From Paenibacillus pasadenensis DSM 19293 (GTDB lineage Bacteria; Bacillota; Bacilli; Paenibacillales; Paenibacillaceae), in contig NZ_KE383848.1 of assembly GCF_000422485.1 (NCBI RefSeq), positions 320,053 to 384,052 of the forward strand: a DNA stretch of 64,000 bases, written 5' to 3'. Each line of letters opens with the position of its first letter. The stretch's first letter is position 1. A model generated the notes under the pieces. The model ran no database searches and was not told the origin of the DNA. It worked only from the letters and a program-made list of their open reading frames with translations. Shown one piece after another: positions 1 to 64,000 of the stretch. The position numbers and the translations under genes were made by a program.

Positions 1-484
1 AGTATCGTTTTAATTTCATGGATTCTACGGTGATCAAGTCACAACGGTTGAAAAATGCCTGATGATCCGGTTGGTGGAAAGGAATCTGGTCCATCCAAGT
101 GGAATTGGCATCCAGTTTCAGAATAACTTTGCCGTCAGGACGAAGTTTCTTGTACTGTTCGATCATGCTGAAGTAAGAGGTATACGGGCCGAAGCAAAAA
201 AAGAAGTCGATTTTATGGGCATGGGCCGAGATGTAGTTGATGCAAGCGGCAACCCACTCTTCCAGCTCGTATGAATTGTTGTAATCCCCTGATTGGCCAA
301 TAAAATCAATTTTCAGGCCAGGCAGCAGCTCATGGTAGATTAATTCTTCTCCAGGCGCAGTAACGATGACAGCTTCCCAGCCGAGCTCAGTGTGGAAAGT
401 GTAGGGAATAAGACAACAGTCCTTCATGAGATGCTCGTTCGTATAGGAGACATGAGGGCAAAAATTATAGATGCCTAGAGTCAC
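1..484 (-). CDS. Glycosyltransferase, N-terminal part (cut by left window edge)
   Basis: An open minus-strand frame runs from a GTG at 484 to the window edge with no stop, about 161 codons. It begins VTLGIYNFCPHVSYTNEH and contains GLKIDFIGQSGDYNNSYELE and YKKLRPDGKVILKLDANS. The Rossmann-like alternation of hydrophobic strands and the VILKLDANS strand resemble the N-terminal half of GT-B glycosyltransferases. GGAGGG lies about 10 nt before the GTG; a TTG 18 nt upstream in frame is an alternative start. The gene points away from csp. Because hpf often lies next to flagellar genes in Bacillota, it could be a flagellin-region glycosyltransferase, but that is inference. Catalytic residues are outside the window. 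Confidence 0.72.
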   Translation of the reverse strand, partial: MTLGIYNFCPHVSYTNEHLMKDCCLIPYTFHTELGWEAVIVTAPGEELIYHELLPGLKIDFIGQSGDYNNSYELEEWVAACINYISAHAHKIDFFFCFGPYTSYFSMIEQYKKLRPDGKVILKLDANSTWMDQIPFHQPDHQAFFNRCDLITVESMKLKRY

Positions 485-702
485 GGGGGCGTTTCCCTCC
501 AATTCTAAAACCGGTATTGGTCAAGCCATTCCGATTGTAAAGGATCTTCAACTAGCTATCGACAAAACGCTGCTAATAATTAATGTTCTTCTATGGTTTG
601 TTCAGCATGTCCCTAACAATCAAAACATGACAGGATTTTACTCAATGCGACATAAGAAACGATGATCAATCAGGAGGGGGATGAATCCGCTTCCATGTCA
701 TG

Positions 703-732
703 TTGACAACTGTTTGATCCCGGTGCTATAGT
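703..732 (+). promoter_or_regulatory. Sigma-A promoter of the cold-shock gene
   Basis: TTGACA at 703-708 and TATAGT at 727-732 are separated by 18 nt. Transcription would start near 739, leaving a leader of roughly 55-60 nt before the csp start at 796. Leaders of this kind take part in cold-shock mRNA control in other bacteria. Nothing else recognisable is in the 311-nt gap at 485-795. Confidence 0.7.
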
Positions 733-795
733 CAAAATGTGGGCCATGCACCTGTCGGCGTCTCACAGCATTTGAAGATGAAGGGAATGTTCTGA

Positions 796-993
796 ATGCA
801 AGGTAAAGTGAAATGGTTCAACGCAGAAAAAGGCTACGGCTTCATTGAGACGGAGCAAGGCGGCGACGTATTCGTACACTTCTCCGCTATTCAATCCGAG
901 GGCTTCAAAACCCTGGAAGAAGGCCAATCCGTCGAGTTCGACATCGTAGAAGGCGCTCGCGGTCCACAAGCAGCCAACGTCGTCAAACTGTAA
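796..993 (+). CDS. csp: Cold-shock protein (CspA/CspB family RNA chaperone)
   Basis: This 65-residue single cold-shock domain is full length for the family (about 65-70 aa). The RNP1 motif KGYGFIE is at residues 12-18 and RNP2 VFVHFSAI at 25-32. [17 protein letters not shown] is the classic start. The protein binds single-stranded RNA and DNA in the cytoplasm and melts secondary structure at low temperature. AAGGGA at 781-786 is the ribosome binding site. The gene stands alone between its own promoter and a strong terminator at 1047-1071. Which paralogue it is cannot be told from the window. Confidence 0.96.
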
Positions 994-1046
994 TCATCCG
1001 GCCGCTCGGCCGCGCATAGATGATTCGACTGACCAAACCCTTACGG

Positions 1047-1071
1047 GGTCCTGCGAAGGACCTCTTTTTTT
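1047..1071 (+). terminator. Rho-independent terminator after csp
   Basis: GGTCC at 1047-1051 pairs with GGACC at 1058-1062 around TGCGAA, followed by CTTTTTTT. It closes the monocistronic csp transcript. The stretch from 1072 to 1230 shows no gene. Confidence 0.85.
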
Positions 1072-1230
1072 GCGTCTTCGCCTGCTCGCCGACAGACTGC
1101 TCCGAGCCGCCTCGAAGCGGCATGTCAGGCGACGAGGCGTGACGAAGCGCACATCCGGCGCCAAGGCGACAAGAAGAAGCCGCTTGCTGTCTCTATTAAT
1201 CTGAAAATTCGAAATACACAAATTAGTCTT

Positions 1231-1260
1231 TTGATTCGAAAACGCTCTCCGTGGTATACT
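1231..1260 (+). promoter_or_regulatory. Promoter of hpf
   Basis: TTGATT at 1231-1236 and TATACT at 1255-1260 are separated by 18 nt, a good sigma-A type promoter. The strong ribosome binding site AAAGGAGG follows at 1271-1278. In B. subtilis hpf is also under stress/stationary sigma factors; no clear second promoter was recognised here. Confidence 0.65.
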
Positions 1261-1286
1261 AAGACCATGTAAAGGAGGAGTGCTTC

Positions 1287-1835
1287 ATGAAATACAACAT
1301 TCGAGGTCAGAACATTCCTGTGACGGATGCCATGAGGGATTACGTCGAGAAGAAGTTGAACCGACTGGATAAGTATTTTGATGCCCCCCCTGCCGCTGAT
1401 ACCAGCGTGACGATGACCGTCCACAAAGGACGCCACGGCATCGAGGTGACGATCCCGCTCCCGGGCGTGCTCCTGAGAGCCGAGGAGAAGAGTCCCGACA
1501 TGTACGCTTCGGTCGATGCCGTCGTCGACAAGCTGGAACGTCAGATCCGGAAGCATAAGACCAAAGTCAACCGGAAATTCCGCCAGGCCGAGAGCATCAA
1601 GACGCTGTTCCGCGAGGACGACACCGCCTCTGTCGCCGTGCAGGATCCCGAAGAGGACCTTGAAGTGGTACGGATGAAGCGCTTCAAGCTCAAGCCGATG
1701 GATGTGGAGGAAGCGATCCTCCAGATGGACATGGTCGGCCACAGCTTCTTTGTCTTCCATAATATCGAGACCAAGGAAGTCAACGTCGTCTACCGACGCG
1801 ACGACGGCCGCTACGGCCTGATCGAGCAGGAGTAG
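1287..1835 (+). CDS. hpf: Ribosome hibernation promoting factor, long form
   Basis: The 182-residue product matches long-form HPF (about 185-190 aa). Residues 1 to about 100 form the S30AE/YfiA-like domain that sits in the 30S decoding centre (MKYNIRGQNIPVTDAMRDYV). After a linker, residues about 120-180 form the C-terminal dimerisation domain, with VVRMKRFKLKPMDVEEAILQ and HSFFVFHNIETKEVNVVYRR. Long HPF makes inactive 100S ribosome dimers in stationary phase. The gene sits directly upstream of secA, the normal order in Bacillota, and has its own promoter and terminator. Confidence 0.97.
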   Translation: MKYNIRGQNIPVTDAMRDYVEKKLNRLDKYFDAPPAADTSVTMTVHKGRHGIEVTIPLPGVLLRAEEKSPDMYASVDAVVDKLERQIRKHKTKVNRKFRQAESIKTLFREDDTASVAVQDPEEDLEVVRMKRFKLKPMDVEEAILQMDMVGHSFFVFHNIETKEVNVVYRRDDGRYGLIEQE

Positions 1836-1875
1836 CGGCCGTGCGCCGCACGCCCGACAGCTTGCGATCTGCAGC

Positions 1876-1905
1876 GCCCTCTCCCTTTCCGGGAGAGGGC
1901 TTTTT
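1876..1905 (+). terminator. Terminator after hpf
   Basis: GCCCTCTCCC and GGGAGAGGGC pair around TTTCC, followed by TTTTT. It separates hpf from secA. Confidence 0.85.
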
Positions 1906-1995
1906 AATAGGTAAGGAAAGCCGCGGAAAGGCGCTGAGGCGGCGTCCGCCGCCGGCGCTGCTCGTCGGGACAACACTTTCCCGACGGACAACGTA

Positions 1996-2001
1996 TATAA
2001 T
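1996..2001 (+). promoter_or_regulatory. Possible -10 element for secA
   Basis: A perfect TATAAT at 1996-2001 lies 84 nt before the secA start. No convincing -35 was found 16-19 nt upstream, so this is only a candidate. Confidence 0.4.
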
Positions 2002-2085
2002 GCTGGAAAAGCCTCCGGTCTGATTGCGGCAGCATCGGACAACTGTTAAAATTAAGGCAAAGTGGTCTCACGAAAGGGGAAAACC

Positions 2086-4593
<2,508 letters not shown>

Positions 4594-4686
4594 GCATTCC
4601 ATAGCATGAAGGGCCGGGAGAGAGGCGCTCGCCTGCTTGACCGGCTCGCTTCATGAATTCATGAAAATTTGAGGTGAAGCATTGTC

Positions 4687-5806
4687 ATGATCGACGTAAC
4701 GGTAAAGCAAGACCTGCGCGAGGCGGCAAAGCGGCTCCAAGATCTCAGGGGGTCTCTTTGACTTAGATCTCAAGCAGGAGATCATAGCCAATTTCGAAGA
4801 GAAGATGACGGCGCCGGATTTCTGGGACGACAACGAGAAGGCCCAAAAGGTCATCGCGGAGCTGAATGTCGTGAAGTCCGTCGTCGAGCAGTATGAAAAG
4901 CTGAGCACGCAGCGCGAGGATCTCGACACCTTGCTGGAGCTCGCCGCCGAGGAGGACGACGGTTCCCTCGACAGCGAGCTGACGGAAGGGGTCGCCGACC
5001 TGATGGGCAAGATCGGCGATTTTGAGCTGACGCTGCTGCTCAACCAGCCCTACGACAAGCTGGACGCGATCCTGGAGCTGCATCCGGGCGCCGGCGGCAC
5101 GGAGTCGCAGGACTGGGGCCAGATGCTGTACCGGATGTACACGCGCTGGGCGGAGAAGCACGGCTACAAGGTCGAGGTGCTCGACTATCTGCCGGGCGAC
5201 GAGGCCGGCATCAAGAGCGTCACGATCAGCATCAAGGGACATAACGCCTACGGCTACCTCAAGGCGGAGAAAGGCGTGCATCGCCTCGTGCGGATCTCGC
5301 CGTTCGACGCTTCCGGCCGCCGGCACACGTCGTTCGTCTCCTGCGACATCATGCCGGAGATCGACGACGACATCGAGATCGAGATCCGTCCGGAGGACCT
5401 CAAGGTCGACACGTACCGCTCCAGCGGCGCGGGCGGCCAGCACGTCAACAAGACGGAGTCGGCGATCCGGATCACGCATATGCCGACCGGCATCGTCGTC
5501 GCTTGCCAGACGGAGCGCTCGCAGATCCAGAACCGCGACCGCGCGATGAAGATGCTCCGTTCCAAGCTGTACGAGCGCAAGATCGAGGAGCAGCAGAAGC
5601 ATCTGGCCGAGATCCGCGGCGAGCAGTCCGACATCGCCTGGGGCAGCCAGATCCGCTCCTACGTGTTCCACCCGTACAGCATGGTCAAGGACCATCGCAC
5701 GTCGGTGGAGACAGGCAACGTCGGCGCGGTCATGGACGGCGACCTGGACGCGTTCATCAACGGCTACCTGCGCCATCAGATCAAGCAAAAGCCCGAAGAG
5801 GCGTAA
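4687..5806 (+). CDS. prfB: Peptide chain release factor 2, made by programmed +1 frameshift
   Basis: RF2 releases peptides at UGA and UAA. Frame one starts at ATG 4687 (GAGGTG ribosome binding site at 4671-4676), reads [20 protein letters not shown] then RGSL, and meets TGA at 4759-4761. The shift site is AGGGGG (4747-4752), TCT, CTT TGA C. Slipping one base after CTT continues at GAC 4760 into the main frame, giving 24+348 = 372 residues. The recognition tripeptide SPF is at about 204-206 and the catalytic GGQ at about 249-251 ([11 protein letters not shown]). The in-frame stop is itself an RF2 codon, giving autoregulation as established in E. coli and B. subtilis. A strong terminator follows. 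Confidence 0.96.
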
Positions 5807-5836
5807 GCCTGGTTCGGCACGCTCGAATAAAAGAAG

Positions 5837-5878
5837 AAAAGAGTTCCGACACTTGATTCAAGTGGGGAACTCTTTTTC
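5837..5878 (+). terminator. Terminator after prfB
   Basis: AAGAGTTCC at 5838-5846 pairs with GGAACTCTT at 5866-5874, with an inner CACTTG/CAAGTG stem and a T-rich tail. It lies just upstream of the YitT-family start. Confidence 0.85.
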
Positions 5879-5954
5879 GCGCGGAAGGAAAAGGTGGTGC
5901 GCGGTACCGCGGCAGAGCGGCGGGCGCCTGGACCAAAGGAAGGGGAACATAGCA

Positions 5955-7130
5955 GTGGATGAGCAGAAACGCGGCGGAGAACCGGCCAGCGGCAGCAACA
6001 ATCCGGACGATCAGCGTCCGGAGCATCAAGAGGGATCCGGGCCGCAGAGCCGTACGGGGGCGACGTCGGTCGTGGCGGAGCCGATAGAGGGCGAGCGGCG
6101 TCCGCCGTTCGGAGCGGAAGCGGAAGGGAGAACGGTCGCTAGCGGCGTGGCGGAAGGCGGAGCGAGAGCGGCTGCAAACGGCGTCGCGAAATACGGAGCG
6201 AGAGCGGCTGCAAACGGCGTCGCGAACCGCACCGGTCCGCAAGCCGCGGCCGTCCGTCCGCGGACGCGCAAGCCGCGCAAGGCGAAAAAGCCGCTGCTCG
6301 ACCAGAGGGTATCGAACCTGCTGTCGCTGCTTGCGGGAGCGCTCGTCATCGCGGCGAGCTTCAACTGCTTCCTGCTGCCGAACGGCATCGCTTCGGGCGG
6401 CATCAGCGGCATATCGGTGCTGCTGCAGCATCTGTACGGCTTCACGCCGGCGTATGTCCAATGGGCGCTCAATATCCCGCTGTTCCTGGCCGGCATGGCG
6501 CTGCTCGGACGCCGGTTCGCGCTGCAGACGATCGTCGGCTCCGCAGTGCTGCCGCTGTTCGTCCTGCTGACCGCCCATTGGGGCGCGCCGACAGAAAATC
6601 CGCTGCTCGCTTCGATCTACGGCGGCATCGGCGTCGGCCTGGGCCTGGGCCTCGTCTTCCGCGGCCGCGGCTCGACGGGCGGCACCGACCTGGCGGCGCA
6701 GATCCTGCACCGCTACACGGGCTTGCCGCTCGGTCTGTCCGTCGCCTGCATGGACGGCCTCGTCATCGCGGCAGCCGGCGTCTTCCTTTCGCCGGAAAAG
6801 GCGCTCTACGCGCTCATCGGCCTGTTCGTGACGAGCAAGACGATCGACATCGTGCAGACGGGCCTCGCCCTGTCCAAGGTGGCATTCATCATCAGCGCGC
6901 GCTCGGAGGAGCTGGCGGATGCGGTGCTGCATGACCTGGACCGCGGCTTGACGCGCCTTGACGCCCATGGCGGCTTCACCGGCGACGCCCGCACCGTGCT
7001 GATGGTCGTCGTCAGCCAGAACGAGGTGCCGGAGCTCAAGCGGCTCGTGCAGCAGGTCGATCCGAACGCCTTCGTCATCATCAGCCATACGGCCGAGGTC
7101 ATCGGCCAAGGCTTCAAGCTGGAGGGCTGA
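5955..7130 (+). CDS. yvjA: YitT/YvjA family membrane protein with repetitive N-terminal extension
   Basis: The conserved part begins at LDQRVSNLLSLLAGALVIAA and has five or six membrane helices (DUF161/YitT). A C-terminal soluble DUF2179 domain contains SARSEELADAVLHDLDRGLT and ends GQGFKLEG. B. subtilis has the YitT-family gene yvjA next to prfB, so the symbol is by synteny and family. The GTG at 5955 is the likely start (AGGGGA before it); 391 residues. The first about 110 residues are odd: hydrophilic, low complexity, with a near-exact duplication around GARAAANGVA at 6150-6230. The transported or bound ligand of YitT proteins is not established. Confidence 0.85.
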   Translation: MDEQKRGGEPASGSNNPDDQRPEHQEGSGPQSRTGATSVVAEPIEGERRPPFGAEAEGRTVASGVAEGGARAAANGVAKYGARAAANGVANRTGPQAAAVRPRTRKPRKAKKPLLDQRVSNLLSLLAGALVIAASFNCFLLPNGIASGGISGISVLLQHLYGFTPAYVQWALNIPLFLAGMALLGRRFALQTIVGSAVLPLFVLLTAHWGAPTENPLLASIYGGIGVGLGLGLVFRGRGSTGGTDLAAQILHRYTGLPLGLSVACMDGLVIAAAGVFLSPEKALYALIGLFVTSKTIDIVQTGLALSKVAFIISARSEELADAVLHDLDRGLTRLDAHGGFTGDARTVLMVVVSQNEVPELKRLVQQVDPNAFVIISHTAEVIGQGFKLEG

Positions 7131-7147
7131 CGCTTTCCAGGCCCAGC

Positions 7148-7205
7148 GCCGTCCGATCGTGGAAGGGCTCCTGCCGGAGCCCCTATCCGATCCGGACGGC
7201 TTTTT
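7148..7205 (+). terminator. Two-tier terminator after yvjA
   Basis: The outer stem GCCGTCCG (7148-7155) pairs with CGGACGGC (7193-7200). Inside is a second hairpin, GGGCTCC/GGAGCCC. TTTTT follows at 7201-7205. Confidence 0.8.
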
Positions 7206-7342
7206 GCGTTCCGCCTTTTGTCCTCCGGGTTTTAAGAAAGACATAAGAACTTTCAACCCGATTCCTTAAGCAGCTCGAGCGACAATGAGGGAAAGCCGCA
7301 GCGCCGGAGCGCTGCGGAGAGCGGAAAGGAGCGCAAGGGCGA

Positions 7343-8626
7343 ATGAAGAGGTCTTCAAGCGGAATTCAGGGGGAAGCAGGGACAAGGAAGGCGCTGCATG
7401 CGCTGCTGCTGGCGCTGGCGATCGGACTTGGCGCATGGCTGCGGGTGGACTTTCTCGTATCGGTCAGCCACCACGTCACGCATGATACGAAGAACTACGA
7501 CATCATGGTCCGGCAGCTGCTGGAGCAGGGCGTCTACGGGTATAAAAGCATCGAGCCGAACGCGCAGGTGACGCCGGGCTACCCGCTGTTCATGGCGGCG
7601 ATGTACGAGCTGGCCGGCTACGAGACGCGGGATCCGTATCCGCTCATCCGCTTCGTGCAGGCAGGCATCGCTACGGCGATGCTGGGGCTCGTCTATGCGC
7701 TTGGCCGGCTCGTCGCCGGACGCTGGACCGCGCTCGCGGCGGCGCTCATGGCGGCGGTTTATCCGCCGTTCGTCTGGGCGTCCGGAGGCGTGCTGACGGA
7801 AACGCTGGCCGCCTTTCTGCTGATGGCCTACGTCTGCCTGCAGCTGCTGGCGTTGCGCCGGGGCGGCCGCTGGCTGCATCTGCTGGCCGGAGCCGTGCTC
7901 GGCCTGACCGTGCTGACGCGGGCCGAGTTCCTGCCGCTGATCGCGCTCGCCTATGCGGCGCAGTGGCTATGGACGCGCGATTGGCGCGCGACGGCGCGGC
8001 AGCTTGCCCTCGGCGCCTGCGGCCTGGCGATCATGCTGTCGCCGTGGGTCGTCCGCAACGCGGTCACGCTCGGCGAGCTGATCGTGACGTCGACGCAGCA
8101 GAATCCTTTCGCCGCGGGAACGTATCCGGACAAGAACTATGCCGACGGCCTCGTGGACCGAGCCGGCAAGTCGCAGCTCGAGGTCGCGCGGGAACGGCTG
8201 CGCGTCGGCTTCACGGAGCATACGGGCGAGTTCGTCCGCTGGTACACGATCGGCAAGCTGGACTACACCTACAGCCGGATGTTCTACGGAGCCGGCCATG
8301 AGCCTCATTATCCGGTTCTGCCGGTGCCTTGGGAGCTGCGCAACGCCTATCACCGGCTAATCGTCGGAGCGGGCGTGGCCGCGCTTGTCGCCATGCTCCG
8401 CCGCTGGCGGCATCCGGCGCTGCTGCCGGCGGCGATCGTGCTCGCCATGTCGGCGCTGCGGCTGCTGTTCGTGCCGGAGTACCGCTACAATTTCACCGTC
8501 ATGCCGCTGTTCATCGTGCTCGACGCGGCCGCGGCCGGACTTGCATGGAGCTGGTGGAAAGGACGGAGAGCGGCGCGCGAGCCGCGCCCGGACCGCTCCA
8601 AGCTGAAGGAGGTGCAGGAAGGATGA
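7343..8626 (+). CDS. GT-C family membrane glycosyltransferase (ArnT/PMT-like)
   Basis: This 427-residue polytopic protein has a first helix (LHALLLALAIGLGAWLRVDF) followed by an extracytoplasmic loop with HDTKNYDIMVRQLLEQGVYG. That acidic loop after TM1 is typical of GT-C enzymes using polyprenyl-phosphate sugar donors. Further segments include TPGYPLFMAAMYELAG and LTRAEFLPLIALAYAAQWLW. The expected role is transfer of a sugar from a lipid carrier to a wall polymer or protein on the outer face of the membrane. It overlaps the next gene by 4 nt (ATGA), so the four genes 7343-10086 form one operon. Donor and acceptor are unknown. Confidence 0.78.
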   Translation: MKRSSSGIQGEAGTRKALHALLLALAIGLGAWLRVDFLVSVSHHVTHDTKNYDIMVRQLLEQGVYGYKSIEPNAQVTPGYPLFMAAMYELAGYETRDPYPLIRFVQAGIATAMLGLVYALGRLVAGRWTALAAALMAAVYPPFVWASGGVLTETLAAFLLMAYVCLQLLALRRGGRWLHLLAGAVLGLTVLTRAEFLPLIALAYAAQWLWTRDWRATARQLALGACGLAIMLSPWVVRNAVTLGELIVTSTQQNPFAAGTYPDKNYADGLVDRAGKSQLEVARERLRVGFTEHTGEFVRWYTIGKLDYTYSRMFYGAGHEPHYPVLPVPWELRNAYHRLIVGAGVAALVAMLRRWRHPALLPAAIVLAMSALRLLFVPEYRYNFTVMPLFIVLDAAAAGLAWSWWKGRRAAREPRPDRSKLKEVQEG

Positions 8627-9372
8627 GCCTAGCCCAGCCATCGCACCGGCGGGACGTGCTGGCGATCGTGCCGGCCTACAACGAGGCGGCGTCGATCCGC
8701 AGCACGATCCGGAGCATCCGCGAGCATGCGCCGTTCGCCGACATCGTCGTCGTGAACGACGGCTCGACGGACCCTACCGCGCGCCTGGCACGCTCCTGCG
8801 GCGTGCCGGTGCTCGACTTGAGCTGCAATCTCGGCATCGGCGGCGCGGTGCAGGCGGGATACCGCTTCGCGGTCGAGCAAGGGTACGGCTGCGCGGTGCA
8901 GATCGATGCGGACGGCCAGCATGATCCGCGCGAGCTCGGCCGGATGCTGGAGGCGATGCAGCGGCATGAGGCGGACATGGTCGTCGGCTCGCGCTTTTTG
9001 AAAAAGCAGGGCTTCCAGTCGTCGTTCGCCCGCAAGCGGGGCATCAAGCTGCTGGCCGCGCTCGTCTCGGCGCTCACCGGCCGGCGCGTGACCGATCCGA
9101 CATCGGGCTACCGGCTGTGCAGCCGCAAGGCCGCCGAGCTGTTCGCCGCCGACTATCCGACGGACTACCCCGAGGTGGAGGCGATCATCCAGCTCGACAA
9201 CCACCGCGGCCGCTTCATCGAGCTGCCGGTCGTCATGCGCGAGCGGCAGGGCGGCGTATCGAGCATCTCGCCCGGCAAGGCCGGGTATTACATGGCCAAG
9301 GTCGTGCTGGCCGTGCTGATCGCCAAGACGAAAAAGAAGCGCAAGGAGTGGAGCTTCGGCTATGAAAGCTGA
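8623..9372 (+). CDS. GT2 family polyprenyl-phosphate glycosyltransferase (DPM1/CsbB-like)
   Basis: The 249-residue protein starts at the ATG in the ATGA overlap with the GT-C gene (GGAGG upstream). Its GT-A fold motifs are clear: VLAIVPAYNEAASIRSTIRS, DIVVVNDGSTDPTARLA, QIDADGQHDP (metal-binding DAD) and MVVGSRFLKKQGF. No C-terminal membrane helices are visible, so it is DPM1-like rather than full-length CsbB-like. It probably loads a sugar from a nucleotide donor onto undecaprenyl phosphate at the inner membrane face, feeding the flippase and GT-C enzyme of the same operon. The sugar identity cannot be read from sequence. Confidence 0.88.
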   Translation: MSLAQPSHRRDVLAIVPAYNEAASIRSTIRSIREHAPFADIVVVNDGSTDPTARLARSCGVPVLDLSCNLGIGGAVQAGYRFAVEQGYGCAVQIDADGQHDPRELGRMLEAMQRHEADMVVGSRFLKKQGFQSSFARKRGIKLLAALVSALTGRRVTDPTSGYRLCSRKAAELFAADYPTDYPEVEAIIQLDNHRGRFIELPVVMRERQGGVSSISPGKAGYYMAKVVLAVLIAKTKKKRKEWSFGYES

Positions 9373-9742
9373 ATTTTATGTCGTGAGCCTCGCGCTCAGC
9401 CTGGCGTTTTTCTTCTGGATCCTGCATCTGGTCCGCAGCCGGCGGCTGCGGGAGCAGTACGCGCTGCTCTGGCTGCTGCTCGCGGCCGGCATGACGGCGC
9501 TGTCGCTCGCGCCGGAGGTGCTGGACCGCCTCGCCCTGCTGCTCGGCGTCGCCTATGCGCCGTCGCTGCTCTCCTTCATCGGCCTGCTGAGCGTGCTGGC
9601 GCTGCTGCTGCGGCAGACGCTCGCCGTCTCGGAGCTGTCGCTCAAGCTCGTGCGGCTGACCCAGTCGGAGGCGCTGCAGCAGGAGCGGCTGAGGCGTCTG
9701 GAGCAGCGGGTGGAGGCGATGCCGCAGGAGGCGCGCTCCTGA
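9362..9742 (+). CDS. DUF2304 small membrane protein
   Basis: A 126-residue protein with three predicted membrane helices (residues about 4-22, 34-55 and 63-82) and a charged C-terminal coiled stretch, SEALQQERLRRLEQRVEA. The pattern matches DUF2304, a family repeatedly found next to GT2 glycosyltransferases. It overlaps the GT2 gene by 11 nt and the next gene by 1 nt, so translation is almost surely coupled. A role as a membrane partner that anchors the soluble GT2 enzyme is inference from context. Confidence 0.8.
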   Translation: MKAEFYVVSLALSLAFFFWILHLVRSRRLREQYALLWLLLAAGMTALSLAPEVLDRLALLLGVAYAPSLLSFIGLLSVLALLLRQTLAVSELSLKLVRLTQSEALQQERLRRLEQRVEAMPQEARS

Positions 9743-10086
9743 TGGCCTACGCGCTGCTGCTCGGCAACATCTTATGCCTCGTCGCCGGCCAGATGGCATG
9801 GAAGCTCGGCCTTGATCGCCTCGGAGGCCTCGGCTTCGGCAATTGGCTGCAGGCGATGCTCTCGCCGCTCATCCTGGCCGGAATCGGCCTTTACGGCATC
9901 GCCACGGTGCTTTGGCTGGCCGTGCTGTCGCGGCTGCCGCTGAGCGCCGCCTATCCGCTGCAAAGCCTGGCCTACGCGCTGGGCCTCGTGCTCGCGTGGC
10001 AGCTGTTCGGCGAGGCGATTCCCTTGAACCGCTGGATCGGCTGCGCGGTCATCGCGGCGGGCGCGCTCATCGTCAGCTGGAAGTGA
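9742..10086 (+). CDS. SMR/EamA-like small multidrug-type transporter, candidate lipid-sugar flippase
   Basis: The 114-residue protein has four helices, the size of one SMR/ArnE-type subunit (MAYALLLGNILCLVAGQMAW, LPLSAAYPLQSLAYALGLVL, WIGCAVIAAGALIVSW). The SAAYPLQSLAYALGLV stretch resembles the conserved helix of EmrE/ArnE proteins. In the operon with a GT-C enzyme, a GT2 enzyme and DUF2304, the likely job is flipping the polyprenyl-phosphate sugar to the outer face. Such proteins work as dimers, so a homodimer is expected because no second subunit is encoded here. A simple drug efflux role cannot be excluded. Confidence 0.72.
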   Translation: MAYALLLGNILCLVAGQMAWKLGLDRLGGLGFGNWLQAMLSPLILAGIGLYGIATVLWLAVLSRLPLSAAYPLQSLAYALGLVLAWQLFGEAIPLNRWIGCAVIAAGALIVSWK

Positions 10087-10102
10087 ACTGACGCAACGCA
10101 AG

Positions 10103-10139
10103 GACGAAGCGGAGCCCGGCGCTCGGGCTTCGTCTTTTT
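10103..10139 (+). terminator. Terminator of the glycosylation operon
   Basis: GACGA and AGCCCG arms pair with CGGGCT and TCGTC around GCGCT, with a small bulge, followed by TTTTTG. Confidence 0.75.
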
Positions 10140-10235
10140 GCCGTTGTCCGCTTCGGCTCGATTCCTTTCTGCTGCCGCTCGGCATGGAAGGGAAATCCAG
10201 ACGGGAGGGCGAATATCCCAACGGCAAGGCGGATT

Positions 10236-10276
10236 TTGACTGTTGTATTATTATTAATATAAACGTATAATGATAC
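10236..10276 (+). promoter_or_regulatory. arg operon promoter with candidate ArgR operator
   Basis: TTGACT (10236-10241) and TATAAA (10258-10263) with a 16-nt spacer form the best promoter; another TATAAT is at 10266. Overlapping it is an A/T-rich inverted repeat, GTATTATTAT (10245-10254) and ATAATGATAC (10267-10276), in otherwise very GC-rich DNA. ArgR/AhrC operators are A/T-rich dyads of this kind, so arginine repression is likely, but the match to a Bacillus ARG box is only partial. Confidence 0.5.
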
Positions 10277-10332
10277 GGAAATCGAATCGGGCGGAAGCGA
10301 TGGATGCCGCAGCGGGATGGGAGAGGTCAGCG

Positions 10333-11382
10333 ATGGAGAACAAGACAAGAGCAGCGATCGTAGGATCGACGGGCTACGGCGGGGTCGAGCTGATCCGCCT
10401 GCTGCACGGCCATCCGCACGCGGAGGTGACGAGCGTCATCTCCTCGTCCAGCGCGGGCGAGCCGATCGCCGCGGGATACCCGCATCTGAGCGGGATCCGC
10501 ACGGAGCTGCTGGACGATGTCGATCCGGCGGCGATCCGGGCCAAGGCGGACGTCGTCTTCCTGGCGACGCCGGCCGGCGTCGCCTCGAAGCTCGTGCCGC
10601 AGCTACTGGAGCAGGGGCTCAAGGTCATCGACCTGTCGGGCGACTTCCGGCTGCCGCAGCCGGATGTGTACGAGCAGTGGTACGGCAAGCCCGCCGCCGA
10701 TCCGGCCTATCTGGAGCAAGCGGCGTTCGGCTTGTGCGAGATTTACGGCGACCGCGTCAAAGGAGCGCCGTTCATCTCCAATCCGGGCTGCTATCCGACG
10801 GCGACGCTGCTCGGCCTCGTGCCGGCGATCAAGGCCGGCTGGATCGATCCGGACTCGATCATCGTCGACGCCAAGAGCGGCGTCTCCGGAGCCGGCCGCG
10901 GCGCGAGCCTCGGCACGCATTATTCGGAGCTGAACGAGAACTTCAAGGCGTACAAGATCAACAAGCATCAGCATGTCCCGGAAATCGAGATGGTGCTGTC
11001 CGACGCGGCCGGCCGCGACGTCGTGACGACGTTCACGACGCATCTCGTGCCGATGACGCGCGGCATCATGGCGACGATGTACGCCAAGCTGACCGAGGAG
11101 CGCTCGGAGGCCGACTTCATCCAGCTGTACGAGGAGTTCTACGCGGGCCGTCCGTTCGTGCGCATCCGCCCGGCGGGCCAGTGGCCGGCGACCAAGGAGG
11201 TCAGCGGCTCCAACTATTGCGACATAGGCTTCGCCGTCGACCGCCGCACCGGACGGATCACGTTCGTGTCCGTCATCGACAATCTCGTCAAGGGCGCGGC
11301 CGGACAGGCGATCCAGAACTTGAACCTGATGATGGGCTGGGACGAGGACGCGGGCCTGCGGCTCGTGCCCATGTACCCTTAA
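10333..11382 (+). CDS. argC: N-acetyl-gamma-glutamyl-phosphate reductase
   Basis: ArgC reduces N-acetylglutamyl phosphate to the semialdehyde with NADPH, the third step of arginine synthesis. The 349-residue protein opens with the nucleotide-binding AAIVGSTGYGGVELIRLL. The catalytic cysteine lies in FISNPGCYPTATLLGLVPAI and the active-site histidine region in INKHQHVPEIEMVL. The start is the ATG preceded by GGGAGAGG; upstream ATGs at 10270 and 10300 would add non-homologous residues. First gene of the argCJBDFGH cluster. Confidence 0.96.
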   Translation: MENKTRAAIVGSTGYGGVELIRLLHGHPHAEVTSVISSSSAGEPIAAGYPHLSGIRTELLDDVDPAAIRAKADVVFLATPAGVASKLVPQLLEQGLKVIDLSGDFRLPQPDVYEQWYGKPAADPAYLEQAAFGLCEIYGDRVKGAPFISNPGCYPTATLLGLVPAIKAGWIDPDSIIVDAKSGVSGAGRGASLGTHYSELNENFKAYKINKHQHVPEIEMVLSDAAGRDVVTTFTTHLVPMTRGIMATMYAKLTEERSEADFIQLYEEFYAGRPFVRIRPAGQWPATKEVSGSNYCDIGFAVDRRTGRITFVSVIDNLVKGAAGQAIQNLNLMMGWDEDAGLRLVPMYP

Positions 11383-11421
11383 TAGACGACGCGTCAGCGC
11401 CAGAAGGAGACAAGCGCAGCG

Positions 11422-12684
11422 ATGGCACACGAACATGCAGCAGCTCAAGCAACAGCGGCAACGGCCGCATTCACGGTCGTGGAGGACGGCTCCGTGACGA
11501 CGCCGGCGGGCTTCCGCGCGGGAGGCCTGCATTGCGGCCTCAAAAAGACCGACCGCCACGATCTGGGCGCGATCCTCTGCGAGGTGCCCGCGGCGGCGGC
11601 GGCCGTCTATACGACGAATAAGGTGCAGGCCGCGCCGCTCAAGGCGACGCGCGAGAGCCTGGCGGCCGGCGGCCGCCTGCGGGCGATGCTCGTCAACAGC
11701 GGCAACGCCAACGCCTGCACCGGCAAGCAGGGCGAGGCCGACGCGTACGAGATGCGCGCCGCCTTCGCGGAAGCGGCGGGAGTGCCGCAGGAGCAGGTGG
11801 CCGTCGCCTCGACCGGCGTCATCGGCGAGCTGCTCAAGATGGACCGCGTCCGCTCCGGCATCGCGCAGCTGCCCGCCCGGCTGAAGGCCGGCGCGGAGGG
11901 CGCGGACGACTTTTGCCAGGCGATCCTGACGACCGATCTCGTGAAGAAGTCGGTCTGCGTCTCGCTGCAGGCCGGCGGACGGACCGTGCATGTGGCGGGA
12001 GCGGCCAAAGGCTCCGGCATGATCCACCCGAACATGGCGACGATGCTCGGCTTCGTCACGACCGACGCGCCCGTAGGCAGCGAGGCGCTGCAGGCGCTGC
12101 TGCGGCAGGCGACGGACCGCACGTTCAACATGATCACCGTCGACGGCGACACGAGCACGAACGACATGCTCGTCGCGATGGCGAGCGGCCTGGCGGGCGG
12201 CGACGAGCTGACGCCGGCGCATCCTGATTGGGAGGCGTTCGCCTCGGCGCTGACCTACGTCTGCGAGATTCTCGCCAAGGCGATCGCCCGCGACGGCGAA
12301 GGCGCGACGAAGCTGATCGAGGTGCGCGTCAGCGGCGCCGAGAGCGACGCTTCGGCGGCCGCGATCGCCAAGACGATCGTCGGCTCCTCGCTCGTCAAAT
12401 CCGCCGTCTTCGGCACCGACGCCAACTGGGGCCGGATCATCGCGGCGGCCGGGCGCGCGGGCGAGCCGCTCGATCCGGATACGGTCGACATCGCGCTCGG
12501 CCCGATCCTGACGCTGCGGGACTCGCAGCCGGTCGCGTTCGACGAGGACGCGGCGCTGGCCTATCTCAAGGGCGACACGGTCGAGATCATCGTCGACCTC
12601 AAGCTCGGCGGCGGCCAGGCGACCGCCTGGGGCTGCGACCTGACGTACGACTATGTGCGCATCAACGCGGCGTACCGGACGTGA
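11422..12684 (+). CDS. argJ: Bifunctional ornithine acetyltransferase / N-acetylglutamate synthase
   Basis: ArgJ recycles the acetyl group from N-acetylornithine to glutamate and can also use acetyl-CoA. The 420-residue precursor carries the autocleavage motif in KGSGMIHPNMATMLGFVTTD; cutting before the Thr of MATML gives alpha and beta subunits, with Thr as nucleophile. VNSGNANACTGKQG and VDGDTSTNDMLVAMASG are further signatures. The N-terminus has an Ala/Thr-rich lead of about 20 residues. Its presence implies the cyclic acetyl route, so separate argA or argE is not required. Confidence 0.96.
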   Translation: MAHEHAAAQATAATAAFTVVEDGSVTTPAGFRAGGLHCGLKKTDRHDLGAILCEVPAAAAAVYTTNKVQAAPLKATRESLAAGGRLRAMLVNSGNANACTGKQGEADAYEMRAAFAEAAGVPQEQVAVASTGVIGELLKMDRVRSGIAQLPARLKAGAEGADDFCQAILTTDLVKKSVCVSLQAGGRTVHVAGAAKGSGMIHPNMATMLGFVTTDAPVGSEALQALLRQATDRTFNMITVDGDTSTNDMLVAMASGLAGGDELTPAHPDWEAFASALTYVCEILAKAIARDGEGATKLIEVRVSGAESDASAAAIAKTIVGSSLVKSAVFGTDANWGRIIAAAGRAGEPLDPDTVDIALGPILTLRDSQPVAFDEDAALAYLKGDTVEIIVDLKLGGGQATAWGCDLTYDYVRINAAYRT

Positions 12685-12716
12685 CCCGGACCTACGGAAG
12701 GAGCGACAGCGGAGGC

Positions 12717-13502
12717 ATGGAACAGCGGTTTGTGATGAAATGCGGAGGCAGCACGCTCGCGGCGCTGCCTGCCGCCTTTTTCGAGGACCTGCGGCGGCTG
12801 CAGGAGAGCGGCGTGAAGCCGGTCATCGTGCACGGCGGCGGGCCGGCCATCTCCGGCACGCTGGAGAAGCTCGGCATCGAGACGGAGTTCGTCGGCGGCC
12901 TGCGCCGCACGACGGAGGAGGTGCTCGACGTCGTCGAGATGGTGCTGTCGGGCACGATCAACAAGGAGATCGTGCGGCGCATCCAGGGAGCCGGAGCGCG
13001 GGCGCTCGGCCTCTCGGGCGTAGACGGCAAGCTCATCCAGGCGCGGCCGGTGGCGAACGCGGACGAGATCGGACATGTCGGCGAGGTGACGGAGGTGAAC
13101 GCCTCCGTCATCGAGGGCGTCATGGCGATGGGCTACATTCCCGTCCTCGCCCCGGTCGGCATCGACGACGCCGGCCAGCGCTACAACATCAACGCCGATA
13201 CGGCGGCCGGAGCGGTCGCCTCAAAGCTCGGCGTCGAGCGTATGATCGTCGTCACCGACGTGCCGGGCATCCTGCGCGCGGTAGACGGCGAGAAGCGCGT
13301 GCTGCCGCGCGTGACGGCGGCCGAGATCGACGAGATGATCGCGAGCGGCGAGATCTACGGCGGCATGATTCCCAAGGTCAAGGCGGCGCTCGCCTGCCTG
13401 CACGGCAACGTGCGCGAGGTGGCGATCGTCAGCGGCACGGAGCCGGATGTGCTGAGCCGCGCCGTGCTTGAAGGCGGCGTCGGCACGGTCATCGAGGCTT
13501 GA
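12717..13502 (+). CDS. argB: Acetylglutamate kinase
   Basis: ArgB phosphorylates N-acetylglutamate, the second pathway step and usual point of arginine feedback. The 261-residue amino-acid-kinase fold shows MKCGGSTL, the VIVHGGGPAISGTLEKLGI glycine loop, INKEIVRRIQ and YNINADTAAGAVASKLG. The start was taken at ATG 12717 because homology begins at MEQRFVMKCGG and GGAAGGAG lies upstream. The N-terminal helix is short, so hexameric arginine-sensitive assembly is uncertain. It follows argJ after 32 nt. Confidence 0.95.
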   Translation: MEQRFVMKCGGSTLAALPAAFFEDLRRLQESGVKPVIVHGGGPAISGTLEKLGIETEFVGGLRRTTEEVLDVVEMVLSGTINKEIVRRIQGAGARALGLSGVDGKLIQARPVANADEIGHVGEVTEVNASVIEGVMAMGYIPVLAPVGIDDAGQRYNINADTAAGAVASKLGVERMIVVTDVPGILRAVDGEKRVLPRVTAAEIDEMIASGEIYGGMIPKVKAALACLHGNVREVAIVSGTEPDVLSRAVLEGGVGTVIEA

Positions 13503-13584
13503 CGCGGCCCGCGCGCGGCGCGGCGCTGCCTATGGCCTGCTCACGCAGGCCGATCATTTTCAATCGGAGAGGCAGGAGAAGGAC

Positions 13585-14769
13585 ATGAGCGGAGAAGCGT
13601 TATTCCCCACCTATGCGAGATACCCGCTGGCGCTCGTCAAGGGCGAGGGCAGCTGGCTGTGGGACGATCAAGGCAACAAGTACCTCGACTTCATGAGCGG
13701 TCTGGCGGTCACGAACCTCGGCCATGCGCCGCAGGCGATCAAGGAAGCGCTGATCCGGCAGCTGGACGAGGTGTGGCATGTGTCCAACCTGTTCCGCATC
13801 CCGGTCCAGGAGGAAGCGGCCGAGCTGCTCGTGCAGCATACCTGCGCGGACGCCGTCTTCTTCTGCAACTCCGGCGCGGAAGCCAACGAGGGCGCGATCA
13901 AGCTCGCCCGCCGCTACTTCCAGAAGGTCAAGGGCGAGCATCGCTACGAGGTCATCACGTTCACGCAGTCGTTCCACGGACGCACGCTGGCGACGCTGAC
14001 GGCGACCGGGCAGGACAAGGTCAAGGAAGGCTTCCTGCCGCTGCCGGAAGGCTTCGTCACCGTGCCGATGCACGATCTGGACGCGGTCCAGGCGGCGATC
14101 AGTGACCGCACCGCGGCGGTCATGCTGGAGCTCGTGCAGGCCGAGGGCGGCGTGCTGCCGGTCAAGCCGGAGTTCGTGCACGATCTCGCCAAGCTATGCC
14201 GCGACGCCGGCATCCTGCTCATCCTCGACGAGGTGCAGACCGGCATGGGACGCACGGGCAAGCTGTTCGCGCATGAGCATTACGGCGTCCAGCCGGACAT
14301 CTTCACGGCGGCCAAAGGACTCGGCAGCGGCTTCCCGGTCGGCGCCGTGCTCGCCAAGGAGTTCCTGCGCGAGGCGTTCTCGCCGGGCTCGCATGCGACG
14401 ACGTTCGGCGGCACGCCGATCGCCTCGGCGGTCGTCAAGGCGACCGTGCAGGAGATCGCCGGCAACCGCGCGTTCGACCGCGCCGCCGGCGCGGCCAGCT
14501 ACCTGACGGGCCAACTGCGCGAGAAGCTCGCCGGCAACCCGTGGGTCAAGCAGATCCGCGGCCTCGGCCTGCTGATCGGCATCGAATGCGCCGGACCGGT
14601 GGCGGACGTCATCGCCACGATGCGCGAGCGCGGCCTGCTCGTCGTGCCGGCGGGGCCGAATGTCGTGCGCCTGCTGCCGAATCTGCTCGTCAGCCATGCC
14701 GAGATCGACCAGGCGGTCGGCATCATCGCCGCCGTCCTCAAGGAAAAGACCGTAACGGCCCCGCAGTAG
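13585..14769 (+). CDS. argD: Acetylornithine aminotransferase
   Basis: This PLP enzyme converts N-acetylglutamate semialdehyde to N-acetylornithine with glutamate as amino donor. The 394-residue class-III aminotransferase has FFCNSGAEANEGAIKLARRY (PLP phosphate loop), QSFHGRTLATLTATGQ, LILDEVQTGMGRTGKLFAHE and the Schiff-base lysine in TAAKGLGSGFPVGAVLA. The start at 13585 follows AGGAGAAGG and gives MSGEALFPTYARYPL, a typical N-terminus. The 82-nt gap after argB shows no terminator. Confidence 0.95.
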   Translation: MSGEALFPTYARYPLALVKGEGSWLWDDQGNKYLDFMSGLAVTNLGHAPQAIKEALIRQLDEVWHVSNLFRIPVQEEAAELLVQHTCADAVFFCNSGAEANEGAIKLARRYFQKVKGEHRYEVITFTQSFHGRTLATLTATGQDKVKEGFLPLPEGFVTVPMHDLDAVQAAISDRTAAVMLELVQAEGGVLPVKPEFVHDLAKLCRDAGILLILDEVQTGMGRTGKLFAHEHYGVQPDIFTAAKGLGSGFPVGAVLAKEFLREAFSPGSHATTFGGTPIASAVVKATVQEIAGNRAFDRAAGAASYLTGQLREKLAGNPWVKQIRGLGLLIGIECAGPVADVIATMRERGLLVVPAGPNVVRLLPNLLVSHAEIDQAVGIIAAVLKEKTVTAPQ

Positions 14770-14808
14770 GGCCTGATATTCTCATAGAAAAGCAGGTGTG
14801 AACCCACG

Positions 14809-15789
14809 ATGAGCGTACCGCAATCCTCCCTCCTGACGGGAACGGCCGCCGAGGAGCTGGCCTCCAGCCTCAAAGGGCGCGACTTCCTCGCGCTCGCCGA
14901 CTACACGCCGCAGGAGCTCCGCTACCTGATCGACCTGGCGATCGAGCTCAAGCGCCGCCAGAAGAGCGGCGAGACGTTCCATCCGCTGAAGGGCAAGACG
15001 CTCGGCATGATTTTCGAGAAGGCGTCCACCCGCACGCGCGTCAGCTTCGAGGTCGGCATGTACCAGCTCGGCGGCCATGCGCTGTTCCTGAGCGGCAACG
15101 ACCTGCAGATCGGGCGCGGCGAGCCGGTGTCCGATACGGCGCAGGTGCTGTCCCGCTACCTCGACGGCATCATGATCCGCACGTTCGCCCACCGCACCGT
15201 CATCGAGCTGGCGCGCAACTCCACGATCCCGGTCATCAACGGTCTGACCGACTCCGAGCATCCGTGCCAGGTGATGGCCGACTACCAGACGGCGCTGGAG
15301 CACAAGGGCCGGCTCGAGGGGCTCAAGGTCGCCTACATCGGCGACGGCAACAACATGGCGCACTCACTGCTCATGGGCGCGGCCAAGCTGGGCCTGCATA
15401 TGAGCGTGGCGACGCCGGAGGGCTACGAGCCGGATGCGGACATCGTGGCGCAGACGCGCAAGGTCGCTGCCGACACAGGCTCGTTCATCCATGTCTGCCG
15501 CGATCCGCGCGAGGCGATCGAGCAGGCGGACATCGTCTATACCGACGTGTGGGCGAGCATGGGCTTCGAGGCCGAGCAGGCGGAGCGCGAAAAGGCGTTC
15601 GCGGCCTATCAGGTCAACGAGGAGCTGACGAAGTTCGCGAAGCCGGACTATCTGTTCATGCACTGCCTGCCGGCGCATCGCGGCGAGGAAGTGAGCGAGG
15701 GCGTCATCGACGGCAAGCACTCGATCGTGTTCGACGAGGCGGAGAACCGCCTGCACGCGCAGAAAGCGATTCTGGCCGCGCTAATGTAG
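14809..15789 (+). CDS. argF: Ornithine carbamoyltransferase
   Basis: ArgF joins ornithine and carbamoyl phosphate to make citrulline. All diagnostic motifs are present in 326 residues: STRTR (carbamoyl phosphate), HRT, HPCQ, DVWASMG (the SMG ornithine loop) and HCLPA. The anabolic assignment rests on its place between argD and argG. No carAB lies in this cluster, so carbamoyl phosphate must come from elsewhere. Confidence 0.97.
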   Translation: MSVPQSSLLTGTAAEELASSLKGRDFLALADYTPQELRYLIDLAIELKRRQKSGETFHPLKGKTLGMIFEKASTRTRVSFEVGMYQLGGHALFLSGNDLQIGRGEPVSDTAQVLSRYLDGIMIRTFAHRTVIELARNSTIPVINGLTDSEHPCQVMADYQTALEHKGRLEGLKVAYIGDGNNMAHSLLMGAAKLGLHMSVATPEGYEPDADIVAQTRKVAADTGSFIHVCRDPREAIEQADIVYTDVWASMGFEAEQAEREKAFAAYQVNEELTKFAKPDYLFMHCLPAHRGEEVSEGVIDGKHSIVFDEAENRLHAQKAILAALM

Positions 15790-15827
15790 TCCTATTTTTC
15801 AGATGAGGAAGGAAGAGAGCAGCGCTC

Positions 15828-17066
<1,239 letters not shown>

Positions 17067-17105
17067 GACGGCAGCCAAGGAAAACGAAGGCAGGTCAAAC
17101 AAGAT

Positions 17106-17138
17106 GGGCTTGCGGGACGCTGCGGCGTCCGCAGGCCC
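17106..17138 (+). other. Intergenic hairpin between argG and argH
   Basis: GGGCTTGCGGGACGC and GCGTCCGCAGGCCC form a long, nearly perfect stem around TGCG, with no following T-run. It lies 34 nt before the argH start. Because there is no U-tract it is probably not a simple terminator; mRNA processing, stability or translational coupling are possibilities. Confidence 0.6.
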
Positions 17139-17171
17139 GTTGCCATGCAGAAGGGGAGGCGGGGAACGACC

Positions 17172-18587
17172 ATGAGCAAGCTGTGGGGCGGAAGATTCAC
17201 CAAGCAGACGGACAAGCTGGTCGAGGAATATACGGCGTCGATCACGTTCGACAAGGAGCTGGCGGAGGAGGACGTGCGCGGCAGCCTGGCGCATGTGGCG
17301 ATGCTCGGCAAGCAGGGCATCCTGCCGGCGGAGGATGTCCAGGCGATCGAGGGCGGGCTGAAGCGCGTGCTCGACCGCATCCGCGCGGGCGAGCTGGACT
17401 ACAGCGTGTCCGACGAGGACATCCACATGAACATAGAAAAGGCGCTGATCGAGGACATCGGCCCGGTCGGCGGCAAGCTCCATACGGGACGCAGCCGCAA
17501 CGACCAGGTCGCGACCGACATGCATCTGTACCTGCGCACGCGCGTCGTCGAGTTCGTCGGCCTGCTGCGCGCCCTGCAGGAGGCGCTCGTCGGCCAGGCG
17601 CGGGAGAACCTCGACACGATCGTGCCGGGCTACACCCATCTGCAGCGCGCGCAGCCGATCCTGTTCGCCCATCATCTGATGGCGTACGTCAGCATGTTCG
17701 GCCGCGACATCGAGCGGCTGCAGGACAGCTACAAGCGCATCGACACGCTGCCGCTCGGGGCGGGCGCGCTCGCCGGCACGACGTTCCCGATCGACCGCCA
17801 TTTCGTGGCGGAGCAGCTCGGCTTCGGCCGCGTGTACGAGAACAGCCTCGACGCGGTAAGCGACCGCGACTTCATTCTGGAGTTCCTGTCGCATGCCTCG
17901 ATCATCATGATGCATCTGTCGCGCCTGTCCGAGGAGCTGATCCTCTGGTCGAGCACGGAGTTCCGCTTCGTGGAGCTGGACGACGCGTTCTGCACGGGCA
18001 GCAGCATCATGCCGCAGAAAAAGAATCCGGACGTGCCGGAGCTCGTGCGCGGCAAGACCGGCCGCGTGTACGGCAATCTGGTCGGCCTGCTGACCGTGCT
18101 CAAGTCGCTGCCGCTGGCGTACAACAAGGACATGCAGGAGGACAAGGAGGGCATGTTCGACACCGTGAAGACGCTGTCGGGCGCGCTGCGCCTGTTCGCG
18201 CCGATGATCGCCACGATGAAGGTGAACAAGGGCCAGATGCGCGAGGCGGTCAACAAGGACTTCTCGAACGCGACCGACATCGCCGACTTCCTCGTCGGCA
18301 AGGGTCTGCCGTTCCGCCAGGCGCATGAGGTGATCGGCAAGACGGTGCTGTACTGCATCGAGAACGGCAAGTTCCTGCTGGACCTGTCGATCGAGGAGTT
18401 CCGGCAGTTCTCGGAGCTGTTCGACGAGTCCATCTACGACGTGCTGCAGCCGGAGACGGTCGTCAACGCGCGCGACGTGTACGGCGGCACCGCCCGTCCG
18501 CAGGTGGAGGCCGCCATCGGCCGCGCCGAGGCGGCGCTGGCGGAGACGGCCGGCTGGGTGGAGCGCTTCGAGGCGCTGCAGGGGTAA
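17172..18587 (+). CDS. argH: Argininosuccinate lyase
   Basis: ArgH splits argininosuccinate to arginine and fumarate, the final step. The 471-residue fumarase-superfamily protein begins [14 protein letters not shown] and has [51 protein letters not shown] and the signature [16 protein letters not shown] with the catalytic serine. The ATG at 17172 is chosen over 17145 by homology. The 105-nt gap after argG holds a hairpin. A terminator follows at 18682. Confidence 0.97.
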
Positions 18588-18681
18588 GCCGGGAGCATCC
18601 CGGCACCGGATCGCCGGAGGTCAAGAGCGAGCGGATGCGGAGAGCGGCCGTTGCCTTGCAGTAGAATTCAAAAAGAGCAGA

Positions 18682-18726
18682 CAAGACGAGGCCGACCCTG
18701 ATTCGGCTTCGTCTTGTTTGCTTTTG
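18682..18726 (+). terminator. Terminator of the arg cluster
   Basis: CAAGACGAGGCCGA pairs imperfectly with TCGGCTTCGTCTTG around CCCTGAT, followed by TTTGCTTTT. It is the first clear terminator after argC, consistent with one transcript for argCJBDFGH. Confidence 0.8.
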
Positions 18727-18751
18727 AACGGGTGGGCGCAATCGCTCCTTC

Positions 18752-18951
18752 GAGCTAACGACGGCTGAAACGCTTAGGCGACGTTTTTGGACATGGCTAA
18801 AAATCTAACGACGGGTCAGATTCTTACAGCAGCAGAATGGCCTCTTTCCCGCCGCTTGCCCTCCTTTTCGCAGCCGTAAGCGTACCACGCATCGTTAGAT
18901 TTTCTTGCCCCCCGTTTTCGGCCTTCTAACGCGCTGATCCGTCGATAGCTC
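18752..18951. repeat. 200-bp element bounded by nested inverted repeats
   Basis: GAGCTAACGACGG at 18752-18764 is matched by CCGTCGATAGCTC at 18939-18951 (one mismatch). Nested inside, AAAATCTAACGA at 18800-18811 is matched perfectly by TCGTTAGATTTT at 18892-18903. The core motif CTAACGAC recurs at 18756 and 18805. The stretch is less GC-rich than its surroundings and has no convincing ORF. It fills most of the 537-nt gap between argH and the TraX-like gene. A mobile miniature element or an intergenic repeat family is possible. Confidence 0.5.
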
Positions 18952-19124
18952 CGGGCGGGGCGGTTGGAGCCAAGTTGAGGCGAGACGACTTGGAGCGAAA
19001 CTGCGGGAGTGGATGGCCTCTCTCGTGGTCAAGCCTGCAGCTTGGTCGCACAGCACGATCAAAGGCAGGCGTGGACTCGCCTTCCTATTTTGTCGTAGAC
19101 TAAGCGAAAAAGGAGGTGACGCCC

Positions 19125-19787
19125 ATGCAGCTGCTGGCTATCGTGACGATGCTGATCGACCATGTCGGGCTGATCTTCTTCCCGGACTCGCCGGGCTGGC
19201 GGATCGTCGGGCGGATCGCTTTCCCGATCTACGCCTATTTCATTACGGTCGGATACCGGATGACGTCGTCGCGGCCGAAGTACCTGCTGCGCCTGGCGAT
19301 GCTTGCGGTGATCGCCCAGGTGCCGTACATGCTCGCGTTCGATACGACGCATTACAACGTCATCTTCACGCTGCTCGCCTCGGCGCTCGTGCTGCTGGCG
19401 ATCGACGGGCTGCTCGCCTCCGGCCTGCCGCGGGCCGTCCGCTGGCTGGCCATCGTGCCGCTGACGCTCGCCGCCGCGCTGTTCATGACGGAGCTGCCGT
19501 TCGACTACAACGCCTACGGCCTGCTGCTCATCCTGATCTACCGCTACTCGGACAAAGGGCGCACGGTGCTGCTGCATCTGCTGCTCAACGCCCTCTACTA
19601 TGTGCTGAGCGGCCCGGATTGGGGCATCCAGATGTTCAGCCTCGTGCCGACGCTGCTGCTCGTCTACGGCGCGGAGCTGCGCGCCGAGCTGAACCGGGTC
19701 CGCGTCCCGCGCTGGCTGTGGCGGGCGTTCTACCCGGCCCATCTGGCCGCGCTCGCGGCGGCGGAGTTTTTCCTGCGCTCGCGCTGA
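19125..19787 (+). CDS. TraX family membrane protein
   Basis: The 220-residue protein has about seven membrane helices. MQLLAIVTMLIDHVGLIFF, GRIAFPIYAYFITVGYRMTS and FDTTHYNVIFTLLASALVLL match the TraX/acyltransferase-3-like pattern, with the DHVG histidine conserved. The first TraX described acetylates F-pilin; chromosomal Bacillota homologues have no established substrate. The ribosome binding site AAAGGAGGTGA (19110-19119) sits 5 nt before ATG 19125, so an in-frame GTG at 19116 inside that site was not used. No conjugation genes surround it. Confidence 0.82.
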   Translation: MQLLAIVTMLIDHVGLIFFPDSPGWRIVGRIAFPIYAYFITVGYRMTSSRPKYLLRLAMLAVIAQVPYMLAFDTTHYNVIFTLLASALVLLAIDGLLASGLPRAVRWLAIVPLTLAAALFMTELPFDYNAYGLLLILIYRYSDKGRTVLLHLLLNALYYVLSGPDWGIQMFSLVPTLLLVYGAELRAELNRVRVPRWLWRAFYPAHLAALAAAEFFLRSR

Positions 19788-19829
19788 GCGGTGGCCGCGC
19801 GGCCAGCGCGGCTCGACGAGACGCAAAAA

Positions 19830-19867
19830 AGAAGCTTCCCAAAGCCGATGGCGACGGGGAAGCTTCT
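19830..19867. terminator. Bidirectional terminator between TraX-like and GGDEF-EAL genes
   Basis: AGAAGCTTCCC at 19830-19840 pairs with GGGAAGCTTCT at 19857-19867. A-run upstream and T-rich tail downstream let it serve both converging genes; the minus-strand tail (six T) is the stronger. Confidence 0.8.
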
Positions 19868-19909
19868 TTATTTGCAAGGAAATGCTGCGGCAATGCTTGT
19901 CCCTGTCCT

Positions 19910-22351
19910 TCAGGCGATCTGCTCGCCGAGCAGCTCCGAGATGCGGGCGGGAGGAACGGGCTTGCTGAAGTAATAGCCCTGGGCCTCGTGGCAATGGCGC
20001 AGCAGCAGGTATTGCAGCTGCTCGCCGGTCTCGACGCCCTCGGCGATGACCTTGAGGCCAAGGTTGTGCGCCATGTTGATGATCGTATGCACGAGCGCCT
20101 CGTCCTTGCTGTCCTGCATCAGGTTGCGCGTGAAGCTCTGGTCGATCTTGAGGCTGTCGATCGGGAACAGCTTCAGGTAGCTGAGCGAGGAGTAGCCGGT
20201 GCCGAAATCGTCGATCGACAGGAAGATGCCCATCTCCTTGAGCTTGTGCATGATGGAGATGGCATGCGCGGAGTTCTGCACGATGCTCTCGGTCAGCTCC
20301 AGCTCCAGGTACTTCGGCTCGAGCCCGGTTTCCTTGAGCGCGCGGCTGACGACCTCGGCGAAGCCGCTCTGCTGGAACTGGCGCGAGGAGATGTTGACCG
20401 CGATGCGCAGCGGCGGCAGTCCTTCGTCCTGCCACTCTTTGTTCTGGCGGCACGCCTCGCGCAGCACCCATTCGCCGATCGGGATGATGAGGCCGGTCTC
20501 CTCCGCCAGCGGAATGAACTCCGCGGGGGAGATGAGGCCAAGCTTCGGATGCTGCCAGCGGATGAGCGCCTCGACGCCGACGACGGCGCCGGCCTTGATG
20601 TCCACCTGCGGCTGGTAGTGCACGGTGAACTCGTTTTTCTGGATCCCTTTGCGCAGGCCGATCTCCAGGTTCATGCGGCGGCTGACGACCTCGTTCATCT
20701 CCGGCGTGTAGAACTGGAAGTTGTTCTTGCCCTGCTCCTTGACGCGGTACATGGCGGTGTCGGCGTTCTTGATGAGCGTGTCGCGGTTGTTGCCGTCCGC
20801 CGGGTAGAGGCTGAGGCCGATCGACGGCGTCACGTACATCTCCTGGTTGCCGACGAGGATCGCCTGGCTGAACGTCATCAGAATCCGCTGCGCCTTGCGC
20901 GTCATGTCCTCGTACGAGGTGCCCGGCAGCAGGACGATGAACTCGTCGCCGCCTTGGCGGGAGACGGTATCCTGCCGATCCACGCATTCGCGCAGCCGGA
21001 TCGACACCTCCACGAGCAGCAGGTCGCCCATCGTGTGGCCGAGCGTATCGTTGATGTACTTGAAGCGGTCGAGATCGAGGAACATGATGCCGATCATCAG
21101 GCCGGACTCGTCCGCCTGATCGAGCGCCTCCTTGAGGCGGTCGTTGAGCAGATGGCGGTTGGGCAGCCCGGTCAGCGGATCGAGGTAGACCATCTGGTTG
21201 ATCTTGTGCTCGGCTTTTTTGCGCTCGGTGATGTCGCGGATGATGCTGCTGAGAAAAGGCTGCCCTTCCTCCTCCCAGACGGCGAGCGACAGCTCGATCG
21301 GGAACTCGGTGCCGTCCTTGCGCAGACCGTACAGCTCCAGCGTGCGTCCAGCGCCGGGGACATCGTCCGGCTGCAGCGCCAGATAAGGGCGCAGCCCGTC
21401 GGCATGAGCCTGCTTGAAGCGGTCCGGGATCGTCATTTCGAGCGGGCGCCCGATCGCTTCCTTCTCGGTGTAGCCGAACATGAGCTGCGCGCCGCGGTTC
21501 CAGGACTGGATGATCGTGCGGCTGTCGGCCAGGATGATGGCGTCGCTCGCCGATTCGATGACGGAACGGAACTTGCGCTCGGACTCCAGCGACTGCGACT
21601 CGAAGCGGCGGTTCACGTACGTGCTCGTGAACACCATGGCGAGAATGATGAGCATGCCGATGCCGATCGCGTAGGCCAGCAGGCTGTTGTTCAGCGAGGA
21701 CATGTCCGAGGAGACCGGGTTGCCGCCGTGGTCGTGGAACGACGCGGCCGCCATCCCGGTGTAGTGCATCGACGCGACGGCGACCCCCATGACGACCGCG
21801 GCGAGCGTCTTGCGGCGCCAGAGGTTTGGCTGATCGGCTTGCTTTTTGACGGAGTACATCAGATAGAGGGCCGTCAGCGAGGCGATGAAGGCGATCGCGG
21901 CCGACAAGCCCCACAGCAGCGGATCGTAGCGGACGGTGGCGCTCATCTGCATCGCCTCCATGCCGACGTAGTGCATTGAGACGATGCCGGCCGCCATGAA
22001 CAGCGCGCTCAGCAGCGCGCGGGACAGGCGCATCGTGGGCTGGCTGATCAGGCGCAGCGCGAGGAAGCTGGCCAGCAGCGCCGGGACGATCGAGACGAGC
22101 ACGATCATCGGATTGTACGTGACCGGAGTGGACAGATGCAGCGCGAGCATGGCGATGAAATGCATCGACCAGATGCCCATGCCCATCGAGATCGCGCCGC
22201 AAGCGGTCCAGACGTTGCGGGCTCTGCCTCTCGACTTGTTGATATGGATGCCGAGATCGAGCGTCGCGTAGGACGCCAGAATCGGGATCGCGACGGAAAG
22301 GATGACCAGAATGATATTGTAAGAGCTGTCGAGCGAATGGTGATGATTCAT
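19910..22351 (-). CDS. MHYT-PAS-GGDEF-EAL cyclic-di-GMP signalling protein
   Basis: This 813-residue sensor resembles B. subtilis YkoW. Residues 1 to about 245 form a seven-helix MHYT domain with three copies of the motif (MHFIAM about 63, MHYVGM about 126, MHYTGM about 195), thought to bind a metal and sense a diatomic gas. A PAS domain follows (about 258-380). The GGDEF domain has an intact GGDEF at 467-471 but no obvious RxxD inhibitory site. The EAL domain has EAL at 594-596, LELELTESI, DDFGTGYSSLSYLK and AEGVET. All catalytic signatures appear present, so it could make and degrade cyclic-di-GMP. ATG 22351 follows AAGGAG. Confidence 0.95.
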   Translation of the reverse strand: MNHHHSLDSSYNIILVILSVAIPILASYATLDLGIHINKSRGRARNVWTACGAISMGMGIWSMHFIAMLALHLSTPVTYNPMIVLVSIVPALLASFLALRLISQPTMRLSRALLSALFMAAGIVSMHYVGMEAMQMSATVRYDPLLWGLSAAIAFIASLTALYLMYSVKKQADQPNLWRRKTLAAVVMGVAVASMHYTGMAAASFHDHGGNPVSSDMSSLNNSLLAYAIGIGMLIILAMVFTSTYVNRRFESQSLESERKFRSVIESASDAIILADSRTIIQSWNRGAQLMFGYTEKEAIGRPLEMTIPDRFKQAHADGLRPYLALQPDDVPGAGRTLELYGLRKDGTEFPIELSLAVWEEEGQPFLSSIIRDITERKKAEHKINQMVYLDPLTGLPNRHLLNDRLKEALDQADESGLMIGIMFLDLDRFKYINDTLGHTMGDLLLVEVSIRLRECVDRQDTVSRQGGDEFIVLLPGTSYEDMTRKAQRILMTFSQAILVGNQEMYVTPSIGLSLYPADGNNRDTLIKNADTAMYRVKEQGKNNFQFYTPEMNEVVSRRMNLEIGLRKGIQKNEFTVHYQPQVDIKAGAVVGVEALIRWQHPKLGLISPAEFIPLAEETGLIIPIGEWVLREACRQNKEWQDEGLPPLRIAVNISSRQFQQSGFAEVVSRALKETGLEPKYLELELTESIVQNSAHAISIMHKLKEMGIFLSIDDFGTGYSSLSYLKLFPIDSLKIDQSFTRNLMQDSKDEALVHTIINMAHNLGLKVIAEGVETGEQLQYLLLRHCHEAQGYYFSKPVPPARISELLGEQIA

Positions 22352-22798
22352 GGGATTATTCTCCTTCAGTTGCTTCTCTTTATCTATAACGGCAAAAGAA
22401 CTAGGTCTTTTTACCTTAAAGAGACTCTTTCCATGTTTCGGCGGGCATGGACGGGCCGCTCCCCTTGGAATCCGGCATGGGACCAAGACGCGGGCTTGAA
22501 GCGGCGAGGGCAGGCGGGGGGCTGCTCGACGGACGGGCGGAGGGCAGCGGCGCATGGCCGGCGAGCCGGACGGGGGAGGGAGAGGCGAGGGAGATGGGGT
22601 GGACCGCAGGGACGGCGGGGGGAACCGGGAGCAGATGCAGGGCATGACCGGCTACATGGGGGAAAACTGGGCTCCGTTCAGCAGGAACATGTTTATCGGC
22701 ATGTAATCCAGGCGATGGCTGAGGTTCGGTCACGCCGGTCCTCAAGCAGCGGGCTTCGCTCCCGAACGGGGCTCGAACGCGAGTCGTTCGGGAGGCCG
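22352..22798. other. Non-coding gap with a hairpin after the VanW gene
   Basis: No ORF with ribosome binding site and coding character was found in these 447 nt. The only structure seen is a hairpin at 22759-22794: CTCCCGAACG pairs with CGTTCGGGAG and an inner CTCG/CGAG stem. It lies just 3' of the minus-strand VanW gene and may mark its transcript end, although no T-run follows. The first 90 nt are A/T-richer and may hold the promoter of the MHYT gene. Confidence 0.5.
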
Positions 22799-24622
22799 CT
22801 AGCCGACGAGCTTCTCCGTCAGCCCGGGCAAAAGGACCTCGGGCTGCAGCACGCGCAGGCCATCCTCGAGCAAATCGCTTGGGCTGCCCTCCATGCCGCC
22901 CTCCGGGGCGGCCAGCGCGCCGCGGTCTCCCGCCGGAGCCGGAGTCGGCGCCGCGCTTCCGCCGGGCGTCGGCGCGCCGCCGGCCGGACCGGCTTCGCGG
23001 GCGCCTTCCGGTCCGGCCTCGGGGCCGGGCGCAGGGGCCGGGGCCGCGGCAGGTCCTTCGAGGATGACGGACGGCTGCGGCTTGTACGTGTCGCGGGACA
23101 GGCGGACGCGCGACACTTCCTTGCCGTCTACATATTTGATCCGGTACGTCTCGACGATGTAGCCGGTCCGGCCTTTTTTCTGCACGATCTGCTGTCCCGG
23201 CGCCAGCCCTCCGCTGCGGCGCAGCTGCACGGGGGCGGGCAGCGTGCGCACCGTCTTGGACGCGACGGAGTAGCGCACCTCGCGCGGCATCGTGCCGAAC
23301 AGCTTGATCGTCAGCTGCCCGCCGCCGGAGGTGGCGCGGATGACGAGATGCTTGCCGGTCGTATTGCGGAAGCGGAAGTTGATGACGCCTTCGGCGAACG
23401 TCGCGTCCTGGCCCTTGGGCAGGTAGGAGACGGGCACGGAGTGGTTGCGCCGCTCGACGATCTCCAGGCCGGCGCGCAGCGCGGCGTTGTACAGCGTGCT
23501 CGACACCTGGCAGATGCCGCCGCCGATGCCGCGCGTGAACTGTCCGTTGAGGATGACGGGGGCCTCGCGGTAGCCGGTCTCGCGCTCCGTGATGCGGATG
23601 ATCTCGCCGTAGTCGAACACCTCTCCCGGCTTCATCTCCCAGCCGTCGAGCGTGCGCGCCGTCTCCGAGACGTTGAACGCCCGCCCCTGCGAGCTGGTCC
23701 GATAATCGGTCGAAAACGAAGCGATCCGCCGCTCGACGCCCTCCGCCTTCAGCGACTCGACCGTCTTGGCCGGCGCGACCGAGCGGAGCAGCAGCGGCGT
23801 CTCGCGGGAGGCTTCGCGGCCGAGCTCCCGCAGCAGCGCCGGCCCGTCCAGGCCGCGCAGCCGCGCGCCGGAGCGGGCCGGGGCGGGCTCGGCGGAGGCC
23901 CAGCGCAGCAGCTCCGCATGCTGGCGGTCCAGATCGAGATGCATGACGCTGCGCCCGGGCGTATAGACGACCTGGTCGTAGGAGGTGATCGTCCGCACGG
24001 CGTCCACCGGCTTGCGCTCGTCATAAAAGCCCCATTCCGAGCGGATCGCCGCGTCGAACGCCTGCCGATCGTCCAGCAGCCGCACGGGCAGCTGCCGCTT
24101 CCAGCGCCAGCGGTACTTGGCCCGCTCCCAGGCCGAGCCGGTGCCGAGCCGTTTCAGCGCGGCCTCCGCGCCGCTCGCATCGAGCCGCAAGCCGAGCTCG
24201 GCGAGCGTCCAGCCGCGGCTGCGCTCGGCGCCGCTCTCGCCCGGCGGAGCGCCGTCTGCGGCCTGCGCCGGAGCGCCCCCGTCGCCGGAGCTTGCCGTCC
24301 CTGGCGACGGTGCTCGGCTGCTCGCTCCGTCCGCTGCGCCGCCGCTGCCGGCCGCGTCCGCGGCGGCAGGCTTGTCCGCGCCGAAAGAGGCGGACGGGGT
24401 TCCGTCCGCCAGCGTCACGACGCGGCTGTCGAGCGCCTGCCGGTACGTCTGCAGCAGCTGCAGCGCTTCGGCGCGGTGCAAGCCTCCAAGCGGCAGGCCG
24501 GCGGCTTCCGTGCCGGCGGGCACCTTGTCCTTGGAGCCGTAGATCCAGAGCATCCCCCAGATGGCGGTGGCCGCCAGCGTCAAGGCGAGCACGACGATGA
24601 GCAGCAGATGAAGCCTTTTCAC
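22799..24622 (-). CDS. VanW family wall protein with G5-like domain
   Basis: The 607-residue protein has an N-terminal membrane anchor (MKRLHLLLIVVLALTLAATA). A peptidoglycan-binding type 4 region with a low-complexity Ala/Gly insert follows at about 80-135. The VanW domain contains FSTDYRTSSQGRAFNVSETA, MKPGEVFDYGEIIRITER and GGGICQVSSTLYNAALRAGL. A G5-like domain (VQKKGRTGYIVETYRIKYVD) and a Pro/Ala/Gly-rich tail end the protein. It is probably extracytoplasmic and wall-associated; biochemical function of VanW is not established. It is transcribed away from the response-regulator gene at 24737. Confidence 0.88.
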   Translation of the reverse strand: MKRLHLLLIVVLALTLAATAIWGMLWIYGSKDKVPAGTEAAGLPLGGLHRAEALQLLQTYRQALDSRVVTLADGTPSASFGADKPAAADAAGSGGAADGASSRAPSPGTASSGDGGAPAQAADGAPPGESGAERSRGWTLAELGLRLDASGAEAALKRLGTGSAWERAKYRWRWKRQLPVRLLDDRQAFDAAIRSEWGFYDERKPVDAVRTITSYDQVVYTPGRSVMHLDLDRQHAELLRWASAEPAPARSGARLRGLDGPALLRELGREASRETPLLLRSVAPAKTVESLKAEGVERRIASFSTDYRTSSQGRAFNVSETARTLDGWEMKPGEVFDYGEIIRITERETGYREAPVILNGQFTRGIGGGICQVSSTLYNAALRAGLEIVERRNHSVPVSYLPKGQDATFAEGVINFRFRNTTGKHLVIRATSGGGQLTIKLFGTMPREVRYSVASKTVRTLPAPVQLRRSGGLAPGQQIVQKKGRTGYIVETYRIKYVDGKEVSRVRLSRDTYKPQPSVILEGPAAAPAPAPGPEAGPEGAREAGPAGGAPTPGGSAAPTPAPAGDRGALAAPEGGMEGSPSDLLEDGLRVLQPEVLLPGLTEKLVG

Positions 24623-24736
24623 AGGACCATCCTCCCTCCGACAAGCTGTCTCCTAGATCTATGCCGGGAGGCGGACGATTATATCCGGCAGATGGGCATT
24701 CATGGTAAACTATCCGCTGAAAGGGGCGGAACGAAC

Positions 24737-25552
24737 GTGACCATCAAGGTGCTCATCGCCGACGACAATTCATTCATCCGGGAAGGCATGCGGATCATCC
24801 TCTCCTCGTTCGGAGACTTCGAGGTCGTGGCCGCCGTCGAGGACGGCCTGCAGGCGGTCGATTACTGCAAGGAGCATCCGGTGGACGTGGCGCTGCTCGA
24901 CATCCGCATGCCCGGCATGAGCGGCACCGAGGCGGCCCGGCTGCTCACGGAGGGCACCTCGGTCAAGCCGCTCATGCTCACGACGTTCGACGACGACGCG
25001 TCGGTCGTGGAGGCGGTGCGCTGCGGGGCCAAGGGCTATCTGCTCAAAAACAACGATCCCGAGCAGATCGCCGCCGCGATCCGCAGCGTGCACGGCGGCC
25101 ATAGCGTGCTGCAGGAAGCGGTGCTCGACAAGCTGCGCTCCTTCGCTGCCGGCCTCGGAGCGCCGGCTGACGGCCGATCCGCGCTGCCTGCAGAGGGGGA
25201 AAAGCCCGCCCCTGGCGGGCGAAGCAAGAGCGCGGAAGGGGCCGGCCCCGCGGCCGCGCCGTCCGCTTCGCCGCCGGCGCGCGCTCGGGGCGTGGCGCCG
25301 TCCGATGCGGCCCCGCCCGGTGCATCGCCCGCTGCGGAGGCGGCTCCGCCGATCGACCGCAGCCGCTTCACCGAGCGCGAGCTCGAGGTGATGGCGGGCA
25401 TTGCCCGCGGCCTTTCCAACAAGGAGATCTCGCGCGAGCTGTTCCTGTCCGAGGGGACGACCGCGAACTACATCACCTCCATCCTGAACAAGACCGCTCT
25501 GGAGCATCGCACGCAGATCGCGATCTATTATCTGACCGGGAAGCTGCGCTGA
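24737..25552 (+). CDS. NarL/FixJ family response regulator with long linker
   Basis: The receiver domain is at residues 1 to about 120 (TIKVLIADDNSFIREGM) with phospho-acceptor Asp55 in VALLDIRMPG. The C-terminal LuxR-type helix-turn-helix has FTERELEVMAGIARGLSNKE and ISRELFLSEGTTANYITSIL. Between them lies an unusual linker of about 70 residues rich in Ala, Pro and Gly; the family normally has 10-20. The start is GTG 24737 (AAAGGGG upstream; MTIKVLIADD fits the family). The histidine kinase begins 1 nt after the stop, so the two are co-translated. Confidence 0.92.
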   Translation: MTIKVLIADDNSFIREGMRIILSSFGDFEVVAAVEDGLQAVDYCKEHPVDVALLDIRMPGMSGTEAARLLTEGTSVKPLMLTTFDDDASVVEAVRCGAKGYLLKNNDPEQIAAAIRSVHGGHSVLQEAVLDKLRSFAAGLGAPADGRSALPAEGEKPAPGGRSKSAEGAGPAAAPSASPPARARGVAPSDAAPPGASPAAEAAPPIDRSRFTERELEVMAGIARGLSNKEISRELFLSEGTTANYITSILNKTALEHRTQIAIYYLTGKLR

Positions 25553-25553
25553 C

Positions 25554-26675
25554 ATGAGCCGCCTCTGGACGATCGGCAACAAGCTGCTGCTGCTGCTCTA
25601 CCTGGTCTACACGCTGTACTTCGGGCAGCAGGAGGAGCCGTCGGGCTTGCTGCTGCTGTCCTTCCTGCTGTACGCGGCGCTGAACCTATGCGTGCATCTG
25701 CTGCGGCAGCCGCGCCTGCAGCAGGCCGCCATCGCGGCGGTCATCCTCTTCCTGCTGGCCGTCTCCTGGCTGGAGGCGCCGCCGTTTCTGCTGCTGCTGC
25801 CGCTGAGCGCGTACGAGCTCGCCTCGTTCCGCGCCAGGCGGACGGCGCCGCTGCTGGCCGCCTCGCTGCTGCCGCTGGCGGCGCTCGGCGGCGGACTGGG
25901 CGCCGCCTATGCGCTCGTCTGGAGCCTGTCCTGGTTCAACTATGCGACGCTCAGCCGGCTCCATCGACGGTCGCTCCGTCAGGAGGACGAGCTCGATCGG
26001 CTGCGCGGCGAGCTGCGCCGCTTGTCCGCCCGCATCGGCGAAGGGCAGGAGCTGCAGCGGATCGCGGAATACGCGGGCCAGCTTGAGGAGCGGAGCCGGA
26101 TCGCCCAGGAGATCCACGACGGCGTCGGCCACGCGATGACCGGGGCGCTCATCCAGATGGAGGCGGCGAAGCGGCTGCTGGGGGAAGACCCGCAGCGGGC
26201 GGGCGGCCTGCTGCAGAACGCGATCGGCATCTCCAAGGGAGCGATCGAGGACATCCGGCGGACGCTCCACCGGATGAAGCCGCCGCCCGAGCAGCTCGGC
26301 ATGAGCCGGCTGCGCGAAGCGGTCGATGCGTTCCGCGCCTCGAGCGGCATGCAGGCGAGCGTGACGCATGCGGGCGATCTGGAGCGGATCGGGGCGCTGC
26401 ATTGGCGGATCGTCCAGGGCAACGTGACCGAGGCGCTCACCAATGCCGCCCGCTACAGCGGCGCGTCGGCCGTCCATGTCGAGGTGCGCGTGCTCGGGCG
26501 CTACGTCCAGGCGGTCGTGTCCGACAACGGCCGCGGCCAGGCGCGCATCGTCAAGGGGCTCGGCATCGCCGGCATGGAGGAGCGCGCCGCGAGCGCCGGC
26601 GGCACCGTCGTCGCCGACGGCAGCGACGGCTTCCGCGTGACGACGCTGCTGCCTTGCCCGGAAGCGCAGCGCTGA
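25554..26675 (+). CDS. Sensor histidine kinase, NarL-partner type (HisKA_3)
   Basis: The 373-residue kinase has about four N-terminal membrane segments (residues about 10-125) with almost no external loops, as in intramembrane-sensing kinases. The dimerisation box is SRIAQEIHDGVGHAMTGALI, His188 being the phosphorylated residue. The ATPase domain has NVTEALTNAARYS and SDNGRGQARIVKGLGIAGME. It is the obvious partner of the preceding response regulator. Neighbours suggest cell-envelope signalling (VanW upstream, ABC exporter downstream), which is inference. Confidence 0.92.
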   Translation: MSRLWTIGNKLLLLLYLVYTLYFGQQEEPSGLLLLSFLLYAALNLCVHLLRQPRLQQAAIAAVILFLLAVSWLEAPPFLLLLPLSAYELASFRARRTAPLLAASLLPLAALGGGLGAAYALVWSLSWFNYATLSRLHRRSLRQEDELDRLRGELRRLSARIGEGQELQRIAEYAGQLEERSRIAQEIHDGVGHAMTGALIQMEAAKRLLGEDPQRAGGLLQNAIGISKGAIEDIRRTLHRMKPPPEQLGMSRLREAVDAFRASSGMQASVTHAGDLERIGALHWRIVQGNVTEALTNAARYSGASAVHVEVRVLGRYVQAVVSDNGRGQARIVKGLGIAGMEERAASAGGTVVADGSDGFRVTTLLPCPEAQR

Positions 26676-26768
26676 GCGGGAGCGCCCGCGCGGAACCGCC
26701 GCATGGAGCGGCAAGCGGCGCTTGCGCCGTCTGCGAAGGTCCCGCGCACGCCGGCCGGCCGGGCTTTC

Positions 26769-27043
26769 CGCGCAACTCCGCCGCTAGAGCGCCTATTCTC
26801 GAGCCGAGTTGCTCGGTTTTTCCGCGCAACTCCGCCGCCAGAGCGCCTGTTCGAGCCGAGTTACGCGGTTTTTCCGAGCAACTCCGCCGCTAGAGCGCCT
26901 ATTCGAGCCGAGTTACGCGGTTTTTCCGCGCAACTCCGCCGCCAGAGCGCCTATTCGAGCCGAGCTGCTCGGTTTTTCCGCGCAACTCCCCCGCCAGAGC
27001 GCCTGTTCGAGCCGAGCTGCTCGGTTTTTCCGCGCAACTCCGC
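26769..27043. repeat. Tandem hairpin array 1, family A (52-bp period, five hairpins)
   Basis: Five 27-nt imperfect palindromes start at 26806, 26858, 26910, 26962 and 27014, exactly 52 nt apart. Each has an 11-nt arm like GAGTTGCTCGG, a TTTTT loop, and an arm like CCGCGCAACTC. A 25-nt linker containing AGAGCGCC and TTCGAGCC separates them, and a partial unit precedes at 26769. A smaller CCGAG-TTG-CTCGG stem before the T5 also resembles a terminator. The array lies 3' of the histidine kinase. The 580-nt gap 26676-27255 holds no convincing gene; a weaker hairpin plus T-run is at 27168-27206. Confidence 0.92.
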
Positions 27044-27255
27044 GGCGCGCGGCGGCGGTGAAGCGCCTCTTTTATGTCTGACCTTCAAACGCTCTAGAAG
27101 GGTTAGAAGTCGCACAATGCCGACGCCCTGCGCCAGCTTCCTCCGCTCATGAACTTTCTCATACGCAAAGGGTGAACTTATGCACTGACATGAGGTCGCC
27201 CTTTTTCGTTAGGATAGGATCAACAAGAACGCGCAAGACGAAAGGAATGGGGAGC

Positions 27256-28194
27256 ATGAACGTACTGGAGCTGCGCCAGCTGACCAAAAAATTCGGAGAC
27301 TTCATCGCCGTGGACGGCATGACGCTGGACGTGAAGGAGGGCGAGATCTTCGGCTTCCTCGGCTCGAACGGAGCGGGCAAGAGCACGACGATCAACATGG
27401 TCGCCTCGCTGCTCGTGCCGACGAGCGGCGAGATCCGCATCCTCGGCCAGAATGTCCGCAAGCAGACCCGCCAGGCGAAGCTGAACCTCGGCATCGTGCC
27501 GCAGGACCTCGCCATCTACGGCGAGCTGAGCGCCTTCGAGAACGTCGCCTTTTTCGCCGGCCTGTACGGCCTGCGGGGCGCCGAGCTGAAGGCCCGCGCC
27601 GAGGAGGCGCTCGAATTCGTCGGGCTCTCGGACCGTGCCGGAGCCAAGCCGGACGGCTTCTCCGGGGGCATGAAGCGCCGCCTCAACATCGCCTGCGCGA
27701 TCGCGCACAAGCCGCGCCTCATCATCATGGATGAGCCGACCGTCGGCATCGATCCGCAGTCGCGCAACTACATCCTCGGATCGGTGCGGCAGCTCAACGA
27801 GTCCGGCTGCACCGTCATCTACACGAGCCACTACATGGAGGAGGTCGAGGAGATCTGCAGCCGCGTGGCGATCGTCGACCACGGCAAGATCATCGCCGAC
27901 GGTACGAAGGAGCAGCTCAAGGCGATCATCACCGACATCAAGGAGCTGTCGATCGAGCTGAAGCCCGGCTCGCCGTACCGGCTGCAGGAGCTGCAGCAGG
28001 TGCCGGGCGTGCGCGCGGTGACGGAAAAGGAAGGCGCGCTGCGCGTGCAGAGCGATGCCTCGGTCGACAATTTGAACCGCATCCTCAAGGCGCTGATGGA
28101 AGGCGGAGCGGAAATCCGCTCGCTTCAGGAGCTCGAGCCGAATCTCGAGACGGTATTCCTGACGCTGACCGGCCGCAGCCTGCGGGATCGCTGA
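27256..28194 (+). CDS. ABC transporter ATP-binding protein (DrrA/YhcH-like)
   Basis: The 312-residue ATPase energises the two permeases that follow. Walker A is GSNGAGKST, the ABC signature is in FSGGMKRRLNIACA, and Walker B is LIIMDEPTVGIDPQSR. A C-terminal extension after about residue 220 is typical of drug or lipid exporters of the ABC-2 class. The start is ATG 27256, with AAAGGA 9 nt upstream; in-frame upstream ATGs lack ribosome binding sites. Confidence 0.93.
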   Translation: MNVLELRQLTKKFGDFIAVDGMTLDVKEGEIFGFLGSNGAGKSTTINMVASLLVPTSGEIRILGQNVRKQTRQAKLNLGIVPQDLAIYGELSAFENVAFFAGLYGLRGAELKARAEEALEFVGLSDRAGAKPDGFSGGMKRRLNIACAIAHKPRLIIMDEPTVGIDPQSRNYILGSVRQLNESGCTVIYTSHYMEEVEEICSRVAIVDHGKIIADGTKEQLKAIITDIKELSIELKPGSPYRLQELQQVPGVRAVTEKEGALRVQSDASVDNLNRILKALMEGGAEIRSLQELEPNLETVFLTLTGRSLRDR

Positions 28195-28207
28195 GGAGGC
28201 TGGACCG

Positions 28208-29341
28208 ATGACCCCTATGCTGCGCATCGCGCTCAAAGAAATCCGGACCGACTTCCGCGATCGGAAGACGTTTTTCCTGCTGCTCGGCTTCCCGCTGCTG
28301 CTCATCCTCATTCTCGGCACGGCGCTGTCCGGCTCCTTCGACTCGGAAAGCGGCGCCGTCCTCAAGCCGCAGGTGCTCGTCCAGGACGCCAGCGGCGGCG
28401 ACAAGCCGCTTGCCGAGGCGTTCGCCGCGTTCCGCCGCCAGGCCGAGACGAATGGCGTCGTCTTCACCGACGCCTCGGGCACAGCCGACGGCACCGCCGA
28501 AGTCGAAGCGGGCCGCTACGACAGCTTCGTGCGGCTGACTCCCTCCGGCATGGAGGTGCACGGCAGCACCCGCCATCCGATCGAGAGCAACATCGCGCAA
28601 GGCATGCTGCAGGCGTTCGCCGACCGCTACAACGCGTCGGCGGCGATCGGCGCGCAGCGGCCCCAGGCGCTGCAGAGCGCTTTCTCCGCCTCCGAATCGG
28701 CCGGCGGTTATGTGCAGGAGCGCTCGATCGACGAGAACCGCAAGCCCGGCTCGATGGACTACTACGCGCTGGCCATGACCGTGGCGGTCGCGCTGTGGGG
28801 AGCCCTGTCCTCCGTGCGCCTCGTCGCCGGCGAGAGAGCGCAGGGCACCGCGGCCAGGCTGATGGCGGCTCCGGTGCGCAAGAGCGACATCTTCGCCGGC
28901 AAGGTGCTGGGCAACGTCGTCGTGAACAGCGTCTGCATCCTGGCGGTCGTGCTCCTCAGCAAGTGGGCGTTCGGCGCCTACTGGGGCGACAACCTGCCGC
29001 TGGCGCTGGCGCTGCTGCTGACCGTCGTGCTGCTGGCGACGAGCCTCGGGCTGTTCTTCAGCTATTTGCTGCAAGGCAAATCGGCAGGCGGAGTCGTCAT
29101 GCTGCTCGTGCAGCTGGCCGCCTTTTTCGGAGGCGCGTACTTCCCGGTCTCAACGAAGGCCGCGGACGCCAGCCTTCTCAACCTATGGTCGCCGGTCTAC
29201 TGGGCCAACTCCTCGCTGTCGCGGCTCGTCTATGAGGGTCAGATCGCGCCCGCTCTGCAGACGATGGCGCTCAACCTGGGGCTGGCGCTGCTGCTGCTCG
29301 CCGCATCGGCCTGGCATATGAACAAAAAGGAGGAATTGTAG
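28208..29341 (+). CDS. ABC-2 type permease, first subunit
   Basis: The 377-residue protein has an N-terminal helix (FFLLLGFPLLLILILGTALS), a large extracytoplasmic domain at about 45-185 and five further helices near the C-terminus, the ABC2_membrane_3 layout. It begins 13 nt after the ATPase stop with GGAGGC as ribosome binding site. It pairs with the following permease to form a heterodimeric exporter. The substrate is unknown; peptide antibiotics or lipids are usual for this class. Confidence 0.88.
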   Translation: MTPMLRIALKEIRTDFRDRKTFFLLLGFPLLLILILGTALSGSFDSESGAVLKPQVLVQDASGGDKPLAEAFAAFRRQAETNGVVFTDASGTADGTAEVEAGRYDSFVRLTPSGMEVHGSTRHPIESNIAQGMLQAFADRYNASAAIGAQRPQALQSAFSASESAGGYVQERSIDENRKPGSMDYYALAMTVAVALWGALSSVRLVAGERAQGTAARLMAAPVRKSDIFAGKVLGNVVVNSVCILAVVLLSKWAFGAYWGDNLPLALALLLTVVLLATSLGLFFSYLLQGKSAGGVVMLLVQLAAFFGGAYFPVSTKAADASLLNLWSPVYWANSSLSRLVYEGQIAPALQTMALNLGLALLLLAASAWHMNKKEEL

Positions 29342-29342
29342 C

Positions 29343-30491
29343 ATGATCAAGGACTTGGCTTGGCTGTTCGGCTTCATGCTGCGCGGCACGTTCCGCAAGC
29401 GGAGCAGCTGGATGCTCTATCTGGGCCTCCCGGTCGTCGGCGTGCTGACCTCCGTGCTGCTCTACTCCGGCACGCAGTCGCCGCCGCTGCGGGTCGCGAT
29501 CGTGAACGAGGACGGAGCGGCGCGCATCGCCGCCGATACGGCCGCCTATGTCGGCGGCCTGCGCGAGGTGCAGGTCCAGGAGCTCGGCCGCGAGGAAGCG
29601 AAAAAAGAAATCGCCTCCGGCAGCCTGGACGTGGCGCTCCTGCTGGAGCCTGGCTTTTCGGCCGCCGCCGCCGCGGGCCATCCGCAGGGAATCGCCCTGG
29701 AATCGGTCAAGGGAGCGTCGGTGACGGCTTACGTCAAAAGCATGCTGGACGCCTACCTGTCGAATGTCGCGGCGATCAGCCGGGCGGCGGACGGAGACGG
29801 CGCGGCGTTCGAGGCGATGTACGCCGCTTATCGCGACGGCGCGTTCAAGCTGACGGCGGAGTCCGCCCGCGATACGTCGGTCGCCCGGTCGATGAGCGCG
29901 CAGGCGATCGGCTTCCTCATCCTGTTCATGCTCATGTCGGCCGTGAATCTGTCCGAGATGCTGCTCAAGAGCCGCGAAAACCGCACCTACCTGCGCATCC
30001 TGTCCTCGCCGGTGCCGGCCGGCACGTACGTGCTCGCCAATACGCTCGTCAATCTGTCGGTGATGGCCGTGCAGATCGCGCTGGCGCTCGGCGTGATGCG
30101 CTTCGGCTTCGGCATCGACGCCGGCATGCCGCTCGCCGAGCTCGGAGCCCTGCTGCTGCTGTTCGGCCTCGTCTCGGTCAGCCTGTCGCTCGCGATCGTC
30201 GCCTTCTCCCGCAGCTCGGCGATGGCGAGCGCGCTCTCGAACTTCATCATCACCCCGAGCTGCCTGCTGGCGGGCTGCTTCTTCCCGGCGAGCATCATGC
30301 CGGAGACGATCCGCCGCATCGGCGACTTCATGCCGCAGCGCTGGGTGCTGACGTCGATCGACGCCCTGCAGAGCGGCCAATACGCCGACATTCCGCTCCA
30401 CATCGCGGTGCTGCTCGCCTTCGCGCTGGTGTTTTTCCTGGCGGCGGCGTTCAAGCTCGGGAGGAGCGACGATACGCGCAGCTTCGTGTAA
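29343..30491 (+). CDS. ABC-2 type permease, second subunit
   Basis: The 382-residue protein has the same layout as its neighbour: first helix near residue 25-40, an outside domain, then five or six helices (SMSAQAIGFLILFMLMSAVN, FIITPSCLLAGCFFPASIMP). The ATG is 1 nt after the upstream stop, so translation is coupled. The terminator at 30505 closes the three-gene exporter operon. Confidence 0.88.
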   Translation: MIKDLAWLFGFMLRGTFRKRSSWMLYLGLPVVGVLTSVLLYSGTQSPPLRVAIVNEDGAARIAADTAAYVGGLREVQVQELGREEAKKEIASGSLDVALLLEPGFSAAAAAGHPQGIALESVKGASVTAYVKSMLDAYLSNVAAISRAADGDGAAFEAMYAAYRDGAFKLTAESARDTSVARSMSAQAIGFLILFMLMSAVNLSEMLLKSRENRTYLRILSSPVPAGTYVLANTLVNLSVMAVQIALALGVMRFGFGIDAGMPLAELGALLLLFGLVSVSLSLAIVAFSRSSAMASALSNFIITPSCLLAGCFFPASIMPETIRRIGDFMPQRWVLTSIDALQSGQYADIPLHIAVLLAFALVFFLAAAFKLGRSDDTRSFV

Positions 30492-30504
30492 CAGACCCGC
30501 ATCG

Positions 30505-30541
30505 AACCCAAGCCCTCTTTCCGAGGCGCTTGGGTTTTGTT
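30505..30541 (+). terminator. Terminator of the ABC exporter operon
   Basis: AACCCAAGC at 30505-30513 pairs with GCTTGGGTT at 30528-30536, followed by TTGTTCTTTT. Confidence 0.8.
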
Positions 30542-30570
30542 CTTTTCAGCGAAAAAAAGAGCTCCTGGCA

Positions 30571-30620
30571 TTGACGCGACACCATAAGGTGTCGTATTCT
30601 AAATGGGCCACCAAATGGTG
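30571..30620 (+). promoter_or_regulatory. Promoter with two operator dyads, probable ArsR-family sites
   Basis: TTGACG (30571-30576) and TATTCT (30595-30600) are separated by exactly 18 nt. Those 18 nt are a palindrome with arms CGACACC and GGTGTCG. A second dyad, CACCA-AA-TGGTG at 30609-30620, covers the transcription start region. Both share the ACACC/GGTGT core. Binding in the spacer and at +1 would block RNA polymerase. The ArsR-family gene at 31181 in the same operon is the obvious repressor. Confidence 0.82.
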
Positions 30621-30679
30621 TCGTATCGACCGGCATGGCGGACGGGGCAGGAAACCGAACCGATGAGGAGGAAATAAAG

Positions 30680-31093
30680 ATGAGCATGCAGACCGGCACG
30701 GCAGCGAGCTTGAACGCAAGTCCGCGATCCCGAGGGAAAGCGGCCGCTTATTGGACCGTCACGCTGTTTTTCGCGGCGGCGATGCTGCTGAGCGGACTTG
30801 GCCAGCTGATGCGGCTGGAAGGGAACATCGAGCTGGTGCGGAATCTGGGATACCCGCTTTACCTCATGACCATCCTAGGAATCTGGAAGGCGCTAGGGGT
30901 CGTCGCGATCGTCGTTCCCGGCTTTCCCCGGCTGAAGGAATGGGCCTACGCCGGCTTCTTCTTCCTCATGACGGGAGCGGCATGGTCCCATGCGCTCGAC
31001 CACGAGTACGGGTTTCCGGTTTTCCTTCCGCTGGCTTACGCCGCTCTCGCCGCCGCTTCCTGGGCGCTGCGTCCGCATAGCCGCAAGCTTTGA
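30680..31093 (+). CDS. DoxX-like four-helix membrane protein
   Basis: The 137-residue protein has four helices (YWTVTLFFAAAMLLSGLGQL, YPLYLMTILGIWKALGVVAI, WAYAGFFFLMTGAAWSHALD, and a last at about 115-130). This fits the DoxX_2 family, common in small ArsR-controlled operons. ATG 30680 follows GAGGAGG. Function of these proteins is not established; a redox or stress role is often suggested. First gene after the double-dyad promoter. Confidence 0.8.
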   Translation: MSMQTGTAASLNASPRSRGKAAAYWTVTLFFAAAMLLSGLGQLMRLEGNIELVRNLGYPLYLMTILGIWKALGVVAIVVPGFPRLKEWAYAGFFFLMTGAAWSHALDHEYGFPVFLPLAYAALAAASWALRPHSRKL

Positions 31094-31180
31094 GCTTCAG
31101 GAGCGCCGCGGGCGCTCGCCCGCCGGGCTCGTGAGCAGGTCTGAGCCGGTCCATGCACAACAGGTAAGGGAGAGGACGTC

Positions 31181-31516
31181 ATGAGCGAGAACGGCCCGCA
31201 GCGGGATGTGTTCGAAGCCATTGCAGATCCGACCCGGCGCCGGCTGATCCAGATGCTGGCCGCAAAAGAGGAGATTCCGCTTCATGAACTGACGGCGCCG
31301 TTCGCCATGGGGCGGACGGCCGTATCCAAGCATCTGGCCATCCTCAAGGAGGCCGGGCTGGTGGCGGATCGCAAGGTCGGCCGGGAGACGCGATTCAGGC
31401 TGAACGCCGCTCCGCTCCGGGAGATTCAAGACTGGGTGGCTTTCTATAGCAAGTTTTGGAGCGCCAATATGGCGCGTTTGAATCAGCTTTTACTCGAGGA
31501 GGAAGAACAACGATGA
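31181..31516 (+). CDS. ArsR family transcriptional repressor (SdpR/AHSA1-linked subgroup)
   Basis: The 111-residue winged helix has FEAIADPTRRRLIQMLAAKE, a recognition helix in MGRTAVSKHLAILKEAGLVA and a wing RKVGRETRFRLN. No cysteine-rich metal site is visible, so it is probably not a metal sensor. This subgroup is typically followed by an SRPBCC protein, as here (4-nt overlap). It is expected to repress its own operon through the dyads at 30577-30620. Confidence 0.92.
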   Translation: MSENGPQRDVFEAIADPTRRRLIQMLAAKEEIPLHELTAPFAMGRTAVSKHLAILKEAGLVADRKVGRETRFRLNAAPLREIQDWVAFYSKFWSANMARLNQLLLEEEEQR

Positions 31517-31932
31517 GCCAGACGTTAACGATGGATTTTCCGTTTTCGACGACGGTCGAGCAGCTGTGGTCCGCTTTGACCGACTCCAAGAAGCTCGCCA
31601 AGTGGGTCGCCAACATCCATACCGGGGAGCCGATGGACAATGATTTCGAGCCGGTCGTCGGCCGCCGCTTCCAGTTCCGCACGACGCCGAACCAGTGGTG
31701 GGACGGAGTCATCTCCGGCGAGGTGCTGGTCGTGGAGGAGCCGACGAAGCTGTCCTATACCTGGACCAGCGCCATGGAGGAGCATACGATCGTATGGACG
31801 CTGCAGGAGCTCGGTGGCGGCAAGGTCAACCTCCATCTGGAGCAGACCGGCATCTCGACGTCCCAAGCCGTCGAAGGCGCCCGCTTCGGCTGGGGCAAAT
31901 GGCTGGCCGAGCTGGAGAAGCTTGTCGCCTAG
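31513..31932 (+). CDS. SRPBCC/AHSA1-domain protein
   Basis: The 139-residue protein has a Bet v1/START-like fold. Motifs are FPFSTTVEQLWSALTDSKKL, GRRFQFRTTPNQWWDGVISG and WTLQELGGGKVNLHLEQTG. The family forms a hydrophobic cavity for small lipids or aromatic ligands; it may bind the inducer sensed by the operon. The ATG overlaps the arsR stop (ATGA), showing translational coupling. Confidence 0.9.
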   Translation: MSQTLTMDFPFSTTVEQLWSALTDSKKLAKWVANIHTGEPMDNDFEPVVGRRFQFRTTPNQWWDGVISGEVLVVEEPTKLSYTWTSAMEEHTIVWTLQELGGGKVNLHLEQTGISTSQAVEGARFGWGKWLAELEKLVA

Positions 31933-31992
31933 CTGCGGAAAGGCCGGCTCGCGGGGCCGGCCGGAAACGGAATCGAAGAGAGGGGGTTCGGC

Positions 31993-32586
31993 ATGACAGC
32001 GAATGCGACGAACGCGCGAGTCGATGTCTTTATCAAAAAAGCGCAGAAGTGGAAGGAGGAGTACGAGCTGCTGAGGCAGATCGTGCTCGACTGCGGGCTG
32101 TCCGAGGACTATAAGTGGATGCATCCCTGCTACACGCTGGGAGAGGCGAATATCGCGCTCATTCACGGCTTCAAGGACTACTGCGCGCTGCTCTTCCCTC
32201 AAGGGGCGCTGCTGAAGGACCCGCAAGGCATCCTCGTCCAGCAGACCGAGAACGTGCAGGCGGCTCGCCAGCTCCGCTTCACGAGCGCGCAGCAGATCGA
32301 GGAGATGAAAGAGGTCGTGACGGCGTATGTGCTCGAAGCCGTCCAAAACGAGAAGGCCGGGCTGAAGGTGAAGCTGAAGGAGACGGAGGCGTTCCCCATG
32401 CCGGTGGAGCTGGAAGCGCGGTTCGCCGAGATGCCGAATCTCAAGACGGCCTTCGACGCGCTGACGCCGGGCCGGAGGAGAGCTTATCTGCTTCATTTCT
32501 CGCAGCCCAAGCAAGCGAAGACCCGCGTGTCCCGGATCGAGAAGTGGACGCAGCCGATCCTGGAGGGAAAGGGCTTGAACGACTAG
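31993..32586 (+). CDS. YdeI/DUF1801 family protein
   Basis: The 197-residue protein has an N-terminal DUF1801-like region (WKEEYELLRQIVLDCGLSED, CYTLGEANIALIHGFKDYCA) and a C-terminal OmdA/YdeI helical part ending GRRRAYLLHFSQPKQAKTR. Homologues sit in ArsR/SRPBCC operons. The molecular role is not known; some YdeI proteins are linked to antimicrobial-peptide resistance. GAGGGGG precedes ATG 31993. Confidence 0.85.
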   Translation: MTANATNARVDVFIKKAQKWKEEYELLRQIVLDCGLSEDYKWMHPCYTLGEANIALIHGFKDYCALLFPQGALLKDPQGILVQQTENVQAARQLRFTSAQQIEEMKEVVTAYVLEAVQNEKAGLKVKLKETEAFPMPVELEARFAEMPNLKTAFDALTPGRRRAYLLHFSQPKQAKTRVSRIEKWTQPILEGKGLND

Positions 32587-32650
32587 CCGGTTTCGGCTTG
32601 GACGGAGATGGGCATACAGAGGAGAGGAAATCCAATTCAGGAGGCATCTC

Positions 32651-34228
32651 ATGGACCCCTCATCCTCGCCATCTGGCAAGCCTTCCCGCTTGCCTCAGCT
32701 CCCGGAGTCGCTCTGGCGGGCGACGACGGAGCTGCCCTCGTTCCCGTCGCTCCGGGGCACCGTCCGGGCGGACGTCGCCATCGTCGGCGGCGGCATCGCC
32801 GGCATTACAAGCGCCTACCTGCTGACCAAGCAAGGCTTCAAGGTCGTCCTGCTGGAAGCCGGACCGCTGCTCGACGGCACGACGGGCCATACGACGGCCA
32901 AGATCACCGCCCAGCACGGGGCGATCTACGACAAGCTGCTCAAGCATCTGGACCGGGAGCAGGCCAAGCAGTATTTCGACGCCAACGACGAAGCGCTCAA
33001 GTGGATCGTCCGGACCGTCGCCGAGCTCGGCATCGAGTGCGGGCTGAAGACCGAGGACGCCTACCTGTACGCGGACAACGAGGCAGATCTCGAGACGCTG
33101 CGCCAGGAGTGGAAGGCATACGGGCAGATTGGCCTGCCCGGCGAGTGGGTCGACAAGCTGCCGCTCGAAGGGCTTGCGGAGCTCGGCGCGATCAAGCTGC
33201 CGGGCCAGGCCCGCTTCCATCCGCTGCAGTATTTGCAGGCGCTGCTGCAGGAAGCGCTGAAGCAGGGCCTCGTCGTCCATGAATACACGACCGTGACGGA
33301 CAAGGTCGAGGAGGGCAAGCAGGACGGCCGGCTCAAGCTGCGCACGGCCGCCGGCGGCACCGTCGACTGCAGCTGGGCGCTGTCCGCCTCGCATTTCCCG
33401 TTCACGGACGGCGGCGGACTGTACTTCTCGCGGCTGCATGCGCAGCGTTCGTACGTGCTGGCGGTCGAGGCGGAAAAGCCTTTTCCCGGCGGCATGTACT
33501 TGTCCGTCGGTCAGACGGTGCGCTCGCTGCGCGCGGCCGAGCTGGACGGCCGTCCGGTCGTGCTCGTCGGCGGCGAGAACCACAAGACCGGCCAGGGGCC
33601 GCCGATGATCGAGCACTACGAGGCGCTGGAGCGATACGCCGACTCCCTGCTCGGCGTCCGCAGCATCGCGTACCGCTGGTCGGCGCAGGATCTGACGACG
33701 CTCGACGAGATGCCTTACATCGGCCCGATCCGGGACAAGCATCCGAACCTGCTGATCGCCACCGGCTTCAACAAATGGGGCATGACGACCGGCACGCTGG
33801 CGGCGCTCACGTTCGAGGAGATGGTCCGCACCGGGCAGAGCCTGCATCTGGAGCTGTTCAAGCCGTCGCGCTTCCATGCCGACCCGTCGATCAAGACGTT
33901 CGTCCGCGAGAACCTGAACGTCGCCGGACAGCTGCTCGCCGGCAAGCTGGACTCGCCGATGGAATCGCCGGAGGCGCTCGCGGCCGGCCAGGGCGGCGTC
34001 GTCAAGGTCGCCGGCAAGCGCGCCGGCGGCTATCGCGAGCCGGGCGGCGCGCTGCATCTGGTCGACACGACCTGCACGCATATGGGCTGCGAGTGCAAGT
34101 GGAACGCGGGCGACCTCAGCTGGGACTGCCCTTGCCACGGCTCGCGGTTCGGCTATGACGGCACGGTGCTGGAGGGCCCGGCCATCGAGCCGCTCAAGCG
34201 GCTGGAGCTTCCGCGGGCGGAGGGCTGA
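32651..34228 (+). CDS. FAD-dependent oxidoreductase with C-terminal Rieske domain (YhfW-like)
   Basis: The 525-residue protein fuses a DAO-type FAD domain and a Rieske domain. FAD binding is VAIVGGGIAGITSAYLLTKQ; the segment ATGFNKWGMTTGTLAALTFE is typical of DadA/PuuB relatives. The [2Fe-2S] ligands are in CTHMGC and CPCHGSRFGYDG near residues 477-506. B. subtilis YhfW has the same domain order. The substrate, perhaps an amine, is unknown. AGGAGG is the ribosome binding site. No terminator is obvious directly after the gene. Confidence 0.92.
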   Translation: MDPSSSPSGKPSRLPQLPESLWRATTELPSFPSLRGTVRADVAIVGGGIAGITSAYLLTKQGFKVVLLEAGPLLDGTTGHTTAKITAQHGAIYDKLLKHLDREQAKQYFDANDEALKWIVRTVAELGIECGLKTEDAYLYADNEADLETLRQEWKAYGQIGLPGEWVDKLPLEGLAELGAIKLPGQARFHPLQYLQALLQEALKQGLVVHEYTTVTDKVEEGKQDGRLKLRTAAGGTVDCSWALSASHFPFTDGGGLYFSRLHAQRSYVLAVEAEKPFPGGMYLSVGQTVRSLRAAELDGRPVVLVGGENHKTGQGPPMIEHYEALERYADSLLGVRSIAYRWSAQDLTTLDEMPYIGPIRDKHPNLLIATGFNKWGMTTGTLAALTFEEMVRTGQSLHLELFKPSRFHADPSIKTFVRENLNVAGQLLAGKLDSPMESPEALAAGQGGVVKVAGKRAGGYREPGGALHLVDTTCTHMGCECKWNAGDLSWDCPCHGSRFGYDGTVLEGPAIEPLKRLELPRAEG

Positions 34229-34334
34229 CGCTTCGTCGCGGACCGGGAGGTGGGGGAATTCCCGGCAAGGAGAGGATAGGCCGCTGCTAGAGAGAACTCC
34301 GTAGCCGCGAGCTATAGTGAATAACGTCGAATCC

Positions 34335-34343
34335 TGGTATAAT
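34335..34343 (+). promoter_or_regulatory. Extended -10 promoter of the toxin gene
   Basis: TGGTATAAT at 34335-34343 is an extended -10; no good -35 is present. It would give a leader of about 60 nt before the toxin ATG at 34412. Confidence 0.6.
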
Positions 34344-34411
34344 CAGGAAGCAGAAAGGGAACGGGCTTTATGGGCGGTCTAGGTTGAGCCTCTCGGAAGG
34401 GAGGTCATGCC

Positions 34412-34516
34412 ATGACGGTTAAGGATGCGTTGGATCTTATGATCGGCTTCGGCGGGCTGCTGCTCGCCTTGTTATCGCTGGTCGTTTCGATCGTCGCCCT
34501 TAACAAAAAGAAATAG
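34412..34516 (+). CDS. Type I holin-like toxin peptide (TxpA/BsrG-like)
   Basis: A 34-residue hydrophobic peptide: MTVKDALDLMIGFGGLLLAL, then LSLVVSIVAL and NKKK. The polar start, one membrane helix at about 11-30 and Lys-rich end are typical of the putative holin-like type I toxins of Bacillota. A strong ribosome binding site, AAGGGAGGT (34397-34405), precedes the ATG. An antisense transcript predicted at 34503-34647 overlaps the 3' end, the expected antitoxin arrangement. When expressed, such peptides insert into the cytoplasmic membrane. Confidence 0.85.
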   Translation: MTVKDALDLMIGFGGLLLALLSLVVSIVALNKKK

Positions 34517-34647
34517 GCCGCCCGCCCTGGAAGGTAGCGACCTATTCCTATGAGTTGATATCCTGCCAGCCTAACCGCTCTTAAAGCGGCCGATCTGCCA
34601 AGCCGTGGACGTTACAGCGTCTGCGGCTTGTTTATGTTATGCATTCT
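34503..34647 (-). ncRNA. Candidate antisense RNA antitoxin
   Basis: On the minus strand an extended -10, TGATAATAT (34654-34662), would start an RNA near 34647. It reads back through the 3' UTR of the toxin mRNA. A terminator-like hairpin, GGTCGC (34537-34542) with GCGGCC (34516-34521), is followed by TATTTCTTTTT, which is antisense to the Lys codons of the toxin. The RNA would be about 145 nt and complementary to the last toxin codons and the whole 3' UTR. Confidence 0.5.
34600..34638 (+). terminator. Terminator of the toxin mRNA
   Basis: AAGCCG, GACG, CGTC and CGGCTT form a stem with a TG internal loop at 34600-34629, followed by GTTTATGTT. It lies inside the region covered by the predicted antisense RNA. 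Confidence 0.65.
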
Positions 34648-34804
34648 ACTCCCATATTATCACAAGTCCGCCGTAATTGAAACCGCCAGCAGCCTTGGAC
34701 GGCCCGTGCCGATCAAGGTTTTTCAACGTTTTCAAGAAAACCAAAACCGAACCCTCGCTCTCCCCGTCTAATAGCGAAGGTGAACGAGAAAGGACGGCGA
34801 GGGA

Positions 34805-35356
34805 ATGTCGGAGCGCATGGAACAACGGGGCCAAGAAGCGGCAGAGCTCGTCCGCCGGGCGCAGAAGGGCGAGGATGAGGCGTTCCTCGAGCTGATGGCC
34901 GGGGCCAAGGAGCAGCTGCTGCGCATTGCGCTCGCCTATCTCCGGGACGAGGAGGCGGCGCTCGAATGCCTGCAGGAGACGACCTGCCGCGCTTACGCGG
35001 CGCTTGGGAGGCTGCGCCAGCCGGAGCATGTCCGCACCTGGCTCGTCCGCATCCTGCTGAGCGCCTGCGCCGATGAGCGCAGGCGGCGCAAGCGGCAGCA
35101 GCCGGTGCCGGTCGTGCCGGAGAGCGCGGCGGGCGGCGAGCATCCGGGCGCGCGGCTGGAGCTGGAGGAGGCGGTGGCCGGCCTCGAGCCCAAGCTGCGC
35201 CAGCTCGTGCTGCTGAAGTATGCGGAGGACATGACGGTGGCGGACATCGCGCGGACGCTGGAAAAGCCGGAGGGCACGATCAAGACATGGCTGAACCGGG
35301 CGCTGCGGCAGCTGCGCCGGGAGCGCGGCGCGAAGGAGGGGATGGAGCATGGATGA
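34805..35356 (+). CDS. ECF-type RNA polymerase sigma factor
   Basis: The 183-residue protein has sigma region 2 (EDEAFLELMAGAKEQLLRIA, YLRDEEAALECLQETTCRAY) and region 4 (VLLKYAEDMTVADIARTLEK, EGTIKTWLNRALRQLRRERG), the SigV/SigW-like layout. AAAGGA ends 10 nt before the ATG. It overlaps the anti-sigma gene by 8 nt, the normal arrangement for coupled synthesis. It directs transcription of a small regulon, often for envelope stress. No clear autoregulatory promoter was identified. Confidence 0.93.
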   Translation: MSERMEQRGQEAAELVRRAQKGEDEAFLELMAGAKEQLLRIALAYLRDEEAALECLQETTCRAYAALGRLRQPEHVRTWLVRILLSACADERRRRKRQQPVPVVPESAAGGEHPGARLELEEAVAGLEPKLRQLVLLKYAEDMTVADIARTLEKPEGTIKTWLNRALRQLRRERGAKEGMEHG

Positions 35357-36752
35357 TCGGCATGGAGAACGGTTGGATCCGAAGCTCGATCGGCATGGAG
35401 AAAGGCTGGAGCAGGGGCTTGCCGAGCTGGGCGGACGCCCGCCGTCGCCGGAGCTGCTGCTGCGCGCGGATGCCGCTATTGCCGCGGGCATGGCGCAAGG
35501 CCGGCTTCGCCGCCGCAGCCGTCGCCGCTGGCAGCGCCTCGGCTCTGCGGCGCTGACGCTTGCGCTCGTGCTGGCGGTCGGACTCGCGTCGATCCGCATC
35601 TCGCCGGCTTTCGCTTCGGCAGTGAGGCAGCTGCCCGGCATGGCGGCGATCGTGGACGCGATCCGCGAGGAGTACAGCCTGAACCGGACGGTGCAGGACG
35701 CGCTCGACGAAGGCTACCTGCAGCCGCTGCATTTGACCCAGGATCACGAGGGCGTAAAGGTGACGCTGGAGGGGCTGGTCGCCGACGACTATCGGATGAT
35801 GTTCGTGTATACGGTGGCGGGACTCGGCGAGAACGAGCATGCGGATGTAGGAAAGGTGAGGGCGCTTGACCGGAACGGACAGAGCGTCATCCAGGGAGCG
35901 GGCTTCTCGTTCGACGGGAGGGAGGAGGCGGTCAAGCGCCAGACGATGGAGCTGATGCTGCAGCCAGGCAGTCCGCTCCCCGATTGGCTCGACCTGCAAG
36001 TCGAGGTGGCCGGAGCTCCGTACCGCTTCCAGTTTCCCGTCGACCGCGAGCTGTTCGCCGACAAGTCGCGCACGCTGCCTTTGGAGGAGACGATCTCGAT
36101 TGAAAATCAGCAGCTGCGCTTCACGAGCATGCGCATCTCGCCGCTGAGCGTCGCCATCGAGGCGGAGTACGACCCGGCCAACACGATGAAGCTGTACGGC
36201 CCCGTCGACATGAAGCTGACGGACGATTCCGGCACGGAGTGGGGAGGAGTCGGCTATTCGGCGGGCAGCTTGGAGGAGCACAAGGTGCGCTTCGAGTTCC
36301 AGAGTCCTTATTTCCGCCAGCCCAAGTCGCTCTACTTGAGCGGCAAGACGTTCCGCGCCTTGCCGAAGGACAAAGGCCTCATCGTCCTCGACGCGGAGAA
36401 AGGCGAGCTGCTGGCAGCGCCGGACGACCGCCTGAAGCTGATCTCCAGCAGCGTGGATGCGAAAGGAATGAAGCTCGGCTTCGAGCTGCGCGTCGACGGG
36501 CCGGACTCTCCATCGCGCTCCTACTCGGTGCTCGGCAGCGATTTTACCGATGCGGACGGCAGAAGCTTCGGGCTGCATCTGCAAGGGGGCACGGAGACGA
36601 GCGACCCGGACGGAAGGCAAAAGCTCAGCTACACGTACGGCCCCGGCGACTACAAGCAGCCGCTGACATTCGAGATCTCCAATTATCCGAATTATATCGA
36701 AGGCGAGTACCGGATCCGGCTGCCTCTGGAAGAGCTCCCGCCGGAACAATAG
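35349..36752 (+). CDS. DUF4179 anti-sigma factor
   Basis: The 467-residue protein has a cytoplasmic N-terminus of about 60 residues, one membrane helix (LGSAALTLALVLAVGLASIR) and a large outside part. The DUF4179 core follows the helix (ISPAFASAVRQLPGMAAIVD). The cytoplasmic part should bind the ECF factor encoded upstream. The N-terminus carries a short internal duplication of DRHGERL at residues 3-9 and 14-20, which may be recent. The outside domain probably senses the envelope signal, which is unknown. Confidence 0.87.
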   Translation: MDDRHGERLDPKLDRHGERLEQGLAELGGRPPSPELLLRADAAIAAGMAQGRLRRRSRRRWQRLGSAALTLALVLAVGLASIRISPAFASAVRQLPGMAAIVDAIREEYSLNRTVQDALDEGYLQPLHLTQDHEGVKVTLEGLVADDYRMMFVYTVAGLGENEHADVGKVRALDRNGQSVIQGAGFSFDGREEAVKRQTMELMLQPGSPLPDWLDLQVEVAGAPYRFQFPVDRELFADKSRTLPLEETISIENQQLRFTSMRISPLSVAIEAEYDPANTMKLYGPVDMKLTDDSGTEWGGVGYSAGSLEEHKVRFEFQSPYFRQPKSLYLSGKTFRALPKDKGLIVLDAEKGELLAAPDDRLKLISSSVDAKGMKLGFELRVDGPDSPSRSYSVLGSDFTDADGRSFGLHLQGGTETSDPDGRQKLSYTYGPGDYKQPLTFEISNYPNYIEGEYRIRLPLEELPPEQ

Positions 36753-36763
36753 ATCATCTCCTC

Positions 36764-36801
36764 CGAAGCCGCTCTGCGAAAGCAGGCCGGCTTCTTTTTT
36801 T
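36764..36801 (+). terminator. Terminator of the sigma/anti-sigma operon
   Basis: GAAGCCG (36765-36771) pairs with CGGCTTC (36788-36794), followed by seven T. The gap up to ftsE at 37038 also has a TTCGACA/TGTCGAA hairpin around 36877-36908 and no convincing gene. Confidence 0.85.
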
Positions 36802-37037
36802 CGACATTTATCTACAAAGCGAGAGCCGCTAGCCGATGTAAATAAGGAGGCTTGAAACGCTCCGGTCCGGAGCATTCGACAGTCTTGCCGCCTGCGGCGA
36901 TGTCGAAAGCCCGCGCCTCAGCGCGGCGAACGATGAGAATTGTGAAAATGAAGGAGAAAACGGCTTTCTGGAAAGGAAATCCGGTTTTTCTGTCGAACAG
37001 TCATAAGCGGAAAAAAGACAGGATGTGAGCGATACCC

Positions 37038-37724
37038 GTGATTGAAATGATGGACATCTGGAAGACCTACCCGAACGGCGCTCATGCGCTCAAGGGCATA
37101 TCCGTGGTCATCGACCGCAATGAATTCGTGTACATCGTCGGGCCTTCCGGCGCCGGCAAGTCCACGTTCATGAAGCTGATCTATCGCGAGGAGTTCCCGA
37201 CCAAAGGGCAGCTGTTCGTGAACGGCTTCAATATAGGCAAGCTCAAGCCGCGCAAGATCCCGTACGTGCGGCGCAATATCGGCGTCATCTTCCAGGATTA
37301 CCGGCTGCTGCCCAAGCTGACCGCCTACGAGAACGTCGCGTTCGCGATGGAGGTCATCGAGGCGCCGCGCAAGCTGATGAAAAAGCGCACGATGGAGGTG
37401 CTCGAGCTCGTCGGGCTCGGCGGCAAGCATGCGCATCTGCCCGCCCAGCTGTCCGGCGGCGAGCAGCAGCGCGTCGCGATCGCGCGCGCGATCGTCAACA
37501 ATCCGAGCGTCATCGTCGCCGACGAGCCGACCGGCAACCTCGATCCCGAGACGAGCTGGGGCATCATGAACCTGCTCGAGGAGATCAATTTCCGCGGCAC
37601 GACTATCGTCATGGCCACCCATAACCGCGAGATCGTCAACACGCTGCGCAAGCGCGTCATCGCCATCGAGAACGGACTGATCGCGCGCGACCAGGCGAGA
37701 GGGGAATACGGCTATGAAGCTTAG
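37038..37724 (+). CDS. ftsE: Cell division ATP-binding protein FtsE
   Basis: FtsE drives the FtsEX complex that controls septal or lateral wall hydrolases. At 228 residues it equals B. subtilis FtsE. The start is GTG 37038, giving [14 protein letters not shown] as in orthologues. Walker A is GPSGAGKST, the signature [14 protein letters not shown], Walker [16 protein letters not shown]. It overlaps ftsX by 11 nt. Confidence 0.97.
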
Positions 37725-38631
37725 GACGCTGGCGAGGCATCTGCGCGAGGGCGTCCGCGGCATCTTCCGCAACGGCTGGATGAGCTTCGCGTCGATCAGC
37801 AGCATCTTCATCTCCCTGTTCATCCTCGGCGTATTCGTGCTGCTGGCGCTCAACGTCAGCAAGCTCGCCGACCAGCTCGAGAGCCAGGTCGAGATTCGGG
37901 CGTTCCTGCAGCTGGACGCTACGGCGGAGAGCGCCGCCGCGCTGGAGACCAAGCTGCGCGCCATCCCGGAGGTCAAGAGCGTGGAGTACCGCACGCCGGA
38001 GCAGAACCTGCAGGAGATGAGCGAGATGCTCGGCGCCGACGGCAAGCAGCTGCTGGAGGACTACCAGGGCGAGGACAACCCGCTGCCGGCGAGCTTCACG
38101 ATCGAGGTGTACGACCCGCAGACGATCGCGGCCGCCGCGTCGCAGGTGCAGGCGGTCAGCGCCGCGCAGGACCCGCCGGCGTTCCAGCAGATCAAGTACG
38201 GCCAAGGCACGGTCGAAACCTTGTTCAAGATCACGGGCGCCGTACGCAACATCGGCCTCATCATCGTCGCCGGACTGGCCGTGACGGCGATGTTCCTGAT
38301 CGCCACGACGATCAAGACGACGATCATCGCCCGTCAGCGCGAGATCGGCATCATGAAGCTGGTCGGAGCGACCAACGCGTTCATCCGCTGGCCGTTTTTC
38401 GTCGAGGGGGCGCTGATCGGCTTCCTTTCCTCGGCGCTGACCGCCGCCGTCGTCGTGCTCGGCTACGGCGAGCTCATCCGCCAGTCCGAGTTCGACCTCG
38501 GCCTGATGAGCATCCGGCTCGTCTCGATGGAGGAGGCGGCCGGCATCATCGTTCCGGTAACGATCGGCATCGGCACGCTGCTCGGCGTGTGGGGAAGCGT
38601 GTTGTCCGTCCGCAGATACTTGAAAGTGTAG
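37714..38631 (+). CDS. ftsX: Cell division protein FtsX
   Basis: The 305-residue permease-like protein has four membrane helices and an extracellular domain between TM1 and TM2 (residues about 50-170) that contacts the hydrolase or its activator. Motifs are RNGWMSFASISSIFISLFIL, VEIRAFLQLDATAESAAALE and ARQREIGIMKLVGATNAFIR. It does not transport; it relays ATP hydrolysis by FtsE across the membrane. The LytM-factor gene follows after 12 nt. Confidence 0.96.
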   Translation: MKLRTLARHLREGVRGIFRNGWMSFASISSIFISLFILGVFVLLALNVSKLADQLESQVEIRAFLQLDATAESAAALETKLRAIPEVKSVEYRTPEQNLQEMSEMLGADGKQLLEDYQGEDNPLPASFTIEVYDPQTIAAAASQVQAVSAAQDPPAFQQIKYGQGTVETLFKITGAVRNIGLIIVAGLAVTAMFLIATTIKTTIIARQREIGIMKLVGATNAFIRWPFFVEGALIGFLSSALTAAVVVLGYGELIRQSEFDLGLMSIRLVSMEEAAGIIVPVTIGIGTLLGVWGSVLSVRRYLKV

Positions 38632-38643
38632 GAGGAAAGCAGC

Positions 38644-39837
38644 TTGAACAGAACGATCCGCAAGCTGGCCGGCTCCGTGCTCGCCGGCGCGCTTATCCTG
38701 ACCGCCATGCCGCAAGCGGCCGGCGCGCTGTCGCAGTCCGAGAAGATCAACCGCGAGCTCAAGCAGGTCCGAGAGCAGATGCAGGCGGCCGCGCAAGGGC
38801 GCAAGCAGGCCGATGCGCAGTCCAAGACCGTGCTGACGCAAAAATTCTACACCGCCGAATCGCTCAAGGCGGTCATGACCGAGATCGACACCGTCGGCTC
38901 GCGCATGAGCGCCGTCCAGTCGCAGGTATCCAGCACGACGCAGGCGCTGGAGCAGACAGCCCGCGAGCTGGACGAGGCGGAGCAGCGGATCGCCCGGCAG
39001 GACGAGCGGCTGCAGTCGCGCATGCGCGTCACCTACATGAACGGCCGCGTCAGCTACCTCGACGTGCTGCTGAACGCGACGAGCTTTTCCGACTTCCTGG
39101 GCCGTCTCGACTCGCTGCACACGATCATGGTGCAGGACAAGGAGACGCTGTTGGACCGCAAGCAGGACAAGCAGCTCGTCGTCGCCAAAAAAGCCGAGGT
39201 CGAGCAGAAGCTGGCCGAGGTGAAGAGTCTGTACGCCAAGGTGGCCGAGTACCAGCAGGTGCTGGCCAGCAAGGAAGCGCAGAAGACGCAGCTGATCTCC
39301 TCCTACAACACCAAGCTCGACGAGCTCGGCGACATCAGCGAGGAGCAGGAGAAGCTGCTGCTGGAGCTGGCCGCCAAGGAATCCGCGCTCATCAAGAAGA
39401 AGAACTCGCTGAAGACGACCTACAGCGGGGGCCAGCTCGGCGCGCCGGTGAAGGCCTCGTACCGGCTCAGCTCGCCGTTCGGCTATCGCATCCACCCGAT
39501 CAGCGGCACTCGCAAGCTCCATGCCGGCGTCGACATGGCCGCTCCGGCGGGCACGAACATCTACGCCGCGGAAGGCGGCATCGTGCTCGTCGCCCAGTGG
39601 TGGAGCGGCTACGGCAACTGCATCGTCATCGACCATGGCGGCGGGTTGTGGACGATCTACGGCCATATCCGCGACGGCGGCATCCTGGTGGAAAAGGGCC
39701 AGACCGTCAAGCGCGGCGAGCATATCGGCGAGGTCGGCTCGACCGGCAACTCGACCGGCAACCACCTGCACTTCGAGGTGCGCAAAAATGGCGAGCCGGT
39801 CAATCCGCTTCCTTACTTGAAAGGCAAAGCGAACTGA
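38644..39837 (+). CDS. Murein hydrolase activator / M23 peptidase with coiled coil (EnvC/CwlO-like FtsEX partner)
   Basis: The 397-residue exported protein starts with TTG 38644 (AGGAGG upstream) and has a signal peptide ending near AAGALS. Residues about 30-255 are a long coiled coil, interrupted around VSYLDVLLNATSFSDFLGRL. The C-terminal LytM/M23 domain has HAGVDMAAPAGTNIYAAEGG and HLHFEVRKNGEPVNP, so the zinc ligands H...D and HxH appear intact and the domain may be an active endopeptidase. In other bacteria FtsX binds such coiled coils (EnvC, PcsB, CwlO). Confidence 0.92.
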   Translation: MNRTIRKLAGSVLAGALILTAMPQAAGALSQSEKINRELKQVREQMQAAAQGRKQADAQSKTVLTQKFYTAESLKAVMTEIDTVGSRMSAVQSQVSSTTQALEQTARELDEAEQRIARQDERLQSRMRVTYMNGRVSYLDVLLNATSFSDFLGRLDSLHTIMVQDKETLLDRKQDKQLVVAKKAEVEQKLAEVKSLYAKVAEYQQVLASKEAQKTQLISSYNTKLDELGDISEEQEKLLLELAAKESALIKKKNSLKTTYSGGQLGAPVKASYRLSSPFGYRIHPISGTRKLHAGVDMAAPAGTNIYAAEGGIVLVAQWWSGYGNCIVIDHGGGLWTIYGHIRDGGILVEKGQTVKRGEHIGEVGSTGNSTGNHLHFEVRKNGEPVNPLPYLKGKAN

Positions 39838-39889
39838 GGAATGCGGCGAAACGCGGGCATGGCGCCCGCGGCTCAAGCAACAGGAAGGA

Positions 39890-39922
39890 ACCGTCCGGGC
39901 GATTCGCTTGGACGGTTTTTTG
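39890..39922 (+). terminator. Terminator of the ftsEX operon
   Basis: ACCGTCC at 39890-39896 pairs with GGACGGT at 39910-39916, followed by six T. Confidence 0.8.
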
Positions 39923-39975
39923 CTATACTGGATTTAGGAAGATGTGGGAAACGAATTCAGAAGGACGGTGATCGC

Positions 39976-40383
39976 ATGGATGCGCGCCTGGACCTGGATA
40001 TCGCGGTGGACGAGATTGAAAAGGCCGTCTCGCCGGATCTCCTCCTGCTCTTCGGCTCGGCCGCGGCCGGTCGGATGCGGGCGGACAGCGATATCGATCT
40101 CGCCTATTACGGCGGCAAGCCGCTCTCTGCTTACGAAAGGTTCCTGCTGGCGCAGAAGCTGGCCGGCCGGCTGGGCAGGGAGGTCGACCTGGTCGATCTG
40201 AAGGAAGCTTCGACGGTCATGCAGATGCAGATTTTAAGCGAAGGCCATACGCTCCGCTGCAAGGACGAAGACCTGGATCTCCGGCTCCGGACTCAGGTCT
40301 ATAAAATGTATGCCAAGCTCAACGAGGAGCGTTCGCCCGTGCTGCGGTCGATCCGGGAAAGGGGGAGCATCTATGAAGCATGA
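39976..40383 (+). CDS. mntA: MntA-type nucleotidyltransferase antitoxin
   Basis: The 135-residue minimal nucleotidyltransferase has the active-site motif GSX10DXD exactly: Gly27-Ser28 and Asp39-x-Asp41 (FGSAAAGRMRADSDIDL). Family members neutralise HepT by adding AMP to a tyrosine. AAGGACGG is the likely ribosome binding site. It overlaps hepT by 11 nt. The pair sits between the ftsEX operon terminator and ctpA. Confidence 0.9.
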   Translation: MDARLDLDIAVDEIEKAVSPDLLLLFGSAAAGRMRADSDIDLAYYGGKPLSAYERFLLAQKLAGRLGREVDLVDLKEASTVMQMQILSEGHTLRCKDEDLDLRLRTQVYKMYAKLNEERSPVLRSIRERGSIYEA

Positions 40384-40783
40384 CGTCATCCTCAATAAAG
40401 CGGCAAACATCGAACGCTGTTTGAGACGGATCGGAGAAGTGTATCAAGGGAGACCCGAACACCTGAACGACTTTACGAAGCAGGACTCGATCGTGCTCAA
40501 TCTTCAGCGCGCCTGCGAAGCGAGCATCGACTTGGCGATGGCGGTCGTGGCATCAGGCAAGCTCGGCGTGCCGCAGACGAGCCGGGACGCCTTTGAGCTG
40601 CTGGAGCAGAGCGGACGGCTTGACTCCGAATTGGCGGACAAGATGAAGGCAATGGTCGGCTTCCGGAATATCGCCGTACATGATTATCAGAAGCTTAACC
40701 CGGATATCCTCCGCTCCATCCTGGATCTGCATCTAGGGGACTTCACAGACTTCGCCCGCGCGATGCTCGCTTCGGACGGCTAG
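40373..40783 (+). CDS. hepT: HepT-type HEPN ribonuclease toxin
   Basis: The 136-residue helical HEPN protein has the catalytic RX4HXY motif at Arg98-His103-Tyr105 (FRNIAVHDYQKLN). The Tyr is the residue AMPylated by MntA in studied type VII systems. HEPN toxins of this class cut RNA, including tRNA ends. GGGGGAGC precedes ATG 40373, and the start overlaps mntA, giving tight coupling. Confidence 0.9.
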   Translation: MKHDVILNKAANIERCLRRIGEVYQGRPEHLNDFTKQDSIVLNLQRACEASIDLAMAVVASGKLGVPQTSRDAFELLEQSGRLDSELADKMKAMVGFRNIAVHDYQKLNPDILRSILDLHLGDFTDFARAMLASDG

Positions 40784-40906
40784 CCGGCAAGCCGCCTCGC
40801 GGCTCCTGCCATCGTTGCCAAATAATCCGCTCCTCTCTGTCGCATACTAAGCGGCGGAAGATCCGGCTCCCGTGCAGGAGCGCCGGACGAAGAGAGGAGA
40901 GGGAGC

Positions 40907-42403
40907 ATGAACCGAAACGAAAACGCAGCGGCCGGGCCGCGCCGGCTGAAGGCGGTGCTGTCGGCGTCGCTGGCCGCGGCGCTGCTGCTGGGAGGAGCAT
41001 GGCCGGCGGGAGAGGCGGGCGCGAAGCCGGCATCAGCGGAAGCGGCGCGCCCGGCGCAAGCCGGAGAGCGTCAGGACGCCTCCGCCGGCTTGACCAAGGA
41101 GGAGGCGCAGCGGCTGAGCGCCGTGATGGAGCTGATCCAGCGCCAATATTACGAGCCGGTCGACCGCGACAAGCTCATCAGCGGCGCGCTCAGCGGCATG
41201 GTGCAGGCGCTGGGCGACCCTTATTCGACCTACATGGACGCCGGGGCGGCGAAGCAGTTCTCCGAGACGGTCGAAGGCGCGTTCGGCGGCGTCGGCGCGG
41301 AGGTGACGTCCGAGAGCGGCAAGGTCGTCATCGTCTCGCCGATCAAGGGCTCCCCGGCCGAGAAGGCCGGCCTGCAGGCGAAGGACGTCATCCTGTCCGT
41401 GAACGGCGTCGGCCTGTCCGGACTGCCGATCTCCGAGGCGGTCGCCAAGCTGCGCGGGCCGAAGGGCAGCGCGGCCGAGCTGGTCATCCTGCGGGCGGGA
41501 AGGGCCAATCCGTTCGCGGTGAAGCTGATGCGCGCCGAGATCGACATCGAGACGGTCGAAGGCAAGCGGCTGGCGGACGGCATCGGCCTGATCGAGATCC
41601 GCCAGTTTTCGCTGAATACGGCCGACCGGTTCGCGGCTGAGCTGGCCAAGCTGGAGAAGCGCGAGCTCAAAGGGCTCGTCATCGACGTGCGCAACAATCC
41701 CGGCGGCATCCTGCCGGTCGTGGAGCGGATCGCGCAGCCGTTCGTGCCGAAGGGGAAGCCCATCCTGCAGATCGCGCAGCGCGGGGCGAAGCCGGAGCAG
41801 GTGCTGTCGGAGGGCGGCGGTAAGCCGTATCCGGTCGCGGTGCTGATGAACAAAGGCAGCGCCAGCGCCTCGGAAATCCTCGCCGGAGCGCTGCAGGAAT
41901 CGGCGGGCGCGGTGCTCGTCGGCGAGACGTCTTTCGGCAAGGGGACCGTGCAGGTCAGCTACGACCGCCAGCTCGAGGGCGGGCTCGTCAAGATGACGAT
42001 CGCCAAGTGGCTGACCCCGAGCGGCGGCTGGATCCACAAGCGCGGCATCAAGCCGGATGTGGCGGTCCGTCCGCCCGCGCTGTACGCCGCGACGCGGCTG
42101 TCCAAGACGGCCACGATCCCCGCCGATGCGATCAGCGACGACGCGAAAAGCCTGCAGGTCATGCTGAAAGGGCTCGGCTACGACCCCGGACGCTTGGACG
42201 GCTATTACAGCAGCGGCACCGCCGAGGCAGTGCGCGGCTTCCAGCGGGCCAGCGGCCTGCGGGCGAGCGGCCAGGCCGATCCGGCGACCCAGCGCAAGCT
42301 GGAGGAGGCGGTGCAGGCTTGGGTCAGCGGAGACGAGCATGACACGCAGCTCGAGGCGGCCGTGCAGGCGCTTCGCGAGGGCAAGGGGGCGCCGCGGCAT
42401 TGA
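40907..42403 (+). CDS. ctpA: C-terminal processing serine protease CtpA/CtpB with PDZ and peptidoglycan-binding domain
   Basis: The 498-residue exported protease has a signal peptide (residues about 12-38) and a PDZ domain (about 125-205). The S41 domain has its catalytic Ser in the GSASASEI motif (317-324) and catalytic Lys345 in SFGKGTVQ. A PG_binding_1 domain follows (DAKSLQVMLKGLGYDPGRLD). B. subtilis CtpB cleaves a regulator of sigma-K activation during sporulation and is encoded just upstream of minJ, the same order as here. AGGAGAGGGAG precedes ATG 40907. Confidence 0.94.
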   Translation: MNRNENAAAGPRRLKAVLSASLAAALLLGGAWPAGEAGAKPASAEAARPAQAGERQDASAGLTKEEAQRLSAVMELIQRQYYEPVDRDKLISGALSGMVQALGDPYSTYMDAGAAKQFSETVEGAFGGVGAEVTSESGKVVIVSPIKGSPAEKAGLQAKDVILSVNGVGLSGLPISEAVAKLRGPKGSAAELVILRAGRANPFAVKLMRAEIDIETVEGKRLADGIGLIEIRQFSLNTADRFAAELAKLEKRELKGLVIDVRNNPGGILPVVERIAQPFVPKGKPILQIAQRGAKPEQVLSEGGGKPYPVAVLMNKGSASASEILAGALQESAGAVLVGETSFGKGTVQVSYDRQLEGGLVKMTIAKWLTPSGGWIHKRGIKPDVAVRPPALYAATRLSKTATIPADAISDDAKSLQVMLKGLGYDPGRLDGYYSSGTAEAVRGFQRASGLRASGQADPATQRKLEEAVQAWVSGDEHDTQLEAAVQALREGKGAPRH

Positions 42404-42420
42404 GCAGGGGCGCCTTCGAC

Positions 42421-42462
42421 CAGAGGCCGGATTCTTCCTTCAGGGGAGGAATCCGGCCTCTG
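42421..42462 (+). other. Perfect 14-bp stem-loop after ctpA, without T-run
   Basis: CAGAGGCCGGATTC and GAATCCGGCCTCTG pair perfectly around a 14-nt loop. No U-tract follows, so it is unlikely to be a normal intrinsic terminator; ctpA and the PDZ gene may remain on one transcript with the hairpin as a stability element. Confidence 0.65.
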
Positions 42463-42513
42463 CGCGTCGAAACCATACGGTCTAGCCAGCCTGAAGGAAA
42501 ATGAGGTGCTTGC

Positions 42514-43821
42514 TTGGAACTGACATTGGAGCTGCTGCGGCAGTACGGCTCGGCGGCGCTTGGGCTGCTGGCGCAGCCTTATTATTATTTGGCCTTGATC
42601 GTTATGGGATTCCTCTATCGACGGCTCGCCGTCACGGAGCGTTCGCACTTCCACGTGCGGCTGCATGCCTGGCCGCTGCTGCTGCTCCGGGCCGCTGGAT
42701 GGGGCTTGCTGGCGGGCGCCGGCGTCAGCATCGCCGCCGCCTTCATCGGCGCGGCGCTGACGCCGGATGCCGTGCTTTGGCTCTGGGGCACGGCCGCTGC
42801 GCTCGCCCTGCTGCGCGTACGCTTCCTATGCTTCGCCTACAGCGCAGGCGTGCTGGGCGTGCTGCAGGCAGCCAGCGGCTTGCTGTCGCTGGAAGAAAGC
42901 GGCGGGACGGCCGGACGGCTCGGGACGTCGCTGGCGGCGCTCGACATGCCGGGCCTGCTGCTGCTCGTCGCTCTGCTGCATGTCGCGGAGGCGCTGCTCG
43001 TAAAGAGGGATGGGCAGCGACTCGCCTCGCCGCTTTATTTGGAGGGCAAGCGGGGCAAGCTGATCGGCGGCTACTCGCTGCAAGGCCTGTGGCCCGTGCC
43101 GCTGCTGCTGCTCGTGCCGGCCTCCGGCGGAGCGGAAGGTGCCGCTGCCGCGCTGCCCTGGACGCCGCTGCTCGGCGGAGAGGGCTGGAGCGCCGGCTGG
43201 ACGGTGCTGGCGCTGCCGGCCGTCATCGGCTTCACGGACCTGGCGCTGTCCGAGCTGCCCAAGCAGGCGGCCCGCCTCGCCTCGCGCCGGCTGCTGATCT
43301 ACAGCCTGATCCTCGGCGCGCTTGCGCTGGCGGCGTCGTACGCGCGGCCGCTCGTCCTGGTCGCTTCGCTGGCGGCGCTCGGCCTGCATGAAGCGCTGAC
43401 GCGGCTGGCGGAGCGCCGGGAGCGGCAGCGGCCGCCGCGGTTCGTCCATGACGAGCGCGGCCTCTGCATCCTCGGCGTGCTGCCCGGCACGCCGGCGCAG
43501 GAGATGGGGCTCGAGGCCGGCGAGGTGCTGCGCAAGGTGAACGGACGAGGCGTGCGCACCAAAGAGGAGCTGCATGCCGCCCTGCACGAGAACTCCGCCT
43601 TCTGCCGGCTCGAGGTGCTCAACCTGGACGGACAGGTCAAGTTCGTGCAGCGGGCCCGCTTCGCCGGCGAGCATCATCAGCTGGGCGTGCTGCTCGCGCC
43701 GGACGAGGATGCGGCCTACAGCGCCGTCCCGGGCCGCGGCTCCGTGCTGGCGCTGCTGCTGCGGCGCGGACACAAGGCGCGGCGCAGAGCGTCCGGCGAG
43801 CCGCCGTCCATGGAGGCTTAG
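42514..43821 (+). CDS. minJ: MinJ-like PDZ-domain membrane protein
   Basis: The 435-residue protein has six to eight N-terminal helices (residues about 20-300) and a cytoplasmic PDZ domain near 315-400 (ILGVLPGTPAQEMGLEAGEV, LRKVNGRGVRTKEELHAALH). The layout and location downstream of ctp match B. subtilis MinJ (YvjD), which links DivIVA to MinCD and localises the division block. Sequence of the membrane part varies widely, so the symbol rests on architecture and synteny. Start is TTG 42514, 6 nt after GAGGTG. Confidence 0.72.
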   Translation: MELTLELLRQYGSAALGLLAQPYYYLALIVMGFLYRRLAVTERSHFHVRLHAWPLLLLRAAGWGLLAGAGVSIAAAFIGAALTPDAVLWLWGTAAALALLRVRFLCFAYSAGVLGVLQAASGLLSLEESGGTAGRLGTSLAALDMPGLLLLVALLHVAEALLVKRDGQRLASPLYLEGKRGKLIGGYSLQGLWPVPLLLLVPASGGAEGAAAALPWTPLLGGEGWSAGWTVLALPAVIGFTDLALSELPKQAARLASRRLLIYSLILGALALAASYARPLVLVASLAALGLHEALTRLAERRERQRPPRFVHDERGLCILGVLPGTPAQEMGLEAGEVLRKVNGRGVRTKEELHAALHENSAFCRLEVLNLDGQVKFVQRARFAGEHHQLGVLLAPDEDAAYSAVPGRGSVLALLLRRGHKARRRASGEPPSMEA

Positions 43822-43925
43822 GCGCGGACAAGGTCGGAGACGCGGACATGAACGCAGCTGCAGGCGCAGGGACCGGTCAGCCACGGACGCGGCCGGATGC
43901 GCAGCCGAAGTCGCGCGGTTAGGCG

Positions 43926-44110
43926 ATGGCAGGCGCAGGTGAAGGTGAGGGTGCAGGTGAAGGTGCAGGCGCAGGTGCAGGTGCCGGCATAGGTGCAGGT
44001 GCATGTGAAGGTGCAGGCGCAAGTGCAGGCGTAGGTGCAGGCGCCGGCGTAGGTGAAGGTGCAAGTGCAGGCGCCGGCGCCGGCATAGGTGCAGGTGCAG
44101 GCGCCTGCGC
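43926..44110. repeat. Hexanucleotide-like low-complexity tract, (GCAGGT/GCAGGC)n
   Basis: About 185 nt made of variants of GGTGCA, GGTGAA and GGCGCA in strict 3-nt register, between the MinJ-like stop and the CLC gene. In frame it would read as Gly-Ala repeats on one strand and Leu-His/Leu-Arg on the other. No ribosome binding site or conserved domain supports translation. Such tracts can change length by slippage. The rest of the 354-nt gap holds only a terminator. Confidence 0.85.
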
Positions 44111-44119
44111 AGGCGGATC

Positions 44120-44139
44120 GGCCCGGAACGGGCCTTTTT
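44120..44139 (+). terminator. Terminator after the MinJ-like gene
   Basis: GGCCCG (44120-44125) pairs with CGGGCC (44129-44134) around GAA, followed by TTTTT. It lies after the repeat tract, so the tract is probably in the 3' UTR of the upstream transcript. Confidence 0.8.
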
Positions 44140-44175
44140 GCCTTGGCCAACACGATCAGGAAAGAAGGAAAAGGC

Positions 44176-45450
44176 ATGAGAGAAGCCACAGGCCTGAAAA
44201 AGCGGCTGGCGGAAGCGGGCAAGGGCGCGGGCGGCATGGCGGCCTTCCTGCTCAAGTGGCTGGCGCTCGGCTCGCTCGTCGGGGCATTGGCGGGCACGGC
44301 GTCGGCGTTGTTCCTGTGGAGCCTGGAGCTGGCGACGGAGACGCGGCTGGAGCATTCCTGGCTGCTGTTCCTGCTGCCGGCGGCGGGCTTTTTCGTCAGC
44401 TGGATCTATCGGCAGTACGGAGGAACGGCGATCCGAGGCAGCAATCTGATTTTGGAAAGCATCCACGAGGGCCGCGAGCGCATCCCGCTGCGCATGGCCC
44501 CGCTCGTGCTGGGCGGCACCGTGCTGACCCATCTGACGGGCGGCTCGGCAGGCCGGGAAGGGACGGCCGTGCAGATGGGCGGCTCGCTCGCCTGGCTCGC
44601 CGGCACGCTCGTCCGGTCCGGCGCCGCCGACCGGCGCATCCTGCTGCTCTGCGGCATGGCCGGCGGCTTCGGCTCCGTGTTCGGCACGCCGCTGGCGGGC
44701 GCGGTGTTCGGCGTCGAAGTGCTGGCGATCGGCATGCTGCGGCACGGGGCGCTTTACCCTTGCCTCGTGGCCGCGCTCGTCGGCGATGCCGTGACGCGCG
44801 CCTGGGGCATCGGCCATGCCGCCTATCGGATTGGCGAAGTGCCGGCCGAAAGCTTCGGCACGCTGGCGGCCGTCGCCATCGCGGCCGTCGCGTTCGGCCT
44901 GGCGGCGAGGCTGTTCATCGCCGCCGTGCACGGCGTGCGGCGCTTGGCGACGCGGCTGGTCGCGCCGGCGCCGGGGCGCGCCGCAGCTTGCGGCGCCGTC
45001 ATCGTGCTGCTGGCGCTGCTGGTCGGCGGAGGGGATTACCTTGGCCTGAGCCTGCCGCTGCTGCAGGACTCGTTCGCTCCTGCGGGGACGGTCGAGCCGT
45101 TCGCCTGGTTATGGAAGCTCGTCTTTACGGCGCTCACGCTCGGCGCGGGCTTCCAGGGCGGCGAAGTGACGCCGTTGTTCGTCATCGGCTCGACGCTCGG
45201 CCATGCGCTCGCTCCGCTGCTGCAGCTGCCGGCTCCGCTGCTCGCGGGGCTCGGCCTGGTCGGCGTGTTCAGCGCGGCGGCGAACACGCCGCTCGCGTGC
45301 TTCGTGCTCGGCCTGGAGCTGTTCGGCGCCGACGCGGCGGCCTATCTGCTCGTCGCCAGCGTCATCGCCTATCTCTGCTCGGGCTCCGCGAGCATCTACT
45401 CTTCCCAGCGGCGGACGATCCGCAAGGACGGCCGCGAGCCGGTCGGCTGA
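44176..45450 (+). CDS. CLC family anion channel/antiporter, possibly fluoride type
   Basis: The 424-residue protein has the CLC core without C-terminal CBS domains. The gating-glutamate segment is GGSAGREGTAVQMGGSLAWL: GREGT rather than the chloride-type GREGP. The loop before it is IRGSNLILESIHEGRERIPL in place of GSGIP. FGSVFGTPLAGAVFGVEVLA and LGAGFQGGEVTPLFVIGST follow. The GREGT form occurs in fluoride/proton-exchanging CLC-F proteins, so fluoride export is possible; no fluoride riboswitch was found upstream. AAGGAAAAGG precedes ATG 44176. Confidence 0.88.
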   Translation: MREATGLKKRLAEAGKGAGGMAAFLLKWLALGSLVGALAGTASALFLWSLELATETRLEHSWLLFLLPAAGFFVSWIYRQYGGTAIRGSNLILESIHEGRERIPLRMAPLVLGGTVLTHLTGGSAGREGTAVQMGGSLAWLAGTLVRSGAADRRILLLCGMAGGFGSVFGTPLAGAVFGVEVLAIGMLRHGALYPCLVAALVGDAVTRAWGIGHAAYRIGEVPAESFGTLAAVAIAAVAFGLAARLFIAAVHGVRRLATRLVAPAPGRAAACGAVIVLLALLVGGGDYLGLSLPLLQDSFAPAGTVEPFAWLWKLVFTALTLGAGFQGGEVTPLFVIGSTLGHALAPLLQLPAPLLAGLGLVGVFSAAANTPLACFVLGLELFGADAAAYLLVASVIAYLCSGSASIYSSQRRTIRKDGREPVG

Positions 45451-45597
45451 GCGAAGCCGCCTTCTGCCCGGCGGCTGTTGCAGGCTCTGCCCGGCGGTGT
45501 AAGTCGATGTCCGCCGGTGTCCGCCGAAAGGACTCTGCCGATCTCGGACTCCTCAACCCGGCGGCTCCGTTGGTCTCCAGCATGCGCCCCGACACCG

Positions 45598-45835
45598 GAG
45601 CTACGCGGAAAAACCGAGCAACTCGGTTCGACCGGATGCCTCGTCGGCGGAGATACGCGGAAAAACCGAGCAACTCGGTTCGACCGGATGCTCCGACGGC
45701 GGAGATGCGCGGAAAAACCGAGCAACTCGGCTCGAACGGATGCTCCGACGGCGGAGATGCGCGGAAAAACCGAGCAACTCGGCTCGAATGGATGCTCCGA
45801 CGGCGGAGATGCGCGGAAAAACCGAGTAACTCGGC
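45598..45835. repeat. Tandem hairpin array 2, family A in opposite orientation (five hairpins, 52-bp period)
   Basis: Five 27-nt palindromes begin at 45598, 45650, 45702, 45754 and 45806. Arms are like GAGATGCGCGG and CCGAGCAACTC around an AAAAA loop, i.e. the reverse complement of array 1 at 26769. Linkers carry GGATGCTCCGACGGCG. The stem-T5 side faces the minus strand, downstream of the PrsA-like gene. Arm changes between copies (GAGCTACGCGG, GAGATGCGCGG) show partial divergence. The first 150 nt of the 836-nt gap show nothing else. Confidence 0.92.
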
Positions 45836-45868
45836 TTTAGTTGTTGCATTGGGGAGCGTGGATCAAGA

Positions 45869-46201
45869 CTGCGACCCGAAAAAGTCGGGTTGCATAGTCC
45901 CGGCAGCACGCTCGGCAAGCTGCAACCCGAAAAAGTCGGGTTGCAGAGGACCGCGAGCGTGCCCGGCAAGCTGCAACCCGAATAAGTCGGGTTGCAGAAG
46001 CCCGACAGCCCGCCCGGCAAGCTGCAACCCGAAAAAGTCGGGTTGCAGAAGCTCGGCAGCGCGCTCGGCAAGCTGCAACCCGAAAAAGTCGGGTTGCAGA
46101 AGCCCAGCAGCGCGCTCGGCAAGCTGCAACCCGAAAAAGTCCGGTTGCAGAGTCCCGACAGCCCGCTCGGCAAGCTGCAACCCGAAAAAATCGGGTTGCA
46201 G
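45869..46201. repeat. Tandem hairpin array 3, family B (seven hairpins, 51-bp period)
   Basis: Seven 27-nt palindromes start every 51 nt from 45869 to 46175. The consensus is CTGCAACCCGA, loop AAAAG, TCGGGTTGCAG. Loop variants AATAAG and AAAAAA occur while the stem is almost invariant; copy 6 has one arm change (TCCGGTTGCAG). The 24-nt linkers (for example AAGCCCGACAGCCCGCTC) are related, not unique. Because 51 is divisible by three, several frames on both strands stay open, giving artificial 17-residue repeat proteins. Confidence 0.93.
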
Positions 46202-46233
46202 AAGCCCGACTGCCGCTCGACCCGAGCGAAGCA

Positions 46234-46282
46234 CAAAAAAAGCTCTTGCCCTCCGGTCCTTCGGACCGGGGCAAGAGCTTTT
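46234..46282. terminator. Strong bidirectional terminator after the PrsA-like gene
   Basis: AAAAGCTCTTGCCC and GGGCAAGAGCTTTT type arms enclose an inner CCGGTCC/GGACCGG hairpin. Seven A at the left give a T7 tail on the minus strand, serving the PrsA-like gene. Confidence 0.85.
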
Positions 46283-46286
46283 CACT

Positions 46287-47588
46287 TTACTTCGAGTTGC
46301 TTGCGGCATTCTCCGCCGGAGCATTCTCCGCCGGAGCGTTTTCGCTCGATCCGTTCTTCTCCGCGCTGCCGTTCGTGTTCTGCGAAGGGTCGAGCGTGTT
46401 CGTGATCGTCGCCTTGGCGCGCAGATCGGTGATGAGCGTCTGGGACAGCGTGCTCAGCTGCTGGTTCTCCAGTGTCTTCCGGATCTCTTCTTTTTTGTCC
46501 TCGAGCGTCGGGGTCGTCGCTTCCTTGCGGTCCACCAGCTTGATGATGTGGTAGCCGTAATCGGACTTGATCGGAGCGCTGATCTCGCCGATCTTCATGC
46601 CGAAGGCCGCTTCCTCGAACTCCGGCACCATCGAGCCCTTGCCGAAGAAGCCGAGGTCGCCGCCGTTGGCCGCGCTGCCCGTATCGGTGGACTTCTCCTT
46701 GGCGATCGCCGCGAAGTCGCCGCCGTTCTTAAGCTGCTTCTCGATCGCATCCGCTTCTTCCTTGGTCGCGACGAGGATGTGGGACGCCTGCACCTGCTCC
46801 GGCGTAGCGAAGCTTTCCTTGTTCTCTTCATAGTTCTTCTTGATATCCTCGTCCGACACCTTCACCTGGTCGGCGAGCAGCTTGCGCATCTGCACCTGCA
46901 TGAGCATCTGCTTCTTCAGGTCGTCCAGCGACATGCCGGACTGCGCCAGCGCGTTCTCGAATTCCGCCTCGGAGGTGAAGTTCTTCTTGATGTCCTCCAG
47001 CTCGGCGTTTTCTTCTTCTTCGGTAACCGCGACGCTTTTATTGTCGGCTTCCTGGTCGACGAGCTTCATCGTGACGAGCTGGTCGAGCGCGGACTTGCCG
47101 TAGGTCGGAGCGAGCATGTCGTACAGCTCGTCCTTCGTGATCTTCTCGCCGTTGACCGTCGCGACGGCCTCGCCGCCTCTATTCGAAAAGAGGCTGACAA
47201 GCGCGATGATCAGGCCGACCGCCAGCACGAGGGAAGCGATCATCCATCCGGTCGCCGCGCCAGAGCGCTTCGGGCCGCCGCCGTCTCCGTCGCCTTGGAC
47301 GCCGTCGTTGTCGAGCGGCAGATCGGCTGCTCCCGCGACCGGCGTCACCGGCACCGAGCCGAACGCGCGCTCCGGATCGGCGGTGTGCACCTCCGCATCG
47401 TACTCGGCCTCGCGGAGGGCGTCCTCGGAGCGGCGCTCCGAGACTTCCTCTTCGGCTTGAATCGTCTCTTCGGCGCGCTCGCTGCCGGAATCGCCGGCGA
47501 AGTCCGCGCCTTCGCGCGTCGCCGTATCTTCCGGCGTCAGATGGTCGTTGCCGTTCGCGTCAAGCGGATCTTTCTTATGGTCTGCCAT
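46287..47588 (-). CDS. PrsA/SurA-like peptidyl-prolyl isomerase, single-pass membrane foldase
   Basis: The 433-residue protein has an acidic cytoplasmic N-terminus of about 112 residues, one membrane helix (TGWMIASLVLAVGLIIALVS) and an outside SurA_N-type chaperone region. A parvulin domain follows (VQASHILVATKEEADAIEKQ, GGDLGFFGKGSMVPEFEEAA, SDYGYHIIKLVDRKEA). It should help fold exported proteins at the membrane-wall interface. Unlike classical PrsA it has no lipobox; the long cytoplasmic tail is unusual. The C-terminus has three near-repeats of ENAPA. Confidence 0.93.
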   Translation of the reverse strand: MADHKKDPLDANGNDHLTPEDTATREGADFAGDSGSERAEETIQAEEEVSERRSEDALREAEYDAEVHTADPERAFGSVPVTPVAGAADLPLDNDGVQGDGDGGGPKRSGAATGWMIASLVLAVGLIIALVSLFSNRGGEAVATVNGEKITKDELYDMLAPTYGKSALDQLVTMKLVDQEADNKSVAVTEEEENAELEDIKKNFTSEAEFENALAQSGMSLDDLKKQMLMQVQMRKLLADQVKVSDEDIKKNYEENKESFATPEQVQASHILVATKEEADAIEKQLKNGGDFAAIAKEKSTDTGSAANGGDLGFFGKGSMVPEFEEAAFGMKIGEISAPIKSDYGYHIIKLVDRKEATTPTLEDKKEEIRKTLENQQLSTLSQTLITDLRAKATITNTLDPSQNTNGSAEKNGSSENAPAENAPAENAASNSK

Positions 47589-47705
47589 TCGAAAATTGAC
47601 TCCCTTCTGTGTGTGGACGGGACTTGTCCCGGTTGTTCGCTCCTCGCATCATATCAAATCCGGGGAGCGCTTACCTTAACGGAACATGAAAAGCAGCTGC
47701 GCTTC

Positions 47706-48551
47706 TTACATCTTCTCCCGGAGAAAGCCGACCGTGGCTTCCAGCGCCGCATCGAGCTCCGGCGTCGCGCCGGCGAACGGATGCGACGCCCCGAACGTAT
47801 GGCTCGCGCCTTCGAGCAGCAGCGAAGGCTGCTGCGGCGCGGCTTCCTTCAGCCGGCCGAACCCCTCGATCAGCCGCGAGCTGTCCGCGTCGCCCTGGAT
47901 GAGGAGGACGGGGGCGCGCAGCGAGGCGAGGCGGGCGGGGATGTCGAAGCGATCCGCGTTCCGGTCGAGATCCTCGAAAAACCCCTTGCCGATCGGCATC
48001 TGCTGGCCGGTGCGGGCGTTCGGCACGAACGCCTGGCCGTCCCTGCGCGCCGCCGCCTCGAACTCCGCGTCGAACAGGTTCGCCCGGGCGATGCCGTTCC
48101 AGGTAACGGCCGCGCGCACGATCGGATGCTCGGAAGCGAAGATGATCGCGTTGCCGCCGCCGCGGCTGTGGCCGCAGATGCCGATCCGCTTGGCGTCGGC
48201 CTGCTCCGGATGCGGCAGCTCCCGACCGACGAGCGCGGCGACGATCCGCTCCAGATCGCTCTGCTCGCGGCTGTACGTATTGAGGGCGAATTTGTTCAGC
48301 TCGTCGAATTCCTCGCCGCCGCTTACGCCGTTGCGGGAGAAGTTGAAGGTGACGGCATAAAAGCCGGCCTCCGCGATCCGCTCGGCGGCATAGGGCAGGA
48401 AGCCCCAGTCCTTGAAGCCCTTGAAGCCGTGGGCGATCAGCACGACGGGCTTGCGCCCGCCGCTCGGAACGAAGCGGACTTCGCCGCGGATTGTGCCGCC
48501 GTCGCTCAGCCTGAGCTCGAAAGGGGCTTGGCGAGGCGCTTTGGTTTCCAT
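47706..48551 (-). CDS. Alpha/beta hydrolase (dienelactone hydrolase/BAAT-like)
   Basis: The 281-residue hydrolase has the oxyanion strand VVLIAHGFKGFKDWGFLPYA, nucleophile elbow GHSRGG, acid near LLIQGDADSS and histidine in LLLEGASHTFGASHPF. The second ATG (48551) was chosen because AAAGGAG is 10 nt upstream of it but only 1 nt from the first ATG at 48560. Substrate is unknown. It shares orientation with the PrsA-like gene, 117 nt upstream of it. Confidence 0.88.
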   Translation of the reverse strand: METKAPRQAPFELRLSDGGTIRGEVRFVPSGGRKPVVLIAHGFKGFKDWGFLPYAAERIAEAGFYAVTFNFSRNGVSGGEEFDELNKFALNTYSREQSDLERIVAALVGRELPHPEQADAKRIGICGHSRGGGNAIIFASEHPIVRAAVTWNGIARANLFDAEFEAAARRDGQAFVPNARTGQQMPIGKGFFEDLDRNADRFDIPARLASLRAPVLLIQGDADSSRLIEGFGRLKEAAPQQPSLLLEGASHTFGASHPFAGATPELDAALEATVGFLREKM

Positions 48552-48759
48552 GCGGGTCATGCTCCTTTCACTTCATAGCTTTTCCAAATCTAAGCATAAA
48601 CTTCCGTGCCCGTCAGTTCAATCTCAAGTTGCCAAGTTCAGGGCGGTTGAAACCATTCTTCGCGTTTCGCCGTCTGTGTGGTATAACGGAAGCTGAACTT
48701 ATCCGCTTGCAGCATATAGAAAAGGACGCCGAGCGTCCCTTCAAGGAGATGGAACCATC

Positions 48760-49677
48760 ATGAACAGCAAACGCAATCGAATGCCTGCCGCGTCCGCCCT
48801 GCTGCTGGCGGCGGCGTTGACCTTGTCTGCCTGCTCCGGCGCCGCCGCGCCGGAACCCGATGCTTCGCCGGGCGCTTCGGCGACCGCGTCGCCGCCGGCG
48901 TCCGCGGGAGGAGGCGGGAGCTCCGCTTCCCCATCGCCGAGCTTGACGCCTTCGCCGTCGTCCTCGCCGACTGCAAAGCCATCGTCCTCGCCGTCCGCCA
49001 AGCCGAGCTCGAAGCCGTCCGCCAGTCCGGCGGGGGCGAAGGGCGGCTCCACGGGAGGCTTCTACGAAGCCATCGAGGTGACGGCAAACGCCTCTGCCGC
49101 CGCGGCGCTCGTCAACAAGCAGTTCCGGCTGCCGGAAGGGTACGCGCCGAAGGAGCTCGTCTATCCCGACATCCCGTTCACGTTCTCGGAGAAGATCGAC
49201 AAGCGCAAGCTCCGCAAGGAAGCGGCGGAGGCGCTCGAGCAGCTCGTCGCCGGCGCGGCGAAGGACGGCATCAAGCTCGCCGGCGTGTCGGGCTACCGCT
49301 CCGAATCCCGGCAAAAAACGCTGTACGAGGGCTATGTGAAAAAGGACGGCGTCGCGGCGGCCGACAAGTACAGCGCGCGTCCGGGACATAGCGAGCATCA
49401 GACGGGACTGGCGATCGACATGTCCGGCATCGACGGAAAATGCGCGGCCGAAAGCTGCTTTGCCGGCACGCCGGAGGCCGAGTGGCTGGCCGAGCACGCG
49501 ACCGACTACGGCTTCATCATTCGTTATCCGGAAGGCAAGGAAGACATTACGGGCTACAAGTACGAGCCTTGGCATATCCGCTACGTCGGCGTCGAGCTCG
49601 CCGCGAAGCTCGCCGAGAGCGGCGACACGCTGGAGGAGCATTACGGCGGAGCGGTTCCGGTCTCGGGCGGCAACTGA
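48760..49677 (+). CDS. D-alanyl-D-alanine carboxypeptidase lipoprotein (VanY/LdcB, peptidase M15B)
   Basis: The 305-residue lipoprotein has lipobox LSAC (Cys25) and a linker of Ser/Pro/Ala/Lys at about 26-95. Its M15B catalytic domain has SGYRSESRQKTLYEGYVKK, the zinc motif SEHQTGLAIDMSG and EPWHIRYVGVELA. It trims D-Ala or, as LdcB, tetrapeptides of peptidoglycan outside the membrane. The linker probably spans the wall. An extended -10, TGGTATAAC at 48679-48687, may be the promoter. A near-perfect terminator follows. Confidence 0.93.
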   Translation: MNSKRNRMPAASALLLAAALTLSACSGAAAPEPDASPGASATASPPASAGGGGSSASPSPSLTPSPSSSPTAKPSSSPSAKPSSKPSASPAGAKGGSTGGFYEAIEVTANASAAAALVNKQFRLPEGYAPKELVYPDIPFTFSEKIDKRKLRKEAAEALEQLVAGAAKDGIKLAGVSGYRSESRQKTLYEGYVKKDGVAAADKYSARPGHSEHQTGLAIDMSGIDGKCAAESCFAGTPEAEWLAEHATDYGFIIRYPEGKEDITGYKYEPWHIRYVGVELAAKLAESGDTLEEHYGGAVPVSGGN

Positions 49678-49694
49678 CCGCAAATGAACATGGA

Positions 49695-49734
49695 GCCGCC
49701 CCCGGTCGATCCCATCGACCGGGGGCGGCTTTTT
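49695..49734 (+). terminator. Terminator after the VanY gene
   Basis: A perfect 16-bp stem, GCCGCCCCCGGTCGAT with ATCGACCGGGGGCGGC, encloses CCC and is followed by TTTTT (49730-49734). Confidence 0.95.
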
Positions 49735-49863
49735 GGGATGCGGCCGACGCGTCCTGCGTGCCAAGGCGCGCCCGACTACGGGACGTTCGGCAGGGCTCCG
49801 CTTCTACACCTGTCCCGGCCCACATACGATACGAAAGGAGAGCAAGCGGGGGAGGTGGAGCGG

Positions 49864-50772
49864 ATGGTCATCGATTGCGCCATCATCGGCGGCGGACCGG
49901 CGGGCTTGGCGGCGGCGCTCGTGCTGGGCAGGGCCCGCCGCTCGGCGCTCGTCGTCGATGACGCCCGTCCGCGCAATGCGGTCACGGCAGCGGGGCACGG
50001 CTATCCGACGAGGGACGGCGTTCCGCCCGGAGAGCTGCGGCGGCTGGCCCGGGAGGAGCTGGCGGCCTATCCGGGCATCCGGCTGCGCTCCGGCAAGGTC
50101 GCGGCGATCGAGAGCCGGGCGGGCAGGTTCCGGGTGCATCTGGAAGGGGGCGGCGGCTTCGAGGCGCGGACCGTGCTGCTGGCGGCCGGGCTCAAGGAGC
50201 AGCTGCCCGACATTCCGGGCCTGCGCGAGCTTTACGGGACATCGCTGTTCAACTGCCCGTACTGCGACGGATGGGAGCTGCGGGATGCGTCGCTGGTGGC
50301 GATTTCGACGGGCGGGAATCTTTTTCAACAGGCGAAGCAATTGCTCGTCTGGTCGCGCGATCTGCTCGTCTGCACGCACGGCCGCGGACAGCTCAGTCCG
50401 CAGCAGCAGCAGGCGCTGGAGGCGCGCGGGGCTCGCGTCGCCCGCGCGCCGATCGCCGCTCTCGAAGGGAGCGGCGGCAAGCTGCATGCCGTGCGCTTCG
50501 CGGACGGCAGCCGGATCGCGCGCAGCGGCGGCTTCGTCACGCCGGACGCGATGCTCGGCACGCCGCTCGGCGCGATGCTCGGCTGCGCGCATGACGCGCA
50601 TGGCGTGCTGCTCGTCGACGGCTTCGGCCGCACGAGCGTGCCGGGCGTCTACGCCGCGGGCGATACCGCCGGCATGTCGCCGTCGCAGGTCGTCGGCGCC
50701 GCCGCGAGCGGCAACCGCGCGGCTTTCTCCATCGGCGGCGACTTGGCCGAAGCGGACTTCGGCCCGGCGTGA
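49864..50772 (+). CDS. Thioredoxin-reductase-like NAD(P)/FAD oxidoreductase
   Basis: The 302-residue protein has FAD motif CAIIGGGPAGLAAALVLGRA, redox-active CxxC in NCPYCDGWELRD and FAD-closing motif GVYAAGDTAGMSPSQVVGAA. It starts at ATG 49864 (GGGGGAGGTGG upstream); a longer frame would add 60 residues reading through the VanY terminator. The family includes thioredoxin reductase and dithiol oxidases of small-molecule pathways. The NAD(P) domain is degenerate (VAISTGGNLFQQAKQLLVWS lacks a clean GxGxxA), so true thioredoxin reductase activity is doubtful. Confidence 0.85.
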   Translation: MVIDCAIIGGGPAGLAAALVLGRARRSALVVDDARPRNAVTAAGHGYPTRDGVPPGELRRLAREELAAYPGIRLRSGKVAAIESRAGRFRVHLEGGGGFEARTVLLAAGLKEQLPDIPGLRELYGTSLFNCPYCDGWELRDASLVAISTGGNLFQQAKQLLVWSRDLLVCTHGRGQLSPQQQQALEARGARVARAPIAALEGSGGKLHAVRFADGSRIARSGGFVTPDAMLGTPLGAMLGCAHDAHGVLLVDGFGRTSVPGVYAAGDTAGMSPSQVVGAAASGNRAAFSIGGDLAEADFGPA

Positions 50773-50792
50773 CGGGCGCCGCTCGTCGCGCG

Positions 50793-50929
50793 GGTAGGAA
50801 GCGCCGCAGCAGCGGATGGCCCTCCATAGTGGCAAATTTGGCACTGGGAAACGCCGCAGCCGCGTGGCGGTTCTCCGTCGTGCCGATCTTGGCACTAGGA
50901 AGCGCCGCCGCCCGGCACTGGGGCCGCTC
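50793..50929. repeat. Degenerate tandem repeat 4 (about 50-51 bp period)
   Basis: GGAAGCGCCGC at 50797, GGAAACGCCGC at 50847 and GGAAGCGCCGC at 50898 lie 50 and 51 nt apart. The two later copies are preceded by TTGGCACT and small dyads (GTGCC-GATCTT-GGCAC). The period matches arrays 1-3 but the sequence is a third type and more decayed. It occupies the space between two convergent genes. Confidence 0.65.
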
Positions 50930-50931
50930 AA

Positions 50932-50977
50932 TAAAAAAGGCTGTCTCGCCGAGAACGCTCGGGAGACAGCCTCTTTT
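50932..50977. terminator. Bidirectional terminator between oxidoreductase and SDR genes
   Basis: AGGCTGTCTC pairs with GAGACAGCCT around GCCGAGAACGCTCGG, itself a hairpin. Runs of A before and T after serve both strands. Confidence 0.85.
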
Positions 50978-50984
50978 CCTTTTT

Positions 50985-51854
50985 CTACCCGTTCAGCACC
51001 TGTCCGCCGTTGATGTGGATCATCTGGCCCGACACGTACGACGAGTCGCTGCTGGCCAGGTACACATAGGCCGGGGCGAGCTCATGCGGTTGGCCGGCGC
51101 GCTTCATCGGCGTGTCGCCGCCGAACTCGGACACATGCTGCTCGTCGAACGTCGACGGGATGAGCGGCGTCCAGATCGGTCCCGGCGCGACGCCGTTGAC
51201 CCGGATGCCGCGCTCCACGAGATGGTTGGACAGCGCGCGCGTGAAGCTGACGATCGCGCCCTTGGTGGACGAGTAGTCGATCAGCTGCGGGTTGCCCTCG
51301 TAGGCGGTGACGGAGGCGGTGTTGACGATGGAGCTGCCCGGCTTCAGATGGGGGAGCGCCGCCTTGGTCAGATGGAACATCGAGAAGATGTTCGTGCGGA
51401 ACGTCTTTTCCAGCTGCTCGGCCGTAATGTCCTCGAACTTCGGCTGCGGATGCTGCTCCGCCGCGTTGTTCACGAGCACGTCCAGGCCGCCGAGCGCCTC
51501 GACGGTCCTGCTCACCGCTTCCTTGGCGAACGCCTCGTCGCCGATATCGCCCGCCAGCAGCAGGCAGGAGCGGCCGGCCGCCTCGATTTCCTTTTTCGTC
51601 TGCTCCGCGTCCGCATCCTCGCTCAGGTAGACGATCGCGACGTCGGCGCCTTCCTTGGCGAAGGCGATCGCCGCCGCGCGCCCGATGCCGCTGTCGCCGC
51701 CGGTGATGAGCGCCTTTTTGCCTTCGAGCTTGCCGGACCCGCGATAATCGGGCGCCGCGTAGACGGGGAGCGGATTCATCTCCGACTCGATGCCGGGCTG
51801 CTTGTCCTGATGCTGCGGGGGGAACGTCTTCACGGTTTCGGTTGGGCTGGACAT
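50985..51854 (-). CDS. Short-chain dehydrogenase/reductase (general stress YdaD/YhdF type)
   Basis: The 289-residue SDR has a 45-residue N-terminal extension (PPQHQDKQPGIESEMNPLPV) typical of the YdaD/glucose-dehydrogenase-like stress group. The NAD(P) motif is ALITGGDSGIGRAAAIAFAK, NNAAEQHPQ follows, and the catalytic Tyr-Lys is in DYSSTKGAIVSFTRAL. AAGGAGG is well placed before ATG 51854. The GGGGTA/TACCCC dyad at 51869-51899 in its upstream region could be an operator. Confidence 0.92.
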   Translation of the reverse strand: MSSPTETVKTFPPQHQDKQPGIESEMNPLPVYAAPDYRGSGKLEGKKALITGGDSGIGRAAAIAFAKEGADVAIVYLSEDADAEQTKKEIEAAGRSCLLLAGDIGDEAFAKEAVSRTVEALGGLDVLVNNAAEQHPQPKFEDITAEQLEKTFRTNIFSMFHLTKAALPHLKPGSSIVNTASVTAYEGNPQLIDYSSTKGAIVSFTRALSNHLVERGIRVNGVAPGPIWTPLIPSTFDEQHVSEFGGDTPMKRAGQPHELAPAYVYLASSDSSYVSGQMIHINGGQVLNG

Positions 51855-51963
51855 GGGATACCTCCTTGGGGGTATAGTGGGATAGGATAAATGTACCCCG
51901 ATGCCGCCCGGATCAACCGAAAGATCGAGCTCCGGGCCGGCGGAAAGGCAAGGAGGAAACCGC

Positions 51964-52557
51964 ATGAATACGCAAGCGATCGAAATGATCGAGCCGGAGG
52001 CGGCAGCAGGCTTCGCGGCCGAGATCGTGACGCCGGACACGGCCGCCGAGGCGTCGGAGCTGCTCGTCGGCATCGCGCGCTGGCTGCGCGGCAACGGATC
52101 CAGGCAATGGTCCGGACTGCTGGATGGAGAGGACAGCCACGGCCTGGACGAGGCCGTCCGCCGCGGAGAAGCCATCCTTTTCCGCGACGGGATGGACGGT
52201 CCCGGAAGGGAGAAGGGCCGGCCCGCCGGCCTCGTGCTGCTGCTGCGGCAGCCGGGCGCTTGGGACCGCGAGCTGTGGGGCGAGCAGGGGCATGAGCCTT
52301 ATGTCTACCTGCACCGGCTGGCGGTCGCGAGAGCTTATGCCGGCAGCGGGCTTGGACGGGCGATCCTGCGCTGGGCGCGGGAACAGGCGGTCCATCCCGG
52401 CAAAAAGGCGATCCGCCTCGACTGCATCGCCGGCAATCCGAAGCTGGAGGCGCTGTACGCGTCCGCCGGCTACTCGCGGCTCGGGACGAGCCCGAACGGC
52501 TTCTGCCTGTTCGAGCAGGCGCTGCCCGAGGCGCAGGAGCGGCGGCCGAGCCGGTAA
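51964..52557 (+). CDS. GNAT family N-acetyltransferase
   Basis: The 197-residue protein has the acetyl-CoA pyrophosphate loop LAVARAYAGSGLGRAILRWA and closing strand IRLDCIAGNPKLEALYASAG. AAGGAGG precedes ATG 51964. It diverges from the SDR gene. The substrate cannot be inferred. Confidence 0.9.
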   Translation: MNTQAIEMIEPEAAAGFAAEIVTPDTAAEASELLVGIARWLRGNGSRQWSGLLDGEDSHGLDEAVRRGEAILFRDGMDGPGREKGRPAGLVLLLRQPGAWDRELWGEQGHEPYVYLHRLAVARAYAGSGLGRAILRWAREQAVHPGKKAIRLDCIAGNPKLEALYASAGYSRLGTSPNGFCLFEQALPEAQERRPSR

Positions 52558-52635
52558 TCCGCTCCGCTTGAAGGCCATCGCAGCGTCAAGGAGCAGCATG
52601 ATGAAAAGCGCAGCCGCTGTCGGCCGGCTCGAAAA

Positions 52636-52682
52636 AGCAGAAAAGCCTCCTTTTCCCCCTGATCAAGAGGAAAAAGAAGGCC
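52636..52682. terminator. Terminator between GNAT and aldose-epimerase genes
   Basis: GCCTCCTTTTCC and GGAAAAAGAAGGC arms enclose CCCTGATCAAGA. On the minus strand TTTTCTGCTTTTT follows, so it mainly ends the epimerase transcript. Confidence 0.65.
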
Positions 52683-52692
52683 GGGCGCGTCG

Positions 52693-53577
52693 TCAGCCCT
52701 GCCCCGGAGCATGCGAAGCGCGCAGCGTCAGCACCGCCTCGATCTCGCCGCCGGGAGGCACCTGCACGAGCTCCTCGCGGCGATCGAGCTCGCCGGACAG
52801 CGCCATCCACGGCTCGACGCAGACGAACGGCTTGCCCGGCACGCTCCACAACACGACGTACTTGAACGCCTCGCTGTAGGCGAGCGTCACGGTGATGCCG
52901 CTGTCGAGCGGGAAGGAGATCTCCGGCCGCCTAGCGTCGAGCAGCGCGGCCGATTCCTGCATCAGACCGAGGTCGAGGCGGCCTTCGTACGGCTTGACCT
53001 GGCCGTCGTTGTAGTCGAGGTAGCGGGTCGCGTCGGTCGCGAACGGGATGTCCTTGGCCGAGGTGGCGAAGTACGGGTGGAAGCCCGGATACATCGGCAT
53101 GGCGCGGTCCGAAAGGTTCCGGTACTGCTGGCGGATCGTCAGCTCGCCGTCCTTGAGCGCATAGGCGAACCGCAGCTCGAAGTCGAACGGGAACGCCGCG
53201 CGCGTCCGCTCGCTGCTGCGCAGCACCAGCGTCGCGGAGGCGGCGCCGTCCTCGGACGTCTCCGCGACCTGCCACGCCTCGGTCCGCGCGACGCCATGCT
53301 GCTTCATCGCATAGGGCTTCCCTTCCCACTCGTATTCGCCGCCGGCGACCGGGCCGCTGATCGGGAACAGCACCGGGTTGCCTCCCCGGATGTTGGCGGA
53401 CGGATCGAGGAAGGTGGCTTCGTCCAAATAGAACAGCTCGTAGCCGTTCAGCCGGCATTCCAGGGCAATGCCCCCGCGCTCGGGACAGAGCAGCACCCGC
53501 GAGCGGGTGGAAGCCTCCGACAGCTCGACCATTTCATAGGCTTCTTTATACATTCTCGCTTGATGACGGGATGACAC
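52693..53577 (-). CDS. Aldose 1-epimerase family protein
   Basis: The 294-residue beta-sandwich protein has NIRGGNPVLFPISGPVAGGE, KQHGVARTEAWQVAE (conserved His), MYPGFHPYFAT (second His of the catalytic pair) and FVCVEPWMAL (catalytic Glu). It resembles the YeaD/YphB-type galactose mutarotase-like group. GTG 53577 was chosen because AAGGAG is 10 nt upstream; ATG 53553 lacks one. It probably interconverts anomers of a hexose or hexose phosphate. Confidence 0.88.
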   Translation of the reverse strand: MSSRHQARMYKEAYEMVELSEASTRSRVLLCPERGGIALECRLNGYELFYLDEATFLDPSANIRGGNPVLFPISGPVAGGEYEWEGKPYAMKQHGVARTEAWQVAETSEDGAASATLVLRSSERTRAAFPFDFELRFAYALKDGELTIRQQYRNLSDRAMPMYPGFHPYFATSAKDIPFATDATRYLDYNDGQVKPYEGRLDLGLMQESAALLDARRPEISFPLDSGITVTLAYSEAFKYVVLWSVPGKPFVCVEPWMALSGELDRREELVQVPPGGEIEAVLTLRASHAPGQG

Positions 53578-53604
53578 TCGAGTTCAGCTCCTTGTTTCGA
53601 TGAC

Positions 53605-53632
53605 TTGAAAAGTTTCCAGATTGCGGTATGCT
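53605..53632 (+). promoter_or_regulatory. Promoter of the HD-GYP gene
   Basis: TTGAAA (53605-53610) and TATGCT (53627-53632) with a 16-nt spacer. The leader before the start at 53716 is about 75 nt and structured. Confidence 0.6.
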
Positions 53633-53644
53633 AGCGGTAATGGC

Positions 53645-53694
53645 GGTTTTGCCTAAAACCTAACGGATCGCTACTCCAATCAGCCCGAAAGGGC
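53645..53694 (+). promoter_or_regulatory. Structured leader of the HD-GYP gene
   Basis: Two short hairpins occur: GGTTTT-GCCT-AAAACC (53645-53660) and GCCC-GAAA-GGGC (53683-53694), the latter with a GNRA tetraloop. The pattern did not match a cyclic-di-GMP or other riboswitch class I know. The second hairpin lies just before the ribosome binding site GAGGTGA and could affect initiation. Confidence 0.4.
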
Positions 53695-53715
53695 TCGCGA
53701 GGTGAACCCCGACGT

Positions 53716-55194
53716 ATGCGCCGTCCTGCCGTCCGGATGATGTCGGTCGCCCTCGTTTCCTTCCTGCTGCCTCTCGGGATGTTCCTTGCCCTTCGGGAGA
53801 GCGGAGGATTCGACCCGCGCCTGCATGCTCCCATTATTCATTTCTATATTGTCAGCGGCGTCTCCTTCTTGGCGCTGCTGCTTGCCGCTGCCCTCGGCTA
53901 TGCCGGGATGCGGCTGCGGAATTTCGGCATCGCGTTCCTGTCGCTCGCCTACGTTTCGATGACGGGGCTGCTCATGCTGCACGGGCTGGCGACGCCGGGG
54001 TTCCTGATGGACCACAACAGCGTTCAAGGCGTGTCCAGCCAGCTCGGCATCCTGGCCGCCGCAGGCTGGATCTGGCTGTCGTCGCTGCCCGCCGCCAGAC
54101 GGATGGTGCTGCGGCTGGGCAACGCTTCCCGCTGGCTCGCGCCGGCGTATACGCTGCTGCTGCTCGCTTTTCTCGTCTTCTCGCTCCAGGGCCCGCATAC
54201 GATGCACGACTGGGCGCTCGACCTGCAAGGCTCTCGGCCCGCGCTGACCGGACTGGTGCTGGCGCTGCTCGCCCACGCCGCCTGGAGCTACGCCCGGAAC
54301 TACCGCAGCGCCCGCATGCCGCTGCAGCTCGGCATCCTGTACGGCTGCGGCTTGCTCGCTGCCGGGCAAGTCGTCATGGTGTCGGGAGAGCCTTGGCGGC
54401 TCAGCTGGTGGCTCTACCATGTGCTGCTGCTGCTCTCGCTCGTCTCGGTCGCCTGGGGGCTCGGCCGGCAGCTGGCTGGCAGCCGCGGCTCGCTGAGCGC
54501 CGCGCTGCGAGCGCTGTACCGATCGACGCCGCAGGAGTGGCTGCAGAAGTGCATCTCTCCGAGCGTCGAGGACCTGATCGAGGCGACGGAGCAAAAGGAC
54601 GGCTATACGGCCGGACACAACTACCGCGTCGCGCTGTATGCGCTCAAGCTCGCGGAAAAGCTGGACCTGGCCCCCGAGCAGCTGCTGGCGATCGGTCAAG
54701 GAGCGATCGTGCACGACGTCGGCAAGCTGTACGTGCCGGAAGCGATCCTAAACAAGCCGGCCGCGCTCTCTCCGGAGGAGCGGCAGGTCGTCGAGCTGCA
54801 TCCGGTGCGGGGCTACGAGCTCTGCCGCAACCTCGGCTTCATGCGGCAGGAGCTGGCCGTTGTCCGCTCTCATCACGAGCGCTGGGACGGCACCGGGTAT
54901 CCCGACCGGCTGGAGGCCGAGCAGATTCCGCTGACGGCGCGCATCGCGGCGGTCGCCGACGTGTACGACGCGCTCACCTCGCAGCGGGCGTACCGGCGGG
55001 CGATGACGCCGGAGCAGGCGCTGGCGTTCATCGGCGCCGAGTCCGGACGCCACTTCGATCCGGCCTGCGTCGCCGCATGGCTGGAGCTGGCAGAGGAGGA
55101 GCCGGAGTTTTTCGCCCGCATGACGGAGGAGGAGCAGCGGCCCCTGCTCGGCCGCAGCCGCTCGGTTCCGGGCTCCGTTCCTCCCCTCGCCTGA
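53716..55194 (+). CDS. Membrane HD-GYP domain phosphodiesterase
   Basis: The 492-residue protein has six to seven membrane helices (residues about 8-255) and a C-terminal HD-GYP domain. Key motifs are GAIVHDVGKLYVPEAILNKP (HD), LHPVRGYELC, SHHERWDGTGYPDRLEAEQI (GYP) and ARIAAVADVYDALTSQRAYR. HD-GYP enzymes hydrolyse cyclic-di-GMP to GMP or pGpG, opposing GGDEF activity such as that at 19910-22351. The membrane part may sense a signal. ATG 53716 is 10 nt after GAGGTGA. Confidence 0.93.
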   Translation: MRRPAVRMMSVALVSFLLPLGMFLALRESGGFDPRLHAPIIHFYIVSGVSFLALLLAAALGYAGMRLRNFGIAFLSLAYVSMTGLLMLHGLATPGFLMDHNSVQGVSSQLGILAAAGWIWLSSLPAARRMVLRLGNASRWLAPAYTLLLLAFLVFSLQGPHTMHDWALDLQGSRPALTGLVLALLAHAAWSYARNYRSARMPLQLGILYGCGLLAAGQVVMVSGEPWRLSWWLYHVLLLLSLVSVAWGLGRQLAGSRGSLSAALRALYRSTPQEWLQKCISPSVEDLIEATEQKDGYTAGHNYRVALYALKLAEKLDLAPEQLLAIGQGAIVHDVGKLYVPEAILNKPAALSPEERQVVELHPVRGYELCRNLGFMRQELAVVRSHHERWDGTGYPDRLEAEQIPLTARIAAVADVYDALTSQRAYRRAMTPEQALAFIGAESGRHFDPACVAAWLELAEEEPEFFARMTEEEQRPLLGRSRSVPGSVPPLA

Positions 55195-55225
55195 ATGGGT
55201 AGAGACGCGCCCTTGACCTTCTCTA

Positions 55226-55264
55226 CAAAAAAAGCTGCGCTCCGACGACGGAGCGCAGCTTTTT
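55226..55264. terminator. Bidirectional terminator after the HD-GYP gene
   Basis: AGCTGCGCTCCG (55233-55244) pairs perfectly with CGGAGCGCAGCT (55249-55260) around ACGA. A7 upstream and T5 downstream serve both strands. Confidence 0.92.
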
Positions 55265-55295
55265 CGGTTGGGGACGGATGGGCGGAGGCGCCGGC

Positions 55296-55514
55296 TCAGC
55301 CGACCTCCAGGTACAGCTTCGTTCCGTCATTGTATTGGAAAATCGCCACGTCGCGGCTCATCTCGACGGAGGCGATCCGCTTCCAGCGCTTGCGGAAATC
55401 GAAATTGAGCTCGTATTCCTTGAGCTTGTCGGGCAGCAGCCGAACCGCTTCTTCTTGTCCCGGGGGGTAGAAGACGGGAACGGATCGGTTCTTGTAGGTG
55501 ATGGACTTCATCAT
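55296..55514 (-). CDS. Small hypothetical protein, 72 residues
   Basis: The protein MMKSITYKNRSVPVFYPPGQ and onward to DVAIFQYNDGTKLYLEVG is well mixed in composition, unlike GC-skewed shadow frames. AAGGGGGTG lies 11 nt before the double ATG. It ends beside the shared terminator at 55226. No domain was recognised; it is probably a soluble cytoplasmic protein. Confidence 0.75.
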   Translation of the reverse strand: MMKSITYKNRSVPVFYPPGQEEAVRLLPDKLKEYELNFDFRKRWKRIASVEMSRDVAIFQYNDGTKLYLEVG

Positions 55515-55724
55515 ATCGGCGATGCACCCCCTTGGGGAAATAGTTCTTCTTTTCTCTTATTCTACATTAAACGGATTAAAAGAATATGAAAGATTCGGGA
55601 CATTTTTCTACTTGCAGCCGTTCGGTATGAGTCTTCTTGCCTATTTCTTCGACAAATTACGCGGAAAATTGAGGTCTATCGATAGAAAAAAGCCGGATTC
55701 GGCGGCGAGCGGACGATCGGAGTG

Positions 55725-55751
55725 TTGCAATGCCGGCCAATCCTGTAAAAT
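55725..55751 (+). promoter_or_regulatory. Possible promoter of the sensor kinase
   Basis: TTGCAA (55725-55730) and TAAAAT (55746-55751), with TG before the -10, are spaced by a short 15 nt. It lies 30 nt before the GTG start. The rest of 55515-55724 is A/T-richer non-coding DNA with no gene seen. Confidence 0.4.
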
Positions 55752-55781
55752 AGCGGTATTACGGTTGCCCAGGAGGCCAAG

Positions 55782-57179
55782 GTGGCGTTTCTCAAAGTAT
55801 TCTTCACGAATATCAGCCTGCTCGTCACAATCGCCTATCTGTTCAATCTCGGGTACAAGCTGTTCTTCCATCGCATCCGTCCGGCCGCGCAGCAGGCGGC
55901 CGCGGCGCTCGTCTTCGTCGCATCCGGCATCCTGACGATGCTGTTCGGGCTGCAGCTGAGCGACGAGGTGCGGTTCGACCTGAGGCAGGTTCCGCTGCTT
56001 CTGGCCGTGCTTGCGTTCCGCTCGCCTTGGGCGGTCGGGCTGATCGGCGCCGGCATCGGCGCGGGCCGGCTGCTGTTCGGCATCGCTCCCGCCGCCTGGG
56101 CCGGCGTCGGCAACATGCTCATCCTCGGCATCGCGGGCGCGCTGGCCAACGTCTGGTTCCGCAAGCGGCGCCTTTCCTACCCGGTCCGGGCGACGATCAC
56201 GATTCTAGGCATCAATCTGCTGAACGGCATCAACATTTCATTGTTTGGCGTCATTCCGTTCGAGGTCTACTGGAGCCGCTTCTTCCCGCTGACGTTCCCG
56301 CTTTCCGTCCTGCTGAGCGGATTTTTCGTCTATATGATCCGCGATTTCAGCAAGGAGCAGGAGCGGATGAAGGAGCTCGGCGTCAAGAACGACACGCTCC
56401 GCCTGCAGACCGAGGAGCTGCAAGCGGCCAAGCACGAGCTCGAGGAGCAGGCGGTCCAGCTCAAGCTCGCGTCCAAGTACAAGTCGGAGTTTTTGGCCAA
56501 TATGTCGCATGAGCTCAAGACGCCGCTCAACAGCATCCTGCTGCTGTCGGAGCTGATCGGCGACAACGAGGACGAGCGGCGGACCGTGGAAGAGCGGAGG
56601 CATGGCGCGATGATCCATGCGGCCGGCCGCGAGCTGCTGCAGCAGATCGAGGATATCCTCGATCTGTCCCGGGTGGAGGCCGGCAAGCTGTCGATCCAGA
56701 TCGAGCCGCTGTCGACGCTGGAGCTGATGCAGTCGCTGCAGCTGCAGTTCGAGCCGCAGGCGCGGCGCAAGGGGCTCCGCTTCGACGTCGAGGTCGACCC
56801 GGAGGCTCCGGAGCTGCTGCTGACCGATCCGCTCCGGATCCGCCAGATTCTGCGCAATCTGCTGGCCAACGCGATCAAGTTCACCGATGCGGGCGGAGTC
56901 GCCTTGGCGGTGCGCGCGGAGCCGGCGGCCGATCGGACGCCTTGGCTGCGGTTCGACGTCGTGGACAGCGGCATCGGCATCGAGCCGGACAAGCATGAGC
57001 TGATCTTCGAGGCGTTCCGCCAGGCGGACGGCGCCGTCACCCGCACTTATGGCGGAACCGGGCTGGGGCTGTCCATCAGCCTGCAGCTGGCGGAGCTGCT
57101 CGGAGGCCGGCTGGAGCTGGAAAGCCGCGCAGGCGGAGGGAGCCGCTTCTCGCTCGTGCTCCCGGCCCGCATGAACTAG
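55782..57179 (+). CDS. Sensor histidine kinase with 5TMR-type membrane sensor
   Basis: The 465-residue kinase begins at GTG 55782 (CAGGAGG upstream). Residues about 5-190 form the 5TM receptor domain of LytS type (GILTMLFGLQLSDEVRFDLR, IGAGIGAGRLLFGIAPAAWA). A coiled linker leads to the HisKA box FLANMSHELKTPLNSILLLS, then the HATPase with LLANAIKFTDAGGVA, DSGIGIEPDKHELIFEAFRQ and GGTGLGLSISLQLAE. It is an orphan: no response regulator gene adjoins it. LYT-type 5TMR domains are linked to envelope or pyruvate sensing. Confidence 0.92.
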   Translation: MAFLKVFFTNISLLVTIAYLFNLGYKLFFHRIRPAAQQAAAALVFVASGILTMLFGLQLSDEVRFDLRQVPLLLAVLAFRSPWAVGLIGAGIGAGRLLFGIAPAAWAGVGNMLILGIAGALANVWFRKRRLSYPVRATITILGINLLNGINISLFGVIPFEVYWSRFFPLTFPLSVLLSGFFVYMIRDFSKEQERMKELGVKNDTLRLQTEELQAAKHELEEQAVQLKLASKYKSEFLANMSHELKTPLNSILLLSELIGDNEDERRTVEERRHGAMIHAAGRELLQQIEDILDLSRVEAGKLSIQIEPLSTLELMQSLQLQFEPQARRKGLRFDVEVDPEAPELLLTDPLRIRQILRNLLANAIKFTDAGGVALAVRAEPAADRTPWLRFDVVDSGIGIEPDKHELIFEAFRQADGAVTRTYGGTGLGLSISLQLAELLGGRLELESRAGGGSRFSLVLPARMN

Positions 57180-57243
57180 CTTCCGATTGGCCGCGCCGAA
57201 CGCTGCGATCCGCCTCGTCCTCCGTGGACGCAGGCGCGGCAAG

Positions 57244-57272
57244 AGGCCGCCTCCGAGAGACGGAGGCGGCCT
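57244..57272. terminator. Hairpin between sensor kinase and UspA genes
   Basis: AGGCCGCCTCCG (57244-57255) pairs perfectly with CGGAGGCGGCCT (57261-57272). No long T-run follows directly; T-rich DNA begins about 14 nt later, so terminator function is likely but not clear. Confidence 0.5.
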
Positions 57273-57303
57273 GTTCGCCTGTTGCGTTTTATTTGAGGCG
57301 GGT

Positions 57304-57738
57304 TTATTTCACGACCAGCACCGGCACTGGGGCATGCTGCGTCACATAATGGCTGACGCTTCCGGTGAACAGCTCCTTGAAGCCGCCTTTGCCGTGGCTG
57401 CCGACGACGATCAGGTCCGCGCCGCGCTCCTTCGCGAGTCCGACGACCCGTTTGCCGGGATCGCCGTCGGTAATCATCACTTCAATCGGCATGTCGGTCG
57501 CGGAGGCGATGATCGTCCGCGCCTCGGCCGCGACGGTCTCGGCTTCGAGCCGCATCGATTCCGCGCCTGCCGGCGGCGACGCGGCTACCGCCTCGCCGAT
57601 GATGACCGGCGCCGCATTGAAAGCATGGACGACCTCGAGCATCGCCTTGAAGGTGGAGGCCAGCTCGATCGCCGAGCGCAGCGCTCGCACCGATTGCTCC
57701 GAACCGTCGTAACCAACCAAGATTTTGGAATAGGGCAT
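57304..57738 (-). CDS. Universal stress protein UspA family
   Basis: The single Usp domain (144 residues) has KILVGYDGSEQSVRALRSAI and the ATP-binding motif VVGSHGKGGFKELFTGSVSH (G-2x-G-9x-GS), ending APVPVLVVK. It is therefore probably the ATP-binding type. ATG 57738 is 9 nt from GGAGG; an earlier ATG at 57744 is only 3 nt from it. Usp proteins help survival under nutrient or oxidative stress. Confidence 0.93.
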   Translation of the reverse strand: MPYSKILVGYDGSEQSVRALRSAIELASTFKAMLEVVHAFNAAPVIIGEAVAASPPAGAESMRLEAETVAAEARTIIASATDMPIEVMITDGDPGKRVVGLAKERGADLIVVGSHGKGGFKELFTGSVSHYVTQHAPVPVLVVK

Positions 57739-57854
57739 TGCCATACGCCTCCGATCAGATAGTCTTTCTTTTTCTTTTTACCCCAACAGGATGGCCATCA
57801 ATCTCGGACAAAAAACCGTCACATTTACAGGGGCGGCAAACATTCGACAAGCGC

Positions 57855-57883
57855 TTGACATTATTCGCGTGATTCGGTATTCT
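57855..57883 (+). promoter_or_regulatory. Promoter of the tRNA-Thr gene
   Basis: TTGACA (57855-57860) and TATTCT (57878-57883) with an ideal 17-nt spacer. Transcription would start about 55 nt before the mature tRNA end. Confidence 0.8.
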
Positions 57884-57946
57884 ATAAAAGTCGCCGCTGA
57901 CGAAATGGATTGGACAAGCGCGAGGCGGACGACATGAAAATGGCTT

Positions 57947-58022
<76 letters not shown>

Positions 58023-58058
58023 TTCACTTTACATGCAAGGATTCATTCCCTTCGCAAA

Positions 58059-58097
58059 AACGTTGCTTTCGGCCTGTACCGGGAGCGGCGTTTTTTT
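58059..58097 (+). terminator. Terminator of the tRNA gene
   Basis: AACGTTGCTTTCGG pairs with CCGGGAGCGGCGTT through several G-T pairs around CCTGTA, ending in a run of T (58091-58097). Confidence 0.85.
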
Positions 58098-58117
58098 ATT
58101 TTGTCTGGAAACGAGCC

Positions 58118-58378
58118 TCAGCTCTTCGGCGCGGTCGCCCGCTCCAGCCGCTCAAGATAGCCGAGCGCGTGCTCGCGGCTGTCTCCGCACATCTCCGGCT
58201 CGGGCAGCAGCTCCGAGCAGACGGCGGGCCGCTCCGGCCGGCCGAAGAGGGCGCAGCGCAGATCAGGCAGCAGCTGCGGACAGGGCATGCCGGCCGGCTT
58301 GCCCTGCGGCAGGCCGGGAATCGGCGAGGAGATGGAGGCGGCGATGCAGCATGCGGCGCATCCGTTTCGGCATTGCAT
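58118..58378 (-). CDS. YkgJ family zinc/iron-chelating cysteine-cluster protein
   Basis: The 86-residue protein starts MQCRNGCAACCIAASISSPI, with a cysteine cluster (Cys3, 7, 10, 11), continues GLPQGKPAGMPC, a later Cys in LRCALFGRPERPAVCSELL and MCGDS. This is the YkgJ/UPF0153 pattern thought to bind a metal or Fe-S centre. AAGGAGG precedes the ATG. Function is unknown. Confidence 0.85.
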   Translation of the reverse strand: MQCRNGCAACCIAASISSPIPGLPQGKPAGMPCPQLLPDLRCALFGRPERPAVCSELLPEPEMCGDSREHALGYLERLERATAPKS

Positions 58379-58574
58379 AGCGGGTTCCTCCTTGGCATAG
58401 AGTAGTTCAAGGCTAGCTCTCTTCCGGAACGCCGGCTGAAGGCCGCGTTTTTGGAAGCGCTTAATCGGGTATTGACGCTAAACCGGTCGAGCAAGTTGCT
58501 GCTGCCAGGTCTGATCGGGCGCGTTCCCGGCCATACTGACAGCAGGAAGCCATGAACCGAAGGAGAGATGCGCC

Positions 58575-58682
58575 ATGATACGGAGAGAAGGACAGCTGTG
58601 GATCGGCCTGCTCAACGGCTTGGCGCTGGCGCTGCCTTTTTGGGCCGCTTGCGTCGCCTGGCTGGTCGTGCATTTCGGCTGA
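58575..58682 (+). CDS. Small single-pass membrane protein, 35 residues
   Basis: MIRREGQLWIGLLNGLALAL followed by PFWAACVAWLVVHFG and a stop. AAGGAG lies about 11 nt before ATG 58575, and a strong terminator follows at 58760. The charged start and one helix indicate a membrane micropeptide. No family recognised; the clean expression signals argue it is real. Confidence 0.6.
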   Translation: MIRREGQLWIGLLNGLALALPFWAACVAWLVVHFG

Positions 58683-58759
58683 GAGCGGAGGCTTTTCCGA
58701 ATCGCTGCCGAGGGGCGGCGCCAGCCCATCCTGCACGACCTCTGTTTCCCGAATTGTTC

Positions 58760-58798
58760 AGGAGCGCGTACCGTCCCGGCCGGGACGCGCTCCTTTTT
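58760..58798 (+). terminator. Terminator after the small membrane gene
   Basis: AGGAGCGCGT (58760-58769) pairs with ACGCGCTCCT (58785-58794); an inner GTCCCGG/CCGGGAC stem stacks on it. TTTT follows. Confidence 0.85.
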
Positions 58799-58811
58799 GC
58801 TGCGCCTGCCG

Positions 58812-60557
58812 CTAGCGGCGGCGCGCGGCAGCCTCGGGCGCGCGCCGCTCGGGAGCGAATACGTCCAGCAGCAGGCCCGCTGCCGCAGGATCGGCGCCTT
58901 CCCAGGCGGCGGCGAAGCGGATCCGGTGAGAGACGCCGGCGATGTCGTACGGCCGGGCCAGATGCTGGCGCGGCGAGCCGAGGATCAGCGTATGGAGGCG
59001 GACGCCTCTGCGCTGGGCCAGCGTCGCCAGCCGCTCGCGGTACGGGGGCGTCACCTCGCCGACGCCGTCGGTGAGCAGGACGAAGTCGGCGGCGGCGAAG
59101 CCGCGCGCGCCTTGCACGAGCTCGATGCCGCGCGCGATCGGCGCGTCGAAGTTCGTGCCGCCGCCGTAGGCGAGCCGCGAGAGCTCGTAGAATTTATCCC
59201 AGTCGGGGCGCTGATGATGCAGGCGATGCTCCAGCACCTCGCCCTTGGCGCCGAACAGCAGCAGCGTGAAATCGCGCCGCTCGCCGAGCGTGAAGGCGGC
59301 GAACGCCGCCGTGAACGCCTGCGCGAGCCGGAGCTTGGCCCCGCGCATCGAGTGGGAGGTGTCGACCATGCAGATGACCGGTCCGCGCTGCGGCTCCTCC
59401 TCGCGTCCCTCGGGCGCGTAGGTGAGCAGCTTGCGGTCGAGCCAGCGCATGAGGAAGTACGGCTCGTAGTCGGGGTCGGCGAGCAGGCTCGCTTCGGACG
59501 GCAGCATGCGGGCGATGTCGCCCGACAGCTCGAGGCCGCCGCGCGCCTCGGGAGCGCGGCGGGACGCGGCCTGCTTGCGCGCGGCCTTGAACGCATGCAG
59601 CTGGCGTCCGACCTCCTCGAGGAAGGCGAGCAGCTCCTTGTGGCCGCGCAGCCGCTCGACCCACAGGGCGTACTGCTCGTACGTCTGGCGGCGGAGCCGG
59701 CCGAGCTCGCTGCCCCAGCGCCGGTTCGCCAGCCGCTGGCTCGCCTGCAGCAGCGCGTGGATGCCGCCGCTGTCCGCCTCCTCGCGGCTCAGCGAGCCGC
59801 GCAGCGAATCGGCCAGCCAGCCGCCGAGCTCGTCCTCGAGCCGCTGCATCGCCGCCGCCTCCCGGGCGGTGACGCGCGCGAGCCGCCGCTCCTGCTGGCC
59901 GAGCTCCTGCTCGGCCTTGGCGAGCTTGGCGCGATGCTTGTCGCGGCGCACGAAGTCGGTGCGCATCGCCTCGCGCAGCTCCTCGACGCGGCGGCGCAGC
60001 GCGGCCAGCTCCTCGAGGTCGAGCGGCCGCGCGTCCAACGCGCGCTGCTTGTCCTCGGCGGCGCTTTTGCCCTGCTGCAGCCGGTAGCCGACGAGCTGCA
60101 GCTGCTGCAGCTGCTTGTCCGTCAGCCGCTCGCGCAGCTCTCCGGACGCCTCCTCGCCCCCGGAGCCCTTTTCCTGCGGGCCGGCGCCGGCGATCGGCCG
60201 TTTTTCGCGCTCGCGCTTGCGGGCTTCCTCCTCATACGATTCCGTCAGCCACATGAGCGCCTTGAGCGCGGTCTTGAACGAAGCGTTGACCTCGTGCACG
60301 GTGCGCGGATGGATCTCGCGGTAGTAGTGCTGGCGGCGCAGGGCGGCCAGCATCCAGCGATGGAACGGATCGCCGCCGGCCGGATGCTCGAAGGCGGGAT
60401 CGGGCAGGTAGAAGCTCATGAAGAAGTCGGCGAACAGCTCCAGGTCGAACCACGGCACCTGCCGCTCGGCTTCCCGCATCCACTCGCGCGCGGTGCGGGA
60501 GGAGCGGACGAAGCCGTCGAACTGGTAGCGGTCGACGCGCGCGCAGCGGATGAGCAT
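58812..60557 (-). CDS. VWA-domain protein, ViaA-like partner of the RavA-like ATPase
   Basis: The 581-residue protein has an N-terminal helical region, a long charged coiled-coil middle (about 125-330) and a C-terminal von Willebrand A domain. The MIDAS motif is DTSHS in ICMVDTSHSMRGAKLRLAQA, with later metal-site residues in AYGGGTNFDAP and VLLTDGVGEV. This layout is that of E. coli ViaA, but longer. The start follows AAGGAGG at ATG 60557 (MLIRCARVDRYQFDGFV). It lies downstream of the AAA gene on the same strand. Confidence 0.85.
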   Translation of the reverse strand: MLIRCARVDRYQFDGFVRSSRTAREWMREAERQVPWFDLELFADFFMSFYLPDPAFEHPAGGDPFHRWMLAALRRQHYYREIHPRTVHEVNASFKTALKALMWLTESYEEEARKREREKRPIAGAGPQEKGSGGEEASGELRERLTDKQLQQLQLVGYRLQQGKSAAEDKQRALDARPLDLEELAALRRRVEELREAMRTDFVRRDKHRAKLAKAEQELGQQERRLARVTAREAAAMQRLEDELGGWLADSLRGSLSREEADSGGIHALLQASQRLANRRWGSELGRLRRQTYEQYALWVERLRGHKELLAFLEEVGRQLHAFKAARKQAASRRAPEARGGLELSGDIARMLPSEASLLADPDYEPYFLMRWLDRKLLTYAPEGREEEPQRGPVICMVDTSHSMRGAKLRLAQAFTAAFAAFTLGERRDFTLLLFGAKGEVLEHRLHHQRPDWDKFYELSRLAYGGGTNFDAPIARGIELVQGARGFAAADFVLLTDGVGEVTPPYRERLATLAQRRGVRLHTLILGSPRQHLARPYDIAGVSHRIRFAAAWEGADPAAAGLLLDVFAPERRAPEAAARRR

Positions 60558-60711
60558 GCGGATTCCTCCTTGTCGGTCGGACGGGTGGTCGGGCAGGCGG
60601 CAAGCGGACCGGCGTTCGGTCGCGCACGCGGACGGTCGGTACACGGGCGGTCGGTACACGAGCGGCCGGGCGGTCGGGCCGGCATGGCGCGCTGCAGCGC
60701 GGGCCCACGCG

Positions 60712-62013
60712 CTACAGCGTATAGTCGTAGGCGATGCCCGGGATGTCCTTGTCGAACAGGCTGCGGTAAAGGCCCTGCACCTGCTGCAGCAGCTTCTCGC
60801 CCTGGATGCGCAGCCGCGTGAAGCGGACGGCGTATTCGTCCGCATGGAGGACGAACACCGACTGCGCGGCGATCCATTCGGGGAGCTGCTTCTCCCGCTC
60901 CTGCCAAGCGGTCAGCCGGCCCTGCAGCGAGCGGGCGGCGTCCTCGAGCTCGGCGCGGGCTTCGTCCAGCTGGCCCTTGAGCCGCTCCGACTGGCCCGCG
61001 CCGAGCGAGCCGCCGACCTCCTTGCGGAACTGGAAGCCGCTCAGCTCGTCCTCCTTGTCCAGCCAGCGGCGCAGCGTCTCGCGGTAGGACGGGAGCGGCA
61101 GCTCCTTTTCCAGCTCCTTGGCGAGCAGCTCCTGCCAGGCTTCCGCGAACAGGCCGCGCAGCTCCTCCAGGTCCTCGGGAAAGTCCCACAGCAGATGCGG
61201 CGTCAGCACCGTATCCCAAACGCTGACCTCGTCGCGGCCGTGGATCGCCGCGCTGATCTGCCAGGTGCGGCCGATGCGGCGCCAGCGGCGGTCGGAGAGC
61301 ACGTATTCCTTTTCCTCGAGCAGCGTCTTGAGCCGGAACAGCAGGACGAGCACCGGCTCCGGCAGGCGCGCCTCGCGGGCGCGCTCCTGCACCTGCTTCA
61401 GCACGGCGGGATCGAGCAGCGCCGGCGGGGGGCTGTCGGGAGCCTGGAACATGCGCTCGAAGCTCGCGATCTGCTGCAGGTAGCGCGTCTCGTAGCGGAA
61501 CAGGAAGCGGTCGTACAGCGCGGCCAGCCCTTCCTGCTCCTCGGGCAGCTCGTTGGAGGCGGCGATCAGCGTCAGCAGCGGCACCGGCTGCGCCTCCGCG
61601 CCGTTGTGGAAGCGGCGCTCGTTGAGCAGCGTGAGCAGGGAGTTCAGGATGGCGCTGCTCGCCTTGAAGATCTCGTCGAGGAAGGCGACCTCCGCGTCCG
61701 GCAGGTATCCCCGCGTCTGGCGGATGTAGCGGTCCTGCTTGAGCTGCTGGAGCGACACGGGGCCGAACAGCTCGTCCGGCGAGGTGAAGCGGGTCAGCAG
61801 GTAGTCGAAGCTGCGGCTCGTGCCGAGCAGCGCGGCGGCGGCGCGGGCGAGCTGCGATTTGGCGGAGCCGGGAGGCCCGACGAGCAGCAGGCTTTCGCCG
61901 CTCATCATGGCCAGCAGCAGGACGCGGATCAGCTCCTCGCGTTCCTGGAAGCGGTTCTCCAGATGGTGCATCGCTTCGCGCAGCTTGTTGGTCAAGGCGA
62001 TCGTTGAGGTCAT
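60712..62013 (-). CDS. MoxR-family AAA+ ATPase, RavA-like
   Basis: The 433-residue ATPase has Walker A LLVGPPGSAKSQLARAAAAL, Walker B VAFLDEIFKASSAILNSLLT, the sensor-1 region LLTLIAASNELPEE and arginine finger area LYDRFLFRYETRYLQ. The C-terminal half has helical LARA/triple-helical-like segments as in RavA. MoxR ATPases work with VWA proteins as chaperone-like remodelling machines; E. coli RavA-ViaA acts on respiratory complexes. AAGGAGG is 12 nt upstream of ATG 62013. Confidence 0.9.
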   Translation of the reverse strand: MTSTIALTNKLREAMHHLENRFQEREELIRVLLLAMMSGESLLLVGPPGSAKSQLARAAAALLGTSRSFDYLLTRFTSPDELFGPVSLQQLKQDRYIRQTRGYLPDAEVAFLDEIFKASSAILNSLLTLLNERRFHNGAEAQPVPLLTLIAASNELPEEQEGLAALYDRFLFRYETRYLQQIASFERMFQAPDSPPPALLDPAVLKQVQERAREARLPEPVLVLLFRLKTLLEEKEYVLSDRRWRRIGRTWQISAAIHGRDEVSVWDTVLTPHLLWDFPEDLEELRGLFAEAWQELLAKELEKELPLPSYRETLRRWLDKEDELSGFQFRKEVGGSLGAGQSERLKGQLDEARAELEDAARSLQGRLTAWQEREKQLPEWIAAQSVFVLHADEYAVRFTRLRIQGEKLLQQVQGLYRSLFDKDIPGIAYDYTL

Positions 62014-62277
62014 GGCGGCGGAAGGCCTCCTTCACGGCGATGTTTCCGCGCATATGCGGTGCTTCCATTGTACCAAACCGCCGGGCTCCGCACGAATGGG
62101 CCGGGGGAAGGGGAGCGGCGCCGCCGCGAAGCGCTTGATCCGCGCGCTGCCGTCGCCGCCCGGTCCGCACAATGGGCGCGGCGCCGCAGCTGCCGGTTCA
62201 TGGACGATCGCCGATGTGATAAGCTGGAGGAAGCAACGATTACGCCGGCCTGGAGCCGGCACGGAGGGGGAAGCCGC

Positions 62278-62781
62278 ATGAGAATCGGACTCGTGTCCGA
62301 CACGCATCTGAGCGGGGCGGCGGCAAAGCTGCCGGATGAGCTCGTGCGGGGCCTGCAGGGAGTCGAGCTGATCCTGCACGCGGGAGACTGGACGCATGAG
62401 CGGGCGGTCTTGCTGCTGGAGCGGATTGCGCCGGTGGACGGCGTCGCCGGCAACAACGACGGACCGGAGCTGGCGCGGCGCTTCGGCCGCAAGCGGCTGC
62501 TGGAGCTGGGCGGCTGCCGGATCGGCATCGTGCACGGCGACATCGGCTGGGGGCGCTGGACGGAGCAAAAGGCGCTTTCCAGCTTCGAGGAGGAGCGGCC
62601 CGACCTGATTCTTTTCGGCCACTCGCATACGCCGTACCGCAAGCAGCACGGCCCGTCGCTGCTGTTCAATCCGGGCTCGCCGCTGCAGAAGCGCCGCCAG
62701 CCGCGCTATTCGTTCGGCCTGCTCGACATCGAGGGCGGACGGCTGCGCGCGGAGCATGTGTATTACGACGATCGGAGCTGA
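62278..62781 (+). CDS. YfcE/MJ0936-type metallophosphoesterase
   Basis: The 167-residue phosphodiesterase has all two-metal motifs: VSDTHLSG (DxH), LHAGDWTHE (GD), GVAGNNDGPE (GNND), GIVHGDIGWG and LFGHSHTPYRK (GHSH). Upstream GGAGGGGGAAG is a strong ribosome binding site for ATG 62278. The substrate of YfcE enzymes in vivo is unclear; the position next to rph/xdp seen in other Bacillota is not visible here. Confidence 0.93.
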   Translation: MRIGLVSDTHLSGAAAKLPDELVRGLQGVELILHAGDWTHERAVLLLERIAPVDGVAGNNDGPELARRFGRKRLLELGGCRIGIVHGDIGWGRWTEQKALSSFEEERPDLILFGHSHTPYRKQHGPSLLFNPGSPLQKRRQPRYSFGLLDIEGGRLRAEHVYYDDRS

Positions 62782-62941
62782 GCGGAGAGGCCGACGGGCG
62801 TAAAGCAGGCGAGGAGTCGAGCGGAATATCGGAGGAGAGGGAGCTGGGGAGAGGCGGGCGGGCAGGCACATGCCCGCCCGCCGCGTCATATCCTAGGGAA
62901 AGACGCCGGGCATGCAGACCCGCCTCATGGGAGGATTTCCA

Positions 62942-63835
62942 ATGATCATTCCGAATTTTCCGAACGACCTGCTCGAGGAGCATCTGCGCTGGCACCATGC
63001 CAACCATGTCAGCGACAACGACAATCCCCCGATCGGCTGGGGCGACCGCTTCCTGAACTTCCACCGCCAGTACATCCGCAAGGTGCTGAGCTGGTATCAA
63101 TCCCAGGGCTACGACATGAGCCTCGTCCAGCCTTGGACGTCCGTGCCGCAAGGCATCCGCATGAGCCGTTGCTACGACCAGAACGCGGAACGCAGAATTC
63201 TGCAGCAGCCGCAATCGTTCGCGACGGCCGACGATCTGGGCCGCTTCATCGAGCGGCTCCATGCCTGCATGCACGACGCCGGCTCCGACGTGCTGAACGA
63301 GCCGCTGCTGCAGGATCTCGACACCGCTCCCCGCTCGACGTATTTCTACAACATCCATGGCATGATCGACAACTGGTACTCCAATTGGGAAAGGCTCCAG
63401 GGCGGCGGCCAGACGCAGCCGCCCTGGGGCGGGGGCGGGGGAGCGCCGTTTCCGGGAGGCGCCCCCGGTGGCTTTCCGGGCGGATTTCCCGGAGGCTTTC
63501 CCGGCATCGGCCCGTTCGGCGGCCGGCCTGGGCTGTCCGGCTTCGGCGGTCCTGTGCCGGGGCAGGGAGCGGCGTTCCCGCTCCCTGCCGGCGCCGGCGG
63601 AGCGGCCGCTGCGGCCGCCGGCCCGAGCGGCAGCGTGAACGCCGTGCCGGAGAAGCCGGCCGGCGGCCGCTCGCGCAAGGCGGCGGCGGGCGGCGCGCGC
63701 AAGGCCGCGAAGGGCGGCGCTCGGCGGCCGGCGCGGGGCTCCGCCCGCAAGGCGGCGCCGGGCTCGGCGCGCAAATCCGCGCGCGCCGGGCGCTCCGGCG
63801 CGCTGAAGCCGAAGCGCCGCGGCCGCCGGCGTTGA
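62942..63835 (+). CDS. Tyrosinase-like di-copper domain with Gly/Pro linker and histone-H1-like tail
   Basis: The 297-residue protein has three parts. Residues 1-152 resemble a short tyrosinase/hemocyanin core: a His cluster (14, 18, 19, 22), FLNFHRQYIRKVLSW (His41, like the CuA HRxY motif), RLHACMHD (His107, His111, like CuB HxxxH) and YNIHGMIDNWYSNWE (His139). Residues about 155-230 are Gly/Pro/Phe-rich with GGFPGGFPGGFPG. Residues about 240-297 are Lys/Arg/Ala-rich (KAAAGGARKAAKGGARRPAR), like histone H1 or bacterial HctB tails. Start at ATG 62942 follows GGGAGG. No signal peptide. Copper binding and DNA or RNA binding by the tail are inference. Confidence 0.7.
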   Translation: MIIPNFPNDLLEEHLRWHHANHVSDNDNPPIGWGDRFLNFHRQYIRKVLSWYQSQGYDMSLVQPWTSVPQGIRMSRCYDQNAERRILQQPQSFATADDLGRFIERLHACMHDAGSDVLNEPLLQDLDTAPRSTYFYNIHGMIDNWYSNWERLQGGGQTQPPWGGGGGAPFPGGAPGGFPGGFPGGFPGIGPFGGRPGLSGFGGPVPGQGAAFPLPAGAGGAAAAAAGPSGSVNAVPEKPAGGRSRKAAAGGARKAAKGGARRPARGSARKAAPGSARKSARAGRSGALKPKRRGRRR

Positions 63836-63937
63836 GGGAGAGGTGCCGGCGGCGGCCGTCGCTGCGCGCGGTGCTGCGGCCGCCGCGCCGCGTGCAGCGG
63901 GCTGGCGTGCCGCGCCGGTTCGGCGCCAATGCGGCAG

Positions 63938-63993
63938 AAGCCAAACGGAAGGAAGGCGAGCTTGCTCGTCTTTCGTTCCGTTTGGCTTCTTTA
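63938..63993 (+). terminator. Terminator after the tyrosinase-like gene
   Basis: AAGCCAAACGGAA (63938-63950) pairs with TTCCGTTTGGCTT (63976-63988), with an inner CGAG/CTCG stem; CTTTAT follows. Confidence 0.75.
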
Positions 63994-64000
63994 TGTTGCG

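Follow-up and report, generated by a model that had tools for sequence, protein, structure and literature searches.

In the window, i.e. the whole 64,000-nt stretch analysed here, the ORF and translation check places an open frame exactly at 62942-63835 on the plus strand, with a product of 297 amino acids (Table 1). The initial annotation had described this product as a tyrosinase-like domain joined to a collagen-like linker and a histone-H1-like tail; frame and features are as described, apart from the two labels collagen and histone (see below). The adjoining genes were assigned by eye as a VWA-type protein (58812-60845) and a MoxR-type ATPase (60712-62013), both on the minus strand, and a YfcE-type phosphodiesterase within 62059-62781 on the plus strand. 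A sigma-70 promoter was looked for in 62700-64000 and not found there.

Table 1. Coordinates of the gene features within the window
Feature	Coordinates	Strand	Basis or conservation
-35 element GCACA, fits sigma-K KCACM	62866..62870	+	AC conserved 17 nt before -10
-10 element CATATCCTA, fits sigma-K CATANNNTA	62887..62895	+	conserved in A-type loci
Ribosome-binding site GGGAGG	62929..62934	+	sequence; 7 nt 5' of ATG
Minimal type-3 copper domain (very probable), residues 1-156	62942..63409	+	
His14, expected CuA ligand 1	62981..62983	+	61/61 rows
His18, expected CuA ligand 2	62993..62995	+	61/61 rows
His41, expected CuA ligand 3	63062..63064	+	61/61 rows
His107, expected CuB ligand 1	63260..63262	+	60/61 rows
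His111, expected CuB ligand 2	63272..63274	+	61/61 rows
His139, expected CuB ligand 3	63356..63358	+	61/61 rows
Gly/Pro-rich linker, residues 157-231, predicted disordered	63410..63634	+	mean pLDDT 44-54 (ten-residue means from residue 161); not G-X-Y collagen
Lys/Arg/Ala-rich tail, residues 232-297, predicted disordered, without Tyr	63635..63832	+	pLDDT, composition
Terminator-like hairpin 3' of the gene	63951..63974	+	1 found vs shuffle mean 0.7; weak

The protein falls into an ordered and a disordered part. Ten-residue means of pLDDT were 82-97 for residues 1-150, 67 for residues 151-160 and 44-59 from residue 161 onwards. At about 156 residues, the domain is as short as initially estimated (about 150). 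It is slightly acidic (net charge about -6), and linker and tail together are strongly basic (about +23). As the domain begins at residue 3 and the highest 12-residue hydropathy within the first 50 residues is 0.34, no signal peptide was recognized in this phenol oxidase candidate.

Residue conservation was counted over an alignment of 61 rows. The histidine motifs pointed out in the initial annotation are all present, namely a His cluster, H41-R42-Q43-Y44, H107-x3-H111 and the IHGMIDNWY segment containing H139. Of the "six or more" histidines claimed, exactly six (H14, H18, H41, H107, H111 and H139) are conserved, while H19 and H22 of the cluster vary (21/61 and 19/61). The six conserved ones form a set of three at CuA and three at CuB, with the H1-x3-H2 spacing at CuB expected of type-3 proteins. 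According to passages of PMC3658974, type-3 proteins have, at CuA and CuB alike, a Phe at the fourth position ahead of the third His, and at CuB also an Asp at the fourth position past it. F37, F135 and D143 occupy these positions, each in 61/61 rows. We regard a type-3 copper domain in residues 1-156 as very likely; two copper ions would be bound, one by H14/H18/H41 and one by H107/H111/H139. The residue following the first CuB His is Ala in the 62942-63835 protein, and Asn in only 8/61 rows. An Asn at this position bears on the monophenol activity of type-3 proteins, so that such an activity is doubtful here. An internal duplication relating the CuA half to the CuB half found no support (hhalign P 0.054, 6 columns).

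The predicted model of residues 1-156 is a bare four-helix copper bundle with the type-3 fold, and in the fold comparison with this model a wide gap separated copper proteins from unrelated folds. Structure prediction, the check proposed at the outset, gave a model whose fold resembles that of the copper core in insect phenoloxidases, as far as a model can tell. Profile searches matched solved tyrosinases, catechol oxidases and haemocyanins; a designed TPR protein came out ahead of the copper proteins in two narrower searches of PDB profiles (E 0.0091 and 9.9e-5). Foldseek alone returned nothing at E<=0.001 (best E 0.89). With PF00264 (Tyrosinase), the whole protein scored 17.2 bits and the domain alone 20.4 bits, below the cut-off of 22.6 bits, which the relatives P0026 and P0011 exceed. 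A PF00264 search of the same genome gave no match at E<=0.001, the 62942-63835 gene included. Taken together, conserved residues, profile matches and predicted fold support the tyrosinase-like domain of the initial annotation.

As to the subclass, PMC3658974 states in the portion consulted that alpha-type proteins follow the CuA rule H1(n)-H2(8)-H3, the second and third ligand being separated by eight residues, and that the beta subclass differs from alpha at the second CuA His. In the 62942-63835 protein, H14-x3-H18 is followed by H41 23 residues further on (22 between), and at position 32, nine residues ahead of H41, at least 90% of the rows have Gly. The alpha-type CuA is thus absent, as is the signal peptide expected of alpha-type proteins; its absence agrees with the beta type, as does the H-x3-H at CuA (H14-x3-H18), where 3hhs and 8jib read HWHWH. 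On the basis of spacing, predicted fold and absent signal peptide we term the domain beta-like. In the profile alignment, HxxWH is paired with HWHWH of Limulus and GeeFLefHrd with GELFYYMHQQ, the stretch scoring below zero. Homology between the CuA half and insect phenoloxidases was considered at the sequence level and is not significant: the hhalign score of 12.7 lies inside the range of 200 column shuffles, which averaged 9.6 and reached 18.4 at most. Other phenoloxidase models were absent from the Pfam matches at E<=1 among 19 members. For bacterial beta-subclass proteins, PMC3658974 alone turned up in the open-licence literature.

The known systems closest to the domain differ from it in several respects. 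The arthropod prophenoloxidases (Manduca sexta 3hhs, Aedes PPO6 8jib, crustacean proPOb 3wky) are eukaryotic proteins of 650-656 residues with further domains, and are 16-20% identical to the domain, without significant CuA similarity. Bacterial alpha-type tyrosinases such as that of Bacillus (Priestia) megaterium comprise about 290 residues and have the H1(n)-H2(8)-H3 CuA that the mini family lacks. The PvdP tyrosinase of Pseudomonas aeruginosa (6rrr, 6rrq, 6eys; 448-478 residues) is titled a periplasmic pyoverdine maturation protein, and Limulus haemocyanin (1oxy, 1lla; 628 residues) is an oxygen carrier. The CotA laccase of Bacillus spores is a copper phenol oxidase located in the spore coat, a role for which the mini-domain protein is a candidate; CotA is, however, a multicopper oxidase whose fold is unrelated to type-3 proteins.

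The gene was found in 19 of 59 related genomes. A species-wide scan (84,980 species, one genome each) yielded at least 65 loci, a lower bound since one peptide pattern was used (L084 is a 26-residue match only), all in Paenibacillus, Cohnella, Thermobacillus, Neobacillus, Priestia, Bacillus sp. or Paenibacillaceae; named database matches add Metabacillus, Cytobacillus, Ectobacillus, Ammoniphilus and Xylanibacillus. In a class survey set against a sporulation marker, the gene occurred in 3 of 398 genomes, one of these being merely a 68-position match in a 689-aa frame. The Bacillales hold two types, introduced here as type A (including the 62942-63835 gene, with H-x-C-x-H at CuB) and type B (about 155 aa, with 52 of 54 lacking a tail of at least 20 residues). 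A wider family (P0107-P0138, n=32) is 30-43% identical among the matches listed (120 of 138 proteins); its source is named for one member, a Rhizobiales metagenome bin, and a search for plasmid relatives gave no match for P0136. In all 32 the domain lies at the very start, and the C-terminal part is another one or missing: Lys/Glu-rich, proline-rich, or PPC (PF04151, precomputed in four; below cut-off in P0125). The arrangement, initially suggested to be new, is therefore not unique to this gene and belongs to a family with exchangeable C-terminal parts. Even members of 30-43% identity retain the six ligands, the exception being the truncated row P0089. In P0111-P0116 the CuB motif is HNNFLH, one residue longer.

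A-type genes share an upstream element, GCATANNNT[A/G], with an AC at a fixed distance. Identical upstream regions were removed beforehand, which left 59 of 70 genes; 14 of 84 loci had been missed by the first gene-finding pattern, and 13 of them were examined later (12 A-type, 1 B-type), L084 being no more than a fragment. The -10 sequence CATANNNT[A/G] is present in 59/63 A-type loci (47/51 of the first set, where four lack it, and 12/12 of those found later), and the AC exactly 17 nt before it in 45/63. In the first set, 40/47 have the AC at 17 nt, and at each of 31 other positions tested AC occurs three times at most; in the 12 A-type loci of the later set, which were not thinned for similarity, the AC sits at exactly 17 nt in 5, lies one position off in 6 and is absent in 1. 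The strict form CATANNNTA was found in 28/49 A-type loci, the first set less L061 and L067 (0.6 in shuffles), and the form ending in T[A/G], an ending picked after viewing the upstream regions, in 46/49 (1.45 in shuffles). After removal of similar upstream regions, 31 of 38 carriers of the -10 also have the AC, and their 16-nt spacers are 34% identical on average. Among 783 control ORFs of the same loci, for which start codons are crude, 43 had the -10 and 6 both elements; four of these six belong to two neighbour families.

The Bacillus subtilis sigma-K consensus is given in an excerpt of PMC3416734 as KCACM, 16 nt and GCATANNNTA. The window reads GCACA-N16-CATATCCTA at 62866-62895, the base before the -10 being T rather than the consensus G. 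AC-N17-CATANNNTR matches once in the 64-kb window with 0.33 expected, which alone is not beyond chance. From the upstream conservation across A-types, the gene would likely be expressed late in the mother cell under sigma-K. For sigK itself, the same genome contains two partial matches, C6:157084-157425 (model positions 3-117, one stop) and C6:211885-212244 (positions 109-227), about 54 kb apart as if split by a skin-like element; G001 has a similar pair about 54 kb apart. B-type genes lack the motif (0/8, and none in four further B-type loci), so there is no general link between the mini domain and sporulation. B-type genes instead show a palindrome about 20-35 nt before the start, TACAGCTGTA (L080, L087), TATAGCTGTA (L086) or TATAGCTATA (L075), without a sigma-K motif. 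We take this palindrome to resemble the TACAnnTGTA box of CopY/BlaI-type repressors, a likeness that would point to regulation of B-type genes by copper.

A conserved operon was sought and rejected, the commonest gene directly upstream being the same in just 15/57 loci. Among the 30 largest neighbour clusters, three besides the mini-domain family have the -10 in more than half of their members (search span -160 to +90 around a crude start). These are a Cys-rich gene (18/20; the directly upstream, co-oriented gene of the 15/57 loci; L027:7319-7811 and homologues, with no Pfam or NCBIfam match), an LSM-like gene (8/12; its LSM match stays under the Pfam cut-off) and a manganese catalase (7/11). 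The AC at 17 nt occurs in 3/20, 4/12 and 0/11, respectively, so that these neighbours fit a mother-cell -10 only. CotJC, a manganese catalase, is one of the coat proteins of B. subtilis.

By composition, the GFPG-rich spacer (GGFPGGFPGGFP, residues 176-187) and the Lys/Arg/Ala end (15 Arg, 8 Lys and 17 Ala in the final 66 residues) are real. The collagen label was dropped, since the longest G-X-Y run in the linker spans four triplets and any likeness does not go beyond composition. The histone-H1 label likewise reflects composition only: no Pfam or NCBIfam histone family matched at E<=1, and the sole Pfam match at this threshold was PF00264. In P0005, P0007, P0008 and P0009, Met-rich PGM repeats replace GFPG in the linker, and such Met runs could bind copper(I). 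The tail is translated, because similar tails occur in the same frame in orthologues from other species and differences concentrate at the third codon position (34/33/59, 17/9/41 and 9/6/24 for positions 1/2/3 in three species pairs). On a 5,226-base contig (P0003), the domain is identical and the tail continues in another frame after the G-run following PPWGGGG, probably a sequencing or assembly slip at that run. Among relatives the tail sequence is not conserved. Of 84 A-type tails, 54 are basic, 16 near-neutral (Cohnella among the named proteins) and 14 shorter than 20 residues, leaving 30/84 without a basic tail; for this count 28 duplicates were removed, 7 unsplittable proteins left out and incomplete database proteins included. 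Several short-tailed A-types still have the upstream motif (L008, L010, L028, L037, L039, L041 and L047). Given this and the variability of the tails, the tail would tune rather than define the function.

Of the two roles initially offered, a spore-coat cross-linker with a basic tail and a nucleic-acid-tethered copper oxidase, the first is favoured by the conserved sigma-K-like upstream sequence, whereas the second is disfavoured; the collagen and histone labels did not hold. A spore-coat role is likely because relatives share upstream sequence matching late-sporulation promoters, and a coat location of the 62942-63835 protein is probable. We propose, as the somewhat favoured explanation, a minimal type-3 copper phenol oxidase in the spore coat; the quinones that it forms would cross-link or pigment the coat, and phenol oxidation to this end is plausible. 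The protein would be produced late in the mother cell under sigma-K, without signal peptide, and then deposited on the spore. Its copper pair would oxidize catechols or protein tyrosines to quinones, to which lysines, including those of its own tail, would add. The tail most likely would anchor the protein electrostatically in the coat and offer lysines for quinone attack; being free of tyrosine, it is itself an unlikely phenolic substrate.

A coat protein of the same fold could instead bind copper or oxygen without oxidizing phenols, as a haemocyanin-like buffer or a copper store. We consider this rather unlikely, since the bare bundle, judged by its length and the model, lacks haemocyanin's shielding domains and its site should be open. 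More doubtful still is a type-3 fold that holds another metal, e.g. zinc, or a degenerate site, and acts as a structural coat part only. Sequence cannot reveal the identity of the metal, and PMC3658974, in the part consulted, refers to one member of the family that is assumed to work with zinc; against a relic speak the six ligands kept at 30-43% identity (truncated P0089 excepted).

A tether to DNA or RNA through a histone-like tail would be in keeping with the charge of about +23 and with the Lys/Arg/Ala/Gly composition. Yet there is no histone family match, the tail sequence is unconserved and 30/84 A-types have no basic tail or a near-neutral one. The putative promoter, moreover, is of the mother-cell type. 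Sigma-K is active in the mother cell, the DNA of which is discarded, and with such a variable tail we judge tethering very improbable. Chance resemblance of an unrelated four-helix protein to type-3 copper proteins would be compatible with the non-significant Foldseek E-values and with a CuA half that alone does not rise above shuffled controls against phenoloxidase. It appears the most improbable of these readings, as three independent lines agree, i.e. profile search, fold comparison and the six histidines with their flanking Phe and Asp.

Searched by title, the open-licence literature yielded no type-3 copper protein of spore coats. The coat phenol oxidase proposed here names a concrete candidate for the oxidative cross-linking of spore coats. 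Insect cuticle tanning relies on phenoloxidases, which the proposed coat chemistry resembles. On a far more speculative note, which we hold to be rather improbable, bacteria may own beta-type type-3 proteins in the form of a bare 150-residue bundle, a possible ancestor of arthropod phenoloxidases and haemocyanins, and the Paenibacillaceae may tan their coat via quinones, with the lysine tail attaching. If true, this would be a bacterial counterpart of insect cuticle hardening. A bacterial family whose CuA spacing is of the beta type and whose predicted fold is like that of phenoloxidases would represent a minimal scaffold for copper-oxygen chemistry.
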